Of a stretch of DNA of 64,000 nucleotides, positions 1-64,000 are shown piece after piece; within the stretch, counting starts at the first letter, position 1; each line of letters starts with the position of its first letter. The DNA comes from Desulfoscipio gibsoniae DSM 7213 (GTDB lineage Bacteria > Bacillota > Desulfotomaculia > Desulfotomaculales > Desulfallaceae). The notes below the pieces were generated by a model that was not told where the DNA came from, did no database searches, and saw only the letters and a list, made by a program, of their open reading frames with translations. Made by a program: the position numbers and the translations under genes. The stretch is from assembly GCF_000233715.2 (NCBI RefSeq), contig NC_021184.1, positions 868,001-932,000 on the forward strand, given 5' to 3'.

Positions 1-911
1 TCAAACAGTCTGATATCTTTTATGTTCTTTTCCTTGCCTTGATTATCTACGGCCTTGCCGTTAGTGGCATTAAACATCAGTTCCCGGGTATTGAGCTGAT
101 ATATAAGCTTGGCTTCCGGAGACTTACCGGCGTAATTGCGGTAGGGCACCTGGTATATCAATGCCATACCCAGTTCGTTAGTGGCCTTTTCAGTAAGCGC
201 CTTGGCCGGAACCGGTGTTCCTATAGCGGGCAGCTTAACCTCGGGCTGCCAGTTCATGTTGAAGCTGACAACCTTGCCCGAAAGGGCGTCCACGGAAACA
301 CGTATGCCGTCATAGTCGACTTTAATTCCGTTTTCCACTCGTGCCCAATAGAAGCGGTGTACTATATCTAAGTTGGGGAGGGGGTAATAGTGTTCTGTAG
401 GGCTTTTCTGCAGTTGCATGCTTTTAAAACGTTCGGGCTGTAGCTTTTGGACAAATTGTTCAGCAATCTTTTGAGCCTCCTGCTTTTGGATGATCCCCTT
501 TGTTTCCGCGGGCGTGTTATTGCGCCAGCTCATATTCAATATTTCGCCGGTATCGGCATCCAGGGAGACAGAATAGCCCGCCGGCATGCCCGGCCCGTGG
601 TACATTCTTTCATAATAATGTATCCGCCATATATTTCTGTCCTGATAGGGTTCGAAATCCAGTTGCATATCGGGCTTGCTTTCCCCGATTATTTCCGGGA
701 AGACGCTTTTGATAATCTTTAATGCTTCGTCTTCAGAAATTCTTGGCGAATCCTTTTTTTCCTCTGAAGTGGGCGGCAGTTTTATCGCTTCTGTAACAGT
801 TACCTCTTTGATTACAATTTGTGAAGCTGTCTGTTCCGCCGCTGCTGCGGTGGACATTAATAAAGAACCGAATAATAAGACCACTGAAAAACAGAGTGCT
901 TTTCTTCTCAT
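1..911 (-). CDS. Secreted PepSY/YcdB-like protein, C-terminus cut by window edge
   Basis: An open frame runs from ATG at 911-909 to the window edge without a stop, so at least 303 residues are present and the 3' end lies outside. A GGAGGAG ribosome binding site sits just upstream. Residues 1-25 form a typical Sec signal peptide (basic MRRK start, hydrophobic core, AAA end). The mature part carries two similar segments, around GYSVSLDADTGE and GIRVSVDALSGK, each followed by a short strand. This layout is typical of PepSY and YcdB/YcdC-type exported proteins of Firmicutes, some of which are thought to modulate peptidases or germination. The domain assignment is by eye; the exact role is unknown. 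Confidence 0.7.
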   Translation of the reverse strand, partial: MRRKALCFSVVLLFGSLLMSTAAAAEQTASQIVIKEVTVTEAIKLPPTSEEKKDSPRISEDEALKIIKSVFPEIIGESKPDMQLDFEPYQDRNIWRIHYYERMYHGPGMPAGYSVSLDADTGEILNMSWRNNTPAETKGIIQKQEAQKIAEQFVQKLQPERFKSMQLQKSPTEHYYPLPNLDIVHRFYWARVENGIKVDYDGIRVSVDALSGKVVSFNMNWQPEVKLPAIGTPVPAKALTEKATNELGMALIYQVPYRNYAGKSPEAKLIYQLNTRELMFNATNGKAVDNQGKEKNIKDIRLF

Positions 912-929
912 TTTCTCCTCCTTCTAAGG

Positions 930-1083
930 TATGGGGACACACCTTCTTAGCTTGGGTAGATCCCTTACTTTTGAATAAATGCACGAAGGAATGTCCCCAA
1001 TTGGTGTATGGGGACACACCTTCTTAGCTTGGATAGATCCCTTGCTTCAATACAAATTCACGAGGGAATTTCCCAATTGAGTC
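930..1083. repeat. Two tandem copies of a 77-bp repeat
   Basis: Two imperfect 77-bp units (930-1006 and 1007-1083) each begin with TATGGGGACACACC and continue with a shared TTCTTAGCTTGG segment. In the first unit GGGGACA (933-939) can pair with TGTCCCC (992-998), so each unit can fold into a long hairpin. The second unit has lost part of the pairing arm. The repeat lies upstream of the secreted protein gene and contains no convincing gene. It resembles the dispersed intergenic REP-like elements found elsewhere in this window. Confidence 0.7.
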
Positions 1084-1224
1084 TTAATTGGTTCAACCAT
1101 GGGTATTGTCTCCTGCTGAATCATTCACCTCCGTTCCGTGTGTGGGCATAAATACTCATATTAATAAGACGTAGAAGATATGATTTTTGTTGCACGTTCA
1201 TAACAAAAATTTCATATTTTGCCA

Positions 1225-1470
1225 TTACGGTGTTACCTGGGCATAACATGAAAATTCACCGTCTTTTATTTATAGCACAGTCACGTATTTTTCCGGATCG
1301 CCGTTGGCGTCGAAGCTTACTTTGCCGGACAGGGTGGGGAAATCTTCAATATTCATCTTCCAAATCGAAATCATTCTGTAGCAATGCCCTCTATAACCTT
1401 TGGGTGTATTCGGCTTTCAGGCGTTCACCCTTGCCTTCAAAAGCCGCCGCCTCGTCAATCACCTATTATA
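1225..1470 (-). pseudogene. Remnant of a LivK-type branched-chain amino acid binding protein
   Basis: On the minus strand the last 26 codons or so before a stop at 1280s read IEDFPTLSG, KVSFDANGDPEKYVTVL, then an in-frame TAA, then IKDGEF and VTP before the real TAA at 1227-1225. This is the usual C-terminal end of periplasmic binding proteins of the LivK/LivJ family, where the segment normally runs through without a stop. Further upstream a second piece in another frame reads VIDEAAAFEGKGERLKAEYTQRL, like the VIDD..YG.GLA..F stretch of the family. Frame change, internal stop and missing middle show that the gene is dead. No transporter partner genes are nearby. Confidence 0.55.
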
Positions 1471-1572
1471 AACCGGCTGGCCCCGTGGCTTATCCGCACC
1501 TCAAGATGAAATGCTTTATTACCGGGAATAGACTCTTGAATTAAACCACCTGTTTGTTTTATTTTCAAAAGA

Positions 1573-1622
1573 TTTGATTGTCAAACTAATTTGCATGTGC
1601 TATCATAATAGTTGAAATTCAA
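1573..1622 (+). promoter_or_regulatory. Promoter with two palindromes ahead of the MarR gene
   Basis: A -35 box TTGTCA (1578-1583) and a -10 box TATCAT (1601-1606) are separated by 17 bases. The palindrome TTTGA-TTG-TCAAA (1573-1585) covers the -35 box, and the odd palindrome TTGAA-A-TTCAA (1612-1622) lies just past the -10 box. Both share the TTGA/TCAA half-site, which suits binding of the MarR-type protein encoded directly downstream and hence autoregulation of the regulator-ATPase operon. Binding is inferred. Confidence 0.55.
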
Positions 1623-1667
1623 ACTATAATAAATTCTTACTATATAATAATCAAAGGAGGTGTGATC

Positions 1668-2087
1668 ATGAAATTCGTTGAAGAAATGACCGATGAACTG
1701 TTACATTTTTATAACGGCTTTGCTTCCTGGGAAAGCTCGGTAATCCGCAGCAGCGATCTGTCGGTCTCCGAGGCCCACGCCATTGAAGTGCTGGGACAGT
1801 ACGGAAAAATGAACATGAAGAGTCTGGCTCAAAAATTAGGTGTAACTACTGGAACCACCACGGTAACGGTGGACAGACTGGAGAAAAAGGACTATGCCAG
1901 GCGGGAATCAAGCAGGGAAGACAGACGGGTCAACCTGATTGTTTTGACGGACAAGGGCATGAAAGCATTTGAGGAACATCACCAATACCATCTCTGTTTG
2001 ACTGAACAAATGCTCTCCACCCTTTCCGATGCTGAAATCGAGCAACTGCTTAATACTCTCAAGAAAATAAATGCCGAAACTTTTTGA
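1668..2087 (+). CDS. MarR-family transcriptional regulator
   Basis: A 139-residue winged-helix protein. The recognition region reads SLAQKLGVTTGTTTVTVDRLEKKDYA, followed by the family's wing motif with the basic stretch RRESSREDRRV and the beta strand NLIVLTDKG. ATG 1668 was chosen because the AGGAGG site ends 7 bases before it, whereas the GTG at 1662 is too close. The stop is 32 bases before a heavy-metal ATPase gene on the same strand, so the two very likely form an operon. Metal ATPases are more often controlled by ArsR, MerR or CsoR proteins, so MarR control here is unusual. The ligand is unknown. Confidence 0.85.
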   Translation: MKFVEEMTDELLHFYNGFASWESSVIRSSDLSVSEAHAIEVLGQYGKMNMKSLAQKLGVTTGTTTVTVDRLEKKDYARRESSREDRRVNLIVLTDKGMKAFEEHHQYHLCLTEQMLSTLSDAEIEQLLNTLKKINAETF

Positions 2088-2119
2088 TAATTTTGCATTG
2101 GTGAAAGGGGATTAATCAG

Positions 2120-4024
2120 GTGATTGGTAGATATGCTAATGTTAGCAAGTACCGGGAATTACTGCAAATGAGAGAGTTCTACATGGTGCTGCTGGGCAGT
2201 TTTCTTATTATAACCAGTTATGGGCTTGGTGAAAGGGATTATCCGGTTCAGGCCAATATATTATCGCTGCTGGCCCTGGCGGTGCTGGGGGGGGCAATCA
2301 TTTTAGGGGCGGTTAAAGGGCTGCTGAAAAGGGAGCTTAATGTTGATGAATTAGTCAGCCTGGCTATGATTGCCTCGGTGTTGATAGGGGAGTACTTGTC
2401 TGCGGCAGTGGTAGCCTTGATTATGGTTTTGGGCTCATTAATGGAAGAGTTTACGGCTCAAAAAGCACGTTCCGCCGTTGATGCCTTAATTCGGCTAAAT
2501 CCCGGGCAAGCCACCGTAATTCGGGACGGTGCCGAAGTCTTAGTACCGGTGCGGGAAATTCGGTTGGGAGACATGGTCATGATTCGCCCGGGGGATAAGA
2601 TTCCCATTGACGGTAAGGTTATCCGCGGCAGTGCATCTCTTAACCAGGCTTCCCTAACCGGAGAGTCCCTGCCAGTGGATAAATTAACGGGGGATGATGT
2701 TTATGCGGGATCTGTCAGCTATTCCGGAATGATAGTGGTGGAAGTAAGCAAGGTGGGCGGGGAGACGACCCTGGGGAAGCTGATTAAGCTGGTTCAGGAT
2801 GCTGAAAGTCAGAAAGCCCCTGCTCTGCGGGTTACGGATCATTACGCTAAATACTTTACCCCTTTTATTATAGCCATCAGTTCCGCTGTTTATTTTTTCA
2901 CCGGGGATTTGCACCGGGCTATTACAGTGCTTATTGTAGGCTGCCCCTGCGCCTTTATTATTTCGGCCCCCACGGCTATCGTAGCGGCATTGGGCAATGC
3001 TTCCAAGAACGGTATATTAGTTAAAGGAGGCGCATTTTTAGAGGAACTTGCCAGGATTGATGCCGTTGTTTTTGATAAGACCGGCACCTTAACCACCGGG
3101 AGCATGGTGATTACCGGTACTAAACCTTTAAACGGGGTTTCGGATGATTATGTTCTTTCCATGGCGGCTGCGGCGGAAAAATATTCGGAACATCCTCTGG
3201 CCCGGGCCGTACTGAAGGCTGTAGAGCAAAGAGGACTTGTTGTAACTGAACCGGAATCATTTAATAGCATTCCCGGTCTGGGTGTAGAGGCGGTGGTTGC
3301 CGGTAAAAAAATTGTTGTGGGTGCTTTGACACCCGAAGAGAGGGTGGCGGAAGGGTTTTTAAATGCAGCGAATATTAATCCGGGGGTTAAAACTCTTGTT
3401 GTAACAGAGAACAATTCAATGATCGGGGAAATATATATAAGGGATAATATACGCCCCGGGGTCAGAGGTTTAATTAAAGCTCTGCAAGAATCCGGTCTTA
3501 AGAAAATCCAAATGTTGACCGGTGATGGTAATGAAGTTGCGGATCATGTCGCCGGGGCATGCGGAATAAAGGAGTACCGGGCTGAACTTCTGCCTGAGCA
3601 AAAGCTTAATCATATTAAAGAGCTTCAAAAATCTGGCTATAAGGTAGCTATGATTGGTGACGGTGTTAACGATGCCCCGTCTCTGGCCGCTGCAGATATT
3701 GGCATAGCCATGGGCGCCATGGGGACGGATGTGGCTATGGAAGCAGCGGATGTCGCTCTGATGGGGGACAACCTGGCCAGACTGCCGTATCTTTTGCAGT
3801 TGGGCTATTCTACTATGAAAACTATTAATTACAATATTGCTTTTGCCGTATTATTTAACTTACTTGCCCTGCTGGCTTCAGGAGCTGGTTTATTAAACCC
3901 GGTAATGGGGGCAATCACCCATAATATCGGGTCCGTACTGGTGGTGTTAAACTCGGCCCGGCTGATAAAGTTTCGGCTATATATGGCCGGAGTAGAGGAG
4001 CAGAGTGTTGAAAATTGTACATGA
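2120..4024 (+). CDS. P1B-type heavy-metal transporting ATPase without N-terminal HMA domain
   Basis: A 634-residue membrane pump expected to move a soft or transition metal ion out of the cytoplasm. Visible motifs in order are the actuator TGES loop (LTGESLPV), the membrane CPC motif (VGCPCAFIISAPT), the phosphorylation site DKTGTLT, the HP dipeptide (SEHPLARAV) and the hinge GDGVNDAPSL. The protein starts almost directly with the first membrane helices and has no CxxC metal-binding domain, so it is shorter than typical CadA, ZntA or CopA. The last helix reads HNIGSVLVVLNSARL, lacking the Asp usual in Zn/Cd pumps. Substrate is therefore uncertain among Zn, Cd, Cu or others. The GTG start is preceded by AAAGGGG. 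Confidence 0.9.
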   Translation: MIGRYANVSKYRELLQMREFYMVLLGSFLIITSYGLGERDYPVQANILSLLALAVLGGAIILGAVKGLLKRELNVDELVSLAMIASVLIGEYLSAAVVALIMVLGSLMEEFTAQKARSAVDALIRLNPGQATVIRDGAEVLVPVREIRLGDMVMIRPGDKIPIDGKVIRGSASLNQASLTGESLPVDKLTGDDVYAGSVSYSGMIVVEVSKVGGETTLGKLIKLVQDAESQKAPALRVTDHYAKYFTPFIIAISSAVYFFTGDLHRAITVLIVGCPCAFIISAPTAIVAALGNASKNGILVKGGAFLEELARIDAVVFDKTGTLTTGSMVITGTKPLNGVSDDYVLSMAAAAEKYSEHPLARAVLKAVEQRGLVVTEPESFNSIPGLGVEAVVAGKKIVVGALTPEERVAEGFLNAANINPGVKTLVVTENNSMIGEIYIRDNIRPGVRGLIKALQESGLKKIQMLTGDGNEVADHVAGACGIKEYRAELLPEQKLNHIKELQKSGYKVAMIGDGVNDAPSLAAADIGIAMGAMGTDVAMEAADVALMGDNLARLPYLLQLGYSTMKTINYNIAFAVLFNLLALLASGAGLLNPVMGAITHNIGSVLVVLNSARLIKFRLYMAGVEEQSVENCT

Positions 4025-4044
4025 GAACTGCTGAAGGGGAACTG

Positions 4045-4078
4045 ATCGGGAAAAACCAAAGACTTGGCTTTTCCCGAT
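4045..4078 (+). terminator. Hairpin after the metal ATPase gene
   Basis: ATCGGGAAAA (4045-4054) pairs with TTTTCCCGAT (4069-4078), with a further CCAA/TTGG inner stem. It lies 21 bases past the stop codon. There is no T-run after it, so it may stabilise the mRNA end or act as a weak terminator. Confidence 0.4.
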
Positions 4079-4321
4079 ACCGGAAAAAATGTTCATAATT
4101 TAAAGCTGGATCCTTTTTTAAAGCCAGGATTGGATAAAGCCTGGATTGAAAAAAGTAATTAGAATAGCAATTAGTAAACTAACAGATTAGAGGCCATTTA
4201 TGCTAAGACTTACCAGTGATGAGGCGGCCTGGAATTGGTCGCTTCCGAAGTATTTTACCAAATTATTTTGACTTTTTGTAACATGCCCATTCCCCAAACC
4301 GTCTTAGAAAGCGCAAAGCAA

Positions 4322-4343
4322 GACAAACGAAACGTCCCCCTGG
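4322..4343 (+). repeat. Family A REP-like repeat (copy 1)
   Basis: The core GACAAACGAAACGTCCCC matches copies near 12071, 14692 and 17690 and, inverted, near 11956, 12025, 14264, 16839 and 16874. It ends directly at the 3' end of the ABC ATPase gene. The family travels with the REP-associated transposase encoded at 16894-17646. Confidence 0.6.
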
Positions 4344-4344
4344 C

Positions 4345-5439
4345 TTACCCGGTTGCGCATGCCTGGCCCTTTATGAAATTGATATTTTTCCGGTCGAAGC
4401 CTAGAGTAACAGTTTTGTTTTCCCGCAGGCCAAGCTCAAAAAACCGGTTAGGAGTGATGTAGGCTGTAAAATTAACTTGCCCGGATTGTACTTTGACTTC
4501 GGAATAAACACCATTATTGGAAATGGTTAAGACAGTTCCCGTCAATTGATAATCGGTCTTAAGGGCGCCATTACCCACCACTATATCCTCCGGCCTTAAT
4601 CCTATGAAATACTTATTATTACCTCCGGTAGTTGGATGTTTGCCTGCACTTTGTTCTTCCGGCACCTGCATGTCAAGCTGCAGCACATCACCCAGCATCG
4701 CTTTACCATTGACCTGGTGCAGCGCAAATACGTTTTTCATACCTACAAATTCAGCTACAAATTGAGAGTTGGGCATTTTAAACACTTCTTCAGTAGTACC
4801 TACCTGCTGAACCTCGCCATTTTTAATTATGGCTACTCTTTCGGCCAGGGAAAAAACTTCACTGAAATTATGTGTAACCATTAAGGTGGTAATTTTTAGA
4901 GCGCTATGCAATGCTTTAATTTCCGCTTGCACTGTTTCTTTGGTATTGGTGTCTAAGGCACTGAACGGTTCGCCCAGTAAAAGGATATCAGGTTCCACAA
5001 TCAATGCCCGGGCCAGCGCTACCCGTTGTTTTTCGCCGCCGCTGAGATTATCGGGATAGCGCTTTAGCAGGTGATCGATACCCAGCATTTCCACAAGCAT
5101 ATGTAACATTTCAGGCTTACCTGCAACGTTCCGTTTTTTCTTAAATCTTAGCCCGTATTGAATATTGGCCAGTACATTAAGGTGCGGGAAAAGGGCGTAA
5201 TCCTGATAGACTATGGAAATATTCCTTTGCTCCGGTTTTAAGTGGGTAACATCCCGTCTGTGAAAAAAAAATCGCCCACCTGACGGCTGCTTAATGCCGG
5301 CGATAGTTTCCAAAAGCACTGTTTTGCCTGACCCGGTGGGGCCTAAGAGAGCAAAAAACTCCCCTTGATTAATGGTCAGTTGAATGTTTCGCAGGGCAAA
5401 TCCAAACAAATTTACGTTTAAATCACGTATTTCCAGCAT
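4345..5439 (-). CDS. wtpC: Tungstate/molybdate ABC transporter ATP-binding protein with altered Walker B
   Basis: A 364-residue ATPase of the ModC/WtpC type. It has Walker A (GPTGSGKT), a Q-loop (VYQDYALFPHLN), the signature LSGGEKQR and a C-terminal TOBE-like region of about 110 residues (GLRPEDI onward) that in this family senses oxyanion. The Walker B motif reads ILLLGEPFSALD: the usual Asp before the catalytic Glu is Gly, encoded by GGC at 4974-4972, one base away from GAC. The catalytic Glu remains. ATG 5439 is chosen for its AGAGGTG site; the gene overlaps the permease gene by 17 bases, indicating translational coupling. Confidence 0.85.
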   Translation of the reverse strand: MLEIRDLNVNLFGFALRNIQLTINQGEFFALLGPTGSGKTVLLETIAGIKQPSGGRFFFHRRDVTHLKPEQRNISIVYQDYALFPHLNVLANIQYGLRFKKKRNVAGKPEMLHMLVEMLGIDHLLKRYPDNLSGGEKQRVALARALIVEPDILLLGEPFSALDTNTKETVQAEIKALHSALKITTLMVTHNFSEVFSLAERVAIIKNGEVQQVGTTEEVFKMPNSQFVAEFVGMKNVFALHQVNGKAMLGDVLQLDMQVPEEQSAGKHPTTGGNNKYFIGLRPEDIVVGNGALKTDYQLTGTVLTISNNGVYSEVKVQSGQVNFTAYITPNRFFELGLRENKTVTLGFDRKNINFIKGQACATG

Positions 5440-6220
5440 CTCGCACACCTCTTTGAGCAATAACTCGCAATACAATAAATATAGCCAGCGATATAGCTAT
5501 TAAAATAGCGGAGACCGGTTTAGAATACTCCAGCCCGAAGGAATTAAACCGATCGAAAATTAAGGTGGGCGCAATCATGGGGTGGTAGGTAAGGATAATC
5601 ACCGCTCCAAATTCACTTATGGAACGGGCCCAGGTTAGAATCATCCCCGTTAATATGCCACGCCAGCCAACGGAAAAGGTGATCAGTATGAAGGTTTGCA
5701 TGTGAGTGGCCCCAAGGGTACGGGAGACGTACTCCAGTTTGGGCGATATGGCTGCAAATGAATCCTTGGCCGCGTTAATCAGTAAAGGCATACTTACAAA
5801 TGTCATAGCGGTGACAATGCCAATACGGGTACCAACAACCTCTAGTCCCAGGTTTTCCAGCAATCTGCCCAGCCAGCACTGCTGGCTTAAAACCGTTAAT
5901 AAAATAATGCCCACCACAGTATGAGGAATAACTATGGGAATATCGATGATGCTTTCCACCAATCTTTTGCCTCTAAATTCATTGCGGGCCAAAAAATAGG
6001 CAAAAGGTACACCAAAAATGAACACAATCATAGTAGTAATTGTGGCCGTGTATATACTGTTCCAAATTGCGGCCAACACTTCCCGATCTCTTAAAGTTTG
6101 CAATAGTATCTGGCCGTCAGTGGTGATTAATGAGTTGATTATTGGATACATAATAAATAGAAGAATTAAAAGGCCCAAAAAAGCAGAGGTTAAATATAAC
6201 TTCTCAGTTTTCAATTTCAT
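5423..6220 (-). CDS. wtpB: Tungstate/molybdate ABC transporter permease
   Basis: A 265-residue integral membrane protein with about six hydrophobic helices and the binding-protein-dependent permease (EAA-loop) region SRTLGATHMQTFILITFSVGW, followed by GMILTWARSISEFGAVIIL, which is close to the typical end of ModB/WtpB proteins. It should form the membrane channel with the overlapping ATPase gene. A gap of 241 bases separates it from the binding protein gene upstream; that gap holds an imperfect hairpin at about 6250-6280 (GCTGCCGGG with CCCCGACAGC) that could tune expression between the binding protein and the channel. Confidence 0.85.
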   Translation of the reverse strand: MKLKTEKLYLTSAFLGLLILLFIMYPIINSLITTDGQILLQTLRDREVLAAIWNSIYTATITTMIVFIFGVPFAYFLARNEFRGKRLVESIIDIPIVIPHTVVGIILLTVLSQQCWLGRLLENLGLEVVGTRIGIVTAMTFVSMPLLINAAKDSFAAISPKLEYVSRTLGATHMQTFILITFSVGWRGILTGMILTWARSISEFGAVIILTYHPMIAPTLIFDRFNSFGLEYSKPVSAILIAISLAIFIVLRVIAQRGVRDAGNT

Positions 6221-6461
6221 TATAATTAACCGTCCTATTAATTAATTTATGCTGCCGGGACGAATACCCCGCCCCGACAGCGCACTAGACAAATAGTAGT
6301 TGAATAAAAATAATACCATGTAAAGCCTGGCCGTTTACATCGGGATACTTTGAAAATAATTATTCATCCCACTGAGAGCGCTACGCTAAAAAGTAAGAGG
6401 ATCATCACCAAGACGTTAGGTTGCATTTCGATATGCTTTGCATTAAAAGCAGTCGTTACGG

Positions 6462-7475
6462 CTACCCGGTGATTTCCCGTAACTCCTCGGGCATGGCCTC
6501 TTCACCCTTTATGACTAGCGGATCTTCAATGGGCTGGCCATTGTCTTCCATTATTTTCAAACCTTTATCTTTGCTCAGCAAAAACTTTAAGAATTCAATG
6601 GCGTTCGCCTGGTTGGGTGCATTTTTTATCAGCGTGACACCGTATACAATTGGCATGCCCACCTGGGTAATCACTTCGCCCGGCTGTTTTCCGGTGGTAT
6701 CTACCGTGGCTTGTTTATAAAATTCGGCCTGGTTAAGATCGCTTAAATTAACCTGTGGCGGCAACTCGACATAAGGCATATTGTGCTGCTCGGCTACAGA
6801 ACGATAGATAAATAGGTAATCAAGAGCCCCGGATTCTACCATAGCCAGCAAGTCGGTTTCTTTGGGTCTGATATTGCGAGCCGGGCGCTTTTCATCTAAC
6901 TTTTGGTACAAATCAGATATTTGATAGTGTTCGGCAGCCAGCTGCCAAACCATCAGTGCCCGGTAGCCGCATGGGTCGGCGTTAGGATCGCTGTGCCCGT
7001 ACTCAACACCTTCCCGCAACAGTATTTCCGGCCAGTTATCACTGTTTATTTCATCCTTGTATTTACTGTGCTCCGAATACATGATAACCATTTCATTTTT
7101 AGCAAATAGCGCATTCCATTCTGCAAAATCGGGAATCAGCAAATTATCAATTACCGCATAGTCCGCCGAAGCAACTATGTCGGCAGGCTTGCCTAGATCG
7201 GTGACCTTTTTAGCACACTCACGGCTACCCGCAGCTTCTCTTTGTACATCCACGCCCGGGTGCAGCAGCTCAAATTCTTTTTCCATCTGGTCAAATGGCA
7301 CTGATAAACTACCGGCGTGGAAGATAATTAACTTGCCGGTTAGATTCGAAGACGCTTGTCCTTCATTGATCGGCTGATTAGAATTGTCAGCATCGGTAGC
7401 CCCGGAACAGCCCGCCACAAAGGCAATAGCTATAATTAGGTATAACAGTAACAGTTTTTTGCTAAGTTTAAGCAT
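6462..7475 (-). CDS. wtpA: Tungstate/molybdate-binding lipoprotein
   Basis: A 337-residue extracellular solute-binding lipoprotein: the signal peptide ends in the lipobox FVAGC, so Cys is lipidated. The fold start IIFHAGSLSVPFDQMEKEFE, followed by AAGSRECAKKVTD and DIVASADYAVID, is the hallmark of the WtpA/ModA-like oxyanion binders (Ser in HAGSL and the SADY region coordinate the anion). Asp, Glu and Tyr positions fit WtpA, which prefers tungstate, better than ModA. ATG 7475 follows an AGAGAGG site. The upstream leader carries two Moco/Tuco-type riboswitches, so cofactor level should control this operon. Confidence 0.88.
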   Translation of the reverse strand: MLKLSKKLLLLYLIIAIAFVAGCSGATDADNSNQPINEGQASSNLTGKLIIFHAGSLSVPFDQMEKEFELLHPGVDVQREAAGSRECAKKVTDLGKPADIVASADYAVIDNLLIPDFAEWNALFAKNEMVIMYSEHSKYKDEINSDNWPEILLREGVEYGHSDPNADPCGYRALMVWQLAAEHYQISDLYQKLDEKRPARNIRPKETDLLAMVESGALDYLFIYRSVAEQHNMPYVELPPQVNLSDLNQAEFYKQATVDTTGKQPGEVITQVGMPIVYGVTLIKNAPNQANAIEFLKFLLSKDKGLKIMEDNGQPIEDPLVIKGEEAMPEELREITG

Positions 7476-7539
7476 TTTTATAACCTCTCTTTCTTTTAAT
7501 TGCTGTTGCATATAACTAAGGCAACAATCGCTTCCTCAT

Positions 7540-7584
7540 AAAAAATAGGCCGGGTTTGCTACGCAACAAAATAACCCGGCCTAC
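7540..7584 (-). terminator. Intrinsic terminator of the proximal riboswitch
   Basis: Read on the minus strand, TAGGCCGGGTT (7583-7573) pairs perfectly over 11 bases with AACCCGGCCTA (7556-7546) and is followed by six T residues. It lies between riboswitch 1 and wtpA, the position expected for the expression platform of a switch that works by premature termination. Confidence 0.85.
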
Positions 7585-7605
7585 TATTTCTTGCACATGA
7601 TAAAA

Positions 7606-7704
7606 CCCTCCTTTCCGCACCGGGAGGCACGGTAGTTTCCCACCGCACCCTGTCGGCCCGCTCACCCTGGCCGTTCGTTGGCTGTAGGCGTCCGGGCTCG
7701 GAGA
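7606..7704 (-). promoter_or_regulatory. Moco/Tuco-type riboswitch 1 (proximal to wtpA)
   Basis: On the minus strand the segment starts with CTCCGAGCCCGGACGCC, contains GCCGACAGGGTG and GTGGGAAACTACCG, and ends with GCCTCCCGGTGCGGAAAGGAG-like conserved bases. These are the conserved blocks of the Moco RNA motif (compare GCCUCCCG and GGAAAGG in the E. coli moaA leader). CTCC at 7608-7611 and CTCGGAG at 7697-7703 close the outer P1 stem. The downstream genes encode a tungstate/molybdate transporter, so binding of molybdenum or tungsten cofactor and switching off uptake is the expected role. Which cofactor is bound cannot be told by eye. Confidence 0.82.
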
Positions 7705-7718
7705 ATATGTATTTATAT

Positions 7719-7755
7719 AAAAAACCCGCCATTGCGGGGAAAATGCAAAGGCGGG
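7719..7755 (-). terminator. Intrinsic terminator of the distal riboswitch
   Basis: On the minus strand CCCGCC (7755-7750) pairs with GGCGGG (7730-7725) and is followed by a run of six T. It sits directly after riboswitch 2 and before riboswitch 1, so each switch appears to have its own terminator. Confidence 0.75.
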
Positions 7756-7774
7756 CCGCTAAAGCCTGTCAATT

Positions 7775-7870
7775 ATCTCCTTACCGCAATGGGAGGCATG
7801 CCGGTTTCCCGATACACCCTGTCGGTCCAGCAGCCATAACGCCATGTTTTAGGCCGGCGGACTCGGAGAA
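7775..7870 (-). promoter_or_regulatory. Moco/Tuco-type riboswitch 2 (distal)
   Basis: A second copy of the same RNA motif lies about 70 bases upstream of riboswitch 1. It starts with CTCCGAGTCCGCC, contains ACCGACAGGGTG and GGGAAACCGG, and ends with GCCTCCCATTGCGGTAAGGAG-like blocks; CTCC (7777-7780) and CTCGGAG (7862-7868) close the stem. The sequence differs clearly from copy 1 in the variable stems, so it is not a recent duplication. The stretch from 7871 to 8115 upstream should hold the promoter, but I could not fix its boxes. Confidence 0.8.
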
Positions 7871-8115
7871 AGCATTCGTTTTGAGCATATTTTCTATATT
7901 TCTCCGTGGATTGCCATTATTCCTTTGTAAATGCTCAAAAGAATTTAACTTAAGAAGTTATGCCCATGTGCTGCGGTACCTATGCGGGTGTGCTTTGCTG
8001 TGCAACGCAACGATCATTGTCCAGCCTGCTAGGTGATCAGTGTTTTTTTAGGGTAGTCTTAATAGCTAGACCTGCAATTAGACATAAAAGCTTGATGCTC
8101 GTTAATATATTGAGA

Positions 8116-8817
8116 TTAATGACCGCATGCGGCAATAAATTCCTTAATCTCTATTACAGGTTGATAAAAAATATCCTGAACCGAACCTATCTGTTCCAAC
8201 CGGCCGTTGGCAATAACGCCGATTTTATCCGCGAGTTCACGTGCCTCGGTAAAATCGTGAGTAACATAGAGGGTCGTTAAATTCAACCTGCTATGGAGCG
8301 TCTTGATTTCTTTGCGAATGCTTTTTGCGGTAGCGGGATCAAGGCTTGCCAGTGGTTCATCCAGGAGTAAAATTTTTGGTTCCCTGATCAGAGCACGTGC
8401 TAAGCCCACACGTCTTTTTTCACCTCCGCTTAAATCCTTCGGATAGCGGCATTTTAAGTGACCGATATGTAAAAGGTCAAGCATTGACTCAACCTTGGTG
8501 GTTATTTTGTCAGCCGGGTAGCCGGTTGCCCGCAGGGCAAAAGAGATATTATTAAATGTATTCAAATGGGGAAACAAGTATATATCCTGAAGAAGATAAC
8601 CAATATCACGTTTTTCAGTAGGGATGTTATTCATATTCTGCTGGTTAAAATATACTTCTCCCTGGTATCCTGCTAATCCCGCAATTACATTTAATAACGT
8701 GCTCTTGCCTGCACCTGTGTAACCCAGAAACACAACCAGTTCGCCGGCTTTTATGTCCAGGGTTATGTTTTTTAAACAGTAAGGCGTGGTAATATTTTGC
8801 AAGCGAATAAAAGACAT
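8116..8817 (-). CDS. ABC transporter ATP-binding protein of the NitT/TauT-like oxyanion module
   Basis: A 233-residue nucleotide-binding protein with Walker A (GYTGAGKST), Q-loop (LLQDIYLFPHLN), signature LSGGEKRR and intact Walker B (ILLLDEP), plus the switch His in YVTHDF. No C-terminal TOBE domain follows. By sequence it leans toward ModC/PotA-type ATPases although its permease is SsuC-like. ATG 8817 is preceded by GGAGGT; the gene start is 2 bases after the permease stop, so the two are translated together. It is the last gene of the operon that starts with the DUF364-type gene. Confidence 0.85.
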   Translation of the reverse strand: MSFIRLQNITTPYCLKNITLDIKAGELVVFLGYTGAGKSTLLNVIAGLAGYQGEVYFNQQNMNNIPTEKRDIGYLLQDIYLFPHLNTFNNISFALRATGYPADKITTKVESMLDLLHIGHLKCRYPKDLSGGEKRRVGLARALIREPKILLLDEPLASLDPATAKSIRKEIKTLHSRLNLTTLYVTHDFTEARELADKIGVIANGRLEQIGSVQDIFYQPVIEIKEFIAACGH

Positions 8818-8819
8818 GT

Positions 8820-9584
8820 TTACCTCCATGTGCCTGTTGTTTTATATTCCAACCACAAAAACATGCGCTCAAAGATTGTGCACATCATGGACAACAGCAC
8901 TAAACAAACTAAAATAACATCTACTCTAATCAAGGATTCAGCATTGATCAGCAGTGCACCAATACCCGTGGGGATGGCAAACATTTCTGCCGCTATTACA
9001 GTACGCCAGACCATACCCGCTTCCAAGCGCAAACCAGTAAAAATATTGGGTAAAGCCATGGGAAGTGTTACATGCCAAAGGATAAACCAGGGAGATGCCC
9101 CGAGGGTACGGGCTGTTTTTATATACTCATGCTGTACCCCTTTAATCCCAGTCAATGTATTATACGCAACCGGGAAAAACGCACAGATGAAAATCAGAGT
9201 AACCGGCAGCGCCTCATTGATGCCGATCCACAACATTAACAGCGGCAGCCATCCTAATGTTGGAATGGGGAACAGCATACTTATCAGCGGGCTCAAACTG
9301 CGTTCCACCACCTTGTTTAAGCCCATTAAAATACCTACTAATAAACCGGCCAGGCTTCCCAAAGAATAGCCGATTAAGACCCTTATTAGACTTGACCCCA
9401 GGCTTTCAAGCAGTATACCGTCGCCAAGTAAAAACCAAAATTCAATAACCACCTTACTTAAGGGTGGAAATAACGGCGTTTGGGTGATGTGTGCCAGTAT
9501 TTCCCACGAGGTAAGGAAAAAACATATAGGCAGTGGGTATAACAAATTGTTTATGGTTATCTCTGGTTTGACTAACTTGATCAT
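8820..9584 (-). CDS. ABC transporter permease, NitT/TauT (SsuC-like) family
   Basis: A 254-residue membrane protein with six or so helices. The sequences SLGSLAGLLVGILMG, FPIPTLGWLPLLMLWIG and the EAA loop KTARTLGASPWFILWHVTLP are typical of SsuC/TauC/NrtB permeases for sulfonates, taurine or nitrate and related ligands. It lies between the binding protein (20 bases upstream) and the ATPase gene (2 bases downstream). The ligand here is probably not sulfonate, given the ModE-type regulator and the tungstate transporter beside it, but this is inference. Confidence 0.87.
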   Translation of the reverse strand: MIKLVKPEITINNLLYPLPICFFLTSWEILAHITQTPLFPPLSKVVIEFWFLLGDGILLESLGSSLIRVLIGYSLGSLAGLLVGILMGLNKVVERSLSPLISMLFPIPTLGWLPLLMLWIGINEALPVTLIFICAFFPVAYNTLTGIKGVQHEYIKTARTLGASPWFILWHVTLPMALPNIFTGLRLEAGMVWRTVIAAEMFAIPTGIGALLINAESLIRVDVILVCLVLLSMMCTIFERMFLWLEYKTTGTWR

Positions 9585-9603
9585 AGACTAATCTCTTCTT
9601 TCA

Positions 9604-10611
9604 TCAATTGACTGACATGATTTCTCCAGCGTCAAAAGATTTTGTTATATATCCTAAAGCATGCATCTTGTTGATGATGGTCTGTACATCTTGTTGAGAA
9701 ATTTCAGGAGTACTTCTAAGATTGGTCATTGATTTAGCGACTAGTTCCGGAGTTACTTCCAGGTTTGCCTGCGGACTTTTGGTCTCTTCTTTTACTTTTG
9801 ACTGGTTTATGTTTAAGTTTTGAGCTATGATTAGAGCCGCTTCTTGCGGGTATGTATTGATCAAATCAATGCTCTTTTTATTAATCTCTTTAAGATTTTC
9901 AACAGCTTCCGGATGTTTTTCCAAGAAATCTTCAGTAACCACCATGACGCTCCCCTGCATATCCGGACATATGTCACGGCTGCTGGCCAGCATTTTCATC
10001 CCGGGAAACGATGCGGCCATTGCCGCAAAATGTTCAGGAACAAATACGGCATCTACTTGACCATTGCGTAAAGCCATAAGCTGTTTTGCCCCATTCATCC
10101 GTACGGTATTTGCTAAAACTTTTTTGGCGTTCAGATTTTCTTTTTCCAGCAAAAGCATTTGTATAAAGTCCGTCGTTGTTCCCTTGGGGCCATTGGCAAT
10201 TTTAATATCATCCTTTTCCAGGTCGCGCAAGTCTTTGATTTTAGAGGCATTAACCACCAACCCGTAGCCATCCTTATGTGTACCGCTGATAATTTTTATT
10301 GGCACACCGCCATTTGCATAGGTATATATCGCAGGGACCAGGCACATATAACTAACATCAAAGCCACCTTTGGTAAATGCCGCAGCAACGCCAACGCCGC
10401 TTGCGTAAACATTAACGTCTTCAACACTGAATCCTGCGTCTTCAAAAAGACCTTTGCCCTGGGCGAAATAGAAGGCAGCCGCGTGATCGGTATACTCCAC
10501 CGCCACATTTAAGTTTACGCCTGTATCCTGGGTCGCCGGTGCTTGATTACATCCACCAAGTATAAGCAAACACGCGCTAAAAATAACCAATATAACTAAC
10601 TTCTTGATCAA
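9604..10611 (-). CDS. ABC transporter substrate-binding lipoprotein, NitT/TauT/THI5-like
   Basis: A 335-residue lipoprotein: the signal peptide ends in LILGGC, followed by a short linker. The mature start LNVAVEYTDHAAAFYFAQGKGLFEDAGFSVE is the usual first strand-helix of NMT1/SsuA-type binding proteins, and KGTTTDFIQMLLLEKENL matches their hinge region. The C-terminal half has the expected helices with VPEHFAAMAA. It begins 55 bases after the DUF364-type gene, in the same operon. The ligand is unknown; oxyanion or metal-related compound is suggested only by context. Confidence 0.85.
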   Translation of the reverse strand: MIKKLVILVIFSACLLILGGCNQAPATQDTGVNLNVAVEYTDHAAAFYFAQGKGLFEDAGFSVEDVNVYASGVGVAAAFTKGGFDVSYMCLVPAIYTYANGGVPIKIISGTHKDGYGLVVNASKIKDLRDLEKDDIKIANGPKGTTTDFIQMLLLEKENLNAKKVLANTVRMNGAKQLMALRNGQVDAVFVPEHFAAMAASFPGMKMLASSRDICPDMQGSVMVVTEDFLEKHPEAVENLKEINKKSIDLINTYPQEAALIIAQNLNINQSKVKEETKSPQANLEVTPELVAKSMTNLRSTPEISQQDVQTIINKMHALGYITKSFDAGEIMSVN

Positions 10612-10665
10612 AGTAAACCCCTCCCTTTAAATTCGCCGGGAAAAAACTTGGATTTACATCATTTT

Positions 10666-11394
10666 CTAGCGCCCGTAAAAGCAAACACGGGGTAAAGAAA
10701 ATAGTGCAGCAAGGCCGGCAATGGTGACTCCATAAAAGATGACCGGTTTTCCCCGCTCAAGCTCCGCCAAAGTGTCGTTGACAAGAACAGTCCCCGTAGT
10801 TAAAACAATATCCGCCCAATCTATATTTTTAGCAGTATTGTCAGGACCGCTGATTAAAACTCCGAGCTTTTCCCGCCCAATGTTGTCCGGGTCAAGGTCG
10901 CTGACTTTTATTTTAAAATGCTTGACCAACTCCTCAATCATTGCCGGCTGATAACCAACAAATGCAATTTTAGGTTGACCATAATGTTGGGTGATGTATT
11001 CGGGTAATTGCCGGGCACAAAGCCTGGGTTCTTTATCTTTGCAATGGTCTGTGCCTTGTACTTTTCCTAAATAGCGCATCACTGCGTTAAGGGTGGCCAC
11101 AAATACTGCTCTATTGTGATTAGTATCGAAAGTCAGCCGTAAAACTTCTTCCAACGTACCGTGAAACTGTGCCGGTTGATCCGTGAAAGCCTGCCCCACA
11201 CAGTCTCGATATGTAGCTTGCATCATTACTTCTTTACCTTTGAGCAAAGGAAAATCCGTACGGTCGGGACGGCCAATCGCTTCCTTGGCGGTCAAATCCC
11301 GTGTGGAAACGATATCGATCGCTTCCCCGGAATGTAACCCGGCCTCATCAATAATTACCCGCAATTTTTCTCGGGCTTCTTCCAATAATGACAT
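10666..11394 (-). CDS. DUF4213/DUF364-type Rossmann-like protein
   Basis: A 242-residue protein that I recognise as the family with an N-terminal DUF4213-like part and a C-terminal Rossmann-like part (PF04016, once described as a putative heavy-metal chelating domain). The signs are TYRDCVGQAFTDQP in the first half, KIAFVGYQPAMIEEL, VSDLDPDNIG and TTGTVLVNDTLAELE in the second. No catalytic activity is established for the family. AAGGAGGA precedes ATG 11394. It is the first gene of the operon with the NitT/TauT-type transporter and is downstream of a ModE-like operator, so a role in binding or handling the imported metal or oxyanion is likely but unproven. Confidence 0.75.
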   Translation of the reverse strand: MSLLEEAREKLRVIIDEAGLHSGEAIDIVSTRDLTAKEAIGRPDRTDFPLLKGKEVMMQATYRDCVGQAFTDQPAQFHGTLEEVLRLTFDTNHNRAVFVATLNAVMRYLGKVQGTDHCKDKEPRLCARQLPEYITQHYGQPKIAFVGYQPAMIEELVKHFKIKVSDLDPDNIGREKLGVLISGPDNTAKNIDWADIVLTTGTVLVNDTLAELERGKPVIFYGVTIAGLAALFSLPRVCFYGR

Positions 11395-11436
11395 GTATAA
11401 TCCTCCTTAATAGGTTTTAAGTTTCTTTGGGCAGTT

Positions 11437-11472
11437 ATTATAATATTTGTGTTATACTTTCCAAAGTATAAC
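11437..11472 (-). promoter_or_regulatory. Promoter of the DUF364-ABC operon with ModE-like operator
   Basis: GTTATACTTT (11451-11460) and AAAGTATAAC (11463-11472) form a perfect palindrome of 22 bases. On the minus strand a -35 box TTGGAA (11464-11459) lies inside it and a -10 box TATAAT (11442-11437) follows after 16 bases. Binding at the palindrome would block RNA polymerase. The outer half-sites GTTATACT/AGTATAAC and their distance are the same as in the operator of the regulator gene at 11849-11874 and resemble E. coli ModE sites (CGTTATAT...ATATAACG). Confidence 0.75.
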
Positions 11473-11489
11473 GCCAGCTAAAAAATTTA

Positions 11490-11831
11490 CTATGTTCCAA
11501 ACATCTGTTGAAAATGCTTTTCGTATAGTTGTTCCAGCACCTCCTTTGACTCTTCACGAAAAGCTTTGTATCGTTCCATTAGCAAGCGTCCCTTGGGTGT
11601 CACAGTTGAACCACCACCTGAGTTTCCACCCACCTGTCGAGTTATTAATGAAAAGCCTAAACGGCCTTCAATTGTTTGAATTAAATGCCACGCTTGATTA
11701 TAGGACATCCCCATTTCGGATGCAGCTTTTCTAAGAGAACCCAGCCGGTCTATACCTGTGAGCAAATCATACGGTCCATCACCAAAAGCTTTACCGTTTT
11801 GATTAAGCCAGATTTTACTAACAATGTACAT
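11490..11831 (-). CDS. modE: ModE-type DNA-binding regulator lacking the molybdate-binding domain
   Basis: A 113-residue LysR-like winged-helix protein. The helices GIDRLGSLRKAASEMGMSYNQAW and the motif RQVGGNSGGGSTVTPKGRLL match the N-terminal domain of ModE, the molybdate-responsive repressor. The C-terminal Mop/TOBE domains that bind molybdate in E. coli ModE are absent, so it either senses by another route or needs a partner. ATG 11831 was chosen for its GGAGGG site; the frame is open further upstream, but that part covers the promoter. It is transcribed toward the DUF364-ABC operon and has its own palindromic operator, which suggests autoregulation. Confidence 0.82.
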   Translation of the reverse strand: MYIVSKIWLNQNGKAFGDGPYDLLTGIDRLGSLRKAASEMGMSYNQAWHLIQTIEGRLGFSLITRQVGGNSGGGSTVTPKGRLLMERYKAFREESKEVLEQLYEKHFQQMFGT

Positions 11832-11848
11832 ATAAAATAGACCCTCCA

Positions 11849-11874
11849 GCGTTATACTGACACCAGTATAACGC
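11849..11874 (-). promoter_or_regulatory. ModE-like operator in the regulator's own promoter
   Basis: GCGTTATACTG (11849-11859) and CAGTATAACGC (11864-11874) are perfect 11-base arms around ACAC. On the minus strand the -10 box TATACT falls inside the palindrome and a -35 box TTCACA lies 17 bases upstream. The distance between the GTTATACT half-sites is the same as in the operator at 11451-11472. Confidence 0.75.
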
Positions 11875-11939
11875 ATTTTTACCAGTATGTGAAGGGCTTT
11901 ACAGAGCCGAATGCATAAATTTTCCAAACACGAGTAAAC

Positions 11940-12120
11940 GGTGAGACAGGGGTGAGACAGGGGGACGTTTCATTTGTCTTGTTTTTAATCACAGTCCAGG
12001 GCAGATGGGGAAGGTGGACAGGAAGACAGAGGGACGTTTTACTTGTCTTATTTGAGAGCTTACCTGGATAAGACAAACGAAACGTCCCCATGTCTCCCCA
12101 TGTCTCCCCCATGTCTCTTT
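11940..12120. repeat. Cluster of three family A REP-like repeats
   Basis: Copies of the element lie at 11956-11980 and 12025-12050 (orientation GGGACGTTT..TTGTCTT) and at 12071-12095 (inverted, AGACAAACGAAACGTCCCC). The last two face each other and can form a hairpin with arms of about 20 bases. Short TGTCTCCCCA units are repeated after the third copy. The stretch from 11875 to 12415 holds no convincing gene; it is the region upstream of the P-II gene. Confidence 0.7.
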
Positions 12121-12415
12121 CCCAGGGATGCAAGCCTGTTTTTAAATCTCTGCGCAAATTGAAAAAAGTTTTTCTGCCCTTGCTAAAACCAAACGTAAAA
12201 CATATAATATAATAAAACATGAATGATACAAAGATGTATCAAAAATTGGCCAAAGAGGTCCTGATGCCGTGAATTATGCGGGTTAGGGCTTTTTTTATGC
12301 TTTATGAAGTTAGCCTTTGGTTACCTGGCCGGGCTGATGTAATAAAGTACCGAAGGGCGTACTTTAAGGGCGCTATTTTAATAATAGCCTTTTCAGTGTT
12401 AGGAGGTAAGTTTCG

Positions 12416-12754
12416 GTGAAAAAAATAGAAGCCATAATCCGCCCCGACAAATTGGAAGATGTCAAGGAAGCGCTTTCACGTTACGGTATACACGGCATGA
12501 CGGTTAGCCAGGTTTTGGGCTGCGGTACGCAAAGGGGCTGGGTTGGTGTTTACCGCGGCCACGAGTACAGCATTAATCTATTGCCTAAAATTAAGATTGA
12601 GGTTGTTTTAGATGAACGATGTTTAGAGGATGTATTGCAGATCATTTGTGAAACCGCCCGTACCGGTGAGGTTGGGGACGGCAAGGTATTTATTTACCCG
12701 GTGGAGAAGGCGGTGCGCATACGTACCGGGGAAATAAACGAAGATGCTTTTTAA
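12416..12754 (+). CDS. glnK: P-II nitrogen regulatory protein
   Basis: A 112-residue P-II signal protein, which reads 2-oxoglutarate and ATP/ADP to control ammonium uptake and glutamine synthesis. It has the family start MKKIEAIIRPDKLEDVK, the T-loop with YRGHEYSINLLPKIKIE (the Tyr of HEYS is at the usual modification position) and the C-terminal signature TGEVGDGKVFIYPVE. The GTG start follows AGGAGG. It lies 167 bases upstream of the ammonium transporter on the same strand, the classical glnK-amt pairing, so it probably plugs that channel when nitrogen is plentiful. Confidence 0.93.
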   Translation: MKKIEAIIRPDKLEDVKEALSRYGIHGMTVSQVLGCGTQRGWVGVYRGHEYSINLLPKIKIEVVLDERCLEDVLQIICETARTGEVGDGKVFIYPVEKAVRIRTGEINEDAF

Positions 12755-12921
12755 ACAACTTACGAACTAAATATCCCAAAGGTTGGGTTTAAAGGGCAAG
12801 GGCGCTCGTGTTGGTTAATAACCACCGGTGTCCTTATTTTTATTTATTGGGTGTAAAGTGAACATCTAAAAAAACGAAGATATATGACGATAGGCGAAGT
12901 ATATTAAGGGAGTGTGAATTA

Positions 12922-14247
12922 ATGGAACCGGGAATTAAGGATTTAGCTGCCGGTATTGATACTGTCTGGGTGTTGCTTTGCGCAGCGCTGGTTTTCTTCA
13001 TGGAAGCGGGTTTTGCTTTTCTGGAGGCCGGTTTTATCAGGGCTAAAAATTCGCTGAACATTGTGATGAAGGTTTTTACCGACACTACTGTGGGTATGCT
13101 GGGGTTCTGGGCCGTCGGGTTTGGGGTGATGTACGGGCTGGATATGGCTGGTATTTTTGGAGGCAGTGGTTTTTTCTTGGGCGGCAATCTCGAACATATT
13201 GACCTTAGGGTGCCGCTTTATGCCTTCTGGCTGTTTCAGGCTGCATTTGCCGTGGCCGTGGCTTCAATTATCTCGGGTGCGGTGGCTGAACGCATGAAGT
13301 TCGGCCCCTACATTATCTTCACTTTAATTTGCACAGCCTTAATTTATCCTGTGGCAGGGCACTGGATCTGGGGATCCGGAGGCTGGCTGAGTAATCTAGG
13401 GATGATGGATTTTGCCGGTTCCGCGGCGGTGCATGCCGTGGGCGGCTGGGCGGCTCTGGCGGCGGTAACAGTACTGGGGCCACGTCGAGAAAAATATAAC
13501 AAAGACGGCAGTATTAATGTGCTGCCGGCACATAATATGCACCTGGCTTTCCTGGGCACGTTTATACTATGGTTCGGCTGGTTTGGCTTTAACCCGGGCA
13601 GTTCACTTTCCGGGCTTGATCTTAATATCGCTCGCATAGCGCTTACCACTAACCTCGCCGCCGCGGCCGGCGGTACCACAGGTATTATTTTCACTATGCG
13701 ACGTTATGGAAAGGCTGATCCCAGTATGGCCGCCAACGGGGCCCTGGCCGGCCTGGCGGCGATTACGGCGGGCACAGCTTATGTAGGACCTGGCAGCGCG
13801 GTAATTATTGGTGCTGTGGCCGGTATGCTGGTGGTGCTGGCGGTGGAGTTTTTTGACCGGATCAAGGCTGACGACCCGGTTGGTGCTATTGCGGTCCACG
13901 GGGTAGGGGGCACCTGGGGCGCCCTGGCCGTGGGACTGTTCGCCCGGGAGGGCGGTCTTTTGTTCGGCGGGGGCGCTCACCAGTTGATGGTTCAGGCCCT
14001 TGGGGTGCTGAGCGTATCCCTATGGGCCTTCGGGGCAACCTTTGTTGCGTTTACTCTGCTCAAAGCAACGTTGGGAATCCGCGTATCGGCAGACGAGGAA
14101 TTTGAGGGAATGGACCTTAATGAGCACGGTATCGCCGCTTACACCGGGCTGGTTACCAATTCCCTAAAAGGTTTCGGTCATGCCTCCAGCCAAGAAACCG
14201 AAGAGGCAGCCATACCTATGCCCAACCCGGTGCAGGCGGGCCGCTAA
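12922..14247 (+). CDS. amt: Ammonium transporter
   Basis: A 441-residue Amt/MEP/Rh channel with about eleven membrane helices. The start WVLLCAALVFFMEAGFAFLEAG is the family's first helix, and the pore His pair is visible in AAVHAVGGWAAL and IAVHGVGGTWGAL. NMHLAFLGTFILWFGWFGFNPGS is also diagnostic. The C-terminal tail (about residues 390-441) is cytoplasmic and is where P-II would bind. An RBS (GGGAGTG) precedes ATG 12922. Together with the P-II and glutamine synthetase genes it forms a nitrogen assimilation block. Confidence 0.94.
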   Translation: MEPGIKDLAAGIDTVWVLLCAALVFFMEAGFAFLEAGFIRAKNSLNIVMKVFTDTTVGMLGFWAVGFGVMYGLDMAGIFGGSGFFLGGNLEHIDLRVPLYAFWLFQAAFAVAVASIISGAVAERMKFGPYIIFTLICTALIYPVAGHWIWGSGGWLSNLGMMDFAGSAAVHAVGGWAALAAVTVLGPRREKYNKDGSINVLPAHNMHLAFLGTFILWFGWFGFNPGSSLSGLDLNIARIALTTNLAAAAGGTTGIIFTMRRYGKADPSMAANGALAGLAAITAGTAYVGPGSAVIIGAVAGMLVVLAVEFFDRIKADDPVGAIAVHGVGGTWGALAVGLFAREGGLLFGGGAHQLMVQALGVLSVSLWAFGATFVAFTLLKATLGIRVSADEEFEGMDLNEHGIAAYTGLVTNSLKGFGHASSQETEEAAIPMPNPVQAGR

Positions 14248-14907
14248 TAACAGCAGCAGGTGAGACAGGGGGACGTTTCATTTGTCTTATTTTTTCTAAG
14301 GCAACTTCCCCCCTCTTGTTTTTTCTTACTTTCTTTTTTTTAGAAACATTCTAGACAAATGACAAATGCTAGACAAAGGAAAGTTATCCAAGTTATCCTA
14401 TCTTTCAACATCATCCTTTTCTATTAAGACATGCTTGACCATCAGGTTATGGTAATATTATGGTAATATGACGAAACGTTTTCTTTTCTTTATTTCTCGA
14501 CCAGTATGTGTTAGTAATCACTTTATCCTTATATTTCCATAAAAGTACAAAACAAACGAAACGTTGTCAATGTACTTTTATGTTTCACTATCTATCTCAA
14601 GATAGGCGAAACCTTCCCCCATAACGATGTCATCTTATCTTTTCTAGGTCAGGCGAAGCGTCACTTTGTCATCCTTGTCATCCTTGTCATCAGACAAACG
14701 AAACGTCCCCCTGTCCTGCCCCCTGTCATGCCAAGCATAAGTTAGTAATATGGAGCAGGCCAATCAAAACGTCATAAATGTATTTCATAAGCCCGTATTG
14801 GATAAACAGAGGCTGTATTAGAAGTTGGCTAATTTTTTAATACTTTTATATCATTAAGAAGCGGGTGATTTATAATTAAAAATTATAGTTAAAGGGGGTT
14901 AAATAAA
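14248..14907. repeat. 660-base non-coding stretch filled with decayed family A repeats
   Basis: Good copies lie at 14264-14289 and 14692-14716. Between them the core CGAAACGT recurs in degraded form near 14471, 14558, 14606 and 14652, often ending in GTC. A perfect 12-base hairpin, CATAAAAGTACA (14538-14549) with TGTACTTTTATG (14571-14582), carries one such core in its loop. TATAATT-AAA-AATTATA (14871-14887) lies just ahead of the glutamine synthetase ribosome binding site. No gene was seen. Confidence 0.65.
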
Positions 14908-16266
14908 ATTAATACGGAGGAGCTTGAAGAAAAAAATCTGGATGTTAAAAAACAACAAGTTTTTAATAGAGTAATAAATGAAGGCATCGAATTCATCAGG
15001 CTGCAATTTATTGATGTTTTCGGTGTTTTAAAAAGTGTCAATGTTACACCGGATGAATTGGAGGATGCCCTGGAGGGCAACTTAATGTTCGACGGTTCCT
15101 CGATTGACGGATTTGCTAGAATTAATGAGTCCGACCAGTGTTTGGTGCCGGACCCGGACACCTTTCAGTTTATGCCCTGGAGGCCGACTGAAAAAGGTGT
15201 GGCCCGAATGATTTGCGATGTTTACAATCCCGATGGGACGCCCTTTGAAGGATGCCCAAGGGGAATATTAAAGCGTGTAATAAAAGAAGCCAGGGAAATG
15301 GGTTATGAGCTAAATATGGGGCCCGAAGGAGAGTTTTTTCTTTTCCACACTGACTCAGATGGGAGTCCAACTCTTCATATTCACGATAAAGCGGGATATT
15401 TTGATTTAGCACCCATTGACCATGGCGAAGACGCCAGAAGAGATATAGTATTAACAATGAAGCAAATGGGTTTTAGAATAGAAGCTTCCCATCACGAAGT
15501 AGCTTCGGGACAGCATGAAATTGATTTTAAATACGGCGAGGCGTTGAAAACCGCCGATCAATGGGTTACTTTTCGTGACGTGGTTAAAAATATAGCTAAG
15601 AAACACGGGCTTTATGCCACATTCATGCCCAAGCCCCTAGCGGGAGAAAACGGTTCTGCTATGCATTGTAACCAGTCGTTATTTAAAGATAATAAAAATG
15701 TCTTTTACGATATAAACGGCAAATATAAATTAAGCAATATTGCTTTTAACTACATGGCCGGGTTACTAAAGCATGCTAAAGGCATGACAGCTATTGGAAA
15801 CCCCATAGTTAACAGTTATAAAAGATTAAAGCCTGGTTATGAAGCACCTACTCATATAGCATGGTCTAATTCAAACCGCAGCACTTTAATCAGAATTCCT
15901 GTCCGGCGGGGTAGTGCAACCCGCATTGAGCTTAGGAATCCTGATCCCGTTGCCAATCCTTATCTGGTGTTTGCGGTAATGTTAAAAGCAGGGATGGAGG
16001 GTATTAAAAACAAACTTATGCCCCCACCCCCGGTTGAAGAGGATATTTATAATCTATCAGAGAAACAAAGAAAAGCTTTAGATATAGATTATCTGCCCAG
16101 GGATTTGTTTGCTGCTTTAAAAGAAATGGAAAAGGATCCTCTAATAGAACAGGCAATAGGTTCTCATTGTTATAATCGTTTTTTAGAAGGTAAATATAAA
16201 GAATGGCATGAATATGCCGAACAAGTGCATCAATGGGAGATAAAGCATTATTTGGCTAAGTATTAG
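14908..16266 (+). CDS. glnA: Glutamine synthetase, type I, with apparent ATT start codon
   Basis: A 452-residue GSI enzyme (glutamate + ammonia + ATP to glutamine). Family motifs: FIRLQFIDVFGVLK near the N-terminus, MFDGSSIDGFARI, the active-site GPEGEFFLF, ASHHEVASGQHEID, AMHCNQSLF and NPYLVFAVMLKAG; the last residues HYLAKY are a normal end. The conserved N-terminal domain runs in frame upstream of any ATG, GTG or TTG as far as the stop at 14890-14892. The only well-placed start is ATT 14908, nine bases after AAAGGGGG. A start at TTG 15058 would delete the conserved beta-grasp domain. Length fits the GSI-alpha group. Confidence 0.88.
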   Translation: MNTEELEEKNLDVKKQQVFNRVINEGIEFIRLQFIDVFGVLKSVNVTPDELEDALEGNLMFDGSSIDGFARINESDQCLVPDPDTFQFMPWRPTEKGVARMICDVYNPDGTPFEGCPRGILKRVIKEAREMGYELNMGPEGEFFLFHTDSDGSPTLHIHDKAGYFDLAPIDHGEDARRDIVLTMKQMGFRIEASHHEVASGQHEIDFKYGEALKTADQWVTFRDVVKNIAKKHGLYATFMPKPLAGENGSAMHCNQSLFKDNKNVFYDINGKYKLSNIAFNYMAGLLKHAKGMTAIGNPIVNSYKRLKPGYEAPTHIAWSNSNRSTLIRIPVRRGSATRIELRNPDPVANPYLVFAVMLKAGMEGIKNKLMPPPPVEEDIYNLSEKQRKALDIDYLPRDLFAALKEMEKDPLIEQAIGSHCYNRFLEGKYKEWHEYAEQVHQWEIKHYLAKY

Positions 16267-16486
16267 ATCAAAAAAGATAGAATGGTTTTTACCCTGGGGA
16301 ATTATAAAATATTCTGTGTAAATGGCTTAGCCCCCAATTCAATATAAAACCTGCTTTAGTTGGAAAAGTTAGGCAGCCCTTTGTAGGGGAGAGGCCTTTG
16401 TTAGCCTATATTGGCGGGGGGGGCCAAAGCAACGCGTGGTCTCTAATTAATCTCAGCAATATATTTTGTCAAATGGAGGTTTTTTA

Positions 16487-16810
16487 ATGGCCTGGCTATA
16501 CCTTTGGGTTGCCGGTATCTTTGAGGTGGTTTGGGCGATCAGCCTTAAATATGCTCATGGATTTACCCGCTTGTACCCGTCTTTGGTGACGGTAATAGGC
16601 ATGATGATTAGCTTTTATTTTTTATCTTTGGCCACAAAGGTACTCCCCATTGGCACAGCATACGCGGTATGGACGGGAATTGGCGCGGTAGGTGCGGTAA
16701 TTGTGGGTATGCTGTTGTTAAATGAGCCCCGCGACGGTGCTCGCATTTTTTTTGTAGCGCTGATTTTGGTGGGTATTATAGAATTGAAGTACACCTCCCC
16801 GGCTAATTAG
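16487..16810 (+). CDS. Small multidrug resistance protein, SugE/Gdx type
   Basis: A 107-residue four-helix membrane protein. The key Glu is in GIFEVVWAISLKYA, and GTAYAVWTGIGAVGAVIVGMLL is typical of the SugE/Gdx branch, whose studied members export guanidinium in exchange for protons. ATG 16487 follows AAATGGAGG; the frame is open further upstream but without a better start. It is a single gene, with no second SMR gene that would suggest a heterodimer. I could not find the conserved blocks of a guanidine-I riboswitch in the 220-base leader. Confidence 0.85.
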   Translation: MAWLYLWVAGIFEVVWAISLKYAHGFTRLYPSLVTVIGMMISFYFLSLATKVLPIGTAYAVWTGIGAVGAVIVGMLLLNEPRDGARIFFVALILVGIIELKYTSPAN

Positions 16811-16838
16811 ATGTTTGATATGTGACAGACAGGGGTAA

Positions 16839-16899
16839 GACAAGGGGACGTTTCGCTTGTCTTATTCAGCCGGGAGAGGGACGTTTCGTTTTCTTATTT
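16839..16899. repeat. Two family A repeats at the 3' flank of the transposase
   Basis: Copies at 16839-16864 (GGGGACGTTTCGCTTGTCTT) and 16874-16899 (GGGACGTTTCGTTTTCTTAT) are in direct orientation. The second overlaps the stop codon of the transposase gene. A copy in the opposite orientation lies beyond the gene's start at 17690, so the transposase is bracketed by inverted repeats of the family. Confidence 0.7.
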
Positions 16900-17646
16900 A
16901 ACAGCTCTTTCTATGATACTCTTTCCTATTCCTAAGACCCGCGCTAACTGTCTTACGCTTGTTCCTGTTTGCTGATATAATTCTTTTATAACTTTGTTTC
17001 TTTTAGCAATTGGCATATCTTTCAAATCATCAGCATTTATTTGAGATTGAATGATATTTATTAACATTGCATCTGTATATTTTTGAACTGGCTCGACATC
17101 CAGACATTCATCATCGTTTAATGCATTCATATATTCTTCAAAATTATCTAGTTCGCTTAAATATGCCTTAATTAATTGTTCATCGATGTGTGAACTTTTA
17201 TCTTGATATGCGGATTTGTACTGAGAGTAGCTGCTCCATGGATAATTTACTGCATGTTTTACTATGCCGGCTTTCACCGGGTTTTGATGAATATACCTTA
17301 ACACATTCAGTAAATAACTTTCTTTTTCAACAGGTTCACTAAGAAAGCGATTTTGAAATAAATGACCGGTTCTTCCATACTTAGTATTATGCCATTGTAC
17401 ATATCCAACTGTAATGCGCTTAATGCTTGTTCCAATCTCTTCGCTTTCTCCTATTAAAAGATGTACGTGATTATCCATAAGACAGTAACCATATAGTTTA
17501 AAACCCGCAGCTTGCTTTGCTTTAATTATCCTATCGACGAATTGCAATTTATCTTTATCATCCAAAAAGATATTCCTTCGATCTATTCCTCTCAACATAA
17601 TGTGGTAAATCCCCGTGGAACTTCTTTTTCTTGCTTGCCTTGCCAT
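16894..17646 (-). CDS. REP-associated tyrosine transposase (RAYT, Y1 family)
   Basis: A 250-residue single-strand DNA transposase of the IS200-like Y1 type. The start RKRSSTGIYHIMLRGIDRRNIF, the HUH metal motif in MDNHVHLLI, the Tyr in VGYVQWHNTKYGRTGHLFQNRF and the RYIHQNPVKAG stretch are diagnostic. A C-terminal extension of about 70 residues ends in a helix-turn-helix-like segment (SVRQLARVLGIGKSIIERAVK), which may read DNA. RAYT proteins are domesticated and are thought to spread REP palindromes rather than themselves. Repeats of one family lie on both sides of this gene and at other places in the window. Confidence 0.88.
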   Translation of the reverse strand: MARQARKRSSTGIYHIMLRGIDRRNIFLDDKDKLQFVDRIIKAKQAAGFKLYGYCLMDNHVHLLIGESEEIGTSIKRITVGYVQWHNTKYGRTGHLFQNRFLSEPVEKESYLLNVLRYIHQNPVKAGIVKHAVNYPWSSYSQYKSAYQDKSSHIDEQLIKAYLSELDNFEEYMNALNDDECLDVEPVQKYTDAMLINIIQSQINADDLKDMPIAKRNKVIKELYQQTGTSVRQLARVLGIGKSIIERAVK

Positions 17647-17689
17647 TTTTTATCACCCGTTATAAACTATAGCACAAGAAGATTTATAT

Positions 17690-17713
17690 GACAAACGAAA
17701 CGTCCCCATGTCT
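17690..17713. repeat. Family A REP-like repeat at the 5' flank of the transposase
   Basis: GACAAACGAAACGTCCCCA is inverted relative to the two copies at the other end of the transposase gene, and is followed by repeated TGTCTTCCCC units like those after the copy at 12071. Confidence 0.65.
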
Positions 17714-17924
17714 TCCCCATGTCTTCCTGTGCAAAGTATGTATACATAAAAAGGCGCTTGTTCAGGCAAAACTACTGTACAACGCATGTTTTGTGGTAAA
17801 ATAATGGCAGCTTACCTGAATAGTAAGTGATAAGGGCTATAGATCCTAAGTAGAACTCCTGTATTCCTGAGTATAGCTCTGCGGGGAAGGGTCATGATAA
17901 ATTGCAGCAGTCGGGGGATAAAGC

Positions 17925-18020
17925 ATGGAATTTTTAGAAGATCTACTCTTAGGCATTGCCTTATTTGCCGGCATAATTTTTACGTGGCGGATTTATGCTG
18001 GTTGGCGGAAGCGGTTGTAG
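17925..18020 (+). CDS. 31-residue single-helix membrane peptide
   Basis: ATG 17925 follows a GGGGG site nine bases upstream. The peptide has an acidic start (MEFLEDLL), one strong hydrophobic helix (LGIALFAGIIFTW) and a basic end (YAGWRKRL), the charge pattern of an inserted small membrane protein. It lies 157 bases before the helicase gene. I recognise no family; small size makes the call tentative. Confidence 0.4.
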   Translation: MEFLEDLLLGIALFAGIIFTWRIYAGWRKRL

Positions 18021-18177
18021 CTGGTAATTTGAGCAATAGCGTATCACGTACATGTGCCTGGGTTTAACTTGTTAACCTGATGGTGTAGACGAATTTCACG
18101 GATAAACCGTGAGAGGTTTACCTGGTTTTAATCATTTAATTGGAATGATTTAATTTGTATTCAGGAAGGGGGATACC

Positions 18178-20856
18178 ATGCATAGGCTGCTGGATCAGCG
18201 GGGGATAAATTCGGTGCATATAATACCACCTAAGGAAGCGCAGTACGCGCCCTTCCCACCGGGTGTCGCCAAGGCCGTAGTACGCTCGCTGGCCGATCAG
18301 GGTATCGGGCAGCTGTATGCACACCAGGCTCAGGCAATCGGGCATATTATGGAAGGCCGTAATGTAATCATTACCACCGGTACATCCAGCGGTAAGTCGC
18401 TCGTTTATACCATTCCGATGTTTAGTGAATTAATCAGTCACCCGCAGGCCAGGGCTCTGTACATTACCCCCACTAAAGCGTTGGGGCAGAACCAGATGAA
18501 AACAATGCAAGATATTGCGGTAACTTTGGAATGGCCCCAGGGAGTGCCGGTTATGGCCACGTGCGACGGTGACACCCCCTTTAACCAGCGGCGGGATGTC
18601 ATTAACAGTACAGGTGTGCTGATCACCACCCCGGATTTTATACACGCCTTCCTGTTGCCCAGACACCTGGATTGGCCTGGTTTTTGGGGTAGCTTAAAAT
18701 ACATAGTTATTGATGAGGCCCACACTTTAAAAGGCGTTATGGGCTGTCACTGCTTGCAGGTTTTCCGCCGGCTAAGGCGGGTTTGTGACTATTACGGGGC
18801 CAGGCCCGTGTTTATTCTCTGCACTGCTACCATTGCCAATCCCGGTGAATTCGCTACCAAACTGGTGGGCCTGGATTTTGCTGTGGTGACTGTAGAGACA
18901 TCGGCTTCCGGCGAGAAAACAGTGGTTTTTTATGAGCCGCCCACCTATAAAACCGATGATGGACGAACCAAGCGCCGGCTGACCCATTTTGAAGCGGCCC
19001 GGGCAGTGGGGCGCTATGTTGAATCCGGCAGGCGCACTATTATGTTCGGCCGCTCCCGGCGGATAGTTGAGTCGGCTTACCGGGTTATTAGAGAAAATTT
19101 CCCCGGGGTGGCCGGGGCGATTACCCCATACAAGGGCACCTATGTGCCGCAAATGCGGCGGGATATTGAAAAGAAGCTTTTTAACGGCAATTTAAAGGGT
19201 GTTATTTCCACCAATGCCCTGGAGCTGGGCATTAATGTGGGGGAACTGGACACCTGTATACTGGCCGGATTTGCAGGCAGTATTTCCTCCACCTGGCAGC
19301 AGGCGGGGCGGGTGGGGCGGAAAGGGCAGAAGTCGTTAATTGTGCTTATGGCTAACGAAGACCCGCTTGATTTATATATTGTACGACACCCACAATACTT
19401 TTTCGGGCAGCCCTTTGAAAAAGCGGTGGTCAGCGAAAAAATGCAGTTTTTAGTGGATCACCTGCCCCTGGCCGCCAAAGAGCTTCCCCTTAGCAAAGAA
19501 GATGCCGCATACTGGGACCGGGACACTTACTATGAAGCAGTGAAGCTGCTGTTAAAGCACAGGCGGCTAAAACCGCTTACCGACCAACCCAGGACTTACG
19601 GCCCGGCGGGACAGTTGGAGTTTTTTAGTCTGCGTGGTGAAAGTGATAATTATAGTACTATCAGTCCCCAGGGTCATAGACTGGAGGAGTATAACTACGA
19701 TGACGTGATCAGGGATGCCTACCCGGGTGCCATACTCCCTGTCTATAACAGGGTGTACCTGGTGGAGAACGTAGACCATGGTGCCAAATCTATTCAGTTA
19801 CGAGATCTGCCGGCTCAATTTAAGGATTTTATAACCCGGCCCAATATTCAATCCAGAATTGCCGTGGAAAAGGTTGAACGCACCCACCGGGAAGGTAATG
19901 TAGTCGTTTCCAGCGGGGTGCTTAATATACATAAAAGCCTGGTCAGTTATAACCTTATTAATGTGTGGGACAAGCAAAAAGAAAGCCAAAAGACCATCGA
20001 AGTCGGACAAAAGCTAAAGCCCATTGACTTTCCTACGGTGGGCATCTGGCTGGATATTGATTTACAGGGTCTTGATCAGGAAGTTAAATATGGCGCGGCC
20101 CATGCTTTAAAACACCTGCTGCAAATTATCATTCCATTGGAAGTGATGTGTGAGCGCCACGACCTGGGGGCCAGCTTGCAGGTGCACGGTGATCAGGCGC
20201 AAATATTTATTTATGATAACTACGCGGGGGGTGTGGGCCTGGCCGAATCGGTGTTTGAAGAGATAAAGATAGTGTTGGAGCGGTGTTATGAACTGGTGAC
20301 GGGTTGCAGGTGCCTGGAGGGTTGCCCCTCTTGCATTATTATTCCGCAGTGTTTACAGGCCAATGAAAGGCTGGATAAAGAAGGGGTAACCCAGCTGTTG
20401 GCTGCTTTGCTGGGCCGGGAAGTAACCCGCAAGCGGAGTGGCCTGAGCTTGATCAAAGAAAAATTATTTAGAAGATCCTCCAGCCGGGCTGATATAAAAA
20501 TGGAAGCCCGGGCGCTGGAAATAGAGCTTAAAGAATATGAAAAAGTGTTTGCATTTGTCGGTGCAAACTGGCTTGCTGTAGCTGATTTGATCAAACAGCA
20601 TTACCCGGCGCGGTTGATTAAATATGAAATTACCATTCTGGCAGTGCATTCTTTGATACACTCCCAAACAGGTAAGCCGGTGCCGGAGCGGGTATTAAAA
20701 CAGGCGGTATCCCGGTGCTGCGGGTGGTCTGATATGTACCGGCTGTCCTTGCAGGGCCTAAAGGAAAAGGGTTATTTGATCGGCCCGCCGGAGCGGTTGA
20801 CGTTGTTCCCAGATGTGCAAAACAAACTTCAATCAATACCACAAATGGTTGACTAA
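18178..20856 (+). CDS. MrfA/YprA-like superfamily 2 helicase with DUF1998-type C-terminus
   Basis: An 892-residue helicase. Motif I is TGTSSGKS, motif Ia ITPTKALGQNQM, motif II VIDEAHTL, motif III CTATIANP and motif VI QQAGRVGRKGQ. The C-terminal third has the cysteine cluster CRCLEGCPSC with a later Cys (IPQC), as in Bacillus MrfA (YprA), a 3'-5' helicase that acts in repair of mitomycin-type damage. It is longer than MrfA by about 140 residues at the C-terminus (KRSGLSLIKEK onward), which looks helical and of unknown role. ATG 18178 follows AGGAAGGGGGA. No exonuclease partner (MrfB) is adjacent. Confidence 0.85.
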   Translation: MHRLLDQRGINSVHIIPPKEAQYAPFPPGVAKAVVRSLADQGIGQLYAHQAQAIGHIMEGRNVIITTGTSSGKSLVYTIPMFSELISHPQARALYITPTKALGQNQMKTMQDIAVTLEWPQGVPVMATCDGDTPFNQRRDVINSTGVLITTPDFIHAFLLPRHLDWPGFWGSLKYIVIDEAHTLKGVMGCHCLQVFRRLRRVCDYYGARPVFILCTATIANPGEFATKLVGLDFAVVTVETSASGEKTVVFYEPPTYKTDDGRTKRRLTHFEAARAVGRYVESGRRTIMFGRSRRIVESAYRVIRENFPGVAGAITPYKGTYVPQMRRDIEKKLFNGNLKGVISTNALELGINVGELDTCILAGFAGSISSTWQQAGRVGRKGQKSLIVLMANEDPLDLYIVRHPQYFFGQPFEKAVVSEKMQFLVDHLPLAAKELPLSKEDAAYWDRDTYYEAVKLLLKHRRLKPLTDQPRTYGPAGQLEFFSLRGESDNYSTISPQGHRLEEYNYDDVIRDAYPGAILPVYNRVYLVENVDHGAKSIQLRDLPAQFKDFITRPNIQSRIAVEKVERTHREGNVVVSSGVLNIHKSLVSYNLINVWDKQKESQKTIEVGQKLKPIDFPTVGIWLDIDLQGLDQEVKYGAAHALKHLLQIIIPLEVMCERHDLGASLQVHGDQAQIFIYDNYAGGVGLAESVFEEIKIVLERCYELVTGCRCLEGCPSCIIIPQCLQANERLDKEGVTQLLAALLGREVTRKRSGLSLIKEKLFRRSSSRADIKMEARALEIELKEYEKVFAFVGANWLAVADLIKQHYPARLIKYEITILAVHSLIHSQTGKPVPERVLKQAVSRCCGWSDMYRLSLQGLKEKGYLIGPPERLTLFPDVQNKLQSIPQMVD

Positions 20857-20901
20857 GGGAAAAATAATAGATATAATTTAAGTAAAAATTTACATAAAAA
20901 G

Positions 20902-20990
20902 TTTGGGGAGCTCATGTTATGGGCTGAGAAAGGGCTTTTGAGTACCTGACCCATGAACCTGATCGGGGTAATGCCCGCGTAGGGAAGGTA
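20902..20990 (+). promoter_or_regulatory. TPP riboswitch
   Basis: The leader contains the THI-element blocks GGGGAGCTC, GGGCTGAGA, GACCCATGAACCTGATC-like pairing bases, and GGGTAATGCCCGCGTAGGGAA. These match the thiamine pyrophosphate aptamer. A terminator follows six bases later, and then the thiSGHFEC operon, which makes the thiazole and pyrimidine halves of thiamine; high TPP should stop transcription. Confidence 0.95.
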
Positions 20991-20995
20991 TAGTG

Positions 20996-21030
20996 AAAAA
21001 AGCGCACCTGACTTACGTGGTGCGCTTTTT
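20996..21030 (+). terminator. Terminator of the TPP riboswitch
   Basis: GCGCACC (21002-21008) pairs with GGTGCGC (21019-21025), followed by five T, directly after the aptamer. Confidence 0.88.
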
Positions 21031-21086
21031 GTACTTAAAGGAAGCATCGTAGGCATTGCATGGCCTGGGCTAAGAATTAAAGTACT

Positions 21087-21128
21087 TAAAAAGGCGCGCC
21101 GGGGGAATGATCGTGGTCGCGCTTTTTT
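21087..21128 (+). terminator. Second leader terminator before thiS
   Basis: GCGCG (21094-21098) pairs with CGCGC (21118-21122), extended by A-T pairs, and six T follow. It lies between the riboswitch terminator and thiS. A second terminator in the same leader would tighten shut-off. Confidence 0.5.
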
Positions 21129-21201
21129 AATTGTCCCGGTTGCCATAACCGGTATGTATTTTAATTACACAAACGAAAATGGATAACCAAGGAGTGATGC
21201 T

Positions 21202-21402
21202 GTGAAAATTATTTTAAACGGTAAAGCAGTTGAGGTTGAGCAAGGTTTGAGTATTGCTGATCTTGTAATGCAGAAAAAGCTAAAACCGGACGCTGTAATT
21301 GTTGAAATAAACTATGAATTAATAAAAGCAAAAGATTGGCAGGCCAGAAAATTAAAAGATGATGACCAGGTGGAAATTTTACATTTTGTAGGGGGAGGTT
21401 GA
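21202..21402 (+). CDS. thiS: Sulfur carrier protein ThiS
   Basis: A 66-residue ubiquitin-like carrier ending in the diagnostic VGGG tail; its terminal Gly is adenylated by ThiF and then made a thiocarboxylate that gives sulfur to the thiazole ring. The GTG start at 21202 is used because the nearer ATG is in a frame that stops at once; AAGGAG lies 8 bases upstream. First gene of the thi operon, nine bases before thiG. Confidence 0.93.
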   Translation: MKIILNGKAVEVEQGLSIADLVMQKKLKPDAVIVEINYELIKAKDWQARKLKDDDQVEILHFVGGG

Positions 21403-21411
21403 TGTTGTCAA

Positions 21412-22185
21412 ATGCATGATGCATTAATGATTGGTGGACAAGAGGTTACCAGCCGTCTTTTTTTAGGGACCGGGAAATTTGCTTCCAACGATATGATCCC
21501 CGAGCTCGTAAATGTTTCGGGAGCCCAGGTAGTTACAGTAGCTATACGGCGGGTGGATCCGGATTACCCGGAAGAAAACGTGGCCAATTATATTCCGGGA
21601 AACTGTATACTAATGCCCAATACTTCCGGAGCGCGTAATGCCCGGGAAGCCGTGCGTATTGCCAAACTGGGCCGGGCTGCGGGTTGTGGTGATTGGGTAA
21701 AAATAGAGGTTATTGCTGATAACAGGTACCTGCTGCCCGACAATTATGAAACTATTAAAGCTACCGAAGAACTGGCCGCTGACGGCTTTGTGGTGCTGCC
21801 TTATATAAGCCCTGATTTAATGGTGGCCAGAAAACTGGAAGAGGTTGGCGCCGCCGCGGTAATGCCCCTTGGAGCTCCCATCGGCAGTAACCGTGGATTA
21901 AAAACAAAGGAATTAATTAAGATATTAATTGAAGAATGTTCCCTGCCTGTTATTGTCGACGCCGGAATCGGGCGGCCCTCCCAGGCGGCTGAAGCTATGG
22001 AAATAGGGGCCGCTGCTGTACTGGTCAATACCGCCATTGCTACAGCTAAAGACCCGGTGGCTATGGCCCGGGCATTCGGCCAGGCCGTGGAAGCGGGCCG
22101 TAACGCATTTTTAGCCAACCCCGGCGAAGTGTTTGAATATGCCAGGGCTTCCTCGCCGCTTACCGGTTTCTTAAGGAACGAGTAG
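21412..22185 (+). CDS. thiG: Thiazole synthase ThiG
   Basis: A 257-residue TIM-barrel enzyme that joins deoxyxylulose phosphate, dehydroglycine and ThiS sulfur into the thiazole phosphate. Family motifs are [12 protein letters not shown], the Schiff-base Lys in DWVKIEVI, the phosphate loop [19 protein letters not shown] and VLVNTAIA. It follows thiS closely; the ATG at 21412 is 14 bases after GGGGGAGG, so a slightly earlier start is possible. Confidence 0.95.
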
Positions 22186-22217
22186 AGGCGCCATTCGCTA
22201 AAAAACTTGCTTGCGGG

Positions 22218-22308
22218 GCTAATACTTATGTGCAGCTGATACTTGTTTATAGAGCTAATACTTGTCTACAAAGCTAGCACTTGTTATGAAGGTAGTCTTG
22301 TTTATAAA
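22218..22308 (+). repeat. Five short tandem repeats between thiG and thiH
   Basis: Units of 17-19 bases beginning GCTAATACTTGTTTATA recur at 22218, 22235, 22254, 22273 and 22292, with a sixth partial GCTATT at 22309. The units differ by several bases. There are no spacers, so it is not a CRISPR array. The repeats separate the thiG stop from the thiH ribosome binding site. Confidence 0.7.
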
Positions 22309-22330
22309 GCTATTAGAAGGGGAAAAACAA

Positions 22331-23434
22331 ATGAGTTTCTACGAAGAATACAAAAAGTTTAGCGATAATGATTTTTCAGCTTTTTTTAATGAATTGGAAG
22401 ATCAAGATATCAGGCGCATTATTGGTAAGAGCCGTCTAACTGAGCTTGATTACCTGGCCCTGTTGTCCCCCCGGGCTGAAAAGTATCTGGAAGAGATGGC
22501 TCAAAAGGCCCATCACCTGACGCTGCAACATTTTGGCCGTACCATATTGCTTTACACTCCCCTGTACCTGGCCAATTATTGTGTTAATAGCTGCGTCTAT
22601 TGTGGTTTTCAGGTCCATAATAAATTGGACAGAAAAAAATTATCCCTGACCGAAGTGGAAGCCGAGGCTCAAATTATTGCCGGCACAGGGCTGAAACATA
22701 TTTTAATACTCACCGGAGAATCGCGAAAACACTCTTCCGTTAGCTATATCAAGGACTGTACTGAAGTTTTGAAAAAATACTTTACCTCCATCGGCATTGA
22801 GGTTTACCCCTTAACTGAACAGGAATATGCAGACTTGATTCAGGCAGGGGTGGACAGCCTGACTATGTTTCAGGAAGCATATAATGAACAGGTTTACCTG
22901 GATATGCACCCGGCGGGTCCAAAGCGTGATTATCAATTTCGGCTGAATGCGCCGGAGCGGGCCTGTAAGGCGGGGATGCGCTCGGTTAACCTGGGGGCTT
23001 TGTTAGGTTTGCATGACTGGCGCACCGAGGCCTTTTTTACGGGGCTGCACGTTAACTACTTGCAAAACAATTACCCTGATGTGGAAGTAAGCATCTCACC
23101 CCCGCGTATGCGCCCGCACCTGGGCGGGTTCAATCCCCCGGTGGATGTGAGCGACAAAAACCTGGTGCAGTATATTTTGGCCTTCAGATTGTTTATGCCC
23201 AGGGGGGGAATTACAATCTCCACGCGGGAAAACCCGCAGTTAAGAGAACACTTAATTAAATTGGGGGCAACGAAAATGTCCGCCGGGTCTTGTACGGCAG
23301 TGGGGGGACGTACTGATGCAGCTAAATCAACAGGGCAGTTTGATATCTCCGACGAGCGGGATGTGGCCACGATGACCAGGGTAATCTACAGCCATGGTTA
23401 CCAGCCCGTTTTTAAAGACTGGCAAACGATATAA
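22331..23434 (+). CDS. thiH: 2-iminoacetate synthase ThiH
   Basis: A 367-residue radical SAM tyrosine lyase that makes dehydroglycine for thiazole formation in anaerobes. The cluster motif CVNSCVYC is at about residues 85-92 and the ends [11 protein letters not shown] and [10 protein letters not shown] are typical. ATG 22331 follows AGAAGGGG; an earlier TTG would run through the tandem repeats and is unlikely. The oxygen-sensitive ThiH route rather than glycine oxidase ThiO fits an anaerobe. Confidence 0.93.
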
Positions 23435-23448
23435 CAGGGCTTACCACT

Positions 23449-24072
23449 ATGAACAAATTTGAGCAAGCGCTGCTGGCCACCCTGGGCAAGGATAACCTGA
23501 GCAAAATCCAGCGCTGTAAAATTGGCCTGGCCGGTGCGGGTGGGCTGGGATCCAACTGCGCCCGGTTTTTAGTCTGCAGTGGGTTCAAACAGTTTAAAAT
23601 TGTTGATTTTGACCAGGTGGAATACAGTAATTTAAACCGCCAATTTTACTTTTTGCACCAGGTTGGGCAGCTAAAGGTGGATGCCCTGGATCAAAATCTG
23701 TCGCAAATTAACCCCGGGCTGGAGATGGAGAAGTTGCCCCTGCGGATTGATAAAACAAATGTTCATTCGTTGTTTAATGATTGTCACATTCTTATTGAGG
23801 CTTTGGACCGGCCCGAAATTAAAAGAATGGTAGTGGAAGCATATTGGTGCTCCGCCGGGCTGATAGTTGCCGCTTCGGGCCTGGCGGGGTGGGGGCGGGG
23901 TGATGAAATCATTACACGTAGGATTAAGTCAAATTTCTTTATGGTTGGTGATATGGTGTCGGAGGCGACCCCGGATTCGCCCCCGCTGGCGCCGGGAGTT
24001 AATATAGCGGCCGCCAAGCAGGCTGATGCGGTATTAAGCTACGTTTTGGGAGTTGATGTGCACGATGACTGA
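23449..24072 (+). CDS. thiF: ThiS adenylyltransferase ThiF (short type)
   Basis: A 207-residue E1-like enzyme. The ATP loop is GLAGAGGLGSN, followed by DFDQVEYSNLNRQFY, the family's Asp/Arg motif. It lacks the CxxC zinc pairs of MoeB and E. coli ThiF and is the short clostridial type. It activates the C-terminus of ThiS. The 3' end overlaps the start of thiE. Confidence 0.9.
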   Translation: MNKFEQALLATLGKDNLSKIQRCKIGLAGAGGLGSNCARFLVCSGFKQFKIVDFDQVEYSNLNRQFYFLHQVGQLKVDALDQNLSQINPGLEMEKLPLRIDKTNVHSLFNDCHILIEALDRPEIKRMVVEAYWCSAGLIVAASGLAGWGRGDEIITRRIKSNFFMVGDMVSEATPDSPPLAPGVNIAAAKQADAVLSYVLGVDVHDD

Positions 24073-24724
24073 GAAACCCGGGTTAACCGGGCTGCTGAAA
24101 GCCGATATTTACGGTATCACAGCGTCAGAATATTCCCTGGGTAGAACAAATATTGAAGTCGTCCGGCAGATGATTGCTGCCGGGATTAAGGTTATCCAGT
24201 ACCGTGAAAAGGATAAAACCCTCAGGGAAAAATACAGCGAATGCCTGCAGATAAGGGATATAACCCGGCAGGCCGGTGTTGTCTTGATAGTTAATGATCA
24301 CGTTGACCTGGCCCTGATGGTGGGCGCGGACGGTGTACACATTGGCCAGGATGATCTCCCCCCGGAACAAGTTCGGGCCATGGTGGGGGATAAATTGATC
24401 ATTGGTTTATCCACTCACTCACCTGAACAGGCCCGGGCCGCTGTAAGCTATGGCGTGGATTATATTGGTGTTGGCCCTATCTTTCACACCCAAACCAAAA
24501 AGGATGTGTGCGATCCGGTGGGGTTTAGCTACCTTGATTATGTAGTAGAAAACATCAATATTCCTATTGTCGCTATTGGTGGTATTAAAGAATATAACAT
24601 TCATGAGGTGGCCCGGCGCGGTGCCCGCTGTATCGCCCTGGTAACGGAAATTGTTGGGGCGAATGATATTATAGCCAAGGTAGGCGCGCTGCGGTCCGCC
24701 ATAAATGACGCAAGGAGGAGTTAG
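24065..24724 (+). CDS. thiE: Thiamine phosphate synthase ThiE
   Basis: A 219-residue TIM-barrel enzyme that couples the pyrimidine and thiazole phosphates. Motifs: [17 protein letters not shown] (pyrophosphate contacts), [35 protein letters not shown] and [14 protein letters not shown]. The start is uncertain: ATG 24056 and TTG 24053 are also in frame, but the only G-rich site (GGGAG) is better spaced for 24065. It overlaps thiF by 8 bases. Confidence 0.9.
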
Positions 24725-24725
24725 T

Positions 24726-26024
24726 TTGAGTTATAATACCCAAATGGATGCTGCCCGCCAGGGCATAGTAACCGGGCAAATGGAGGCAGTAGCCCGCAAA
24801 GAAAAAATAGATGTCACCAGGCTTATGGATCTGGTAGCCCGGGGCCGGGTGGTTATCCCGGCCAACAAGAACCACTCTTCCCTGGACCCCTGCGGGATTG
24901 GCGAGGGAATGAAAACAAAAATCAATGTTAACCTTGGTGTTTCCAAGGATTGCTGCAATATAGAGACCGAACTGGAAAAAGTGCGCTATGCCCTGCAGCT
25001 GCAGGCAGATGCCATAATGGATTTAAGCTGTTATGGCAAAACCGAGGAGTTCAGGCGCCGCCTGGTAGATATGTCCCACGCTGCCATTGGCACTGTTCCG
25101 GTTTACGACGCCGTGGGCTTTTATGAAAAAGAGCTGGAAAAAATCACTGTGGACGAACTTTTAGGCGTGGTAGAAAAGCATGCTCAAGACGGTGTGGATT
25201 TTATGACCATCCACGCGGGGATAAACCGGGCAACTGCGGCCACATTCAAAAAAAACAACCGATTGACCAATATTGTTTCCAGGGGCGGTGCCCTTTTGTT
25301 TAGCTGGATGGAACTAAACGACCGGGAAAATCCTTTTTATGAATACTACGATGATTTGCTAAATATATGCAGCCGCTATGATGTAACTATCAGCCTGGGG
25401 GATGCCTGCCGCCCGGGCAGCCTTAAAGACGCCACTGATGCCGCGCAAGTTCACGAACTGATTGTTTTGGGGGAATTAACCCGCAGAGCCTGGGAGAGAG
25501 GCGTGCAGGTGATGATCGAAGGGCCCGGGCATATGCCTTTAAATGAAATTGCCGCCAATATGATCATGGAAAAGAAACTTTGCCATGGTGCTCCCTTTTA
25601 CGTGCTTGGCCCGCTGGTCACGGATATCGCACCCGGTTACGACCACATTACCAGCGCCATTGGCGGGGCTATTGCCGCGGCCAGCGGCGCGGATTTCCTT
25701 TGCTACGTCACGCCGGCCGAACACCTCCGCCTGCCTACGCTGGAAGATATGAAAGAAGGGATTATAGCTTCACGTATTGCTGCTCACGCCGCTGATATAG
25801 CCAAAGGAATTGCCGGCGCCAGGCAGTGGGACGATGATATGAGCGATGCCAGACGCTGCCTGGACTGGCCCCGGATGTTTGAACTGGCCATTGACCCGGA
25901 AAAGGCCAGGCAATACCGGGCCGAATCGCAGCCCGAACATGAGGATACCTGTACCATGTGCGGTAAAATGTGCGCTGTGCGTAATATGAACAAGGTGCTT
26001 CAAGGATCGGACTCATCATGCTGA
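24726..26024 (+). CDS. thiC: Phosphomethylpyrimidine synthase ThiC
   Basis: A 432-residue radical SAM enzyme that turns aminoimidazole ribotide into the hydroxymethylpyrimidine. Motifs include [42 protein letters not shown] and [14 protein letters not shown]; the C-terminal cluster motif is CTMCGKMC. The TTG at 24726 has AAGGAGGAG in front, whereas ATG 24705 has none and would lie across the end of thiE; I prefer TTG. It is of the shorter bacterial type lacking the long N-terminal domain of E. coli ThiC. Last gene of the operon. Confidence 0.94.
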
Positions 26025-26089
26025 AAAATTGAGGCTTTTCGTACCCATAACCATACTCCTTTCATTATAAGAAGAAATGTATTGTTAAT

Positions 26090-26116
26090 AAAGGTACCCT
26101 TTGAAAGGGTACCTTT
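26090..26116 (+). terminator. Hairpin after the thi operon
   Basis: AAAGGTACCC (26090-26099) pairs with GGGTACCTTT (26107-26116), a perfect ten-base stem. It lies 66 bases past thiC; TTT ends the stem and TTG follows, so termination is plausible in either direction. Confidence 0.6.
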
Positions 26117-26286
26117 AGATTGTTGACAATATGTTTATCAACAGCCTCAATCCGGAAGACTAAAAGGGTACTGTATTAATCATGGGCTATCCCAGTTCCT
26201 CCAAGCTTACACCCAGGCGCTCCTGGAGTTGCTGCTCTAAGTCTTGAGCAATGAACTGACCGGGATCAGCAGTTAGCGATAGGGGA

Positions 26287-26338
26287 CTGACCCCATTTAG
26301 GAGGATCTGGAAGACCGGTCAGGTTTTCCAGATCCTCC
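26287..26338. repeat. Palindromic element with CTGACCCC tag
   Basis: GGAGGATCTGGAA (26300-26312) and TTCCAGATCCTCC (26326-26338) are perfect 13-base arms. Just before the stem is GACTGACCCCAT, a tag seen again at 46655. The stretch 26117-26458 has no convincing gene, only a short open piece on the minus strand (see rejected items). Confidence 0.5.
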
Positions 26339-26458
26339 GGGCACTAAGTATCTCATTTAAACCATTCCTCAATTTTTAGTTTCAGACTAAAAGCCTCAGT
26401 TAAAATTGCTGTTTTTCCAGCGACGGTTACGTTCTATGTTATGAAGTGAAGCAACAAA

Positions 26459-26749
26459 CTATGGTCCAGTACCTCCACCAGACCAATAATACCAACCCAG
26501 AAAGTTTTTCTTTACATAAGCGAAATGAATTCCCATTTTTGTTGAAGGGTCAACTAAACCATCTATAGTGTACTGTTGGCCATATCTTTTATCAATATAT
26601 TCAGTTTTCTTTATACTGCAGGTCAAGCTATGGTACGGATTTATAAACAATAGATGTCTCCTAATTGCTAGCTCGGGAGAATAACTTGTGGCGAGGAAGA
26701 TCCCAATAATTATAATGACAAATATAGCAAATAACTTTTTTGCCTTCAA
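26459..26749 (-). CDS. Small membrane-anchored or secreted protein of unknown function
   Basis: A 96-residue protein starting at TTG 26749 after GGAGG. Residues 1-25 form a signal anchor (MKAKKLF, then a strongly hydrophobic stretch). The rest has the form of a small beta-rich domain (CSIKKTEYIDKRYGQQYTI, then GWYYWSGGGTGP at the end). It stands alone, with AT-rich coding unlike the thi operon before it. I recognise no family. Confidence 0.6.
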   Translation of the reverse strand: MKAKKLFAIFVIIIIGIFLATSYSPELAIRRHLLFINPYHSLTCSIKKTEYIDKRYGQQYTIDGLVDPSTKMGIHFAYVKKNFLGWYYWSGGGTGP

Positions 26750-26869
26750 CAGGTTACCTCCTAAGGAATTTCTTGAGCAGTTCTCTGATCCGATGATGTT
26801 TTGTATTGATTTTCGGCTTTTCAGTCAGGCATAATAACCGTATTCAGTATCTCTCAGTAATTTTTCAGT

Positions 26870-28054
26870 CTACTTCGTATGGCTAACGACTACTTGATGC
26901 TTATGTTCCAGAGCAAGCTGTTCAAGCTGCTCTACACGCCCTTTTAAACCTTTGCACAAAGCATCAGTACGTGGCTCATCGATATAAGGAGAACCGGAAA
27001 GTAAAGTTCGAAATTCCTCATCAATATCCCGGAGTGCGGAAAAGTCAATCCAGTTAAGGTTGCCGGCTAAAACAATCTGTTGGGCATGCGTCGGTTTAAA
27101 CGGATGGCTTGGGACATCACCATGCGGATCAATTACTCTTGGAACCTGATCATGCCAGAGGCTTGTGCCGCTGTCAAAAACAGGTGCTGCTCCCACCCAT
27201 GCCAGGGTATCCACATTGCGGACGGCACCAAAGTTTGCGAAATGGCGATCTGTGTTGGCAAGGAGAAAATCAAAAACCAGCAGATAATTCAGAAATTCTT
27301 TCATGTCTGGAATGCCAAGGTGTTCACAGCAAAGAAGAAAATGTTCATACAATGAATGATGGTTGCGCTTCTTTTTACTATTGAAAATGCGATAAGCATT
27401 GACTAGTTCTGTCTCAGGCGTAATGAAATTTTTACATACGCTGTAAGGAATTCCATTCTCCCAAACGAGACTATATGGCACATAAGCAGCACGATTCAAA
27501 CGCCGGTGCAGGGAAGTAGCCAGTACTTCATTGAGGGGTTCCTGCTGAAACGGATTGCTTCCAGATTTAATTAGGCAGCGTTTTCCGTCAATGATTTTCC
27601 ACTTTTTTCGGAGCCATCCATCAGAGGTATTGCAGGGCGACATCAGGTCAAGTTCCCCATGAGGAGAAGCCTGCCCAAAGAGTGCATTGCCTACATCATC
27701 AGAAAATAAGTTCTGAAAAAAGTTAATGCGATCCCAATCAAAGGGATGAGCTTTTGGGTTGATCCAATACTGATCGGAAAGACTCAGACCATAACATTTT
27801 GTAAGTAGCTGCTCCGTGCAAGATACATTCATGATGTTAAGGGCCTCCCGGATACCGGAACGGCTAGCAGGAATGGAACGGCCCCGCCACCAATCGTTCA
27901 GACTTTTTCTATCCGGAAGTCCATTGACAAGGGGAATGCCGACCGGAAGGTATTCCGGATGAATCACCTTGGTGACCTTCAGAATAGTGGCGGTATCATC
28001 ATCTATATTCAGTTCCACTATAGGGGTGCGTTTATTCATCAAGGTGCACATCAT
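26870..28054 (-). CDS. Stand-alone HipA-like kinase-fold protein
   Basis: A 394-residue protein. The C-terminal half carries the HipA catalytic pattern: DFLLANTDRHFANFGAVRN (catalytic Asp and HxxN) followed by APVFDSGTSLW (metal-binding Asp). An upstream KSGSNPFQQEPLNEVLA stretch would be the ATP-binding lobe. HipA toxins phosphorylate tRNA-bound synthetase, but they normally sit next to an HTH antitoxin HipB, and none is visible here. The N-terminal 130 residues are not the usual HipA start. GAGGAGGGA precedes ATG 28054. It may be a regulator or toxin; the role is unproven. Confidence 0.65.
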   Translation of the reverse strand: MMCTLMNKRTPIVELNIDDDTATILKVTKVIHPEYLPVGIPLVNGLPDRKSLNDWWRGRSIPASRSGIREALNIMNVSCTEQLLTKCYGLSLSDQYWINPKAHPFDWDRINFFQNLFSDDVGNALFGQASPHGELDLMSPCNTSDGWLRKKWKIIDGKRCLIKSGSNPFQQEPLNEVLATSLHRRLNRAAYVPYSLVWENGIPYSVCKNFITPETELVNAYRIFNSKKKRNHHSLYEHFLLCCEHLGIPDMKEFLNYLLVFDFLLANTDRHFANFGAVRNVDTLAWVGAAPVFDSGTSLWHDQVPRVIDPHGDVPSHPFKPTHAQQIVLAGNLNWIDFSALRDIDEEFRTLLSGSPYIDEPRTDALCKGLKGRVEQLEQLALEHKHQVVVSHTK

Positions 28055-28344
28055 CGTTTATCCCTCCTCACGGTGTTGTTGATATGTTAGTTTACCATTT
28101 ATAACCTTTTTTCACAAGAGTATGCCCAGGAAATATATAGAGGATCAGTGGAGATCGACTTATATAGTCTAGAAAGTTATTTATAAAGATCTGCTTGGGC
28201 AAACTTTCTTTCATAGGTTTCCATACTTACAATTACCAAATCGCCATAACCGTTTTTTGTAATAAAAACGGCTCTTTATTTTTATGACATGGGTGTCGAA
28301 AAATTTTTTCAGCTTAAGCAACCACAGACGATCACCCCGAATAC

Positions 28345-28380
28345 AAAAAATATACCGTCGCACTAACGACGACGGTATTA
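28345..28380 (-). terminator. Terminator after hicAB
   Basis: Read on the minus strand, ATACCGTCG (28378-28370) pairs with CGACGGTAT (28360-28352), followed by ATTTTTTG. It lies 56 bases past the hicB stop. The rest of 28055-28435 holds another A/T-rich hairpin at about 28248-28274 and no convincing gene. Confidence 0.8.
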
Positions 28381-28435
28381 TGTAAGTAAGTCGGGGGTTT
28401 TGTTTTCGGTGAGGTAACAAAATATGCTCGGTTTT

Positions 28436-28795
28436 TTACTGTTTATACCCGACCCCACGAGATAACTGGTAATTAATATACTGGTTAAGGCTTACATTTT
28501 CCTCTTTTGCCTTCTCAACGAGGATGCGGTGGAGCGACTTAGGAACCCGTACATTAAACTTACCTGAATATTCCTCGCCGGTAGGTTCCGGGATGGGAAG
28601 GCCATCTTCCAGGGCAACCTCAAGCCAACATATTTTTGCGTCCTCAATCATTTTAATCGCTTCCTCTACAGTCTCCCCTTGACTGATGCAACCGGGAAGA
28701 TCCGGGATTGAGACCACGTAACCTCCCTCTTCTGCAGGGGTAATAGTCACCCGGTAAGGTAACGTGAGATAATAATGAAGGTCTTTTTTACTCAT
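28436..28795 (-). CDS. hicB: HicB-type antitoxin with ribbon-helix-helix end
   Basis: A 119-residue antitoxin. The N-terminal partial RNase-H-like fold is seen in YRVTITPAEEGGYVVSIPDLPGC and ISQGETVEEAIKMIEDA; the C-terminus (VRVPKSLHRILVEKAKEENVSLNQYINYQLSRG) is a ribbon-helix-helix DNA-binding segment. It should neutralise the HicA toxin and repress the operon. It overlaps hicA by 8 bases. Confidence 0.92.
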   Translation of the reverse strand: MSKKDLHYYLTLPYRVTITPAEEGGYVVSIPDLPGCISQGETVEEAIKMIEDAKICWLEVALEDGLPIPEPTGEEYSGKFNVRVPKSLHRILVEKAKEENVSLNQYINYQLSRGVGYKQ

Positions 28796-29033
28796 CCTCT
28801 ATCACTCCTTCAAGTGCTGATATAACTTCTTTAACGTATTGGGATTTAATGTGTGGTTCGTTGTGAGGGATAGAAATACTTTTATTGCCTTTTCTGTAGA
28901 TATAATGACTTGAACCCTTACGTGGTTGCCGTCTTTTAAAGCCTTCTCGAATTAATATTTTATCTAGCTCCTCGAATCTAACGTGCCGGGGGTTATTCTT
29001 GATTTTTTCTAAAAGTTTTTCCAGTTTGGTCAC
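28788..29033 (-). CDS. hicA: HicA-type mRNA interferase toxin
   Basis: An 81-residue double-strand RNA-binding-fold toxin that cleaves mRNA. The pattern EGFKRRQPRKGSSHYIYRK with the catalytic His, then ISIPHNEPHIK, is typical. The start is GTG 29033, preceded by GAGGTGAGG. The toxin gene comes first and the antitoxin second, the normal hic order. Confidence 0.92.
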   Translation of the reverse strand: MTKLEKLLEKIKNNPRHVRFEELDKILIREGFKRRQPRKGSSHYIYRKGNKSISIPHNEPHIKSQYVKEVISALEGVIEDE

Positions 29034-29050
29034 GGGGCCTCACCTCATCA

Positions 29051-29064
29051 ATATAGTACTATAT
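29051..29064 (-). promoter_or_regulatory. Candidate HicB operator
   Basis: ATATAGTACTATAT is a perfect 14-base palindrome 17 bases upstream of the hicA start. It overlaps the probable -10 region (TATAGT on the minus strand). The HicB protein here has a DNA-binding end, so autorepression at this site is likely. Confidence 0.5.
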
Positions 29065-30096
29065 TTAGTGGCAGTAGGCAAGGTCATAGACGCATTCCGG
29101 GCTGGGGGGCCGGTCTCAGCGAAGGCCTGGCCATAATCCTATTCAGCTTGTCTGGTATCGTTGGTACCGGTTGGCGGCTTAGTAACGACCTCTATGTCCA
29201 GAAAAACGTGGCGGTACCTTTCCGGATGCGGAATGTCTCCGTACCGGCGATGTGGACATAGGCTTAAAATATTGTGACGTCAATTGGAACAACCAGGGTT
29301 AAATTTCATAATATACCACCTATAATTATTAATAATCAGGCCATAATAACTAGCGTAAGGTTCGTAATGGCCGAGCCAAGATTGTTACAAGGTCGCAAGG
29401 CTTTGTAACAATCGGCCAAAGGTTAATATCGGGTCAAACAGGCTCGGTATTAGCCGGCGGGCAGATCGGTAAATATTCCGGCAGGCTGTATGACAGTCTA
29501 AAGGATTGTCATATGGTCTTAAGGGATGTTTATCGGTCGAGCTAAGATTATTATGGGTGCCGAAAAATTTTATCAACTTTACAACGTAAGTTTAGTTGTT
29601 AAAAATTGTTTGGGTTTGCATCTGTCGAGAGATTGATGCAGGCTCATTAGGTACCCATAATAGTCGAGCAAAGATCATTACGGGTGTCGTAATGGTTCAT
29701 GGCAGTCGAAAGATTGTCGTGGGCTACGTAGATACGCGTAGTGGTTGTAGCGTAGGTCATTACGGGCTTATAACATAGAAACCCTCTCCCTTTTGGAGGA
29801 GGGTTTCTTGTATTGTAGGAATAGTAATATGTCAGAAACCCCCGGCACATTTTCTTATAACAGAAAATGTGTGCCGGGATTATTTTTGGGGGAACCTTAT
29901 TATAGTAAAAGGATTAGTGCATATATGCATATCGGAACGTAAACCTTTTAGGACTGGTTAGGCTACATTAAAAAAATATTCACAGCTCTAGAGAAAAACG
30001 CAAAGGAAAACTATACTGAATGTCGAAAAATATGTAGGGTTTGTCTAAAATTGTTTAATAATTTTTATAAGATTAATGAAATGGAGGTTTGATATC
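29065..30096. repeat. 1-kb non-coding stretch with degenerate repeats and hairpins
   Basis: A motif of the form GTCGAGC.AAGAT..TTA.GGGTG.CG recurs near 29371, 29538 and 29661, with shorter related pieces near 29494 and 29705. ATGGGTGCCGAAAAATTTT at about 29555 matches ATGGGTGTCGAAAAATTTT near 28289 on the other side of hicAB. GATTGTTACAA (29380-29390) and TTGTAACAATC (29403-29413) make a perfect hairpin. Terminator-like hairpins are at 29778-29807 and 29836-29884. No gene is convincing. Confidence 0.55.
29778..29807 (+). terminator. Hairpin in the non-coding region upstream of upp
   Basis: GAAACCCTCTCC pairs with GGAGGAGGGTTTC with one bulged base, and the stem ends in TTTCTTG. A second long stem with CCCGGCACA and TGTGCCGGG arms lies at 29836-29874, followed by ATTATTTTT. 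Confidence 0.55.
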
Positions 30097-30735
30097 TTGA
30101 GTTCAGTTGTTGTAGTGGATCATCCGGTGGCCGGTAACTGTTTGCGTATTTTACGAGACAAACGGACGGAAACTGAGGCCTTTCGCAAGGAAATGAAAAG
30201 GTTGGGTTTACTTTTAGCTATTGAAGCCACCAGGGATATTGAATGTGTGCCGGAGCCTGTAGTAACGCCGCTGGAGATTGAAATAAACTGTCCCAGGCTG
30301 CGTGACGGCAGGATACTGCTGGTGCCTATTTTGCGTGCCGGCCTTGGATTTGTGGATAGTTTTTTGGACATTTTGCCCGCCGCCAAAGTAGCCCATATCG
30401 GTGTAGCCCGGGATCACGACACTTTACAGGCGGTTACTTACCTGGATACCGTGCCGGATCGTTGTGCGGATTTTGACCGGGTATTCGTGGTGGACCCCAT
30501 GCTGGCCACGGGTAACAGCAGCGTCAAAACTTTGGAGATGATCGTTGCCAAAGGCTACAAGCCCGAGCAAATTACTTTGGTATGCGCTCTGGCCGTGGAA
30601 CAGGGGATTGCCCAGGTACATAAAAAGTTTCCGGCGATCAAAATTATTACGGCCGTTATCGACCCGGGTCTAAACGATAAAGCTTATATAGTGCCCGGCC
30701 TGGGGGATGCTGGAGATCGCTTGAACTTAATTTAA
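30097..30735 (+). CDS. upp: Uracil phosphoribosyltransferase
   Basis: A 212-residue enzyme that salvages uracil to UMP with PRPP. Typical motifs: VVVVDHPVAGNCLRILRDKRT at the start, LVPILRAGLGFVDSFL, and the PRPP loop VVDPMLATGNSS. The TTG at 30097 is chosen because ATGGAGGT lies 9-10 bases upstream; the in-frame ATG at 30076 lies before that site. Followed by a uracil permease gene on the same strand. Confidence 0.94.
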   Translation: MSSVVVVDHPVAGNCLRILRDKRTETEAFRKEMKRLGLLLAIEATRDIECVPEPVVTPLEIEINCPRLRDGRILLVPILRAGLGFVDSFLDILPAAKVAHIGVARDHDTLQAVTYLDTVPDRCADFDRVFVVDPMLATGNSSVKTLEMIVAKGYKPEQITLVCALAVEQGIAQVHKKFPAIKIITAVIDPGLNDKAYIVPGLGDAGDRLNLI

Positions 30736-30959
30736 GTTGGTTCCCGCACGTGGTGCCCGGTTTTGTTATTATGGGCCTAATACTCCCGCCTTTTTTGTTA
30801 TAAGGTTTTGCGGGGAATAAATTAATACCGAGGGGAGAGAAATCCTAGTCGGGACTGCTTAACCGTCGTTGCCAAAACTAGAATCGAAAATGAAGTTAGG
30901 CAACCGAAGTAACGGGTGCAATACAAACCAAGTTAAGCTTTCATCGGCTGGGGAATAAA

Positions 30960-32243
30960 TTGTCCAAAAGAGTGATTCAAGTACATGAGCGTTTGCCGCT
31001 GCTGCAGACATTACCGCTGAGTCTGCAGCACCTGTTTGCCATGTTCGGGGCCACCGTGCTGGTGCCTATTTTATTTGATGTGGACCCGGCTACGGTGCTT
31101 TTATTTAACGGCATCGGCACCCTGCTGTACCTGGTGATTTGTAAAGGGGCTATTCCTGCTTATCTTGGCTCTAGCTTTGCCTTTATATCACCGCTTTTGG
31201 TGGTGCTGCCCAAGTACGGATACGAGGCGGCCCTGGGCGGCTTTATTGCCGTGGGACTGGTTTTCTGTGCCGTGGCACTGATTATCAGTGTAGCGGGTAC
31301 CAGGTGGATTGATGTAATATTTCCGCCGGCGGCTATGGGTGCCATTGTGGCCGTCATTGGTTTGGAACTGGCCCCGGTGGCGGCGGAAATGGCCGGTCTG
31401 AACGTCGAAAAGTTGGACCCGGCGGTAATCACCGTTTCCTTGTTTACCCTGGCGGTGACCATTCTGGGTTCGGTGCTGTTTCGCGGTTTTCTGGCCATTA
31501 TACCCATATTAATCGGCATTGTGTCCGGCTACATACTGGCTTTATTCATGGGCATGGTGGATACTTCCTTCATGGCGGCCTATACCAATAAAGAATCCTT
31601 TAAAGAGCTGCTGGAAGCGTTATTCGTGAAGCCAACATTTTACAGGCCTGAGTTTAACCCGGCCGCCATTGCGGTGGTATTGCCGGCCGCGCTGGTGGTT
31701 ATTGCCGAGCATATCGGCCATTTATTTGTCACCAGCAATATCGTGGGAAAAGATTTAGCCAAAGAACCCGGCCTGCACAGGTCCTTGCTGGGTAACGGGT
31801 TGTCCACGGCGATTTCCGGGTTTTTCGGTTCAACGCCCAATACCACTTACGGTGAAAATATCGGCGTACTGGCCATTACCAAGGTGTACAGCGTGTGGGT
31901 AATCGGCGGCGCGGCTATCTTTGCTATATTGTTGTCCTTTATAGGTATACTGGCGGACATCATCAAAAGTATTCCTTCGGCGGTCATGGGCGGGGTATCA
32001 CTGCTGCTTTTCGGCGTAATTGCGGCTTCCGGTATCCGCATGCTGGTGGAAGCCAAAGTGGATTACAATAAGGCTCGTAATTTGATTCTAACCTCGGTGG
32101 TACTGATTGTGGGCGTCAGCGGCGCCCACATAGAGATTGGCGCGGTGACCCTTCAGGGCATGGGCCTGGCCACCGTGGTAGCCATATTGCTTAGCCTGGC
32201 CTTCAGGCTATTTGACGCGCTGGGTCTTACCGAGGATAACTGA
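30960..32243 (+). CDS. uraA: Uracil (uracil/xanthine family) permease
   Basis: A 427-residue NCS2 transporter with about 14 helices. The start QTLPLSLQHLFAMFGATVLVPIL is typical, and the two Glu positions that bind uracil and protons in E. coli UraA appear in VIAEHIGHL and TTYGENIGVLAITK. The TTG start has GGGGAAT upstream. The leader (30736-30959) shows no convincing PyrR or purine riboswitch blocks. Pairing with upp supports uracil as substrate. Confidence 0.92.
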   Translation: MSKRVIQVHERLPLLQTLPLSLQHLFAMFGATVLVPILFDVDPATVLLFNGIGTLLYLVICKGAIPAYLGSSFAFISPLLVVLPKYGYEAALGGFIAVGLVFCAVALIISVAGTRWIDVIFPPAAMGAIVAVIGLELAPVAAEMAGLNVEKLDPAVITVSLFTLAVTILGSVLFRGFLAIIPILIGIVSGYILALFMGMVDTSFMAAYTNKESFKELLEALFVKPTFYRPEFNPAAIAVVLPAALVVIAEHIGHLFVTSNIVGKDLAKEPGLHRSLLGNGLSTAISGFFGSTPNTTYGENIGVLAITKVYSVWVIGGAAIFAILLSFIGILADIIKSIPSAVMGGVSLLLFGVIAASGIRMLVEAKVDYNKARNLILTSVVLIVGVSGAHIEIGAVTLQGMGLATVVAILLSLAFRLFDALGLTEDN

Positions 32244-32304
32244 TCACCGGTGTCCGTGCTCTGGTGCCGCGTGTTGGTACCGCTCGTACTGGTGCCCATA
32301 CACT

Positions 32305-32363
32305 GGTGCCGGGTGTTGAAAGGTTGAAAATCTTAGATTTTCAACCTTTCAACACCCGGCACC
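32305..32363. repeat. Perfect 59-base palindrome (family C)
   Basis: The left arm starts GGTGCCGGGTGTTGAAAGG (32305) and the right arm ends CCTTTCAACACCCGGCACC (32363). The arms are perfect inverted copies of 29 bases around a single T. Upstream, CTGGTGCC units recur three more times from 32260. A half-copy lies at 44661-44690. The stretch 32364-32587 has no gene. Confidence 0.85.
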
Positions 32364-32587
32364 TATCAATTTAAAGTATATCTCGTGTGGACTTTTCGAA
32401 TAGACTTAATAATATTTGCAGACTGGTTATAAGCTGTTAAAGCTCATGAGTGACTAATGGAAAAAAACTGACACTAGAAATGCGCCAAATAAATCGTATC
32501 CCATTAATGGGGGCATAATGAAATGTATTTACACATACCCTGATATACAACTTGGTCTTTAGTACATATATGGGGGGGGAGTGCCAT

Positions 32588-33811
32588 TTGCAGCTAAAAT
32601 TAAACGGCATCTGGTTAGTACTAATTATTTTGACCGGTGTATTCAGCTTGCTTTTTCTGTGGTTTACACTGTTTCCCGGTCGGCCTAGTCCTGAAATTAG
32701 CCAATATTTCAGTGCCCGGCAGGTAAGTCAGGGGCGTGATTACGTGCGGGGAATGCGGCTGGTGTTCATTGGCGGGTTTATCACCCAAACAGTTTTTTTG
32801 CTGTGGCTGGTGTTTGGCGGCCGGGCTGTGGCCATTTCTCGGTGGATTCAGCAGTTCACCGGAGGTGGGCTGGTGAGCTATGTAGCGTTCTTTCTAGTAC
32901 TCTGGCTGCTGCTGCGGCTGATTAACCTGCCCTTTGATCTGTTTGGCAGCTACTACTGGCAGCACCGCTGGGGATTTTCCACCCAGTCGCTGGGGAACTG
33001 GTGGCTGGACTATTTCAAATCGGCCGGTTTGGAAGTAGTGTTGTCCGCCGTGGGGGTGGCTCTGCTGTTCTGGATTATAGGGCGCTGGTCCAGTGCCTGG
33101 TGGCTGGTGGGCGCGGCCTTTTTATCACTGTGGCTGGTGGTGCAAAGCTACCTCTGGCCGGTGCTGGTTTCCCCATTGTTCAACCGCTTTGAGCCCACCA
33201 AAGACCCGGCGGTTATAGCCATGGTGGATGAACTTTCCCAAAAAGCTCAGCTGCCGGTGGACCGGGTGCTGGTGATGGACGCCAGCCAGCGAACCACCAA
33301 GGCCAACGCTTATTTCACCGGCCTGGGCAGTACCAGGCGCATCGTATTGTATGATAACCTCCTTGCTGATTACCCCGCCGATGAGGTCAGGGCGGTGGTG
33401 GCCCATGAAATGGCCCACTGGAGTAAGGGGCATATCATTCAGGGGTTGGGTTTGGGTATACTGGCCAATTTTATCATCTGGGGTTTATTGTTCATCATAC
33501 TGAAGACCACTATACCGTCACCTTACGGTCATTACCCGCCTTACACCTGGGCCGTCATTGTGCTGTTTATGGCGCTGGTTTCCTTTGCCGCCAGCCCGGT
33601 GATGAACCACTTTTCCCGGAACATGGAGTTCGAGGCCGACCGGGTGGGGGTGCAGCTTACGGGTGATGCCCCGGCCGCGGAGCGCTTACAGGTGAATCTG
33701 GCCACCAAGAACTTATCCGATGTGGCTCCGCCGGCCTATATAGAATGGTTTAGCTACAGTCACCCACCTGCCCTGGCCAGGATCAAGGCCATACAGCAGG
33801 CAGCTAAATAA
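32588..33811 (+). CDS. M48 family membrane zinc protease (Ste24/CAAX type)
   Basis: A 407-residue integral membrane peptidase with several helices. The zinc site is HEMAH (about residues 272-276), with the third ligand Glu in EFEADRVG. YYWQHRWGFSTQSLGNWWLDY before the catalytic part is typical of Ste24-like proteins, which in bacteria act in membrane protein quality control. TTG 32588 is chosen because a run of G ending in GAG lies 6 bases upstream. Single gene. Confidence 0.88.
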   Translation: MQLKLNGIWLVLIILTGVFSLLFLWFTLFPGRPSPEISQYFSARQVSQGRDYVRGMRLVFIGGFITQTVFLLWLVFGGRAVAISRWIQQFTGGGLVSYVAFFLVLWLLLRLINLPFDLFGSYYWQHRWGFSTQSLGNWWLDYFKSAGLEVVLSAVGVALLFWIIGRWSSAWWLVGAAFLSLWLVVQSYLWPVLVSPLFNRFEPTKDPAVIAMVDELSQKAQLPVDRVLVMDASQRTTKANAYFTGLGSTRRIVLYDNLLADYPADEVRAVVAHEMAHWSKGHIIQGLGLGILANFIIWGLLFIILKTTIPSPYGHYPPYTWAVIVLFMALVSFAASPVMNHFSRNMEFEADRVGVQLTGDAPAAERLQVNLATKNLSDVAPPAYIEWFSYSHPPALARIKAIQQAAK

Positions 33812-33907
33812 TTGCCCCAACTTCTTTGTCATTAAATATAAAGGTTACAATTAAATGGCATCATAATGCATGGTTGACAATCATTGTCATTAATGGTAAG
33901 CTTATAG

Positions 33908-33940
33908 GAAGGCATCTCGTTTCTGAAACGAGGTGCCTTC
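33908..33940 (+). terminator. Hairpin after the M48 protease gene
   Basis: GAAGGCATCTCGTTTC pairs with GAAACGAGGTGCCTTC (one G-U pair). The tail is only weakly T-rich. Confidence 0.55.
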
Positions 33941-33995
33941 AGCTATATTTATAACAAATTTTACATTTAATGTTATTAGGGGGTAGTAGGCAATC

Positions 33996-34442
33996 ATGCA
34001 GTATCAAGTTGAATTGACAAAGAAAACCTATGAAAAATTAATAGAGGGGCTTGTTAAAGTTGAAGAAGAAAAGGAAAATTTGCTGAATGATTTTTTCCCT
34101 GATGAAATCAAAGAAAGAAACGAGGTTGTGCAAATTATTGAGGAATATGTTTCACGTGTTAGTCAACTGGCCAAAAATATTAAAATAACTGAAACAGCCG
34201 ATAATAACTTGCCCTTTGTATTAATTGGCAGCGAAGTTGATCTGCAGGATCTGGATTACGATGAAACAATAAAGCTGAGAATAGTGCTGCCAATGCAAAA
34301 TAAGGATGGCGATGATGCTTCATGTTTATCACCCATTGGTATTTCTTTATTGCTAAAAAAAGTTGGCGAAGAAGTAGCTGTGCAAACACCGGGCGGTGTT
34401 TTGCGGTACCGGGTTAACTCTGTTTCTTTGCCATTTTTCTAG
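33996..34442 (+). CDS. GreA/GreB-family transcription elongation factor-like protein
   Basis: A 148-residue protein. The N-terminal half is a charged coiled coil (ELTKKTYEKLIEGLVKVEEEKE and IEEYVSRVSQLAKN), the C-terminal half has the FKBP-like Gre domain (VLIGSEVDLQDLDYDE, SPIGISLLLKKVGEEVAVQTPGG). True GreA carries two acidic residues at the coil tip; here that tip region reads FFPDEIKER, so activity is uncertain. It may be a GreA-like regulator that binds RNA polymerase's secondary channel. ATG follows GGGGG with 10 bases. Confidence 0.82.
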   Translation: MQYQVELTKKTYEKLIEGLVKVEEEKENLLNDFFPDEIKERNEVVQIIEEYVSRVSQLAKNIKITETADNNLPFVLIGSEVDLQDLDYDETIKLRIVLPMQNKDGDDASCLSPIGISLLLKKVGEEVAVQTPGGVLRYRVNSVSLPFF

Positions 34443-34552
34443 CTGCAGCGGGAAGGGTGCTGTTCACTGCGTGGGTGTACCGCAAATCAGCCGTTATCTG
34501 GCTTATGGTATAATTAACTTTTTTGCGGGTAGATTGCATTATAAGGAAAATT

Positions 34553-34593
34553 AAAAAAGTCCTGCCCATCTTAATTTTGTGGCAGGACTTTTT
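34553..34593. terminator. Bidirectional terminator
   Basis: GTCCTGCC (34559-34566) pairs with GGCAGGAC (34581-34588); an A-run precedes and a T-run follows. It lies between convergent genes. Confidence 0.85.
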
Positions 34594-34603
34594 ATGTGTG
34601 CGA

Positions 34604-35005
34604 TTATAATTCTTTGCCTAAATCGGGACCGGGCTGACTGTTATAGATATGGGTGACTTTCATAAGGATTGCCGATTTGGGGTTAACATCAGGCATTCCT
34701 GTTTTAACCCAGGCCACCGCTTCCTCAAATGGTTTTCCCGAAGTAACAATGGTGGCCTGCCCCTTAATTTGATAAGCCTGATTTGTTTTCATATCCCAAA
34801 CACTGATGGCTAATTGGGGGTTTTCCTGCATATTTTTCAGGCTTTTATTCATAAAGTTGTCAACCAGCAGGATGGTTTCTTCATCATAAATTTTGACAAA
34901 GTGAATGGGCACAACGTTGGGGACACCATCTTTGGAGGCCGTAGCCACAGGATAAATGGCGGTTTTTTCAAACACATCTTTTACGGCACCGGTAAGCTTT
35001 GGCAT
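34604..35005 (-). CDS. Pyridoxamine 5'-phosphate oxidase-fold protein
   Basis: A 133-residue split-barrel flavin-binding-like protein: ATASKDGVPNVVPIHFVKIYDEETILLVDNFMNKS is the usual start, and MQENPQLAISVWD follows. Members bind FMN or F420-like cofactors or haem and often act as small oxidoreductases. ATG 35005 follows AAAGGAGTG. Substrate unknown. Confidence 0.85.
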   Translation of the reverse strand: MPKLTGAVKDVFEKTAIYPVATASKDGVPNVVPIHFVKIYDEETILLVDNFMNKSLKNMQENPQLAISVWDMKTNQAYQIKGQATIVTSGKPFEEAVAWVKTGMPDVNPKSAILMKVTHIYNSQPGPDLGKEL

Positions 35006-35184
35006 AAACAATCACTCCTTTAATAATGGACATATGTTTAATAATCTTTTCGACGAGGCACTATCATTTCCTGCAAGCCATCTAATATTTTCTTGAAAGT
35101 TTATTTAAATCCTTTTTGGTTGATTAGCCAGGAAGCTGCGAATTAGAACAAATGATAAAAATTACTATTGTTATTTCAATACAT

Positions 35185-36009
35185 TTACTTTCCACCTGTG
35201 ACGCGCAATACTTCACCGCTGATATAATCCGCCAGCGGCGAGGCCATAAGCAGTATGGCGCCGGCGCCTTCTTCGGGTGTACCCGCCCTTCTAAGGGGTA
35301 TTGCGGTTTTAATCATTTGACGTATATTTTCCGGGATGCCGAGGGCTACATTTTTACCGTCCCGTTGGATGGTGCCCCCCTCTTCTTTGGCCCGGGTGAG
35401 ACGGGTATCCATAAAACCAAAGGCTACAGTGTTAACACAAACATTTAGCGGTCCCCATTCCTTGGCCAGGGTCTTGGTAAGTCCCACTAAAGCTGCTTTG
35501 GCGCTGGAGTAGTTGGCCTGCCCGGCGTTGCCGTCCAGCCCCGAGACGGAAGAAATGTTGATAATTTTGCGGGTCACCAGACGACCCTCTGCAATTTCTT
35601 TTTTGGCCGCTTCCCGAATATATGGGGCGGCGGCCCGGATAATCCGGAACGGGGCGGTTAAGTGTATTTTGAGCATGGCGTCCCACTGTTCGTCGCTCAT
35701 TTTATGGATGACCCCGTCCCAGGTGTAGCCCGCGTTGTTGACGATCACATCAATGCTTGGTCCAAAGGCTTCCACGGCGGTTTTTATCAACCTTTCCGCA
35801 AATGCCGGATCGGTTACGTCACCTATGCATGTTACGGCCTGCCCGCCGCTAGCCTTGATTTCCTCCACCACTTTTGTAGCCGGACCTTCGTCCAAATCAC
35901 TTACCACCACACGGCCGCCTTCTTTAGCAAAAAGCAGCGCCGTAGCCCGCCCGATTCCACGGCCGGCTCCGGTGATAATGCAGTTTTTATCTTTTAGCAT
36001 AAATTCCAT
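35185..36009 (-). CDS. SDR-family oxidoreductase (FabG-like)
   Basis: A 274-residue short-chain dehydrogenase. The NAD(P) motif is GAGRGIG, then NNAG, a catalytic Ser (INISSVSG), YSSAK for Tyr and Lys, and the usual C-terminal SGEVLRVTGG. It resembles 3-oxoacyl-ACP/CoA reductases, but an insertion of about 25 residues (AAKKEIAEGRLVTRK, FMDTRLTRAKEEGG) and lack of fatty acid neighbours leave the substrate open. A GGGGGA site precedes the ATG. Confidence 0.88.
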   Translation of the reverse strand: MEFMLKDKNCIITGAGRGIGRATALLFAKEGGRVVVSDLDEGPATKVVEEIKASGGQAVTCIGDVTDPAFAERLIKTAVEAFGPSIDVIVNNAGYTWDGVIHKMSDEQWDAMLKIHLTAPFRIIRAAAPYIREAAKKEIAEGRLVTRKIINISSVSGLDGNAGQANYSSAKAALVGLTKTLAKEWGPLNVCVNTVAFGFMDTRLTRAKEEGGTIQRDGKNVALGIPENIRQMIKTAIPLRRAGTPEEGAGAILLMASPLADYISGEVLRVTGGK

Positions 36010-36245
36010 TTATGAATCCCCCTTTGTTGTATACCGGCAAATTTATTGTTTCAGCTTTGGTGCAGTTAAATATATGCATTCTACCTTTATCGACAAATCC
36101 CTTCAGTTTGCGGCTTGCTTCAATTTTATCCTCCATGTCGCCCGTGGGAATATTTTTAGTGTAGTCAGAAACAATAAATGCAAGGAAAAAGTAACCAGTA
36201 GGTAGAATAATAAAACTCAAATCTAATACAGAAGGGAGTGAAAAG

Positions 36246-36332
36246 CCTGGTTTTCCGGCGATATCCGCCGCCCTCTTTTGTCGGGGAAGAAAGACTGTCA
36301 AGCTAGTTTATGACTTTCATTGGAAAACCAGG
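36246..36332 (+). promoter_or_regulatory. Long hairpin covering the cupin gene's ribosome binding region
   Basis: CCTGGTTTTCC (36246-36256) is a perfect inverse of GGAAAACCAGG (36322-36332), separated by 65 bases. The second arm includes the only SD-like bases (CCAGG) before ATG 36341. The stretch 36010-36340 holds no other clear feature. Confidence 0.45.
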
Positions 36333-36340
36333 TTGCTTTA

Positions 36341-36679
36341 ATGAGTGATAATAACAAACCCTCAACACCGCTGGCCGAGGTAATTAACCTGGCGGAGTTT
36401 ATTAACTACCAGCAGGGGGCAGTGGTCAGCAGAACGCTGGTTGATAAAAAGACCGGTACAGTAACTTTGTTTGCCTTCGATAAGGGACAGGGACTGAGCG
36501 AGCATACCGCGCCCTTTGATGCCATGGTGCAGCTGATGGACGGTGAAGCCGAGGTGGTCATTGCGGGTAATCCGTTGCGTTTGAAAAAAGGGGAAATGTT
36601 CATTATGCCCGCCAATAAGCCCCACGCACTGCGGGCAGTGGAAAGCTTTAAAATGTTATTGACAATGATTCGCGCCTGA
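36341..36679 (+). CDS. Small cupin-domain protein
   Basis: A 112-residue single-domain cupin. GQGLSEHTAPFDAMVQLMDGEAEVVIAG is motif 1 with a His ligand and MPANKPHALRAVESFKMLLTM is motif 2 with another His. Such proteins may bind a metal and a small ligand and act as sensors or isomerases. ATG 36341 is chosen over TTG 36320, which lies in the hairpin arm. Single gene; function unknown. Confidence 0.82.
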   Translation: MSDNNKPSTPLAEVINLAEFINYQQGAVVSRTLVDKKTGTVTLFAFDKGQGLSEHTAPFDAMVQLMDGEAEVVIAGNPLRLKKGEMFIMPANKPHALRAVESFKMLLTMIRA

Positions 36680-36760
36680 GTACAGTTAATTTTTCGAGTT
36701 TATCAATTTTTTTTTGCATCTATTCTACATCTAGTCATTATTCAAGTAAAAAAATAGATT

Positions 36761-36797
36761 AAATAAAACGCACCGTGGCTGCACGGTGCGTTTTATT
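36761..36797. terminator. Bidirectional terminator after the cupin gene
   Basis: CGCACCGTG (36769-36777) pairs with CACGGTGCG (36782-36790), flanked by AAAA and TTTTATTT. Confidence 0.85.
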
Positions 36798-36888
36798 TAA
36801 CCGTTGTTTATACAGATTAACTTGTCTGTCCAGAGAAATACACTAGCTATATCTAAGACTCCGGTCATCTATTGAAGCAAGTTCTTAC

Positions 36889-36920
36889 TTCAGGGGGAGA
36901 TTCAACTCCCCCTGAATTTT
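36889..36920 (+). terminator. Second hairpin with T tail
   Basis: TTCAGGGGGAG (36889-36899) pairs with CTCCCCCTGAA (36906-36916) and TTTT follows. No gene directly precedes it. Confidence 0.6.
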
Positions 36921-36936
36921 AGAACTGCAAAATGCA

Positions 36937-36997
36937 TGACTAACTTGGCGTACAGTCTCCCACTTATAGAAGTGGGAGACTTACGCCAAGTTAGTCA
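36937..36997. repeat. 61-base near-perfect palindrome
   Basis: TGACTAACTTGGCGTA (36937-36952) and TACGCCAAGTTAGTCA (36982-36997) form the outer stem; AGTCTCCCACTT (36954-36965) and AAGTGGGAGACT (36970-36981) the inner stem, with a one-base bulge and a four-base loop. It looks like an end of an IS200/IS605-type element or an orphan REP/MITE. No transposase gene is adjacent. Confidence 0.7.
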
Positions 36998-37033
36998 GGT
37001 TAAATGGTCAAATGCTGCCTGGATACGTAAATC

Positions 37034-37501
37034 CTATTGAGAAGGCTTGTGGTCCCCATAGCTCTTCAACTTATCATCCAGCCATAAATGCATTAACCTG
37101 GACTCAAGCATGTTTGCAGCGGCGATTTCAGCAATAAACTGCTGCATTGCGCCGCCTGACTGCTCCAGCTTGGAAACGAAATCGGCATACCCCTGGTGCG
37201 ATTTTTTTTCGACCCAACTGTAGGTTTTGACCACTTCTTGGACATTAGTAAGGTTGATGGTAATGCCGAACAACCGGCCGATAATGTCACCGCCTTCAAC
37301 GATAGTGGAAGGCTTACCTCCCATATTTAAAACCGCGCTTTTTACTTTATTGATATGCTCTATTTCTATCTCAGCAAATCTTCTAAAAGTCCTTCTAAGT
37401 TCCTGGTCGCTGTAGTCCAAAAAATTTTTATACATACCCAGATGACCGTGCTCAAGGGTTAATATCTTATTAAGTTCCTTTATAATTTTGCGTTCTTCCA
37501 T
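37034..37501 (-). CDS. Ferritin-like (rubrerythrin-type) protein
   Basis: A 155-residue four-helix protein. Carboxylate/His motifs typical of di-iron ferritin-like proteins are visible: LNKILTLEHGHLGMYKNF, EIEIEHINKV and the later MLESRLMHLWL. Such proteins store iron or detoxify peroxide in anaerobes. The C-terminus lacks a rubredoxin domain. ATG 37501 follows GGTGGGAT. Confidence 0.75.
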   Translation of the reverse strand: MEERKIIKELNKILTLEHGHLGMYKNFLDYSDQELRRTFRRFAEIEIEHINKVKSAVLNMGGKPSTIVEGGDIIGRLFGITINLTNVQEVVKTYSWVEKKSHQGYADFVSKLEQSGGAMQQFIAEIAAANMLESRLMHLWLDDKLKSYGDHKPSQ

Positions 37502-37655
37502 TTGTTTATCCCACCTTATAATTACAACCACAGTTTGTTTTTGTTATTATTCCCGGGTGGTAAGGAAAATATCAGCAGTGGGCTAGTCGCCTTTTTCGCC
37601 GGCAGAACGATAAAAAATATTGTCATTTATCATAAGCGGTACTATTATATTACCA

Positions 37656-37685
37656 AGTAAACTAAACCAGTTTATTTGGTTTACT
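37656..37685 (+). promoter_or_regulatory. Candidate TetR operator upstream of the exporter operon
   Basis: AGTAAAC (37656-37662) and GTTTACT (37679-37685) are perfect outer arms of a 30-base imperfect palindrome, which also contains inner AAACCA and TTGGTTT. It lies 173 bases upstream of the HlyD-type gene. The regulator encoded at the end of the operon is the natural candidate. The remaining bases of 37502-37858 show nothing else. Confidence 0.4.
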
Positions 37686-37858
37686 GATTTTCAGTGACAT
37701 ATCCTCATGTGACAGGGACTAAGACACAGCTTATAGCAAATACTTTTGCAGCAATATTAATCTAATCTCAACGACTCTAAAAAAACTTAACAAAAAACAA
37801 CAACACATACTCAGTGTGTAACAAATTAATCTATCGGTTAACGAGGGGAGTGGTGGTT

Positions 37859-38857
37859 ATGGATATCAAAAAAAGGGCTGCGGGTGTGCTGGTATTATTA
37901 ATGCTGGCGGCGGGCTCTTACTGGGTTTACGAAAATTATTACAACCGTGAAGATACACTTATTCAGGCTACCGGCACCATTGAGGCCACCACGGTGGAGT
38001 TAAACGCTAAAATGGCGGGTACGATTAAAAAGCTGGCTGCGGACACCGGTGATACCGTCACCGGTGGTCAACTGGTAGCAGAGCTGTCCCGCAGTGATTT
38101 GGCGGCCCAGCGGGAGCGGGATGCCCTGGGTGTGTTAAAGGCCGAAGCCCAGCTTGCTGATTTACAATCCGGGGCCCGGGAGCAGGAGAAAAAAGAGGCT
38201 GCTTCCGGAGTGAACATTGCGCAGGTTAATTTGGAAAAGGCCACCACGGACCTGGCCAGGATAGAGGCCCTTTACCAAAACGGTGCTGTCCCCGAGGCGG
38301 ACTATGATAAAGCTATGACGAACGCGAAGTTGGCAGAAAACCAGCTGGCGGCTGCCGAGGCCAGGCTGAACCTTTTAGAGTCGGGCAGCCGCCCACAGCA
38401 GATCAAGGCTGCCCAGGCGGAGGTGGAGCGCAGCAAGGCTGTGCTCAAGGCCAGTGATGCCATGCTGGCTGATTTGAAGGTTTATTCCCCCATTGAAGGG
38501 GTGGTGCTGTCCAGTAATTATGAGGTGGGGGAATACGTGCAGATGGGGGCTCCCCTGGCCACTGTGGCAGACTTAAAGGACCTCTGGATCAAGGTATACA
38601 TACCCACCGTTGACCTACCCCTCATAAAACTGGGCCAGCAGGTGCAGTTTAGCGTTAGCGGTTTGGACAAGGTGTTTAAAGGGGTGGTTGAGGAAATCGC
38701 CACCCAGGGTGAATTTACTCCCAAGACTATTCAAACCCAGCAAGAGCGGGCTAATGTGGTATTTGCCGTGAAAATAAAAATTGAGGATACCAAGGATGTA
38801 TTAAAACCGGGCATGCCGGCGGACGTGACTTTTGGGCCGAGGGCGGCCCATGATTAA
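37859..38857 (+). CDS. HlyD/YbhG-like membrane fusion protein
   Basis: A 332-residue periplasmic-adaptor-type protein with an N-terminal signal anchor ([22 protein letters not shown]). A lipoyl-like part ([21 protein letters not shown]), a long coiled-coil hairpin (about residues 75-205) and the second half [20 protein letters not shown] follow. In a Gram-positive cell it may form a link across the wall. ATG 37859 follows GAGGGGAGTGG. First gene of the exporter operon. Confidence 0.88.
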
Positions 38858-39764
38858 AACAGAAAACCTGGGCAAAAGTTTTGGCCCGGTCACTGCCGTC
38901 AGTGAAGTAAATTTATCTGTGACCGCAGGGGATATTTTCGGTCTGGTGGGCCCGGACGGGGCCGGTAAAACCACTATGATGCGTATGATTTGCGGGCTTA
39001 TAGTACCTGACCGGGGGATGGTGCTTTTGGCGGGTTCCACCGCGGAGCACGGGAAACGAGCTCAAGGGGCTATACTTGGCTACATGCCTCAACGGTTCAG
39101 CCTGTACGGTGATTTGACGGTGATGGAAAATATCAATTTTTTTGGTGCCTTGTATAAAATAAACCGGGCAACCATTAAAGAACGGGCTGAGGAAATACTG
39201 AATATGACCGGACTTTTGCGCTTCAAAGACCGCTTGGCCGATAACCTGTCCGGCGGCATGAAGCAAAAACTGGCCCTGACCTGTGCCCTTGTCACCCGGC
39301 CCGGCCTGCTGGTGTTGGATGAGCCTACTTACGGGGTGGATCCCGAATCCCGTAAGGAATTTTGGAGGATATTATACAGCCTGAATAGGCAGGGTATGAC
39401 CATTATGGTTTCTACACCCTACATGGACGAAGCCGAGCTGTGCACAAAGGTAGCTTTTATGGACCGGGGCCGGGTGGTGGCGGCCGATTCACCGGCCCGG
39501 TTGAAAAGCAGTTTCCCGTACCGGGTACTGGAGGTGTGGGTTGATGTCCGCCGGCCCGAGCTGTTCAACGGTTTGCCCCATGTGGTGGATGTATCGTATT
39601 ACGGCGATAAATACCGCGTGGTGGTGGAGGATGTGCAGGCAGCCCGGCGAGCTATGGAGCACCGTCTGAAAGAAAACGGCATAGCAGGCGGGCTGCGCTG
39701 GGTGGAAATAAACCCCACTATGGAAGATGTATTCATTGCGCTGGCAGAAAAAGAGGTGGTGTAG
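38850..39764 (+). CDS. ABC-2 exporter ATP-binding protein 1
   Basis: A 304-residue ATPase of the drug exporter type (YbhF N-half-like). Walker A is GPDGAGKTT, the signature [11 protein letters not shown], Walker [11 protein letters not shown]. It overlaps the HlyD-type gene by 8 bases (ATGATTAA) and the next ATPase gene by one base. Confidence 0.9.
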
Positions 39765-40687
39765 TGGAATACACAGTAACTACCGACCGTCTGACCAGGG
39801 TCTTCGGCAATTTTATAGCTGTGGACAAACTTACATTGCAGATTAAACCGGGGGAGATTTACGGTTTTTTAGGGCCCAACGGGGCTGGAAAATCAACAGC
39901 TATACGGATGCTTTGCGGCATATTGGAACCGACGTCGGGTACGGCCACTGTATTAGGCTACGACCTGGTGCGGGAAAGTGAAAAAATAAAGCGGCGCATC
40001 GGTTACATGTCTCAGAAATTCAGCTTGTACGACGACTTAACTGCAGCGGAAAACCTGCATTTTTATGCCGGGTTGTATAATATACCCCGTCGGGAAAGGA
40101 AAAGCCGGGTGCAGGAAATGATGGACATGGCTGGTTTGACCGGCCGGGAGGATGAGCTGGCAGCCAATTTAAGCGGCGGCTGGAAGCAGAGGCTGGCCCT
40201 GGGCTGTGCCATTATTGCCCGGCCTGCCATTGTATTTCTGGATGAACCCACCAGCGGGGTGAGCCCCACTAGTAGGCGTCGTTTTTTTAACATCATCAGG
40301 CGCCTGGCCGGCAAGGGCACCACGGTGATGGTTACTACTCACTTTATGGATGAAGCCGAGTACTGCGATAAAATTGCCTTTATCTCATCAGGACGGCTGA
40401 TGGCTGTGGATACCCCGGGCAATTTAAAACAAAACGTTTTGGAAGGCTGTCTGGTGGAATTGGATTTGCCCGATGCCATGGATCGTATAGAAAGCATTGA
40501 GCAGCTGCCCTATGTAAAGGAATGCTCCGTGCACGGTCCCCTACTGCACGTACTGCTTGATGACGAGGCCGGCCTTACGGCTTTGGCGGCATTCACAGGA
40601 GCTACACCCAAAACCATTACCCCATCGCTGGAGGACGTTTTTATTGCGCTGGCTGGTGAGGTCCAACGAATATCTATTGCTAGTTAA
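39764..40687 (+). CDS. ABC-2 exporter ATP-binding protein 2
   Basis: A 307-residue ATPase: Walker A GPNGAGKST, signature LSGGWKQRLALG, Walker B IVFLDEPTSG. The GTG start shares one base with the previous stop (TAGTG). In E. coli the two halves are fused in YbhF; here they are two genes, so a heterodimeric ATPase is likely. Confidence 0.9.
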   Translation: MEYTVTTDRLTRVFGNFIAVDKLTLQIKPGEIYGFLGPNGAGKSTAIRMLCGILEPTSGTATVLGYDLVRESEKIKRRIGYMSQKFSLYDDLTAAENLHFYAGLYNIPRRERKSRVQEMMDMAGLTGREDELAANLSGGWKQRLALGCAIIARPAIVFLDEPTSGVSPTSRRRFFNIIRRLAGKGTTVMVTTHFMDEAEYCDKIAFISSGRLMAVDTPGNLKQNVLEGCLVELDLPDAMDRIESIEQLPYVKECSVHGPLLHVLLDDEAGLTALAAFTGATPKTITPSLEDVFIALAGEVQRISIAS

Positions 40688-40813
40688 ATTGACGGGATAT
40701 CTTCAAGCTCGCCCTTAATACCACAGCGAGGATTACTTATTGTGAGTGTTTAAAAGAATAGTTAATCTAACTACTAACAAACTAAGACTAACTAGCTAAA
40801 ATGAGGTGCCTCT

Positions 40814-41923
40814 ATGAGCAGGATTATCGCGGTTTTACATAAAGAGATATTGCAGATGCGCCGGGATCGGATGACGCTGGGCTTAATATTTATGCTTCCG
40901 CTGGTGCAGTTGCTATTGTTTGGCTATGCCATTCAGACTGAGGTTAAGCACATACCCACCGTGGTATTTGACCAGTCGCTTTCGGTTGAAAGCCGCGATT
41001 TGTTGGATGCCTTCGGTGCTTCCGGCTATTTCGATATTGCCCGGGTGGTAAACAGCTATACCGAGGTTAATAAAATGATCGACAGCGGTGAGGCCAAGGT
41101 GGGCATAATTTTCCCGCCGGACTTTGCCCGCAGCATCAAAAGGGGCGAATCCGGTCCGGTGCAGGTAATTGTAGACGCCAGCGATAATATGGTAGCCAAC
41201 CAGGCTGTGGCCGTGGCCAATTCCATTGGGCTCATAGAATCACAAAAGATGCTGGCGCAAAGTAAACAGTTTAAAGGGCCTCCCTATGATATCAGGGTGC
41301 GCCCCTGGTACAATCCGGACGGTATCACCGCTTATTACATGGTGCCGGCCATACTGGGGATAATTGTGACCATGACCATGGTGATCATGACTTCCATGGG
41401 TATTGTGCGGGAGCGGGAGCGGGGTACCCTGGAACAGTTAATTGTCACTCCCATCAAATCTTACGAGCTGATGATCGGTAAAATTGTGCCTTATATCGTA
41501 CTGGGTTACCTGCAAATCACCGTGGCGCTGCTGGTGGGGGTGATTGTATTTCACGTACCCATCAGGGGCAGCTTGCTTGAGTTATACCTGCTAACCCTTT
41601 TCTTTATCACCGCTTCACTGGGACTGGGTATATTGATTTCCAATATTGCCAAATCCCAGATGCAGGCGTTCCAGATGTCCTTTTTTGTTATGCTGCCCAG
41701 CATATTACTGTCAGGTTTTATGTTTCCCCGTGATGCCATGCCCAAATTTATTTATTATCTGAGTAGTATAATTCCACTGACTTATTACCTGGATATAATC
41801 AGGGGCATAGTATTAAAGGGCATCGGGTTTCCCTACCTGGTTGGACAGGTTGTTTCGCTGCTGGTTTTTTCGGTAGTGCTTCTGACGTTAAGCATATTGA
41901 AATTTAAGAAAAAAATCGCTTAG
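40814..41923 (+). CDS. ABC-2 exporter permease
   Basis: A 369-residue ABC-2 membrane subunit: KEILQMRRDRMTLGLIFMLPLVQLLLFGYAI, a large outside loop (about residues 40-170) and six helices with the typical MPSILLSGFMFPRDAMP turn and RERERGTLEQLIVTP. It is similar to YbhR/YbhS. Only one permease gene is present, whereas ybhFSR has two, so this one probably forms a homodimer. A 126-base gap separates it from ATPase 2. Confidence 0.9.
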   Translation: MSRIIAVLHKEILQMRRDRMTLGLIFMLPLVQLLLFGYAIQTEVKHIPTVVFDQSLSVESRDLLDAFGASGYFDIARVVNSYTEVNKMIDSGEAKVGIIFPPDFARSIKRGESGPVQVIVDASDNMVANQAVAVANSIGLIESQKMLAQSKQFKGPPYDIRVRPWYNPDGITAYYMVPAILGIIVTMTMVIMTSMGIVRERERGTLEQLIVTPIKSYELMIGKIVPYIVLGYLQITVALLVGVIVFHVPIRGSLLELYLLTLFFITASLGLGILISNIAKSQMQAFQMSFFVMLPSILLSGFMFPRDAMPKFIYYLSSIIPLTYYLDIIRGIVLKGIGFPYLVGQVVSLLVFSVVLLTLSILKFKKKIA

Positions 41924-42012
41924 CAGGTTAATTGACAAACGCAGCTGCACATCGGTAAATCGTATTATCGCAGGAGTGAAAATTTACCAAATTAAAGGAG
42001 TGCCGGGTTTCA

Positions 42013-42576
42013 ATGAGAGAACGCATTATAGCTGCTTTAATAGAGTTATCCCACACCCGGGGTTTTTATAACTTTACCATGGATGAACTGGCCAGCCAGG
42101 CTGGCATGAGCAAAAGGACGGTCTACCGGTATTTTTCCAGTAAAGAAGAAATAATTGAAGCAGTGCTGGATCAGTTTATGGCCTTAGTGGCTGGTGGTAT
42201 TGAGCGCATAGTTAATGAAGAAAAAAATCCCGCAGACATGTTTGCGGAACTGATCAAACATTTTACGCAAACCGGTGGGAGGTTAATTAACCCACTGGTA
42301 TTACATGATTTACGAGTGCATTACCCACACTTTTGGAATAAAATAGAGGAATTCAGGACGAAGAAAATTCAACATTTTATCAAGCTGGTTATGGCCAAAA
42401 AGGGTTATGCCCGGGATATTCATCCACAACTGTTTATGGCAGCATTTTTAGCCTCCATCCAGGCGATAATCAACCCGGAATTTATCCTGGACCATGGACT
42501 GACCTTTGATGGGGCCGTTGGCCAGCTGGTGGAGCTTTTTACGTATGGCTTAGTGGGCGGAAGTGGCACCGGTTGA
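42013..42576 (+). CDS. TetR-family regulator of the exporter operon
   Basis: A 187-residue repressor: the HTH is in FTMDELASQAGMSKRTVYRYFSSKEEIIEAV. The C-terminal ligand domain is all-helical. It follows the permease gene and may control the operon from the palindrome at 37656. A hairpin at 42747-42776 lies downstream. Confidence 0.88.
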   Translation: MRERIIAALIELSHTRGFYNFTMDELASQAGMSKRTVYRYFSSKEEIIEAVLDQFMALVAGGIERIVNEEKNPADMFAELIKHFTQTGGRLINPLVLHDLRVHYPHFWNKIEEFRTKKIQHFIKLVMAKKGYARDIHPQLFMAAFLASIQAIINPEFILDHGLTFDGAVGQLVELFTYGLVGGSGTG

Positions 42577-42746
42577 TACGTGGCCGGACATGCAGGTTTG
42601 CGAAGCTGAGAACGAGGTAGTTAAAGGATATTGCATAGCTTTAATATGCCTGGCTGTTCGGGTTTACCAGTAAACTGTTTGACATAGGCCAATAAAAAGC
42701 CTGTTAAAGGCGGTTGTTATACCGGCAAACGAGTTTTGCTCATAGC

Positions 42747-42776
42747 AAGAGGCTGTTTTTTTATTAACAGCCTCTT
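42747..42776. terminator. Hairpin after the TetR gene
   Basis: AAGAGGCTGTT (42747-42757) pairs with AACAGCCTCTT (42766-42776). There is no clear T-run on either side outside the stem, so strength is uncertain. Confidence 0.55.
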
Positions 42777-42872
42777 GTCATGGGAATAGTCTTATTGAAA
42801 ATGTGCAATAAAGTCGATACTATGTGCCTGTAGAATGAGCAGCGGAGGATATATCTTGTCAAAAAGCGCCTT

Positions 42873-43343
42873 CTACTGGTACATGGGATACGGGAACTGA
42901 GAGCTATACTGGCTGAATTGCTGGTGTGTTTGCGCCATTTTTTGCGGCTGTTCCGGTTCCAGGGAGTACCAGCCCTTCCTGAACATAAGGTCAAACAGCT
43001 CGCGGGTCATGGCGTGGGTTTCATTAAAAATACGCATCACATCGTTGTGCAGCTGCCTGTGGCTGGCTTCACGAGCAAATACATTTAAATTATCCGTGAT
43101 ATATTTTTCCTGGGACAGGGCGAAATTTAAAGTGTCCCGGTCATTGATGCGTGCGCTCTTGACTTGGGGCAGCAGATTGGACTGGGGATTTTTAATCATA
43201 TTTTGCTGTTGCTGGTTCGGCATGCCTTGTTGGCTTTGCATATTTTGCTGGCCTTGCATGCTTTGCATGCCCTGACGGCCTGGTATGTATTGGCCGCCCG
43301 GCATGCCCGGCAAGCCCATCATGTTTTGCTGTTGATTATACAT
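42873..43343 (-). CDS. CotF-type spore coat protein
   Basis: A 156-residue protein. Residues 1-55 are rich in Gln, Met and Gly with repeated QGM/QQN units; the C-terminal part (INDRDTLNFALSQEKYITDNLNVFAREASHRQLHNDVMRIFNE) is the helical CotF domain. It belongs to the spore coat of endospore formers. A second CotF-like gene lies 25 bases upstream, so the two are co-transcribed. Confidence 0.85.
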   Translation of the reverse strand: MYNQQQNMMGLPGMPGGQYIPGRQGMQSMQGQQNMQSQQGMPNQQQQNMIKNPQSNLLPQVKSARINDRDTLNFALSQEKYITDNLNVFAREASHRQLHNDVMRIFNETHAMTRELFDLMFRKGWYSLEPEQPQKMAQTHQQFSQYSSQFPYPMYQ

Positions 43344-43368
43344 AAATTAAAACCTCCCATATTATACC

Positions 43369-43626
43369 TTAGTGATTAGCTGCATTGGCGGGGTTTAAAT
43401 GGTTCAACAGAATTTGGTAATGCATTTGGTGCATTTGTCCGGCCCGGTCCATGTAATCCCGGATTTCCGGGTCCGTGCAGTTCCTGGCACCGTGGTGGAT
43501 CATTTTCATAGTGGTAAGTTCCCAGGACAGGGCGTCCTTAAGATAAAGATGATCCTTGGTGCTATTTACATTGGGCGGTTCAGGCATAATTTGCCCCGGT
43601 TGCTGCTGGTAGTATTGTGCATTCAT
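43369..43626 (-). CDS. Small CotF-like spore coat protein
   Basis: An 85-residue protein with a short Gln-rich start and a single helical pair (LKDALSWELTTMKMIHHGARNCTDPEIRDYMDRAGQMHQMHYQIL). ATG 43626 follows AAGGAGATG. Same operon as the larger coat protein; probably a partner in the coat. Confidence 0.75.
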   Translation of the reverse strand: MNAQYYQQQPGQIMPEPPNVNSTKDHLYLKDALSWELTTMKMIHHGARNCTDPEIRDYMDRAGQMHQMHYQILLNHLNPANAANH

Positions 43627-43805
43627 GAATATATCATCTCCTTGCAAAAAAGTTTATTAATATTTTGCCTGATTACGGCAATAGTATGTAATCAGTCCTG
43701 ATAAAAACGCGTTTTTGTCAATCAGCCGTCACTTCAGCGTATAGTATAATAAAAAAATTCAACTTGAAGTTTGCTTTGGTGGGAGATTTATATGAAGGAA
43801 GTGGC

Positions 43806-44576
43806 ATGATGGCGGGAACAATAGTGATGATCCACGGTATGATGGGCGGTGCCTGGTGCTGGGAAAAATACAAGGATTTTTTTGAAGCCAGAGGATACCG
43901 GTGCATTACGCCGGTGTTGCGTTATCACGATATGGACCCGCTCGGCAAGCCTGATCCCCGTTTGGGTGCCACCAGTTTATTGGATTATGCCCGGGACCTG
44001 GAAGAGGGGATAGCAAATTTGGACGAACCCCCTGTATTGATGGGGCATTCCATGGGCGGTTTACTGGCGCAAATTCTAGGCAGCCGGGGGGTGGCCCGGG
44101 CAATGGTGTTGCTTACTCCGGCCGCACCCGCTGATATAATGTCCGTTAACTATTCGGTTTTCAAAAGCTTTTTGGGTATGCTGCCCCAGATGGACTTTTG
44201 CCGAAAGTCCTTTCGTGCATCTTTCCAGGGCGCGGTTGACGCTATGTTACACAGGCTATCTCCTGAAGAGCAGAAAAGGGTTTATAACCGGATGGTGTAT
44301 GAATCAGTCCGGGTAGTCTTCGAAATTGGCTGTTGGTTCCTGGATTTCCACAGGGCCGCCCGGGTGGACAGTCAAAAGATTCAGTGCCCGGTACTGGTTA
44401 TTGCCGGAAAAGAGGATAGAATAACCCCGGCATCAGTGGTAAAAAAAGTAGCCGGTAAGTATAAATCCGTGGCGACTTACAGGGAATTTGATCATACCCA
44501 CTGGATGATCGGTGAGCCCGGTTGGGAAGTTACCGCCGGGTATGTTGCCGGTTGGCTTAGTGGTTTGCCCGGCTAA
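43806..44576 (+). CDS. Alpha/beta hydrolase
   Basis: A 256-residue hydrolase. The oxyanion start is VMIHGMMGGAWCW, the nucleophile elbow GHSMGG, the acid AGKEDRITP and the His FDHTHWM. Likely an esterase or lipase of unknown substrate. ATG 43806 follows AAGGAAG; 43809 is an alternative. Confidence 0.88.
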   Translation: MMAGTIVMIHGMMGGAWCWEKYKDFFEARGYRCITPVLRYHDMDPLGKPDPRLGATSLLDYARDLEEGIANLDEPPVLMGHSMGGLLAQILGSRGVARAMVLLTPAAPADIMSVNYSVFKSFLGMLPQMDFCRKSFRASFQGAVDAMLHRLSPEEQKRVYNRMVYESVRVVFEIGCWFLDFHRAARVDSQKIQCPVLVIAGKEDRITPASVVKKVAGKYKSVATYREFDHTHWMIGEPGWEVTAGYVAGWLSGLPG

Positions 44577-44615
44577 TATGGGTTGCTGCTTTACCAAGGC
44601 ATTATAACCAATCAC

Positions 44616-44648
44616 GGCCCCTGTTCTCTTTCAAGGAGAACAAGGGCC
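44616..44648 (+). terminator. Hairpin after the hydrolase gene
   Basis: GGCCCCTGTTCTC pairs with GAGAACAAGGGCC with one mismatch; TGTATTT follows. Confidence 0.55.
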
Positions 44649-44660
44649 TGTATTTACCGT

Positions 44661-44690
44661 GGTGCCAGGTGTTGAAAGGTTGAAAGTTGA
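44661..44690. repeat. Half-copy of the family C repeat
   Basis: GGTGCCAGGTGTTGAAAGG matches the left arm of the palindrome at 32305 with one change, but no right arm follows. Confidence 0.65.
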
Positions 44691-44811
44691 AAGATGAAGA
44701 CGAGCAGGAATAATAGCCTAATAAAGTAATTTTCGCTGTAGTATTAGGTAAAATCTCAAATGGCAGGGCCATTTAAGCTAAATAACATACATGTAGTGAG
44801 TGCGTTCTCCC

Positions 44812-46140
44812 CTACTTTCCGAATTTATCCCTAATGACCCGCCAGCTGTCGGGATCCTCCATGCCCAGACGCCAAATGGCAATGCCTCTCAAGTTATACT
44901 TATTCACTGCATCCAGCTTGAAAGCCATGCTGCTGGAGTTTTCGAAATAAACGCTGTGCCAGTGGCCGTTCTGGTCGGTGTAACTAAAATAAGGGGCCTG
45001 GCTGCCGTTATCCCACTGTATGCTTTTTTTATACTTTTTAACAGTGTCCATAGCCAGCTGGTAAGAAAGGTACCTGGAGTTGCCCAGGCCATAATTCCAG
45101 TCAAAGCCGTAACCGGCGATACCCAGCAGTATCTTCTCCTGAGGCAGTTTGGACAGTGCATATTTGATAACCCGGTCAACGTAAGCCTGGGAGGCTATTG
45201 GGCCGGCCTTGCCGCCTGCGGTATGCTCATCGTAAGCCATAATGGCCACCATATCGGCATACCGGCCCACTTTGGCAAAATCAAAGTTGTCGCCCCAGCC
45301 GCCGGTAGCCTTGTCGGTGGTTCTAGAGGGAACGCAAACGATAATTTCAAACCCGGCAGGCTTTAACTGGGCCGACAGTTCAGCTAAAAACTGGATATAT
45401 AACTCCCGGTCCCAGGCATGCATATTTTCGATATCCATGCATACACCTTGAAAGCCGTTTTCTTTGAGCAGATCAAATATATTCATCACCAGTGTCCAGC
45501 GGGTGTTCGGGTTGGCCAGCACTGTGTGGAGCACATCCCGCCCAACGGAAGTTGTCCCGTAAAGCAGGTTATGTATCAAGGCATAGTTTTTGATATTGTT
45601 TTCTTTGGTGAGCTTAAGCACCTGGTTAATTTCCTGTAGCGTGTCGTTGCCGTACTGTTCCAGTTTCCCCGGGTTATTTCTGTCCAGCCTGTACCAGAAG
45701 GGGGATATGGAGGTTATGGTGTTTTTCTGCTTTTCCAGGGTAGCGTATGAAGATGGTATCGAGTACTCATCGCCAACGTAAAAACCAAGCACTTCCTTTT
45801 TAAACTTGGCTGAGGGGTCGGTTGACGGCGGTGGGGTGTATCCCAATAATTTATTAATTAACTGATTGGTTTGAGAACCTACAATACCGTCAACTTTTAT
45901 TTGATAATCTGACTGTAGTTTTACCACTGAGTTAGTGGTGATGGGGCCAAAATAACCTGTGGGGTTGGTTTGAAAGTAACCGAGGGTTTGTAATTGTTGC
46001 TGCAGAGTCAGCACATCCGCGCCCCGGTGTCCCTGTTTTAGCGGCAGCGCTGCCTGGGATGCGGGCACGCTAATTACAAAAAAGGATAATAGAAAAGCGG
46101 TAAGGGCCAGAGAAAGAAGCTTTTTCCAGGATGATGTCAT
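44812..46140 (-). CDS. Secreted GH18 family protein with peptidoglycan-binding domain
   Basis: A 442-residue protein: signal peptide (residues 1-31), one peptidoglycan-binding domain (about 35-95; LPLKQGHRGADVLTLQQQL, GYFGPITTNSVVKLQ), linker, then a GH18 catalytic barrel whose active site is in GVCMDIENM with the catalytic Glu. It resembles YaaH/SleL spore-cortex lysins and related sporulation chitinase-like proteins. ATG 46140 follows AAGGAGG. Near two coat genes, so a spore role is plausible. Confidence 0.88.
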   Translation of the reverse strand: MTSSWKKLLSLALTAFLLSFFVISVPASQAALPLKQGHRGADVLTLQQQLQTLGYFQTNPTGYFGPITTNSVVKLQSDYQIKVDGIVGSQTNQLINKLLGYTPPPSTDPSAKFKKEVLGFYVGDEYSIPSSYATLEKQKNTITSISPFWYRLDRNNPGKLEQYGNDTLQEINQVLKLTKENNIKNYALIHNLLYGTTSVGRDVLHTVLANPNTRWTLVMNIFDLLKENGFQGVCMDIENMHAWDRELYIQFLAELSAQLKPAGFEIIVCVPSRTTDKATGGWGDNFDFAKVGRYADMVAIMAYDEHTAGGKAGPIASQAYVDRVIKYALSKLPQEKILLGIAGYGFDWNYGLGNSRYLSYQLAMDTVKKYKKSIQWDNGSQAPYFSYTDQNGHWHSVYFENSSSMAFKLDAVNKYNLRGIAIWRLGMEDPDSWRVIRDKFGK

Positions 46141-46427
46141 GACGGCCTCCTTACATGTATTTTTTATCACATAAAGATTATAGAATAACTGGACAAGTAA
46201 AGCATTGGTCAAATATATGCTCAGTTGACAGATGTTCCAAAGCTTTAGAAAGTATGGTAATAAGGAATAAAATTAGTATGCTGATTTCGCGAGCATGGTC
46301 TACTATAACTTGCCAGAGGACTTTTGCCTCAAAAGGTGCAAGAGGCTTAATTAATATCAAAGTGGGGCATATTTTAGCCGTATATCCAACACAATATCTT
46401 TAAAACATTATGACGGAGGTAGACCTA

Positions 46428-46625
46428 ATGGCAGAAAGACCGTATCACCTGGATTTTAAGCATGACGAGCCCGAGTTGCAGCAGGATTTGCACCGGCCGG
46501 TGGGGGCACCGCGGGCCAGGGAGATTAAGTCCCAGGAGGCCCAATTGAACAGCGGGCAGCGGCATGGCACTAACAAGGGTGTAAAAATGGGTATGTCTGA
46601 GAAAACCGGGTTGAAAAATGAGTAA
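46428..46625 (+). CDS. Small hydrophilic protein of unknown function
   Basis: A 65-residue charged protein (MAERPYHLDFKHDEPELQQDLHRP and so on, ending with KTGLKNE). CGGAGG precedes ATG 46428. No motif recognised; low complexity in charge suggests a disordered protein, perhaps spore-related. Confidence 0.55.
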   Translation: MAERPYHLDFKHDEPELQQDLHRPVGAPRAREIKSQEAQLNSGQRHGTNKGVKMGMSEKTGLKNE

Positions 46626-46677
46626 AATAACAAGAAAGTTTATGAAAGTTTAAGTCTGACCCCATAAATGACCCCAT

Positions 46678-46707
46678 AAAAAAAGCCCCGTACAGGGGCT
46701 TTTTTTA
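46678..46707. terminator. Bidirectional terminator
   Basis: GCCCC (46685-46689) pairs with GGGGC (46695-46699) between A and T runs of seven. It serves two convergent small genes. The preceding TCTGACCCCATAAATGACCCC carries the CTGACCCC tag also seen at 26287. Confidence 0.85.
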
Positions 46708-46827
46708 TTGGCCTTCGCCGAAATTATCATTGTCGTCCATTCTGATGCGCAGGTAATCCTGGGCTGCTTCCTCATTGGCTTCACGGTTAACCCAGTCCAT
46801 TTCCTTGGCATCCTTATCATTAAGCAT
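46705..46827 (-). CDS. Small acidic protein of 40 residues
   Basis: The frame starts at ATG 46827 after CGGAGGTGATGAA and reads MLNDKDAKEMDWVNREANEE to DDNDNFGEGQ, highly acidic and probably a short helix. No family recognised. The strong ribosome binding site and terminator support a real gene. Confidence 0.55.
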   Translation of the reverse strand: MLNDKDAKEMDWVNREANEEAAQDYLRIRMDDNDNFGEGQ

Positions 46828-46972
46828 TTCATCACCTCCGCGATTATTCTTTGCATTAATCGTTCTATTATTACATGGTACCATTTCGTATAGGTTTTCG
46901 GTGTATGAATCCCTGATCATAGTCCGCTCATAATGTCGTAATAATGCGCGCAGTGAAGTTTAGGATATTAAA

Positions 46973-47001
46973 TTGGCAACTAGATAAAAGCCCGGTATAA
47001 T
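46973..47001 (+). promoter_or_regulatory. Sigma-A promoter upstream of larB
   Basis: TTGGCA (46973-46978) and TATAAT (46996-47001) with a 17-base spacer. A leader of about 190 bases follows, containing small GC hairpins such as CCGGATAAAACCGG near 47053, but no riboswitch I can name. The remaining part of 46828-47199 holds nothing else. Confidence 0.7.
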
Positions 47002-47199
47002 GATAACTGGATATGGTCGTACCTGGTTTGAGCGCTTTTAAATGTTAGGCAGCCGGATAAAACCGGTCTCATGATTTGTTAAGCTTCCATTACTTCGGTT
47101 GTGTTATTGCACGTGCAAAACCGGATTTTGTGGAGCCTAAAGCGAAATACCAGCTAGATTATATGCATTTAACTATATCGAGGACAGGGAGAATGTGAC

Positions 47200-47979
47200 A
47201 TGACCAGTGACGAGCTGCGCCAATTATTAATGGATGTTAATTTAGGCCGCCTGGACGTTGATGAAGCTTTGGGCAGACTGAAGAACTTGCCTTACGAAGA
47301 CATTGGATTTGCCAAGCTCGATCACCACAGGGCACTGCGCAAGGGTTTCCCGGAAGTGGTTTTCTGTCAAGGTAAAACCACCGCGCAGATTGTGGAAATA
47401 ATGAATAAACTAAGCCGAAACAACCGTACTGTTCTGGCCACCCGGGCCGGGCGGGATGTTTTTGATGCAGTGCAGGCTGTTTTGGATGATGCGGTTTACT
47501 CGGAGCTGGCCCGGACTATCGTGGTCTATCGTGGCGAGAGGCCGGCGCCCAGGGGCAATGTACTGGTGGTGACGGCCGGCACTGCCGATTTGCCGGTGGC
47601 GGAAGAGGCGGCTATCACCGCCGAGGTAATGGGCAACCGGGTGCACAGGTGCTACGATGTGGGAGTGGCGGGTATCCACCGTTTATTGGACAAGCTGGAG
47701 ATGTTTAAATGGGCGCACGTGGTCATTGTGGTGGCGGGTATGGAAGGTGCCCTGGCCAGTGTAGTGGGTGGGCTGGTGGAACAGCCTGTTATCGCCGTGC
47801 CCACCAGTGTGGGTTACGGGGCCAGCTTTCAAGGACTGGCGGCGCTGCTCAGCATGCTGAACAGCTGTGCCTCGGGTGTGGGCGTAGTAAATATTGATAA
47901 CGGCTTCGGGGCCGCCACGCTGGCTAATGCGATAACCCGTATTGCAGTTAAAAACTATTGCGCTAAAGATCGTGCTTAA
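47200..47979 (+). CDS. larB: LarB, nicotinic acid adenine dinucleotide carboxylase (nickel-pincer cofactor)
   Basis: A 259-residue protein of the AIR-carboxylase-like family. Motifs: GFPEVVFCQGKT, ATRAGRDVF, VVTAGTADLPVAEEAA, RCYDVGVAGIHRLL and VVGGLVEQPVIAVPTSVGYG. LarB makes the first intermediate of the nickel-pincer nucleotide for lactate racemase-type enzymes. LarC and LarE are not adjacent in this window. ATG 47200 has a GGGAGAATGTGAC site. Confidence 0.9.
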   Translation: MTSDELRQLLMDVNLGRLDVDEALGRLKNLPYEDIGFAKLDHHRALRKGFPEVVFCQGKTTAQIVEIMNKLSRNNRTVLATRAGRDVFDAVQAVLDDAVYSELARTIVVYRGERPAPRGNVLVVTAGTADLPVAEEAAITAEVMGNRVHRCYDVGVAGIHRLLDKLEMFKWAHVVIVVAGMEGALASVVGGLVEQPVIAVPTSVGYGASFQGLAALLSMLNSCASGVGVVNIDNGFGAATLANAITRIAVKNYCAKDRA

Positions 47980-48167
47980 ATACAGTCCGTAACGTAGTTC
48001 CATGGGTATTATCGTAACACATAAGTCCCGGCTATCTTTTTTAAACGGGTGTAATTTTTCTTGCTTAAGCATTAAGGGCAAAGAATAGGTGTGAAGCCAT
48101 GTCTACCCCAGTTACTTATGTTTAATAATTGCACATTTTTTATTAAATGAAACTAATATTTGGCGTA

Positions 48168-49139
48168 CTAATCTGAAATGCCCGCAATTGCAATAATGCT
48201 TTCTTTAAAATCTTCGTATTCAGCATTGTTTATATCTGCAAGATGGGATATATGATAAAACCTATCGGTTGTTGGTGATTCCTTACTTGCTAATTCCAAA
48301 TCGATGTTAAAACCAATCAAAGTCCAGCATTCAGTATAATGAGCCAATCGGGCCTTCTGGTGACTCTTCTCAGCTTCCCCTAAACGGTTATGGGCGTTTG
48401 ATAAATCTGTTCCACCCTTAATTTCAATGGCAATCCAGTTTTTGAACTTACCTGATTTTAATTTTTCCCTAATAATGATGTCCGGGTCGGAGGCAAACTC
48501 TATAAATGTCTCCCTCCCTGCGGCATTGCTTAAAACTATCTTTGTATTAGTTGACTCTTTGATAGCTGGGCTAACTATTTGTCTAATAATTTCAAAAACC
48601 ATCTTAGTTGCTGCGATCCCGAGATCATTATTCCTACCGCCTCTTAATTGAGGACCCAGTGTTAATAATGTTAGATCCCTAATTAAGCTGGCAGATATTG
48701 ATGATTTTTCGATCGAGTTCAATAACAATGAAGAACTTTTGTTTAATACTTTTACTAAATCTTCAATTAAGGGTTCCTGAGCTTTAGTTATGATCCCTTT
48801 AGATTCCATACTTTTAAAAATCCCAAATCCTAAACCTCTGTTACCCGTATAAAAAGACTTTTGGGGAAAACCCAATAGTAACCTGTAATAACCAATTAAC
48901 TGAGGGTTTGTCCTTAGTAAGTAAGGTACAACGAACATTACCTCCCCTCTTATCCCATATCTGGCTAATAATTGCAGGTCACTATTTTTAACATATTTCC
49001 TTAATTCTTTATCAAGTTTGCCTATATCTACTTTTTCAACTGTTTTGTATAATGCTTCCTGAAGGGTTGTCTTTTTTAATTTATCCAGCCTCTGATAGAA
49101 ACTAATTTGGGTGTCGGGAAGTGGGATTTTAAAGCTCAT
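48168..49139 (-). CDS. XcyI-family type II restriction endonuclease
   Basis: A 323-residue protein similar to XcyI/Cfr9I/XmaI-type enzymes: RYGIRGEVMFVVPYLLRTNP and YYRLLLGFPQKSFYTGNRG are characteristic, and the PD-(D/E)xK active site is in SDPDIII and WIAIEIKGG. By homology the target would be CCCGGG. It overlaps the methylase gene by 11 bases; AAGGAAG precedes ATG 49139. Lower GC than the flanking genes suggests transfer. Confidence 0.82.
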   Translation of the reverse strand: MSFKIPLPDTQISFYQRLDKLKKTTLQEALYKTVEKVDIGKLDKELRKYVKNSDLQLLARYGIRGEVMFVVPYLLRTNPQLIGYYRLLLGFPQKSFYTGNRGLGFGIFKSMESKGIITKAQEPLIEDLVKVLNKSSSLLLNSIEKSSISASLIRDLTLLTLGPQLRGGRNNDLGIAATKMVFEIIRQIVSPAIKESTNTKIVLSNAAGRETFIEFASDPDIIIREKLKSGKFKNWIAIEIKGGTDLSNAHNRLGEAEKSHQKARLAHYTECWTLIGFNIDLELASKESPTTDRFYHISHLADINNAEYEDFKESIIAIAGISD

Positions 49140-50028
49140 TGCATCTTCTTCTTTCTTCCTTATCGTATTTGGCAGATATAATCCTTTCACTGGCCATCTC
49201 GATATATTCAGGATTAATTTCAATTCCTATAAATCTACGGTTTAATTCGTTGCACACTACCCCTACTGTTCCTGAGCCAAAGAAGGGATCCAGGACAAAA
49301 TCATTTACCTTACTGCCAGCTTGAATACAGGGCATTATTAACTCCGGAGGAAATGTCGCAAAGTGGGCCTCCTTAAAAGCCTGTGTATTAACATTCCAGA
49401 CGGTTCTTTTATTTCTTAAATGGCCGGTGTCACCTGGTTCTTTAATTGATTGATAATCATAATAATAATGTTTCGATTTGCTTAGAAGAAATAAATATTC
49501 GTGACATTTTGTCGGACGATCCTTAACACTCTCAGGCATACAGTTTGGTTTATTCCAAATGATATCTGATCTTAGAAACCATCCATTAGCTTGAAGTGCA
49601 AAGGCAACCCGCCAAGGAACTCCAATAAGGTCTTTGGGTTTTAACCCCTCTGGAGTTTCGGGACGATAGCTCATAGCCCTAACATTAGTTTTAGTGTCAG
49701 TCTTTCGGTCAGGGGCACGATATTTTCGATTACCGCTTGTGTAGGAATCCCCTATATTTAACCAAAGGGTACCGTCGTCTTTTAAAACCCGTCTGACCTC
49801 TCTAAATATTTCAACTAAATTATTTATGTAATTATCAAGTTTATTTTCAGCTCCAATTTGATTTTCAATTCCATAATCCCGGAGTCCCCAATAAGGAGGT
49901 GAGCATACAGTACATTGAACTGTTTTGTCAGGAATTACCATTAATGCTTCTTTGGCATCTCCTAAAAGGATGCTGGATTCTCTAATCTCAAATGTTTTTC
50001 CTAACTCGCCTGATTTAATAACTTTCAT
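49129..50028 (-). CDS. Beta-class DNA methyltransferase partner of the XcyI-like enzyme
   Basis: A 299-residue methylase. The catalytic SPPY motif (TVCSPPYWGLRDYG) lies near the N-terminus and the SAM site FxGxG (DPFFGSGTVG) near the C-terminus, which is the class beta order of N4-cytosine or N6-adenine methylases. Association with an XcyI-like nuclease suggests N4-cytosine in CCCGGG. ATG 50028 follows GGAGG. Confidence 0.88.
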   Translation of the reverse strand: MKVIKSGELGKTFEIRESSILLGDAKEALMVIPDKTVQCTVCSPPYWGLRDYGIENQIGAENKLDNYINNLVEIFREVRRVLKDDGTLWLNIGDSYTSGNRKYRAPDRKTDTKTNVRAMSYRPETPEGLKPKDLIGVPWRVAFALQANGWFLRSDIIWNKPNCMPESVKDRPTKCHEYLFLLSKSKHYYYDYQSIKEPGDTGHLRNKRTVWNVNTQAFKEAHFATFPPELIMPCIQAGSKVNDFVLDPFFGSGTVGVVCNELNRRFIGIEINPEYIEMASERIISAKYDKEERRRCNEL

Positions 50029-50240
50029 GGTTACCTCCATAGCACAATAAATCATATGGAACTACCTTTTTTCAATTCATAACTATATTATACCAGTGGA
50101 GTTAGGGGCAAACAATAGTTCCCTCTGGGGGTTGCTAAAAAAACTAAACCATCCTTATTTTTGTCCTTTGCGAGCTCGCAGATGGGTATTTTTCGGTGGA
50201 AGGGTTAAATAAATCTTTTAACGTTTCATTACCACTTTAT

Positions 50241-51383
50241 TTAATTGCTTCCTTTGTTTTGTTCGTCACCATTTCCTTCATTACTTACTTCCATTTCCCA
50301 TTGCATATTCTTCAGCAGGGCGGTATCAACGCTGCGCAGGTGCAGGTCGCGCTGCGGGAAAGGTATTTCTAAACCGTGCTCCTGCAGCAGGTCGTTGATA
50401 CGGTAGTTCAGCGCGCTTTTTATTCGTTTACGCAGCACGGGATCGGATATCCAGTATAACAATCTAAAATCCAGGGAGGACTCACCGAAATTGAGAAAAT
50501 CCACCCGAGGCGGCGGGTCGTCCAGTACATCTTGGTGCTCATGGACCGCCTGCAGAAGCAGTTTTTCCAAAAGGCGCACGTTCGAGCCGTAAGCTACGCC
50601 AATTAGGATCGTTTGCCGCACAATAGGGTCACCGTAAGACCAGTTGATGATTTGATTCTCGATGAACTGGCTGTTGGGTATGATAATATGTTCATTATTC
50701 CTGGTGCGCACCACTGTGGAGCGAATATTAATATGCTGCACGTCGCAGTGAATATCGCCGATTTTTATTCTATCTCCTACTTTGATGGGGCGTTCAAATA
50801 ATAAGATCAAGCCGGATATAAAGTTGGAGGCAATATTTTGCATGCCGAAACCTATACCGATACCGGCTACACCGGCGAAGACAGTGAGGACACTTAAGTC
50901 AAAGCCAATAGCGGGCAAAGCTACCAGCACGGAAACAACGATAATGATGTAGTGCAGCAGCCGGCTAAAGGTATACTGCATGCCCTGGTCCATTTCATAG
51001 CGGCTGTATACCCGGTGCAATAAGAACCGGGAAATAAAATTGGAAAACTTTATGCTCAAACTGATGATAATAACGGGTATGATAAATGTCATTGTGGTAA
51101 CCGGTGTATTGCCGATTCTAAACCAGGTTTCCCCCAGCCAAAAGGTATCTTTGAAATAAATAATGGCATAAACAACTATGGCATAGAATGTACCCCAGTT
51201 AATCAGTGATTGGATAAAGGGAGCCAGGTCGTTGTTTTCGATTCTGGTATTGAACGCTGCATTTAACTTTTTAATCAGCCAGGAGCGTAACAAAAAAAAC
51301 AGCGGTATAAATATTAGAAAGTTTACTTCATTATGGTAACGGTAATTTTGCCAAATCTCGTACCATTCCCAAATGCTTTCCAT
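50241..51383 (-). CDS. mscS: Small-conductance mechanosensitive channel MscS
   Basis: A 380-residue channel with several N-terminal helices, then the pore and beta domain FAGVAGIGIGFGMQNIASNFISGLILLFERPIKVGDRIKIG, which is diagnostic, and a C-terminal mixed domain. It protects against osmotic shock. RBS GGAGGG just before the ATG. Confidence 0.92.
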   Translation of the reverse strand: MESIWEWYEIWQNYRYHNEVNFLIFIPLFFLLRSWLIKKLNAAFNTRIENNDLAPFIQSLINWGTFYAIVVYAIIYFKDTFWLGETWFRIGNTPVTTMTFIIPVIIISLSIKFSNFISRFLLHRVYSRYEMDQGMQYTFSRLLHYIIIVVSVLVALPAIGFDLSVLTVFAGVAGIGIGFGMQNIASNFISGLILLFERPIKVGDRIKIGDIHCDVQHINIRSTVVRTRNNEHIIIPNSQFIENQIINWSYGDPIVRQTILIGVAYGSNVRLLEKLLLQAVHEHQDVLDDPPPRVDFLNFGESSLDFRLLYWISDPVLRKRIKSALNYRINDLLQEHGLEIPFPQRDLHLRSVDTALLKNMQWEMEVSNEGNGDEQNKGSN

Positions 51384-51813
51384 GCCAGCCCTCCATAATT
51401 CCTATTGTCTTGTTGCTGCCATTGTGCAATCGCCGTCATTTTTGCTCGTCACTTATTATGGCGATCATTGCAACTTGTCGCCACCAGCGTAGTTTATTGC
51501 TTTATTACATAAAAATACTAACCTAATTAATCTCTTGTTAACCAACAATATAATAACATATTTTTTCAATATCCGACTGCTGTTTTTAAAAGGTTTCAAC
51601 TCATACGCCAATTACTACTCGGTCATAATAAGCATTAAGCGCAAATGCAGGGATCGCTTGTTATTAAGCGTTGGTGCCTTTAGCGTACCACCGGTTATAC
51701 CGAGACTCTTTCGGGGACTTAGCCCGAAAGGTTTTCAGTTGATATTGGAACTAGGTACAGGAGATGTTGTTGCAGGTTTACATTAATTCAATAATGAAAG
51801 GACTGATGGCTTG
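51384..51813. other. 430-base gene-free region between MscS and the BON gene
   Basis: CTTTCGGG (51708-51715) pairs with CCCGAAAG (51723-51730), followed by GTTTTC, a weak terminator-like hairpin. The rest is AT-rich and shows no gene I can support. Confidence 0.5.
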
Positions 51814-52350
51814 ATGTCGGATAAACCTAAAGACAAAGATAAAGCGCTGCAGCATAAAGTTCAACAAATGCTTGATAGCGATAAAGATTTGCAGGGTTAT
51901 GCTCTAAAAGCAAATGTCATAGACGGTGAGGTGCAGGTTAGCGGCGTGGTGGATGCACTGGCCGAGCAAAACAGGCTAAGGGAAAGACTGGCTAAAATGC
52001 CCGGGGTTAAAAGGGTGGAACTGGGGCTGGCGGTAAGCACGGACGGAGCCATTGACGACAGTAAAGTGACCGCGGAGGTCATGGAGGAGCTGGAAGCCAA
52101 CCCCGGAGTGGACCTGCGCCATGTAGGGGCCAAATCGGTTGACGGCACGGTATTCCTGATGGGCCGGGTAGATACCCCGGAGGAAGAACAAGAGGCTATA
52201 GCCAGCGCGTCCAAGGCCCGGGGAGTAACCAGGGTGGTCAGCCAGCTGAAAAATAGACCCGGTGATAGGTATGACGAAGAAAGCCTGGAGGAAATTTTTC
52301 ATCACCAGGTGAACAATGATGAGGAAGACGGTGGGGTTAGAATTTTTTAG
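51814..52350 (+). CDS. Protein with two BON domains
   Basis: A 178-residue soluble protein. Two BON-type units are visible: around LQHKVQQMLDSD...VDGEVQVSGVV and TAEVMEELEANPGV...VDGTVFLMGRV. BON proteins bind lipid or proteins near the membrane, and are found with envelope or stress genes. No signal peptide. Start ATG 51814 (TTG 51811 also in frame) after GAAAGGA. Confidence 0.82.
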   Translation: MSDKPKDKDKALQHKVQQMLDSDKDLQGYALKANVIDGEVQVSGVVDALAEQNRLRERLAKMPGVKRVELGLAVSTDGAIDDSKVTAEVMEELEANPGVDLRHVGAKSVDGTVFLMGRVDTPEEEQEAIASASKARGVTRVVSQLKNRPGDRYDEESLEEIFHHQVNNDEEDGGVRIF

Positions 52351-52392
52351 GTAAGTTTAGACCGGAACCTTTTTCAGGATGGGGGATCGACA

Positions 52393-55011
52393 GTGAGCGA
52401 GCAAAATAACGGTCGGCAGATTGAATATATCGGTGATCAACAACAGTTAATGGTGGATAAACTGGTGGAAAATGCTGAGCAGGCACGGCATGCTTTAATG
52501 CGCTTGTCTCAGCAGCAAATTGATGAAATAGTACGGGCCATGGCCCTGGCCGGTTTGGATCAGCATATGGAACTGGCCAAGCTGGCGGTTGAGGAAACCA
52601 AAAAGGGCGTCTACGAAGATAAATCTATAAAAAACATGTTTGCCACGGAATCCGTCTACCATAGCATCAAGTACAAAAAAACCGTAGGGGTAATCAGGGT
52701 TAACGAAGAAGAAGATTTAATGGAGGTGGCCGAGCCCGTGGGGGTGATTGCCGCCGTAATTCCCGTAACCAACCCCACTTCCACCACCATGTTCAAATCA
52801 TTGATTTGTATTAAAACAGCCAACCCGGTAATCTTTAGTTTTCACCCCGGGGGGCAAAAATGCAGCGCGGCAGCCGCCAAGGTAATGCTTGACGCGGCGG
52901 TGGCGGCCGGGGCACCGGAAAACTGCATTGGCTGGATTGAGGAATCCTCCCTGGAGGCCACCCGCTACCTGATGAACCACCCCGGCGTGCAGTTGATTTT
53001 GGCCACCGGGGGTGCCGGGCTGGTGCAGGCTGCCTACAGTACAGGCAAGCCGGCCCTGGGGGTGGGGCCGGGCAATGTACCCTGTTATATTGAAAAAACA
53101 GCGCATATTAAGCGGGCGGTAACCGATCTGATTTTAAGCAAAACCTTCGATAATGGTCTGATTTGCGCCTCTGAACAGTCGGTGATTATCGACCGGGAGG
53201 TTTTTCAAGAAGTTACCGGGCTGATGAAAACCTACGGCTGTTATTTCCTGAATGATCAAGAGACGGCCAAGCTTGAAGCTATGGCGGTAAAGGGGGAGGA
53301 CTGTGCCTTAAACTCCGCCATTGTGGGACAGACCGCCTATGATATCGCGCAAATGGCGGGATTTGAGGTGCCCCGGGCTGCCAAGGTGCTGGTGGCACCC
53401 CAGCAGGGGGTGGGGCCTGGATATCCCCTGTCCATGGAAAAGTTGAGCCCCATACTGGCCTGTTACCAGGTGGACGATTACAGGGAGGGCATCAGTCGCT
53501 GTGAAGAAATCGTGGGCTTTGGCGGCCTGGGACACTCGGCTGTGCTGCACACTGAGGATAAAGACGTGGTGGCCGAATTTTCCCGGCGCATGCGCACAGG
53601 GCGGATTATCATTAATTCCCCGGCCACTCATGGAGCCATCGGGGATTTGTACAATGTCAACATACCCTCCCTGACCCTGGGCTGTGGATCCATGGGCCAT
53701 AACGCCACCACCTCCAATGTCAGCGTCGATAATTTAATTAATATTAAGCGGGTTACAGGGCGTCGAAATAAGCTGCAGTGGTTCAAAGTGCCGGAGCGTA
53801 TTTATTTCACGTCAGGTTCGGTACAGTATTTGCAAAAAATGCAGGGTATAGCCAGGGTCATTATTGTCACCGACCCGGGTATAGTTAAGCTGGGTTTTGT
53901 TGATAAAGTGGTATACCATCTGAACAAACGTAATAACCAGGTCAGTGTGGAAATATTCTCGGACGTGGAGCCCGATCCGTCAGTGGAAACGGTACAAAAG
54001 GGTGTAGAGATAATGAAGCAATTCCGCCCGGATACCATTATTGCTCTGGGGGGCGGCTCGCCCATTGATGCTGCCAAGGCCATGTGGCTGTTTTACGAGC
54101 ATCCCGAGGTGGAGTTTGACTTTCTGCGCTTGAAGTTCTTGGATATCCGCAAACGCACTTATAAATATCCCAAGCTGGGGCGGCAGGCCCAGTTTGTGGC
54201 CATACCCACCACCAGTGGCACGGGTTCCGAGGTTAGCGCTTTTGCTGTAATTACCCACAAGGGCCAGGATATCAAGTATCCCCTGGCGGATTATGAACTG
54301 ACCCCGGATGTGGCCATAATTGACCCGGATTTTGTTGGTACGCTGCCCCCGGCGGTTATTGCGGACACCGGTTTGGATGTGCTGACCCATGCCCTGGAGG
54401 CCTATGTGTCGGTGATGGCCTCGGATTACACCGATGCCATGGCCATGAAGGCTACTGAGTTGGTGTTCAAGTATTTGCCCGCCAGTTACGGTGAAAAGGA
54501 TAACTTCACAGCCCGGAGCAAAATGCATAATGCCTCTTGCATAGCGGGCATGGCTTTTACCAATGCCTTTTTGGGTGTCTGCCACAGCCTGGCTCACAAG
54601 CTGGGCGGCGAGTTTCATATTACCCACGGCCGGGCCAACGCTATTATGCTGCCCCACGTTATTAGATACAACGCCGGGATGCCCAGCAAGTTTACCTCTT
54701 TCCCACAATACGAGTATTTTCAGGCTCCGGAAAAATACCGGCAGATGGCTGCTTTTCTAGGTATGCCGGCGGGCACCGTTGAGGAGGGAGTTAACAGCCT
54801 CATTGCCGGTGTGGAAAGATTGCGGTCCGGGGTAGGCATACCGGATACCATTGCCCAGTGTGATATTGATGCTGCGCTGTTTAAGCAAAAGGTGCCCGAG
54901 TTGGCCGAAAAAGCATTTGTTGACCAGTCTACCACCGCTAACCCGCGCATGCCCCTGATAGAAGAATTGGCCGAAATATTGCTGCGCGCTTACGACAACC
55001 CGCACGCTTAA
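52393..55011 (+). CDS. adhE: Bifunctional acetaldehyde-CoA/alcohol dehydrogenase
   Basis: An 872-residue AdhE. The N-terminal half is an acylating aldehyde dehydrogenase (GVIAAVIPVTNPTSTTMFK, catalytic Cys in LICASEQS), the C-terminal half an iron alcohol dehydrogenase (GGGSPIDAAK, iron ligands in DVLTHALEAY, CHSLAHKLGG and THGRANA). It reduces acetyl-CoA to ethanol or the reverse. The GTG start follows GATGGGGGAT; 42 bases after the BON gene. Confidence 0.95.
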   Translation: MSEQNNGRQIEYIGDQQQLMVDKLVENAEQARHALMRLSQQQIDEIVRAMALAGLDQHMELAKLAVEETKKGVYEDKSIKNMFATESVYHSIKYKKTVGVIRVNEEEDLMEVAEPVGVIAAVIPVTNPTSTTMFKSLICIKTANPVIFSFHPGGQKCSAAAAKVMLDAAVAAGAPENCIGWIEESSLEATRYLMNHPGVQLILATGGAGLVQAAYSTGKPALGVGPGNVPCYIEKTAHIKRAVTDLILSKTFDNGLICASEQSVIIDREVFQEVTGLMKTYGCYFLNDQETAKLEAMAVKGEDCALNSAIVGQTAYDIAQMAGFEVPRAAKVLVAPQQGVGPGYPLSMEKLSPILACYQVDDYREGISRCEEIVGFGGLGHSAVLHTEDKDVVAEFSRRMRTGRIIINSPATHGAIGDLYNVNIPSLTLGCGSMGHNATTSNVSVDNLINIKRVTGRRNKLQWFKVPERIYFTSGSVQYLQKMQGIARVIIVTDPGIVKLGFVDKVVYHLNKRNNQVSVEIFSDVEPDPSVETVQKGVEIMKQFRPDTIIALGGGSPIDAAKAMWLFYEHPEVEFDFLRLKFLDIRKRTYKYPKLGRQAQFVAIPTTSGTGSEVSAFAVITHKGQDIKYPLADYELTPDVAIIDPDFVGTLPPAVIADTGLDVLTHALEAYVSVMASDYTDAMAMKATELVFKYLPASYGEKDNFTARSKMHNASCIAGMAFTNAFLGVCHSLAHKLGGEFHITHGRANAIMLPHVIRYNAGMPSKFTSFPQYEYFQAPEKYRQMAAFLGMPAGTVEEGVNSLIAGVERLRSGVGIPDTIAQCDIDAALFKQKVPELAEKAFVDQSTTANPRMPLIEELAEILLRAYDNPHA

Positions 55012-55291
55012 GCGGGCGGGTTGGTGGCGAGAGGGCGGAGGGAGGGGGGCGGAAAGCAAGAGAACCGTCTCCCTGCTTCCCGCCAGACTTCCTTTCCCTT
55101 CCTGCTGGATTTTGGTTGATTTTAGGCATAAAAAAAGGTAAATTATTTATACCGGTGCAATTAAATACAGGCTGTGGAATGTCTGGAGCTAACGAGGAGT
55201 GTAGAATTATCCGGTTGCAATAATTAAATAGTTATCGGTGATGCTGTAATTTTAAGATTGGAAAATTTAAATTGAAAGGGGCGAAGGCCTG

Positions 55292-55366
55292 GTGAGAAGA
55301 CTGGTTTACTTTCCGGATTACTGCGCTAATCCGTTAAACTTTTATACCAGGCTGCGTGATGGCTAA
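55292..55366 (+). CDS. 24-residue ORF overlapping the next gene
   Basis: GTG 55292 (AAAGGGG upstream) reads a 24-residue peptide ending RLRDG, and its stop (55364-55366) overlaps the next start (55359) in the form ATGGCTAA. This suggests translational coupling. It may be a leader peptide. No family seen. Confidence 0.35.
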   Translation: MRRLVYFPDYCANPLNFYTRLRDG

Positions 55367-55637
55367 AGTAATACTGGATAGGGAACGTAATTTTAAGCTG
55401 ACGGAAGAAACTATGAATCGGATAAATGACAGGTATGGCTCGGTGGATACGGCCATAGCGGAGCTAAAGCAAGTGAATCTACATGCCTTTATCACCGTAG
55501 TCTGGGCGCTTTTGGCTGAAGATGACCCGGACCTAAGCTTTGAGGATACCGCACGGCTGCTTTACGCCAGGCCCGAAACCATGCAACAGGTGGACGAGGC
55601 CATTGTCAAGGCTTTTACAGAGCAAATAGTTCCGTGA
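55359..55637 (+). CDS. Small helical protein, resembles phage tail-assembly chaperone
   Basis: A 92-residue protein (VILDRERNFKLTEETMNRIND, then ITVVWALLAEDDPDLSFEDTARLLYAR). The layout resembles tail-assembly chaperones of phages or tape-measure partners (a VWALL.EDP motif), but no phage genes are adjacent, so this is tentative. Confidence 0.55.
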   Translation: MAKVILDRERNFKLTEETMNRINDRYGSVDTAIAELKQVNLHAFITVVWALLAEDDPDLSFEDTARLLYARPETMQQVDEAIVKAFTEQIVP

Positions 55638-55818
55638 CAGGACACGGAACTATTTACATTAGTTGAAAATTATTTATGGTTGTATTAAAAACAACATACG
55701 GCGCTAGGCACTGACTGCCGCACCAATAGTTATGTTACCTTTAAAACATTAGTCTCAAATAGCTTGTATCGGTTTTATACAAATTTATCGCAGTCATCGC
55801 AAGTGACGGAACGAAGGT

Positions 55819-57054
55819 TTAGGGTTTTTCTTCCATTATTAAAGCATGGCTGATCAGATGGTGCAGGTGGATGACCCTGGTACCTTCCAATTCATAATAC
55901 TTAATGGTATCAGTTAACTGGTCAAAGCAGTTGTGACACGGGCAGGCCACCAGTTTGCATTCGGTGGCTTTAATTTGGTCTGCTTTGAGTTTGCCTTTGG
56001 CCATCCGGTAGGGGTAGATATCTTTGCCCATGGCTAGCAGCCCACCGCCGCCGCCGCAGCAATAATTGTAGATGCCGTGGGGATTCATTTCTCTGAAATC
56101 CATGACGGTTTTATTTAATACATACCGCATGGCATCTCCCAGACCTTGTTTGCGCACTGAATTGCAGGGGTCGTGCAAAGTGATGGGTTCAGTGTTCTTG
56201 GTGGGGTCAACTTTGAGCAGACCGGCTTCAAACCATTCCACATATTTTTCAACAATACTCTTCACGGGGTATGTATTGTCTTTGGTGAGCCATACTTTGG
56301 GACCCCATTTGTTGGCGTGGGTGGCGTGGCCGCACTCGGTGATCACCAGTTCTTTAACTTTCAGGCGCTTAACTTCATCGGCGTAGCGCTGGGTGATAAT
56401 GGCCGACTCTTCGTCATTGCCGTTAAACAAAGCGTAATGGGTGGCATCCCACCATTTGCTGCTGCAGGTCCAGTTGGCACCAACATACCACATTATCTTG
56501 GCTAAGCTTTGTACGTCATTGGGGTAATATTTAATTTCCCGGGGATCCCAGAGAAATAAAAAGTCAGCCCCTTCTTTGTCAATGGGGATTTTAGCGTTGG
56601 GATCGCCGACTTCTTCCTGTAATTCCTCTTCCATCCACTCCAGGGTTTCCAGGTAATCCTCTGTGGAAACTTCCATCTGGTTACCGGTTTTGATCTGGGC
56701 ATCCACCACATCCTGCAAGAACCCGGGGGCCTTCAAACCAAAGTTTCCTCTAACGGTGCGCACCAGGGTCAGAACTTCCACGCCCATGGGGCAGTCCATG
56801 GTGCAGCGGCCGCACTGGGTGCAGGCCCAGATAAAGTCGGAGTTGAAAACCTCTTCCTTCATGCCCAGCACCAGCATACGAATGAATTTCCTGGGATCAG
56901 CATTTTCATGTACACCGTTGTAGGGGCATCCCGCGCTGCACATACCGCAAGCCAGGCAGTTATAAAAATCATTAGCATCTTTAGTTGTGCGGGCCTTTGA
57001 TATAACCTCACTTAAAAAGTTGGAGTCCAACTTTTCAGCTAAGATTGTGCTCAC
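55819..57054 (-). CDS. HdrD-like iron-sulfur protein with two CCG domains
   Basis: A 411-residue protein with two [4Fe-4S] motifs (CLACGMCSAGCPY, CTQCGRCTMDCPMG) and two CCG cysteine-rich segments: one starting HDPCNSVRKQG with CCGGGGG, the other CPCHNCFDQL. This is the layout of HdrD, DsrK, TmcB and related electron-carrier proteins. The adjacent electron acceptor is unknown. No hydrogenase or flavoprotein gene is next to it. Confidence 0.85.
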   Translation of the reverse strand: MSTILAEKLDSNFLSEVISKARTTKDANDFYNCLACGMCSAGCPYNGVHENADPRKFIRMLVLGMKEEVFNSDFIWACTQCGRCTMDCPMGVEVLTLVRTVRGNFGLKAPGFLQDVVDAQIKTGNQMEVSTEDYLETLEWMEEELQEEVGDPNAKIPIDKEGADFLFLWDPREIKYYPNDVQSLAKIMWYVGANWTCSSKWWDATHYALFNGNDEESAIITQRYADEVKRLKVKELVITECGHATHANKWGPKVWLTKDNTYPVKSIVEKYVEWFEAGLLKVDPTKNTEPITLHDPCNSVRKQGLGDAMRYVLNKTVMDFREMNPHGIYNYCCGGGGGLLAMGKDIYPYRMAKGKLKADQIKATECKLVACPCHNCFDQLTDTIKYYELEGTRVIHLHHLISHALIMEEKP

Positions 57055-57082
57055 TTCTTTTCCCCCCTGTTTAAAATAGTTA

Positions 57083-57109
57083 GTTAATTAACAATAGTTT
57101 AAAACTATT
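57083..57109 (-). promoter_or_regulatory. Two palindromes upstream of the HdrD-like gene
   Basis: GTTAATTAAC (57083-57092) and AATAGTTT-A-AAACTATT (57093-57109) are adjacent perfect palindromes about 30-55 bases before the start. They could bind a redox regulator such as Rex (sites like TTGTTAA...TTAACAA), though neither matches the full consensus. Confidence 0.35.
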
Positions 57110-57196
57110 TTGAAACAATGTCAATTAACAAAAATGCTTATTTTAACCACCGTTTGTCCTGCCTCAATAATTAAGAGGGGGGTAATGTTTTGTCGT

Positions 57197-57673
57197 TTAG
57201 CTCTGTAACTCTTCGTACTGCTCCCTTAATTCCACCAGGTGTAATTTTTCCTCCTGCAATAATTTGCTCAGCATGTCTTTAACATCCGCGCTGCTGGTGT
57301 GGATATATAATTCCTGGTAAAGCAAAATAGAGTCCTTTTCAGCCTGGATGCCCATGGCCAGGGCCTGGTTCGGGGTGATCCGGGCCACCAGGTCGTTCAT
57401 TTCCACAGGGAAGACACTGTTTTCCGAAAGAGTTTTTAGATAGGAAGCGGTTTGTTTATTAAGGGGCTCTGCTGTTATTTCTTCGGCCTTTTGCAGTATA
57501 GCTTGAAATGCTTTATGGTGTTCTTTTTCTTCTTCAGCCAGTTTATGAAAAATAGCCTTTGTTTTATCGTCAGTGCTATTAGCAGCCATAGAAGAGTAAA
57601 AAGAGGCACCGCGCATTTCGTTAGTAATGGCGATTCTATAAACATCCAGTTCGGTAAGCAATTGACCGGTCAT
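57197..57673 (-). CDS. Rubrerythrin-like ferritin-family protein
   Basis: A 158-residue di-iron protein: AITNEMRGASFYSSMA and LAEEEKEHHKAF (ExxH), a second EKDSILLYQEL and LLQEEKLHLVEL (ExxH). No rubredoxin domain. Such proteins reduce peroxide or sense oxygen in anaerobes. Start ATG after AAGGAGG. Confidence 0.85.
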   Translation of the reverse strand: MTGQLLTELDVYRIAITNEMRGASFYSSMAANSTDDKTKAIFHKLAEEEKEHHKAFQAILQKAEEITAEPLNKQTASYLKTLSENSVFPVEMNDLVARITPNQALAMGIQAEKDSILLYQELYIHTSSADVKDMLSKLLQEEKLHLVELREQYEELQS

Positions 57674-57752
57674 TTTTTCCTCCTTGATATCCTATATACA
57701 TTAGTTTATGATTGAACCTGGTTCCTGGTTAGTAAAGCCTTGCAGTAAAAAA

Positions 57753-57911
57753 TTAATCTTCTTTTGCTTCCCGGGCGACATAAATGGCACCGCTGCCGTA
57801 ATGCTTGGGAGGCGTAGCTTGCGCGCTGTTGTCGTCAATACGGGCGGATTTAGCCCGGTATTTTTCCAGCCCGCTCTTGATAAAAGTCGGCTTAATGTTA
57901 TGCTTCTTCAT
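57753..57911 (-). CDS. 52-residue basic protein of unknown function
   Basis: The frame runs from ATG 57911 (GGAGG 7 bases upstream) to the stop at 57753-57755. The peptide begins MKKHNIKPTFIKSGLEKYRA and ends GSGAIYVAREAKED; it is charged and has a Pro-Pro-Lys-His turn. It lies 80 bases upstream of the rubrerythrin-like gene, on the same strand. I recognise no family; too short for most gene finders. Confidence 0.6.
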   Translation of the reverse strand: MKKHNIKPTFIKSGLEKYRAKSARIDDNSAQATPPKHYGSGAIYVAREAKED

Positions 57912-58202
57912 TAATATAACCTCCGTACCTTATGATGTACTATTGTATCCCGGCAGCCGTTTAATTATTGGTTGCGTTGAAGGTTAATCAGGTATAATAC
58001 TCCCGAGCATGAAAAACACTAACTAAAGTAGCTAAGTTGCGGTTAAACATAAACAATGAGTGTGTTATATCCATGCAGGAAAACTGTGACTTGGGTTGAA
58101 TTGCAGAATTAAGTACAAAGTATAACCACAAAGACCCTGAATTGAAGGGGAATGATCTTTGCAGCAAAGTTTCTATTATATATCAGGGGGTGAATTGTAG
58201 AA

Positions 58203-58400
58203 ATGAACCAGACGCTTAAGGTGGAAGGAATGAGCTGCCATCACTGTCAGGCGGCGGTGGAAAAAGCAGTTAAAGGCATTGCTGGTGTAGAAAACGTGCA
58301 GGTTGATTTAGCTAAAAAAGAAGTTGTAGTAACCGGCTCTGTGGACCGTGAGCAAATAACCAAAGCTATTAAGGAAGCCGGTTATGAGGTAGTGGGCTAG
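58203..58400 (+). CDS. CopZ-type heavy-metal-binding protein
   Basis: A 65-residue HMA domain protein, with the metal site in GMSCHHCQAAV and the usual ending EAGYEVVG. It should carry Cu(I) or a similar ion. No copper ATPase is adjacent (the P1B ATPase at 2120 is far). GGGGGTG is 8-9 bases before the ATG. Confidence 0.88.
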   Translation: MNQTLKVEGMSCHHCQAAVEKAVKGIAGVENVQVDLAKKEVVVTGSVDREQITKAIKEAGYEVVG

Positions 58401-58493
58401 CTGCCGGCAGCTGTTGCTTGACCTTTTGGGTATAGCACGGTCGACGGGCTAATCTCTGTTAGGGGTTCTATGGTTACATTTTTATGGCCTGGT

Positions 58494-60593
58494 TTATATA
58501 GCCAGGCCATAGGATTTCAAACGGCTAATTTTGCGCACTATGGTGGATTGATCTACCTTTAGAGCGTGAGCAGCCTTGTTTGCGCTGCCGCATTCCTTGA
58601 TGGCGGTGCTGATCAGCTGCCGCTCCACCTCCATAACAGCGTTTTTTAACGGCATAATACCCTTTACATAAACTTCGGGCTGTTGGTGCTCCAGGTTTTC
58701 AAAAACGTGCGCCGGCAGGTGGCTGACGGAAATTTCATCTTCAGCGGTGGTGACCATTAGCCTTTCCATCATATTATCCAATTCCCGCACATTCCCGGGC
58801 CAGTGATAGTTTAAAAAAGTGTCAAAAACCCGGGGGTTTATTTTTTTACGGATGCCGTACTTTTCTTCATACTTATGTTTAAAGGCGTAGGCCAGTGGTA
58901 TGATGTCTTCCTTACGCTCCCTCAGGGAGCAAATATACAGGGGCACCACATTGATACGGAAGTATAAATCTTCTCTGAACTGGCCTTCCTTAACCATTGC
59001 CTCCAGATTGCGATTGGTGGCCGCCAGTATCCGTACATTGACAGGTCTGGGTTTGCTGCCGCCCACCCGGAGCACTTCCCTTTCCTGGATGACCCGGAGG
59101 AGCTTTACTTGAAATCCCACCGGTAAATCACCAATTTCGTCCAAAAACAGTGTGCCGTTATTGGCCAATTCGAACATGCCTGCTTTGCCCTCCCGGTTGG
59201 CACCGGTAAAGGCACCCCGCTCATAGCCGAACATCTCCGATTCCAGCAGGTTTTCGGGTATAGCACCGCAGTTGACGGTAATAAAAGGCCCGTTTTTGCG
59301 CTTGCTGTTATTATGGATTGTTTTGGCAAAAACTTCCTTCCCCGCTCCGGATTCCCCCAAAATCAGTACCGTAGTATCTACCGCGGCCAGGCGTATGGCC
59401 GTCTGTAACAGCTCCCGCATTTTGGGGGAGTTGAAAATCAATCCCTCCTGGTTCAGCAGCCGCCCTCGCAGCTGGTTCAACTCATCCTGGTAGCGCTCGC
59501 TGAGTTCCCTGGTTTGCTTGAGTTGCTCACGCAGTTCATTAAGCTCGGTGAGATCACGAATGTTTACTACAATACGCTCAATATTGCCGTCCTGGTCCCG
59601 CACGGGACTGCCTGTTACTAAAAAATGGTCCCTTTCCACCACGGTAACGGGTTTGCCGGCATGCAGCACAGCTTTGACAATGGATTGGGCATAAACCTCT
59701 TTTTCAAGCAGGTAGTCCATGTTCTGACCTTGAATTTGGGCGGAGGGTATGCCGGTGATACGCTGGTGAGCCTGGTTGGCCCTGATAATCAGGCCCCGGG
59801 CATCGGTAATGATGATACCATCGTAGGATGACTCAATGATAAGTTCTAACTTTTTGTTTAATTGTTTAACTGAATCCAGTTCTTCCGAGATAAACTCCAG
59901 TTCAGAAATATCCTGGAATATTGCCACAGCGCCCACAATTTGCCCGTTTTCAAAGATGGGGCTATGGTTGGTCAGGTAAGTGCGGTTGCCTTCGGTATAA
60001 GTTATCGACAATTTAAACTCTTTGCGGCTCCTGCCGTCCTTTAACACATCCAGCAGTCCCTGGGGGATAATAACCTCGGAAAGATGGCGTCCCGTAGCAT
60101 AGCTTTTGGATCGCCAGGTTATTTTTTCCGCCGCATGGTTATACAGGCGGATTATGCCCTCAGTATTGATGGCGATGATACCATTGTCCACCGAATCCAA
60201 AATTGTATCCACCTGCAGCAGTATCCAGCTGGCCTTATTTAAAAGTTCACTGCCCACTCTGCTTTTTTCCAGTAAGCCGCTGAGGCGGTTATCTTGATTG
60301 ACTACCGGGAAAACCTGACTTGGCAGTGCCCAGGCATCCGCCGGGGAATCATCTTCCCTCATGGTGTGTACCGGGCTTTGCATTATGGTGGCCACAGAGG
60401 AGGTCTCCACAAATACCTCCGGTCCCCATTCAATGATATCGTCCCTGGTTACCAGGCCAATAATTTCTCCGTCCAGGTTCAGCACCGGCAGGCCGGCAAC
60501 CTTATGCCGCCGGATCAATTGCCAGGCTTCTAAAACCGGCTGATCGGGACGCAGACTGATGGTAGTTGGGATCATTATATCTTTGACTAGCAT
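58494..60593 (-). CDS. CBS-PAS sigma-54-dependent activator
   Basis: A 699-residue enhancer-binding protein. Residues 1-115 are a CBS pair (VKDIMIPTTISLRPDQPVLEAW, VTRDDIIEW, ATIMQSPVHTM), a nucleotide-sensing module; two PAS domains follow (about 130-245 and 255-365); then AAA+ with Walker A GESGAGKE, the sigma-54 contact loop GAFTGA, Walker B LFLDEIGD, and a FIS-type HTH (AAHALKVDQSTIVRKISRL). It lies divergently next to a sigma-54 promoter (61350) and probably activates that operon. ATG after AGGGGGTAATAAA. Confidence 0.9.
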   Translation of the reverse strand: MLVKDIMIPTTISLRPDQPVLEAWQLIRRHKVAGLPVLNLDGEIIGLVTRDDIIEWGPEVFVETSSVATIMQSPVHTMREDDSPADAWALPSQVFPVVNQDNRLSGLLEKSRVGSELLNKASWILLQVDTILDSVDNGIIAINTEGIIRLYNHAAEKITWRSKSYATGRHLSEVIIPQGLLDVLKDGRSRKEFKLSITYTEGNRTYLTNHSPIFENGQIVGAVAIFQDISELEFISEELDSVKQLNKKLELIIESSYDGIIITDARGLIIRANQAHQRITGIPSAQIQGQNMDYLLEKEVYAQSIVKAVLHAGKPVTVVERDHFLVTGSPVRDQDGNIERIVVNIRDLTELNELREQLKQTRELSERYQDELNQLRGRLLNQEGLIFNSPKMRELLQTAIRLAAVDTTVLILGESGAGKEVFAKTIHNNSKRKNGPFITVNCGAIPENLLESEMFGYERGAFTGANREGKAGMFELANNGTLFLDEIGDLPVGFQVKLLRVIQEREVLRVGGSKPRPVNVRILAATNRNLEAMVKEGQFREDLYFRINVVPLYICSLRERKEDIIPLAYAFKHKYEEKYGIRKKINPRVFDTFLNYHWPGNVRELDNMMERLMVTTAEDEISVSHLPAHVFENLEHQQPEVYVKGIMPLKNAVMEVERQLISTAIKECGSANKAAHALKVDQSTIVRKISRLKSYGLAI

Positions 60594-61349
60594 TTTATTA
60601 CCCCCTGATACGACAAGTCTTGTTGGTGTTGTGGTAGCTGCAATACTAAGTCAACGATTATAATCTGCTAACTTTTTTTAATCTTTTTACGGTAAATTTG
60701 AATCTCTGCCTGCAATACCTGACCTCCCTTTCCTGCCCACCAGTATGGGAGGGAGTTCTCTGGGCAGGTTGAGACAGAAGATAATTATCTAACTAGCAAA
60801 AAACATACCAATTATATGACTAGGAGTTCCCATCCAGGCAACGCGTTTCGATGTTCAGGTATTGCAAAGGCAAAATTCATCTGTTCTAAAAATAAACCCA
60901 ACTGCTAATACTAAGGGTCACCATCAACGACAAATTGATGTAGCCCGTGGCAACTGGTGCAAAATAATAAAGTTTGACCTTATCAAATATGTCGTCATGA
61001 GGTAACCCATAGAAAGAAATAAGCTTGTAGTGGTTTATGCGTTTTTACATAACTTATGCATTTCCGCATAACACCGCTATAACCTGCTTTTTATAAAGAT
61101 TTTTTTGTGTGGTATATGTAAGATTGCAAAATAAATAAACTGGTCATCACTATTCGCCCGGTATAGCTGCTTTCCCCAACAGCATTTCGTACGGTATGTT
61201 CCGGAGTGCGTTTGCCTCAGCAAGTACAGTAAATAAATAGACCCTCGGGACTGCCACTGAATAATGATGTCCAGGTATGTTTCTTAAGGGCAGTATAAAA
61301 TATACCTGCTGGTTTTTATCAGATCAAATTGCAACATCTGCACTATGTC
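60594..61349. other. Gene-free region upstream of the sigma-54 operon
   Basis: About 750 bases with no gene. CCTGCCCA (60732-60739) pairs with TGGGCAGG (60761-60768). The two activator-site candidates at 61035-61071 are listed separately. The region has room for an integration-host type bend, but none is identified. Confidence 0.5.
61035..61071 (+). promoter_or_regulatory. Two candidate activator binding sites
   Basis: TTATGC-N6-ACATAA (61035-61052) and TTATGC-N6-GCATAA (61054-61071) are 18-base inverted repeats 19 bases apart. They lie about 300 bases before the -24/-12 promoter, a normal distance for enhancer sites of sigma-54 activators. Confidence 0.6.
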
Positions 61350-61365
61350 TGGCACTGTTATTGCT
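61350..61365 (+). promoter_or_regulatory. Sigma-54 (-24/-12) promoter
   Basis: TGGCACTGTTATTGCT has the GG and GC pairs of the -24 and -12 elements with the standard 10 bases between, close to the consensus TGGCAC-N5-TTGCA. The first gene starts 47 bases downstream. Confidence 0.8.
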
Positions 61366-61411
61366 GAAACAATGCTGCAAGTAAATAAATTACCCAAAGG
61401 AGGTTTCAGAC

Positions 61412-61597
61412 ATGACTATTGAATCCATTATAGTAGCCCTGCAGGTATTTGCCATAGGAGTAATTATTTCCATGTGCGTGGCTGCAATGATCAAGGGAAT
61501 TTTTATTGGTATAAGGCTGCGTGAAAAACTGCAGCTGAAGTTGCGGCCGGCTTGGAAAGCCAGTTCCCATTCGGCAACAAAGGTGGTAAGCCAGTAA
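61412..61597 (+). CDS. Small single-helix membrane protein
   Basis: A 61-residue protein after AAAGGAGG. Helix IIVALQVFAIGVIISMCVAAMIKGIFIGI, then a basic tail. The size and place fit an OadG-like small subunit of a sodium-pumping decarboxylase, but the usual OadG sequence is not clear. First gene of the sigma-54 operon. Confidence 0.65.
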   Translation: MTIESIIVALQVFAIGVIISMCVAAMIKGIFIGIRLREKLQLKLRPAWKASSHSATKVVSQ

Positions 61598-61751
61598 GCC
61601 TGCCATACGGGAAACCGGCGTTCCCGGTTACCGGCGGCTCTTTGGAGCCTGGCCTGAGACCGGCGATACGCCGGTGGCCTGGCAGTGCCTAATCCATATC
61701 ATATAACATACACCGTATCCGCCAAACTATGACAATATCGAGGTGGGAAAA

Positions 61752-62963
61752 ATGTTGGATATTAGTTGGTTAAATATATTTCAAGGCCTGGCCACGTTAG
61801 TTGCATCCGATTCAACTGTGGCTGTTGCCAGGGTTGTATTGATATTACTGGGCATGGGCCTGGTGTACCTGGGGGCTAAAAATATTTTGGATCCCTTATT
61901 AATGATTCCGATGGGTTTTGGCATGGCTTCGGTCAATGCAGCTGTGTTGTTTCTATCGGCTCAAAAGCAGGGCACTATTTTCGTGGACCCTATGATCAGT
62001 GATGCAGCTGAGTTGATGACTATTTTGCAGGTGGATTTTTTACAGCCTATCTATACCTTAACTTTTAGCAATGGACTAATTGCCTGTTTTATATTTATGG
62101 GTATCGGCGCGATGACCGAAATAGGCTATGTGCTGGCCAGGCCGTTCAGCAGTATGGTTATTGCCCTTTGCGCCGAATTGGGCACAATAGCTACTTTCCC
62201 GATAGCCGTGGCGATGGGACTAAGTTACAGCGAGGCGGCCTCCATAGCCATGGTAGGTTCGGCGGACGGGCCGATGGTGCTGTATACGTCACTGATGCTG
62301 GCCAAGGATTTGTTTGTACCCATCACTATAGTGGCCTATCTTTATTTAAGCTTGACCTACGGAGGTTACCCGTACTTGATCAAAATAATGATCCCCAAGC
62401 GGTTGCGTGGTATCAAGATGGACTTAAGTAATATACCCACCGTTACACCAGGGGAAAAAATAGCCTTTTCCATTATTACTTGTACCGTGTTGAGTTTGTT
62501 GTTTCCGGTGGCGGCCCCGCTGTTCATGTCCTTTTTCCTGGGAGTGACTGTCAGGGAAGCTAACCTCAAGCATTATGTATCCTTTCTCGAAGGGCCGCTT
62601 CTTTATGGCTCAACGTTTTTTATGGGTATCTTGCTGGGCGTGCTGTGTGAGGCCAATACCATTATGAATCCTAAAGTATTGATACTACTGGTGCTGGGTA
62701 TACTGGCGCTGTTGCTTTCCGGCATTGGGGGCATTATCGGCGGTTATCTGATGTATTTTATCAGCAAAGGCAAATTCAACCCGGTGATTGGCATTGCTGG
62801 AGTATCCTGCATTCCTACTACGGGGAAGGTGGCCCAAAAGGCAGCCACTGAAGCCAATCCCCAATCCCTGATACTTCCCTATACTATCGGTGCCAATATC
62901 AGCGGGGTGATCACCTCAGCGATTCTCACCGGTGTGTATGTAACTTTAATACCGGTACTCTAG
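61752..62963 (+). CDS. Sodium-ion-translocating decarboxylase beta subunit-like protein
   Basis: A 403-residue membrane protein of the OadB/GcdB/MmdB family with about 11 helices. Conserved sites: PMGFGMASVNAAVLF, the Na+ site Asp in GSADGPMVLY, and GIAGVSCIPTTGKVAQKAA. It normally couples decarboxylation of a biotin-bound carboxylate to sodium export, but the alpha and biotin carrier subunits are not in the window. ATG 61752 follows GAGGTGG. Confidence 0.85.
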   Translation: MLDISWLNIFQGLATLVASDSTVAVARVVLILLGMGLVYLGAKNILDPLLMIPMGFGMASVNAAVLFLSAQKQGTIFVDPMISDAAELMTILQVDFLQPIYTLTFSNGLIACFIFMGIGAMTEIGYVLARPFSSMVIALCAELGTIATFPIAVAMGLSYSEAASIAMVGSADGPMVLYTSLMLAKDLFVPITIVAYLYLSLTYGGYPYLIKIMIPKRLRGIKMDLSNIPTVTPGEKIAFSIITCTVLSLLFPVAAPLFMSFFLGVTVREANLKHYVSFLEGPLLYGSTFFMGILLGVLCEANTIMNPKVLILLVLGILALLLSGIGGIIGGYLMYFISKGKFNPVIGIAGVSCIPTTGKVAQKAATEANPQSLILPYTIGANISGVITSAILTGVYVTLIPVL

Positions 62964-63038
62964 AAGATTCGTCGTTGCCGGATGCGCTTTGTTACTACTA
63001 CACAGATTGCGAATTTATTTTACCCAAACGGTGGTGTT

Positions 63039-63224
63039 ATGGTTGTGATTAAAAATAAATTGGTATACTGGATAACCGGAACAGCATTGTCTTTGGCGGG
63101 GGTTGTGGCGGTCAGGACCATGTCCGCGCCGCCTCCAGCTTTGCAGGAGCCGGTCTGGCTGCTATGCGGTTATACGCTGGCGATAACGGGGCTTTTTGTT
63201 ATCACCTTGGGTACGCGGCGTTAG
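63039..63224 (+). CDS. Small two-helix membrane protein
   Basis: A 61-residue protein with two hydrophobic segments (YWITGTALSLAGVVAV and WLLCGYTLAITGLFVITLG) joined by a Pro-rich loop. It starts at ATG 63039 after GGTGG, 75 bases after the OadB-like gene. No family recognised; possible accessory subunit. Confidence 0.6.
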   Translation: MVVIKNKLVYWITGTALSLAGVVAVRTMSAPPPALQEPVWLLCGYTLAITGLFVITLGTRR

Positions 63225-63273
63225 CGGGCGAGCTATTATGGGAGCTATTATATAGAAAGAATATGCATAACGA

Positions 63274-63322
63274 GGGTAAATGCAAAAGATTAATCGATCT
63301 TTTGTATTTGCCCTTCTTTTTT
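63274..63322 (+). terminator. Terminator of the OadB-like operon
   Basis: GGGTAAATGCAAAAGAT (63274-63290) pairs with ATCTTTTGTATTTGCCC (63297-63313) when G-U pairs are allowed, followed by TTCTTTTTT. The rest of 63225-63556 shows no gene. Confidence 0.8.
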
Positions 63323-63556
63323 GTAAAGCTAATATGCAAATCATCATCTGCAAATTAATTATAATTTTACAAGGATTTTGTCTGTATTTGTCTAATTTAA
63401 TAACATCCGGTGATAAACTCCTATTTAATCACGGCCAATAATTAGATACAGCATATGTGTGTTGCATTTGTGACGGGCACGGCTCGCCCATACAGTGTGA
63501 GCCGCCTATAGGTGCATTTTGGCCGGATTTGTAAAGGAAAGGCAGGTCGTGTATAA

Positions 63557-64000
63557 GTGCCCACCGATAATCATGAACGGCTGTTGGACATCATTGACTT
63601 TCTTCCTGACGCTACCTTTGTAGTTGATTGTAGCGGAAAGGTAATCGTCTGGAACAGGGCCATTGAGGAGATGTCTGGGGTGAGCAGGGAAGCCATCATC
63701 GGCAGGGGTGGTTACACCTACTCGGTGCCGTTTTACGGCTATTCAAAGCCGGGACTGTTGGATTTTTTTGGCGTCGATGAAAAAGAGATCGCCCGGCAGT
63801 ATAAAAGTGTCCATAAAAAAAGCCAAACACTGTATGCCGAAGTTTTTGTGCCGCAAATATACCAGGGCCGGGGAGGTTATCTGTGGTTAACGGCCGCGCC
63901 CCTTTATGATAATGAAGGTCACCTGGCCGGTGGTATTGAATGTATCCGGGATATCACCGACAGCAAGAGACTGGAAGAGGAACTGTACCAGCACCGTCAC
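63557..64000 (+). CDS. PAS-domain sensor/regulator, 3' end outside window
   Basis: An open frame from GTG 63557 to the window edge (148 codons). A PAS domain starts at once: ERLLDIIDFLPDATFVVDCSGKVIVWN, AIEEMSG, and later GGIECIRDITDSKRLEEEL, the linker into a kinase, GGDEF or AAA+ output, which is not in view. The GTG is preceded directly by an in-frame stop, so it is the earliest start; the RBS (GGCAGG) is weak. Confidence 0.75.
   Translation, partial: MPTDNHERLLDIIDFLPDATFVVDCSGKVIVWNRAIEEMSGVSREAIIGRGGYTYSVPFYGYSKPGLLDFFGVDEKEIARQYKSVHKKSQTLYAEVFVPQIYQGRGGYLWLTAAPLYDNEGHLAGGIECIRDITDSKRLEEELYQHRH

Follow-up and report, generated by a model that had tools for sequence, protein, structure and literature searches.

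Tandem P3-less RNAs of the Moco/Wco family, each followed by an intrinsic terminator, in the wtpABC leader of Desulfoscipio gibsoniae

Two Moco RNAs and two terminators precede wtpA

The tungstate transport genes wtpABC lie on the minus strand of the window, by which we mean the whole 64-kb stretch of Desulfoscipio gibsoniae DNA that was analyzed (Table 1). The product of wtpA passed the NCBIfam cut-offs, with a score against the WtpA model above the cut-off of 355 bits, and its closest named WtpA match is that of D. geothermicus. The longest open reading frame begins at 7511; the start codon is most likely the ATG at 7475, which is preceded by a ribosome binding site (GAGAGG) and opens a signal peptide. 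The wtpB and wtpC products are 74-78% and 61-70% identical, respectively, to their counterparts in close relatives, where both genes are kept beside wtpA.

An Rfam covariance search of the window found two matches to the Moco RNA family, RF01055, in the wtpABC leader, 45 nt apart. Both cover the full model (positions 1-135) and clearly exceed its gathering score, 36; the E-values in Table 1 cover the whole window and all families. P1, P2, P4, P5 and the GAAA loop are kept in both copies. Read toward wtpA, the order is copy 1, a hairpin with a U run, copy 2, a second hairpin with a U run, and then wtpA, wtpB and wtpC. There is no open reading frame between the aptamers: the 45-nt gap contains terminator 1, and terminator 2 follows copy 2. 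Both terminator regions are GC-rich and fold much better than shuffled sequences; a generic terminator pattern scan listed only terminator 1 of the two. A sequence-only reading of this DNA had placed two diverged Moco motifs in series at 7540-7870, each with its own intrinsic terminator, and had named covariance-model scoring as a check. That scoring accepted both copies and rejected neither, the next gene is indeed wtpA, and the range was essentially right, copy 1 actually starting at 7880.

Table 1. Coordinates of the wtpABC genes and their leader features in the window
Feature	Position	Strand	Score or energy
Moco RNA aptamer copy 1 (5' copy), P3-less	7761..7880	-	RF01055, 61.4 bits, E 2.5e-12
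Putative antiterminator strand of switch 1 (P5 3' side + P1 3' strand), complementary to loop and 3' arm of terminator 1	7775..7798	-	duplex -25.6 kcal/mol, including CCAUUGCGG:CCGCAAUGG
Intrinsic terminator 1, hairpin 7756-7724 plus U run	7716..7756	-	-18.4 kcal/mol; shuffle z -2.5; found by generic pattern scan
Moco RNA aptamer copy 2 (3' copy), P3-less	7591..7715	-	RF01055, 68.3 bits, E 2.5e-14
Putative, weaker antiterminator strand of switch 2 (P1 3' strand + linker)	7588..7613	-	duplex -15.5 kcal/mol
Intrinsic terminator 2, hairpin 7584-7545 plus U run	7537..7584	-	-21.7 kcal/mol; shuffle z -4.6
wtpA, tungstate-binding lipoprotein	6462..7475	-	NF003196, 408.6 bits; TIGR03730, 362.5 bits
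wtpB, tungstate permease	5423..6220	-	NF040839 best match, 304.8 bits, under equivalog cut-off 340
wtpC, transporter ATPase	4345..5439	-	NF040840 best match, 337 bits, under equivalog cut-off 440

A permissive Rfam search of positions 7480-8120 found no third, degenerate Moco RNA upstream. Between 7880 and 8116, from copy 1 to the upstream operon, there was no match to a promoter consensus, and promoter scores were no better than those of shuffled sequences. Just upstream of copy 1 (window 7885-7945, minus strand), reading by eye suggested an inverted repeat, TTTTGAGCAT...ATGCTCAAAA, and a segment, CGGAGAAA, complementary to the P1 5' strand UUUCUCCG. Elsewhere in the window, a TPP riboswitch was found at 20894-21002 on the plus strand (70.2 bits).

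Pairing of aptamer strands with the terminators

Terminators are a regular companion of this RNA family in the clade. One was found within 115 nt downstream of 60 of the 68 distinct clade aptamers, as compared to 13 on average in dinucleotide shuffles. Complementarity between aptamer and terminator was assessed at 45 non-redundant loci by exchanging terminators among them. The P5 strand (CCUCCC..GG) paired better with the loop and 3' arm of its own terminator than with swapped ones (-9.04 versus -7.67 kcal/mol), and the P1 3' strand with the linker paired better with the 5' arm of its own terminator (-13.3 versus -10.7 kcal/mol); neither difference was reached in 5000 permutations, counts that are not exact probabilities because related loci had been thinned and are not fully independent. 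P2 and P4 showed no such signal at the 45 loci. Comparison of whole aptamers as antiterminators gave no clear signal, which appeared with P5 and the linker alone. The median cost of the antiterminated state was 1.0 kcal/mol with a locus's own terminator and 6.8 kcal/mol with a swapped one (p 2e-11). Thus, the same strands appear to form both the ligand-binding core and the antiterminator, and binding is therefore predicted to turn expression off. A non-exhaustive literature search found nothing specific on the antiterminator of Moco riboswitches, and we claim no priority for it.

The two switches differ in their computed folding energies. In switch 1, antitermination costs 0.1-1.4 kcal/mol, and the antiterminator pairing is the strongest among the 45 loci. 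In switch 2, the terminator is favored without ligand by 8.9-12.3 kcal/mol, which places it among the most biased of 53 loci; a similar bias, 7.8 kcal/mol, is found in one of the closest single wtpA leaders (L010). Furthermore, when 15 leaders of other loci were substituted, 6 of them equaled or beat switch 2's own. Because of this bias and the performance of the swapped leaders, control by switch 2 is not evident from thermodynamics. In these folding models, copy 1 looks like a nearly balanced, responsive switch and copy 2 like a leak-tight one that is biased to terminate. Among the tandems, the better balanced switch was not consistently in the first or in the second position.

Subtype, ligand and divergence of the two copies

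The P3 stem is the only published feature that discriminates between Moco and Wco RNAs, its absence being associated with the tungsten cofactor by a correlative rule (PMC2408646). The P3 columns of the model are empty in both wtp copies; neither has the stem of the P3-bearing Moco subtype, and both have the P3-less form of the Wco (Tuco) subtype. By the P3 criterion only, the two copies are assigned to the same subtype. The D. gibsoniae genome, a single contig of 4,855,529 bases, contains 17 Moco RNAs, all without P3 (a few of them judged by hit length). The genes that follow them include those for a MOP-type aldehyde oxidoreductase, moeA-like proteins, a modA-type transporter, a tupA-like binding protein, a formate dehydrogenase alpha subunit and aldehyde ferredoxin oxidoreductases (AOR). 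The association of the Wco subtype with tungsten metabolism is also seen here, as wtpA, AOR and tupA-like genes are present in the genome, and a tungsten-type benzoyl-CoA reductase has been reported in D. gibsoniae (PMC4148979). Nevertheless, P3-less RNAs precede both molybdenum-type genes (modABC, a Mo-hydroxylase-type gene) and tungsten-type genes, so the correlation between a missing P3 and the tungsten cofactor is not clean in this organism. Since wtp genes lie downstream and P3 is missing, the tungsten form is most likely the ligand of the wtp leader, which we call Wco-type; the molybdenum form, or both, are less likely. Two short, weak Moco RNAs were also noted (L018:4291-4399 and L019:3832-3940; 39-40 bits). 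Their loop is GCAA, a receptor is absent, and no downstream terminator was found for either one; the L018 RNA precedes an aldehyde ferredoxin oxidoreductase gene.

Between the wtp copies, the differences fall in the apical stem of P2 and in the tetraloop receptor, and copy 1 also departs at a single nucleotide of the core. After P5, copy 1 has GGUAAGGAG where 67 of 68 clade aptamers have GGAAAGGAG, its A-to-U change being the single exception; the core of copy 2 is GGAAAGGAG exactly. Both copies carry a GGAAAC loop in P4, and the GNRA (GAAA) tetraloop and receptor of RF01055 are present, the P2 receptor being of canonical type in copy 1 (CCUAA..UAUGG) and degenerate, non-canonical in copy 2 (CCUACAG..CCAGG). 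Copy 1 folds no better than shuffled sequences. Because an otherwise invariant core position is changed and folding is no better than in shuffles, ligand binding by copy 1 could be impaired.

The sequence-only reading was right that the copies are diverged: they are 62% identical, as compared to an average of 61.7% among the Moco RNAs of the genome. A recent duplication in place was therefore rejected, since the wtp copies are about as close to each other as Moco RNAs of this genome are on average, whereas those of a tandem before a moeA-like gene are 91% identical. The single wtpA RNAs from within the genus are the nearest to copy 2 (69-71% identity), whereas copy 1 is most like the first RNA in the paralogous modABC tandem leader (74%). 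These affinities would fit an older wtp switch, copy 2, in front of which a second leader, copy 1, was added; support in the aptamer tree was too weak to date the doubling or to insist on the order of events.

D. gibsoniae and 40 related genomes were searched with RF01055, and the counts that follow cover the 34 genomes whose matches were collected. These contain 237 Moco RNAs, 49 of which form 24 tandem leaders (23 doublets and one triplet; gap of at most 150 nt) in 16 genomes. Tandems of Moco RNAs are thus common in the clade. Every copy has a terminator after it in 18 of the 24, and 23 of the 24 look same-type by sequence or hit length. The wtpA orthologues of seven relatives are each preceded by exactly one P3-less Moco RNA and then a terminator, so that, within the sample, the doubling at wtpA is lineage-specific.

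Several other tandems were observed in the survey. In D. gibsoniae, the second one (L014:4084-4445) precedes the MoCF_biosynth (moeA-like) gene, and the identity of its copies points to a recent duplication; the third (L017:575-867) is P3-less and precedes a modA-type molybdate transporter. The triplet (L133:235-746; G022:C1:656534-657045) has a terminator per copy and lies before an [FeFe] hydrogenase gene. In two congeneric genomes, tandems (L056 and L058) lie ahead of a CBS-domain sigma-54 activator, which suggests that a Moco/Wco-type cofactor may control a regulator. In the D. gibsoniae window, a gene for a DUF364 ("heavy-metal chelation") protein (10666-11394, minus strand) has as neighbors the genes for a ModE-domain protein and for an NMT1-type ABC transporter. 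Tandem Moco RNAs lie ahead of homologues in genome G010 (L057, 50% identity) and, it appears, in G032 (L132), a link between DUF364 and molybdenum or tungsten metabolism.

The leader in G032 (C23:48622-48296; L132:2497-2823) is the only mixed pair among the 24. Its upstream RNA has a 7-bp P3 (GCCGGGU..ACCUGGC, -11.7 kcal/mol), its downstream RNA has none, and a terminator follows each. The two score 45.4 and 61.8 bits and precede a DUF364 gene and a ModA/TupA-like binding protein, names given by sequence resemblance rather than by family search. Going by P3, this leader appears to be a better two-input candidate than that of wtpABC.

A tandem of terminating OFF switches and its published counterparts

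We consider it likely that the wtpABC leader is a same-class ("pseudo-cooperative") tandem of two independent terminating OFF riboswitches of the P3-less Moco/Wco RNA family. Without ligand, the P5 3' side and the P1 3' strand with the linker would pair with the arms of the next terminator, and RNA polymerase would continue. With a metal-pterin cofactor bound, these strands would be locked in the aptamer, the terminator would form and transcription would end. We infer that both copies bind such a ligand and act independently of each other. Each transcript would then face two termination decisions, and because it must pass both, import would be shut off over a narrower range of cofactor and with less leak. 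For two equal independent OFF switches, the computed 90-to-10% range falls from 81-fold to 40-fold; for unequal ones, it is mainly the leak that is lowered. Doubling thus probably makes the shut-off sharper, and that part of the sequence-only reading, a sharper response from separate platforms, fits published proposals (PMC2408646, PMC9481103).

The same reading had offered a Moco/Tuco two-input gate, in which one copy would sense the molybdenum cofactor and the other the tungsten cofactor. Under such a gate, either cofactor, or only both, would shut the operon. The modest identity of the copies and their seemingly different backgrounds, copy 2 among the wtpA singles and copy 1 near the modABC leader, would suit such a gate, as would the unique A-to-U change in the core of copy 1 and the non-canonical receptor of copy 2. 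Against it, both copies lack the one published discriminator, their divergence is that of the genome average, P3-less RNAs in this genome precede genes for either metal, and nearly all clade tandems look same-type. A two-input tandem joins aptamers of different ligand classes; here, by sequence, family and subtype are the same, and for that reason the two-metal gate is most likely wrong and, in our estimate, very unlikely. As for the argument that differences in the variable stems allow different ligands, none of the differences in P2, receptor and core is known to be linked to ligand choice. That P3-less copies nonetheless split their preference (e.g., Wco versus Moco, or nucleotide forms of the cofactor) through core changes outside P3, such as that of copy 1, appears highly improbable; if true, wtpABC would respond to two metals.

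A less remote alternative, which we still hold to be rather unlikely, is that only one copy is functional and the other is a decaying inserted or duplicated leader whose terminator acts as a constitutive attenuator. The departure of copy 1 at a position conserved in almost all clade aptamers, the strong ligand-free bias of terminator 2 and the sufficiency of a single copy in relatives speak for it, but both copies score far over the gathering threshold, retain the family's helices and GAAA loop and have strong terminators, and the antiterminator pairing of switch 1 is unsurpassed among the loci compared. That either hairpin, or both, should fall outside the Moco RNA family is a negligible possibility: the moderate score of copy 1 alone would speak for it, the covariance search with its very small E-values refutes it, and the P3-less copies ahead of wtpA in seven relatives count against it as well.

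As a cultured strain whose P3-less RNAs precede both molybdenum- and tungsten-type genes, D. gibsoniae suits a test of whether an RNA without P3 is truly specific for tungsten. For gauging the effect of doubling, natural single/double pairs are plentiful in the clade, with one copy at the wtpA of relatives and two here, and the P5 strand and linker, set against the terminator arms, constitute a testable antiterminator.

Tandem Moco RNAs were described in Syntrophomonas wolfei and Geobacter metallireducens in 2008 (Regulski, PMC2408646), and steeper, "digital" control by Tuco was proposed for a P3-less triple with terminators in S. wolfei (PMC2408646). Judged from its sequence, the wtp leader is a further case of this published architecture. 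Like the S. wolfei leader, it has serial P3-less Moco RNAs with terminators after individual copies before Mo/W-transport genes; in S. wolfei, terminators were seen behind the first two of three copies and the operon is a mixed one of seven genes, whereas the wtp leader has two copies, both with terminators (PMC2408646). Sherlock et al. (2022) listed Moco tandems (13 doublets and 2 triplets) and Wco tandems, which they classed as pseudo-cooperative (PMC9481103). Similar to the wtp leader, these have the same class twice per leader with separate expression platforms, but their Wco tandems are said to lie before genes unrelated to cofactor biosynthesis (e.g., hydrogenase), whereas the wtp leader precedes a tungstate importer (PMC9481103). 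The E. coli moaA Moco riboswitch belongs to the same RNA family and is also repressed by its cofactor, as predicted for the wtp copies; it is single and P3-bearing, and its P1 covers the ribosome binding site, so that control is translational, in contrast to the terminators of the wtp leader. Tandem TPP riboswitches differ from the wtp leader in ligand and fold; like it, they join two complete switches of a single class, and readthrough is decided at each separately.

Follow-up and report, generated by a model that had tools for sequence, protein, structure and literature searches.

Three ABC importers are counted for molybdate and tungstate, namely Mod, Wtp and Tup (PMC11980592). An association of DUF364 proteins with molybdenum, tungsten and vanadium (Mo/W/V) transport has also been published, in 2010 (PMC2954201). 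For NitT/TauT transporters such as TauABC and SsuABC, no published molybdenum role was found in the open-licence literature searched. Here, we analyzed a stretch of 64,000 nucleotides from Desulfoscipio gibsoniae DSM 7213 (contig NC_021184.1, positions 868,001 to 932,000), referred to below as the window. It carries an operon with a NitT/TauT-like binding protein and permease, which we read, with a probability of about 0.77, as a molybdenum importer; the literature searched does not describe transporters of this type in that role.

The module comprises five genes, all on the minus strand (8116-11831), with a ModE-HTH gene followed by a DUF364-lipoprotein-permease-ATPase operon. The initial annotation had described this same assembly, with a ModE protein devoid of its molybdate-binding domain ahead of the operon, and all five genes were indeed present. 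Intergenic spacings from modE to the ATPase gene are, in order, 95, 54, 19 and -10 nt, values typical of an operon. The features of the module and the adjoining locus are as follows (window coordinates).

11851..11872, no strand assigned: ModE-type operator, GTTATACT-N6-AGTATAAC, a perfect palindrome that overlaps the -10 predicted for the modE promoter
11490..11831, minus strand: ModE-type winged-helix DNA-binding protein with no TOBE/molybdate domain (TIGR00637)
11451..11472, no strand assigned: another perfect ModE-type operator, which overlaps the -35 predicted for the promoter of the DUF364 operon
10666..11394, minus strand: DUF364-subfamily protein with conserved H117, C118, C126 and C238 (PF04016)
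9604..10611, minus strand: NMT1/TauA-fold substrate-binding lipoprotein, proposed receptor for a molybdenum compound (profiles and structure model)
8820..9584, minus strand: TauC/SsuC-type permease (family profiles and sequence comparison)
8116..8829, minus strand: WtpC/ModC-type ATPase without TOBE domain (family profiles and sequence comparison)
7761..7880, minus strand: Moco riboswitch aptamer 1, P3 stem missing, the proposed tungsten-cofactor type (RF01055, 61.4 bits)
about 7723-7757: terminator hairpin after aptamer 1
7591..7715, minus strand: Moco riboswitch aptamer 2, P3 missing (RF01055, 68.3 bits)
about 7545-7585: terminator hairpin after aptamer 2 (-23.7 kcal/mol, z -5.1)
6462..7511, minus strand: wtpA, tungstate/molybdate-binding lipoprotein (NF003196 and TIGR03730, above cut-off)
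5423..6220, minus strand: wtpB permease (best match NF040839, 304.8 bits, just below the cut-off of 340)
4345..5475, minus strand: wtpC ATPase with TOBE domain (best match NF040840, 337 bits, below cut-off; PF03459, PF08402)

The lipoprotein (TTG start, lipobox LGGC) is of the NMT1 type by its profile matches (PF13379, 70.3 bits; PF09084, 53.8 bits). It does not reach the cut-off of the SsuA-family model TIGR01728 (111.2 bits, cut-off 163.5), lies far below that of the TauA-family model TIGR01729 (35.2 bits, cut-off 304.25) and also misses that of SBP_bac_11, the ModA/WtpA type (22.7 bits, cut-off 25). Its structure model (pLDDT 93.6) is best matched in the PDB by TauA (6ssy, E 1.8e-16). In sequence comparisons, the permease scored 131.5 bits with TauC, 127.1 with SsuC and 22.6 with ModB. 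The ATPase, called ModC-like in the initial annotation, kept its WtpC/ModC-type assignment, but its nearest relative is the window's own WtpC (181 bits), ahead of the genome's own ModC (160), E. coli ModC (118), TauB (98) and SsuB (93). By these scores, it is closest to WtpC/ModC and not to SsuB/TauB.

The module was compared with described transporters. With TauABC and SsuABC it shares the binding-protein fold and the permease family, but it differs in its ATPase subtype, in scores below the curated cut-offs, in its Mo/W-type regulators and in having no sulfonate monooxygenase or dioxygenase genes. With WtpABC, ModABC and TupABC it shares the genomic context, control by ModE boxes and Moco riboswitches and the ATPase subtype, whereas its binding protein has the NMT1 fold and its permease is TauC-like, with a weak ModB match. 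SaoP, from the SaoXPA transporter, is the best NCBIfam match of the permease (146.6 bits), but this is far below the cut-offs (295 and 300), and SaoA is not among the best 25 matches of the ATPase. Such genes are today probably labelled 'NitT/TauT family transporter', as the best NCBIfam matches here are SsuA, TauC and SaoP models.

The DUF364 protein passes the gathering cut-off of PF04016 (34.4 bits, cut-off 23), and no match to the N-terminal partner domain DUF4213 was obtained at E 0.001. Its model (pLDDT 93.5) matches 3npg and 3l5o; a single-query search gave no PDB sequence match, whereas a profile search found 3npg. Dhaf4260/DUF364 proteins (3l5o, 3npg) are comparable in predicted fold (TM about 0.5) and carry the published link to transport, but the window protein is from a diverged subfamily with 22% identity to the canonical paralogues. 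H117, C118, C126 and C238 are invariant in our alignment; the two canonical paralogues that were aligned share C118 but lack C126 and C238. We infer that this protein would handle the ligand, and the module gives the 2010 idea of 'heavy-metal chelation' by DUF364 a defined partner.

The ModE-HTH protein is 113 aa long, reading from an ATG at 11831. Its best match is the DNA-binding model TIGR00637 (63.6 bits, cut-off 98.5), and a profile search found the HTH only and no TOBE domain. We know of no way in which a DNA-binding-only ModE senses molybdenum, which counts against a molybdenum importer. The operator at 11851..11872 fits the E. coli core geometry, GNTATA-N10-TATANC (PMC545781), and both perfect palindromes qualify as ModE boxes. 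A genome-wide ModE regulon was considered and rejected: perfect copies of the 22-mer occur only at these two places in the 4.86-Mb genome, and looser matches were no commoner than a reversed control pattern. No ModE-like box was found within 20 kb of the nif cluster of the same genome.

The placement beside wtpABC, also proposed earlier, held: WtpA exceeds both equivalog cut-offs (408.6 vs 355 and 362.5 vs 242.75), and WtpB and WtpC are best matches below theirs. Both aptamers preceding wtpA pass the RF01055 gathering score of 36 bits. Neither these two Moco riboswitches nor the two operators had figured in the initial annotation.

Relatives across genomes were picked by lipoprotein sequence alone (80 named relatives, 83 loci analysed). 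Of these loci, 43 have a DUF364 gene close to that of the lipoprotein and 17 have one for a ModE-HTH protein; because of this recurrence, the assembly is not due to chance. The ModE-HTH protein of the window is 25-51% identical to those encoded in the equivalent position of 17 other loci. Mo/W genes were found within 10 kb in 45/83 loci compared with 1/20 random 20-kb regions (Fisher p 3e-5, with a small control set from Bacillota only). Two observations weigh against the molybdenum reading: genes of the Mo/W panel were absent from the other 38 loci, although many of these are short contigs, and enrichment fell only weakly with distance from the lipoprotein gene (13%, 12% and 9% of genes). The initial annotation had named, as a result that would refute its proposal, a module found mostly with sulfonate or nitrate genes. 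For sulfonate genes this refutation did not come about, as homologues of the E. coli-type genes ssuD, ssuE and tauD were found in 0/83 loci. Nitrate-assimilation genes showed no enrichment among the clustered neighbours.

The neighbours include selenium-dependent Mo-hydroxylase maturation genes, moeA, modE and aldehyde oxidoreductase genes, with names verified on representatives (yqeB TIGR03309, yqeC TIGR03172, mocA, xdhC, XDH large subunit, AFOR). For example, Atribacterota present a complete run of YqeC-MocA-YqeB-XdhC-ModE-MoeA-DUF364-SBP-permease-ATPase. Nitrogenase neighbours, likewise verified on representatives (nifH TIGR01287, nitrogenase alpha TIGR01862, nifV TIGR02660), were found in archaeal and Dehalococcoidia loci, and the Methanolliviera locus reads NifD-NifK-SBP-permease-ATPase-NifV. 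These contexts differ in kind, and what is common to them is mainly molybdenum.

Regulatory sites recur as well. The pattern GYTATA-N10-TATARC was found 18 times in the 83 loci, compared with a mean of 0.1 in Markov shuffles and none in 400 kb of random regions, and every one of these sites has a ModE, DUF364 or lipoprotein gene no more than 600 bp away. Canonical ModE boxes occur upstream of the operon in several phyla, and in three Moorella-type genomes the lipoprotein gene is immediately preceded by a P3-bearing RF01055 riboswitch (78.7-86.8 bits). Within the clade of the window protein, genes with the HTH_17+PBP_like architecture of TaoR (PMC11980592) adjoin the closest orthologues (L074, 76% identical, and L078), whereas the window copy has ModE-HTH; another member (L082) has a Moco riboswitch. 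Within this clade the Mo/W sensor is exchanged and the transporter retained.

We propose that the NMT1-fold lipoprotein would capture a molybdenum species outside the cell and that the TauC-like permease, powered by the WtpC/ModC-like ATPase, would bring it in, where the DUF364 protein would probably take it over or chelate it. The stand-alone ModE domain would repress both the operon and its own gene, acting at the two promoter-overlapping operators, most likely when molybdenum is plentiful, and wtpABC would be under separate control by its tandem riboswitches. Tungsten and molybdenum importers would then be kept side by side in one cell, an arrangement in line with a genome that encodes nifHDKEN (Mo) and has 12 Mo-hydroxylase matches and 15 aldehyde-oxidoreductase (AFOR) matches (W). 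The earlier proposal of an importer for a Mo/W-related compound or another oxyanion is supported by the Mo/W loci, the lack of sulfonate genes, the Moco riboswitches before orthologues and the ModE boxes in several phyla, and in place of 'another oxyanion' we would name molybdenum itself the likeliest cargo metal. Candidate ligand species are molybdate, thiomolybdate and organic molybdenum.

The adjoining wtpABC and the AFOR matches would also suit a second tungsten route, one that imports either tungstate or both tungstate and molybdate, and this is further favored by one context made up of tungsten enzymes (two AORs beside the module in G187) and by a member from Ca. Wolframiiraptoraceae (L135). 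Nitrogenase and Mo-hydroxylase contexts dominate, however, and ModE boxes and P3-bearing (Moco-type) riboswitches indicate molybdenum regulation, in contrast to the P3-less type before wtpA; tungstate is thus an unlikely cargo. Since every known NMT1-fold protein among the closest solved structures binds organic or other small anions (taurine, sulfonates, nitrate, bicarbonate, thiamin precursors, PQQ), an organic ligand tied to molybdenum metabolism also has to be considered, be it a pterin, a purine, a homocitrate-like acid, a selenium compound or a sulfonate needed with Mo enzymes. YedE, TusA, Cys-desulfurase and Se/S-carrier genes in some Atribacterota loci and a xanthine permease near one relative (L068) point that way, but no single candidate fits all three contexts (nitrogenase, Mo hydroxylase and AOR); molybdenum, and not pterin, selenium or homocitrate, is what links nitrogenase with Mo hydroxylases and ModE. 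With SsuD, SsuE and TauD missing from all 83 loci and control exerted by ModE boxes and Moco riboswitches, we regard an organic cargo as quite improbable.

That an ordinary sulfonate or nitrate importer came to lie next to wtpABC by chance has in its favor the TauA/TauC-like binding protein and permease. It is very hard to reconcile with a context and Mo/W-type regulation that are conserved in many phyla, the lipoprotein scores, the hybrid ATPase and the lack of Mo genes at the genome's two other NitT/TauT loci; a plain sulfonate/taurine importer was rejected on the missing sulfonate genes and the scores below cut-off.

Returning to molybdenum, we tentatively suggest, as a rather speculative extension, a fourth importer class whose taurine-fold receptor may bind a molybdenum species of sulfidic waters (thiomolybdate or an organic Mo complex) and not free molybdate, the DUF364 His/Cys site (H117, C118, C126, C238) perhaps stripping or holding the metal before cofactor assembly for nitrogenase or Mo hydroxylases. 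If true, this would explain why anaerobes already owning Mod or Wtp keep the module. A fourth importer on the taurine/nitrate fold, present in anaerobic bacteria as well as methane-cycling archaea, would alter the way in which molybdenum supply is read from genomes, and would bear on nitrogen fixation in ANME-1-type archaea and on labile-selenium Mo hydroxylases. Finally, the module is not the only candidate molybdenum importer of its own genome: other ModA-type binding proteins are encoded at several places, one of them with a DUF364 relative beside it.

The gene description of the initial annotation was confirmed: the five module genes and wtpABC all lie on the minus strand and are transcribed in the order ModE, DUF364, lipoprotein, permease and ATPase, then two Moco riboswitch aptamers, wtpA, wtpB and wtpC, with operon-like spacing of the five module genes.

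Features of the module and the adjacent wtp genes
11490-11831, minus strand, ModE-type DNA-binding protein (113 aa)
10666-11394, minus strand, DUF364-family protein
9604-10611, minus strand, NMT1-type binding lipoprotein
8820-9584, minus strand, TauC-like permease
8116-8829, minus strand, ATPase of the module
7761-7880, minus strand, Moco riboswitch aptamer transcribed first (RF01055, 61.4 bits)
7591-7715, minus strand, Moco riboswitch aptamer transcribed second (RF01055, 68.3 bits)
7511 down to 4345, minus strand, wtpA, wtpB and wtpC

Overall, we read the module as a molybdenum importer of NitT/TauT fold with a Wtp-type ATPase and ModE control, situated beside a riboswitch-controlled tungsten importer (probability roughly three in four). 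The transporter is a hybrid, since a TauA/TauC-like receptor and permease are combined with an ATPase near WtpC and ModC. E. coli TauA is the closest solved structure to the lipoprotein model (pLDDT 93.6; invariant residues include H43, H112 and E193), the permease reaches 131 bits with TauC versus 23 with ModB, and for the ATPase the window WtpC (181 bits) comes before E. coli ModC (118), TauB (98) and SsuB (93). Receptor and channel are thus like those of TauABC-type importers, whereas the motor is of the Wtp/Mod type. The module DUF364 protein (modelled with pLDDT 93.5, its closest structures being 3npg and 3l5o) belongs to a diverged subfamily, 22% identical to two canonical paralogues in the same genome. 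H117, C118, C126 and C238 are invariant among 36 sequences; when aligned, the two canonical paralogues lack C126 and C238, and C118 is common to both forms. Judged from sequence, a metal site in the module protein is plausible. A link between DUF364 and Mo, W and V transport is not new, as it was reported in 2010 (PMC2954201).

ModE of E. coli is a molybdenum-responsive regulator. Two perfect palindromes, GTTATACT-N6-AGTATAAC, are found in the window and nowhere else in the 4.86-Mb genome: one (11851-11872) overlaps a -10-like hexamer, TATACT (end 11865), 5' of modE, and the other (11451-11472) a -35-like hexamer, TTGGAA (start 11464), 5' of the DUF364 gene. Both match the core GNTATA-N10-TATANC of the E. 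coli ModE consensus, ATCGNTATATA-N6-TATATANCGAT (quoted in PMC545781). Given this fit at both predicted promoters, the window ModE protein most likely represses its own gene and the DUF364-lipoprotein-permease-ATPase operon. It has no TOBE domain; how DNA-binding-only ModE proteins sense Mo was raised earlier as a puzzle for Desulfovibrio (PMC545781). Among 83 loci of lipoprotein relatives, GYTATA-N10-TATARC occurs 18 times in 13 loci, with a gene for ModE, the lipoprotein or DUF364 never more than 600 bp away, compared with 0 sites in 400 kb of random regions and a mean of 0.1 in Markov shuffles.

Among 398 Bacillota genomes, 8 carry lipoprotein orthologues (E <= 1e-25) and 70 have the DUF364 subfamily. 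A species-genome scan with the lipoprotein alignment gave 80 named loci, many of them short contigs from metagenome-assembled genomes, which together with 3 Bacillota loci make up the 83. Hosts are mostly anaerobes: Desulfotomaculaceae, Moorella-like bacteria, Acidaminobacter, Halanaerobium, Synergistaceae, Atribacterota, Dehalococcoidia, delta-proteobacterial lineages, Spirochaetes and Campylobacterota, and among archaea ANME-1/Methanophagales, Methanolliviera and Terraquivivens. Because loci were picked by lipoprotein sequence only, their context is unselected. The Mo/W-related direction of the initial annotation proved right: Mo/W panel genes occur in 45/83 loci versus 1/20 random 20-kb regions, a small control set from Bacillota (Fisher p 3e-5), and E. 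coli-type SsuD, SsuE and TauD in 0/83. With DMSO-reductase-family enzymes added, the counts are 47/83 and 2/20 (p 1.4e-4); the enrichment declines only weakly with distance. Neighbors, with representatives checked against NCBIfam and Pfam, include DUF364 (43), MoeA-like (19), ModE-HTH (17), MocA (15), XdhC (12), YqeB (11), YqeC (7) and Mo-hydroxylase large subunit (6), as well as NifK (7), NifD (6), NifV (4) and NifH (3).

Two arrangements are notable: Atribacterota carry the run Mo hydroxylase-YqeC-MocA-YqeB-XdhC-(YedE-type transporter, TusA, cysteine desulfurase, Se/S carrier)-ModE-MoeA-DUF364-SBP-permease-ATPase, the bracketed sulfur/selenium genes lying at L097:4363-7101, and Methanolliviera shows NifD-NifK-SBP-permease-ATPase-NifV. 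On the tree, nif-linked members fall into a single group (support 100/100) and Moco-linked members require at least 4 changes; the two associations are therefore separate. Molybdenum is the favored cargo because it is required by both nitrogenase and Mo hydroxylases. Nitrogenase is not known to depend on molybdopterin or labile selenium, nor Mo hydroxylases on homocitrate.

The two aptamers preceding wtpA have no P3 stem, a form tied to tungsten-cofactor metabolism by Regulski et al. (PMC2408646) under a rule that is itself correlative. Downstream of each aptamer lies a terminator-like hairpin with a U run. The genome holds 17 RF01055 riboswitches, several as close pairs, all short (109-125 nt), P3 absence having been checked for the window pair only. 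Three Moorella-type genomes (G390, G187 and G162, the last on the same contig as locus L082) have a P3-bearing Moco riboswitch immediately 5' of the lipoprotein gene. Among the nearest relatives of the window lipoprotein the transporter is constant and the sensor varies: ModE in the window, an HTH_17+PBP_like protein at L074 (76% identical) and L078, which is the TaoR architecture (PMC11980592), and a Moco riboswitch at L082. By the L078 transporter in genome G014, a TaoR-type regulator accompanies a TauE/TSUP permease (L060:10072-12115), with a Moco riboswitch between the two (G403:C7:137088-137222); the TSUP permease is a candidate for a further Mo/W-linked transporter.

D. gibsoniae needs both Mo and W and has several Mo/W importers. 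Its genome encodes four consecutive PF00148 proteins alongside nifH and nifV-like genes; it also has 12 matches to Mo hydroxylases and 15 to aldehyde oxidoreductases, other ModA-type proteins, and a second ModE-HTH within a cluster that contains moaA. The module comes on top of these importers and may serve a different Mo species or range of affinities. The second DNA-binding-only ModE gene (L210:6841-11675; G000:C1:1336840-1341674) shares its cluster with moaA and with genes for a Wtp/Tup-like permease and a small ThiS/MoaD-like protein. At L071:4375-8465 (G000:C1:1645374-1649465), another predicted Mo/W importer is paired with DUF364: tandem Moco riboswitches come first, then genes for a ModA-like binding protein, a permease and an ATPase, and last a canonical DUF364 gene. 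At L070:5176-12049 (G000:C1:255175-262048), XdhC and MocA genes adjoin a ModABC operon and a DUF364 relative close to that of the window (48% in local alignment).

Directly 5' of the lipoprotein gene, four loci encode homologous proteins (L083:784-2199, L085:5397-6698, L109:2111-3505 and L131:8206-9861, the last a Pfam Alginate_exp barrel), which look, from sequence, as if they could be the importer's own outer-membrane channel. In ANME-1/Methanophagales this position is held by a conserved small cysteine-rich protein of ~85 aa (L139:9714-9983, L140, L142, L143 and L145). In the window, glnK, amtB and glutamine synthetase genes (12416-16266) adjoin the module on the opposite strand, and amt, PII and nif genes are also near the transporter in archaeal relatives; the window neighborhood may reflect a nitrogen-fixation link or chance. 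Finally, an ordinary-looking TPP riboswitch (20894-21002, 70.2 bits) lies 5' of a thiamin-synthesis-like cluster.
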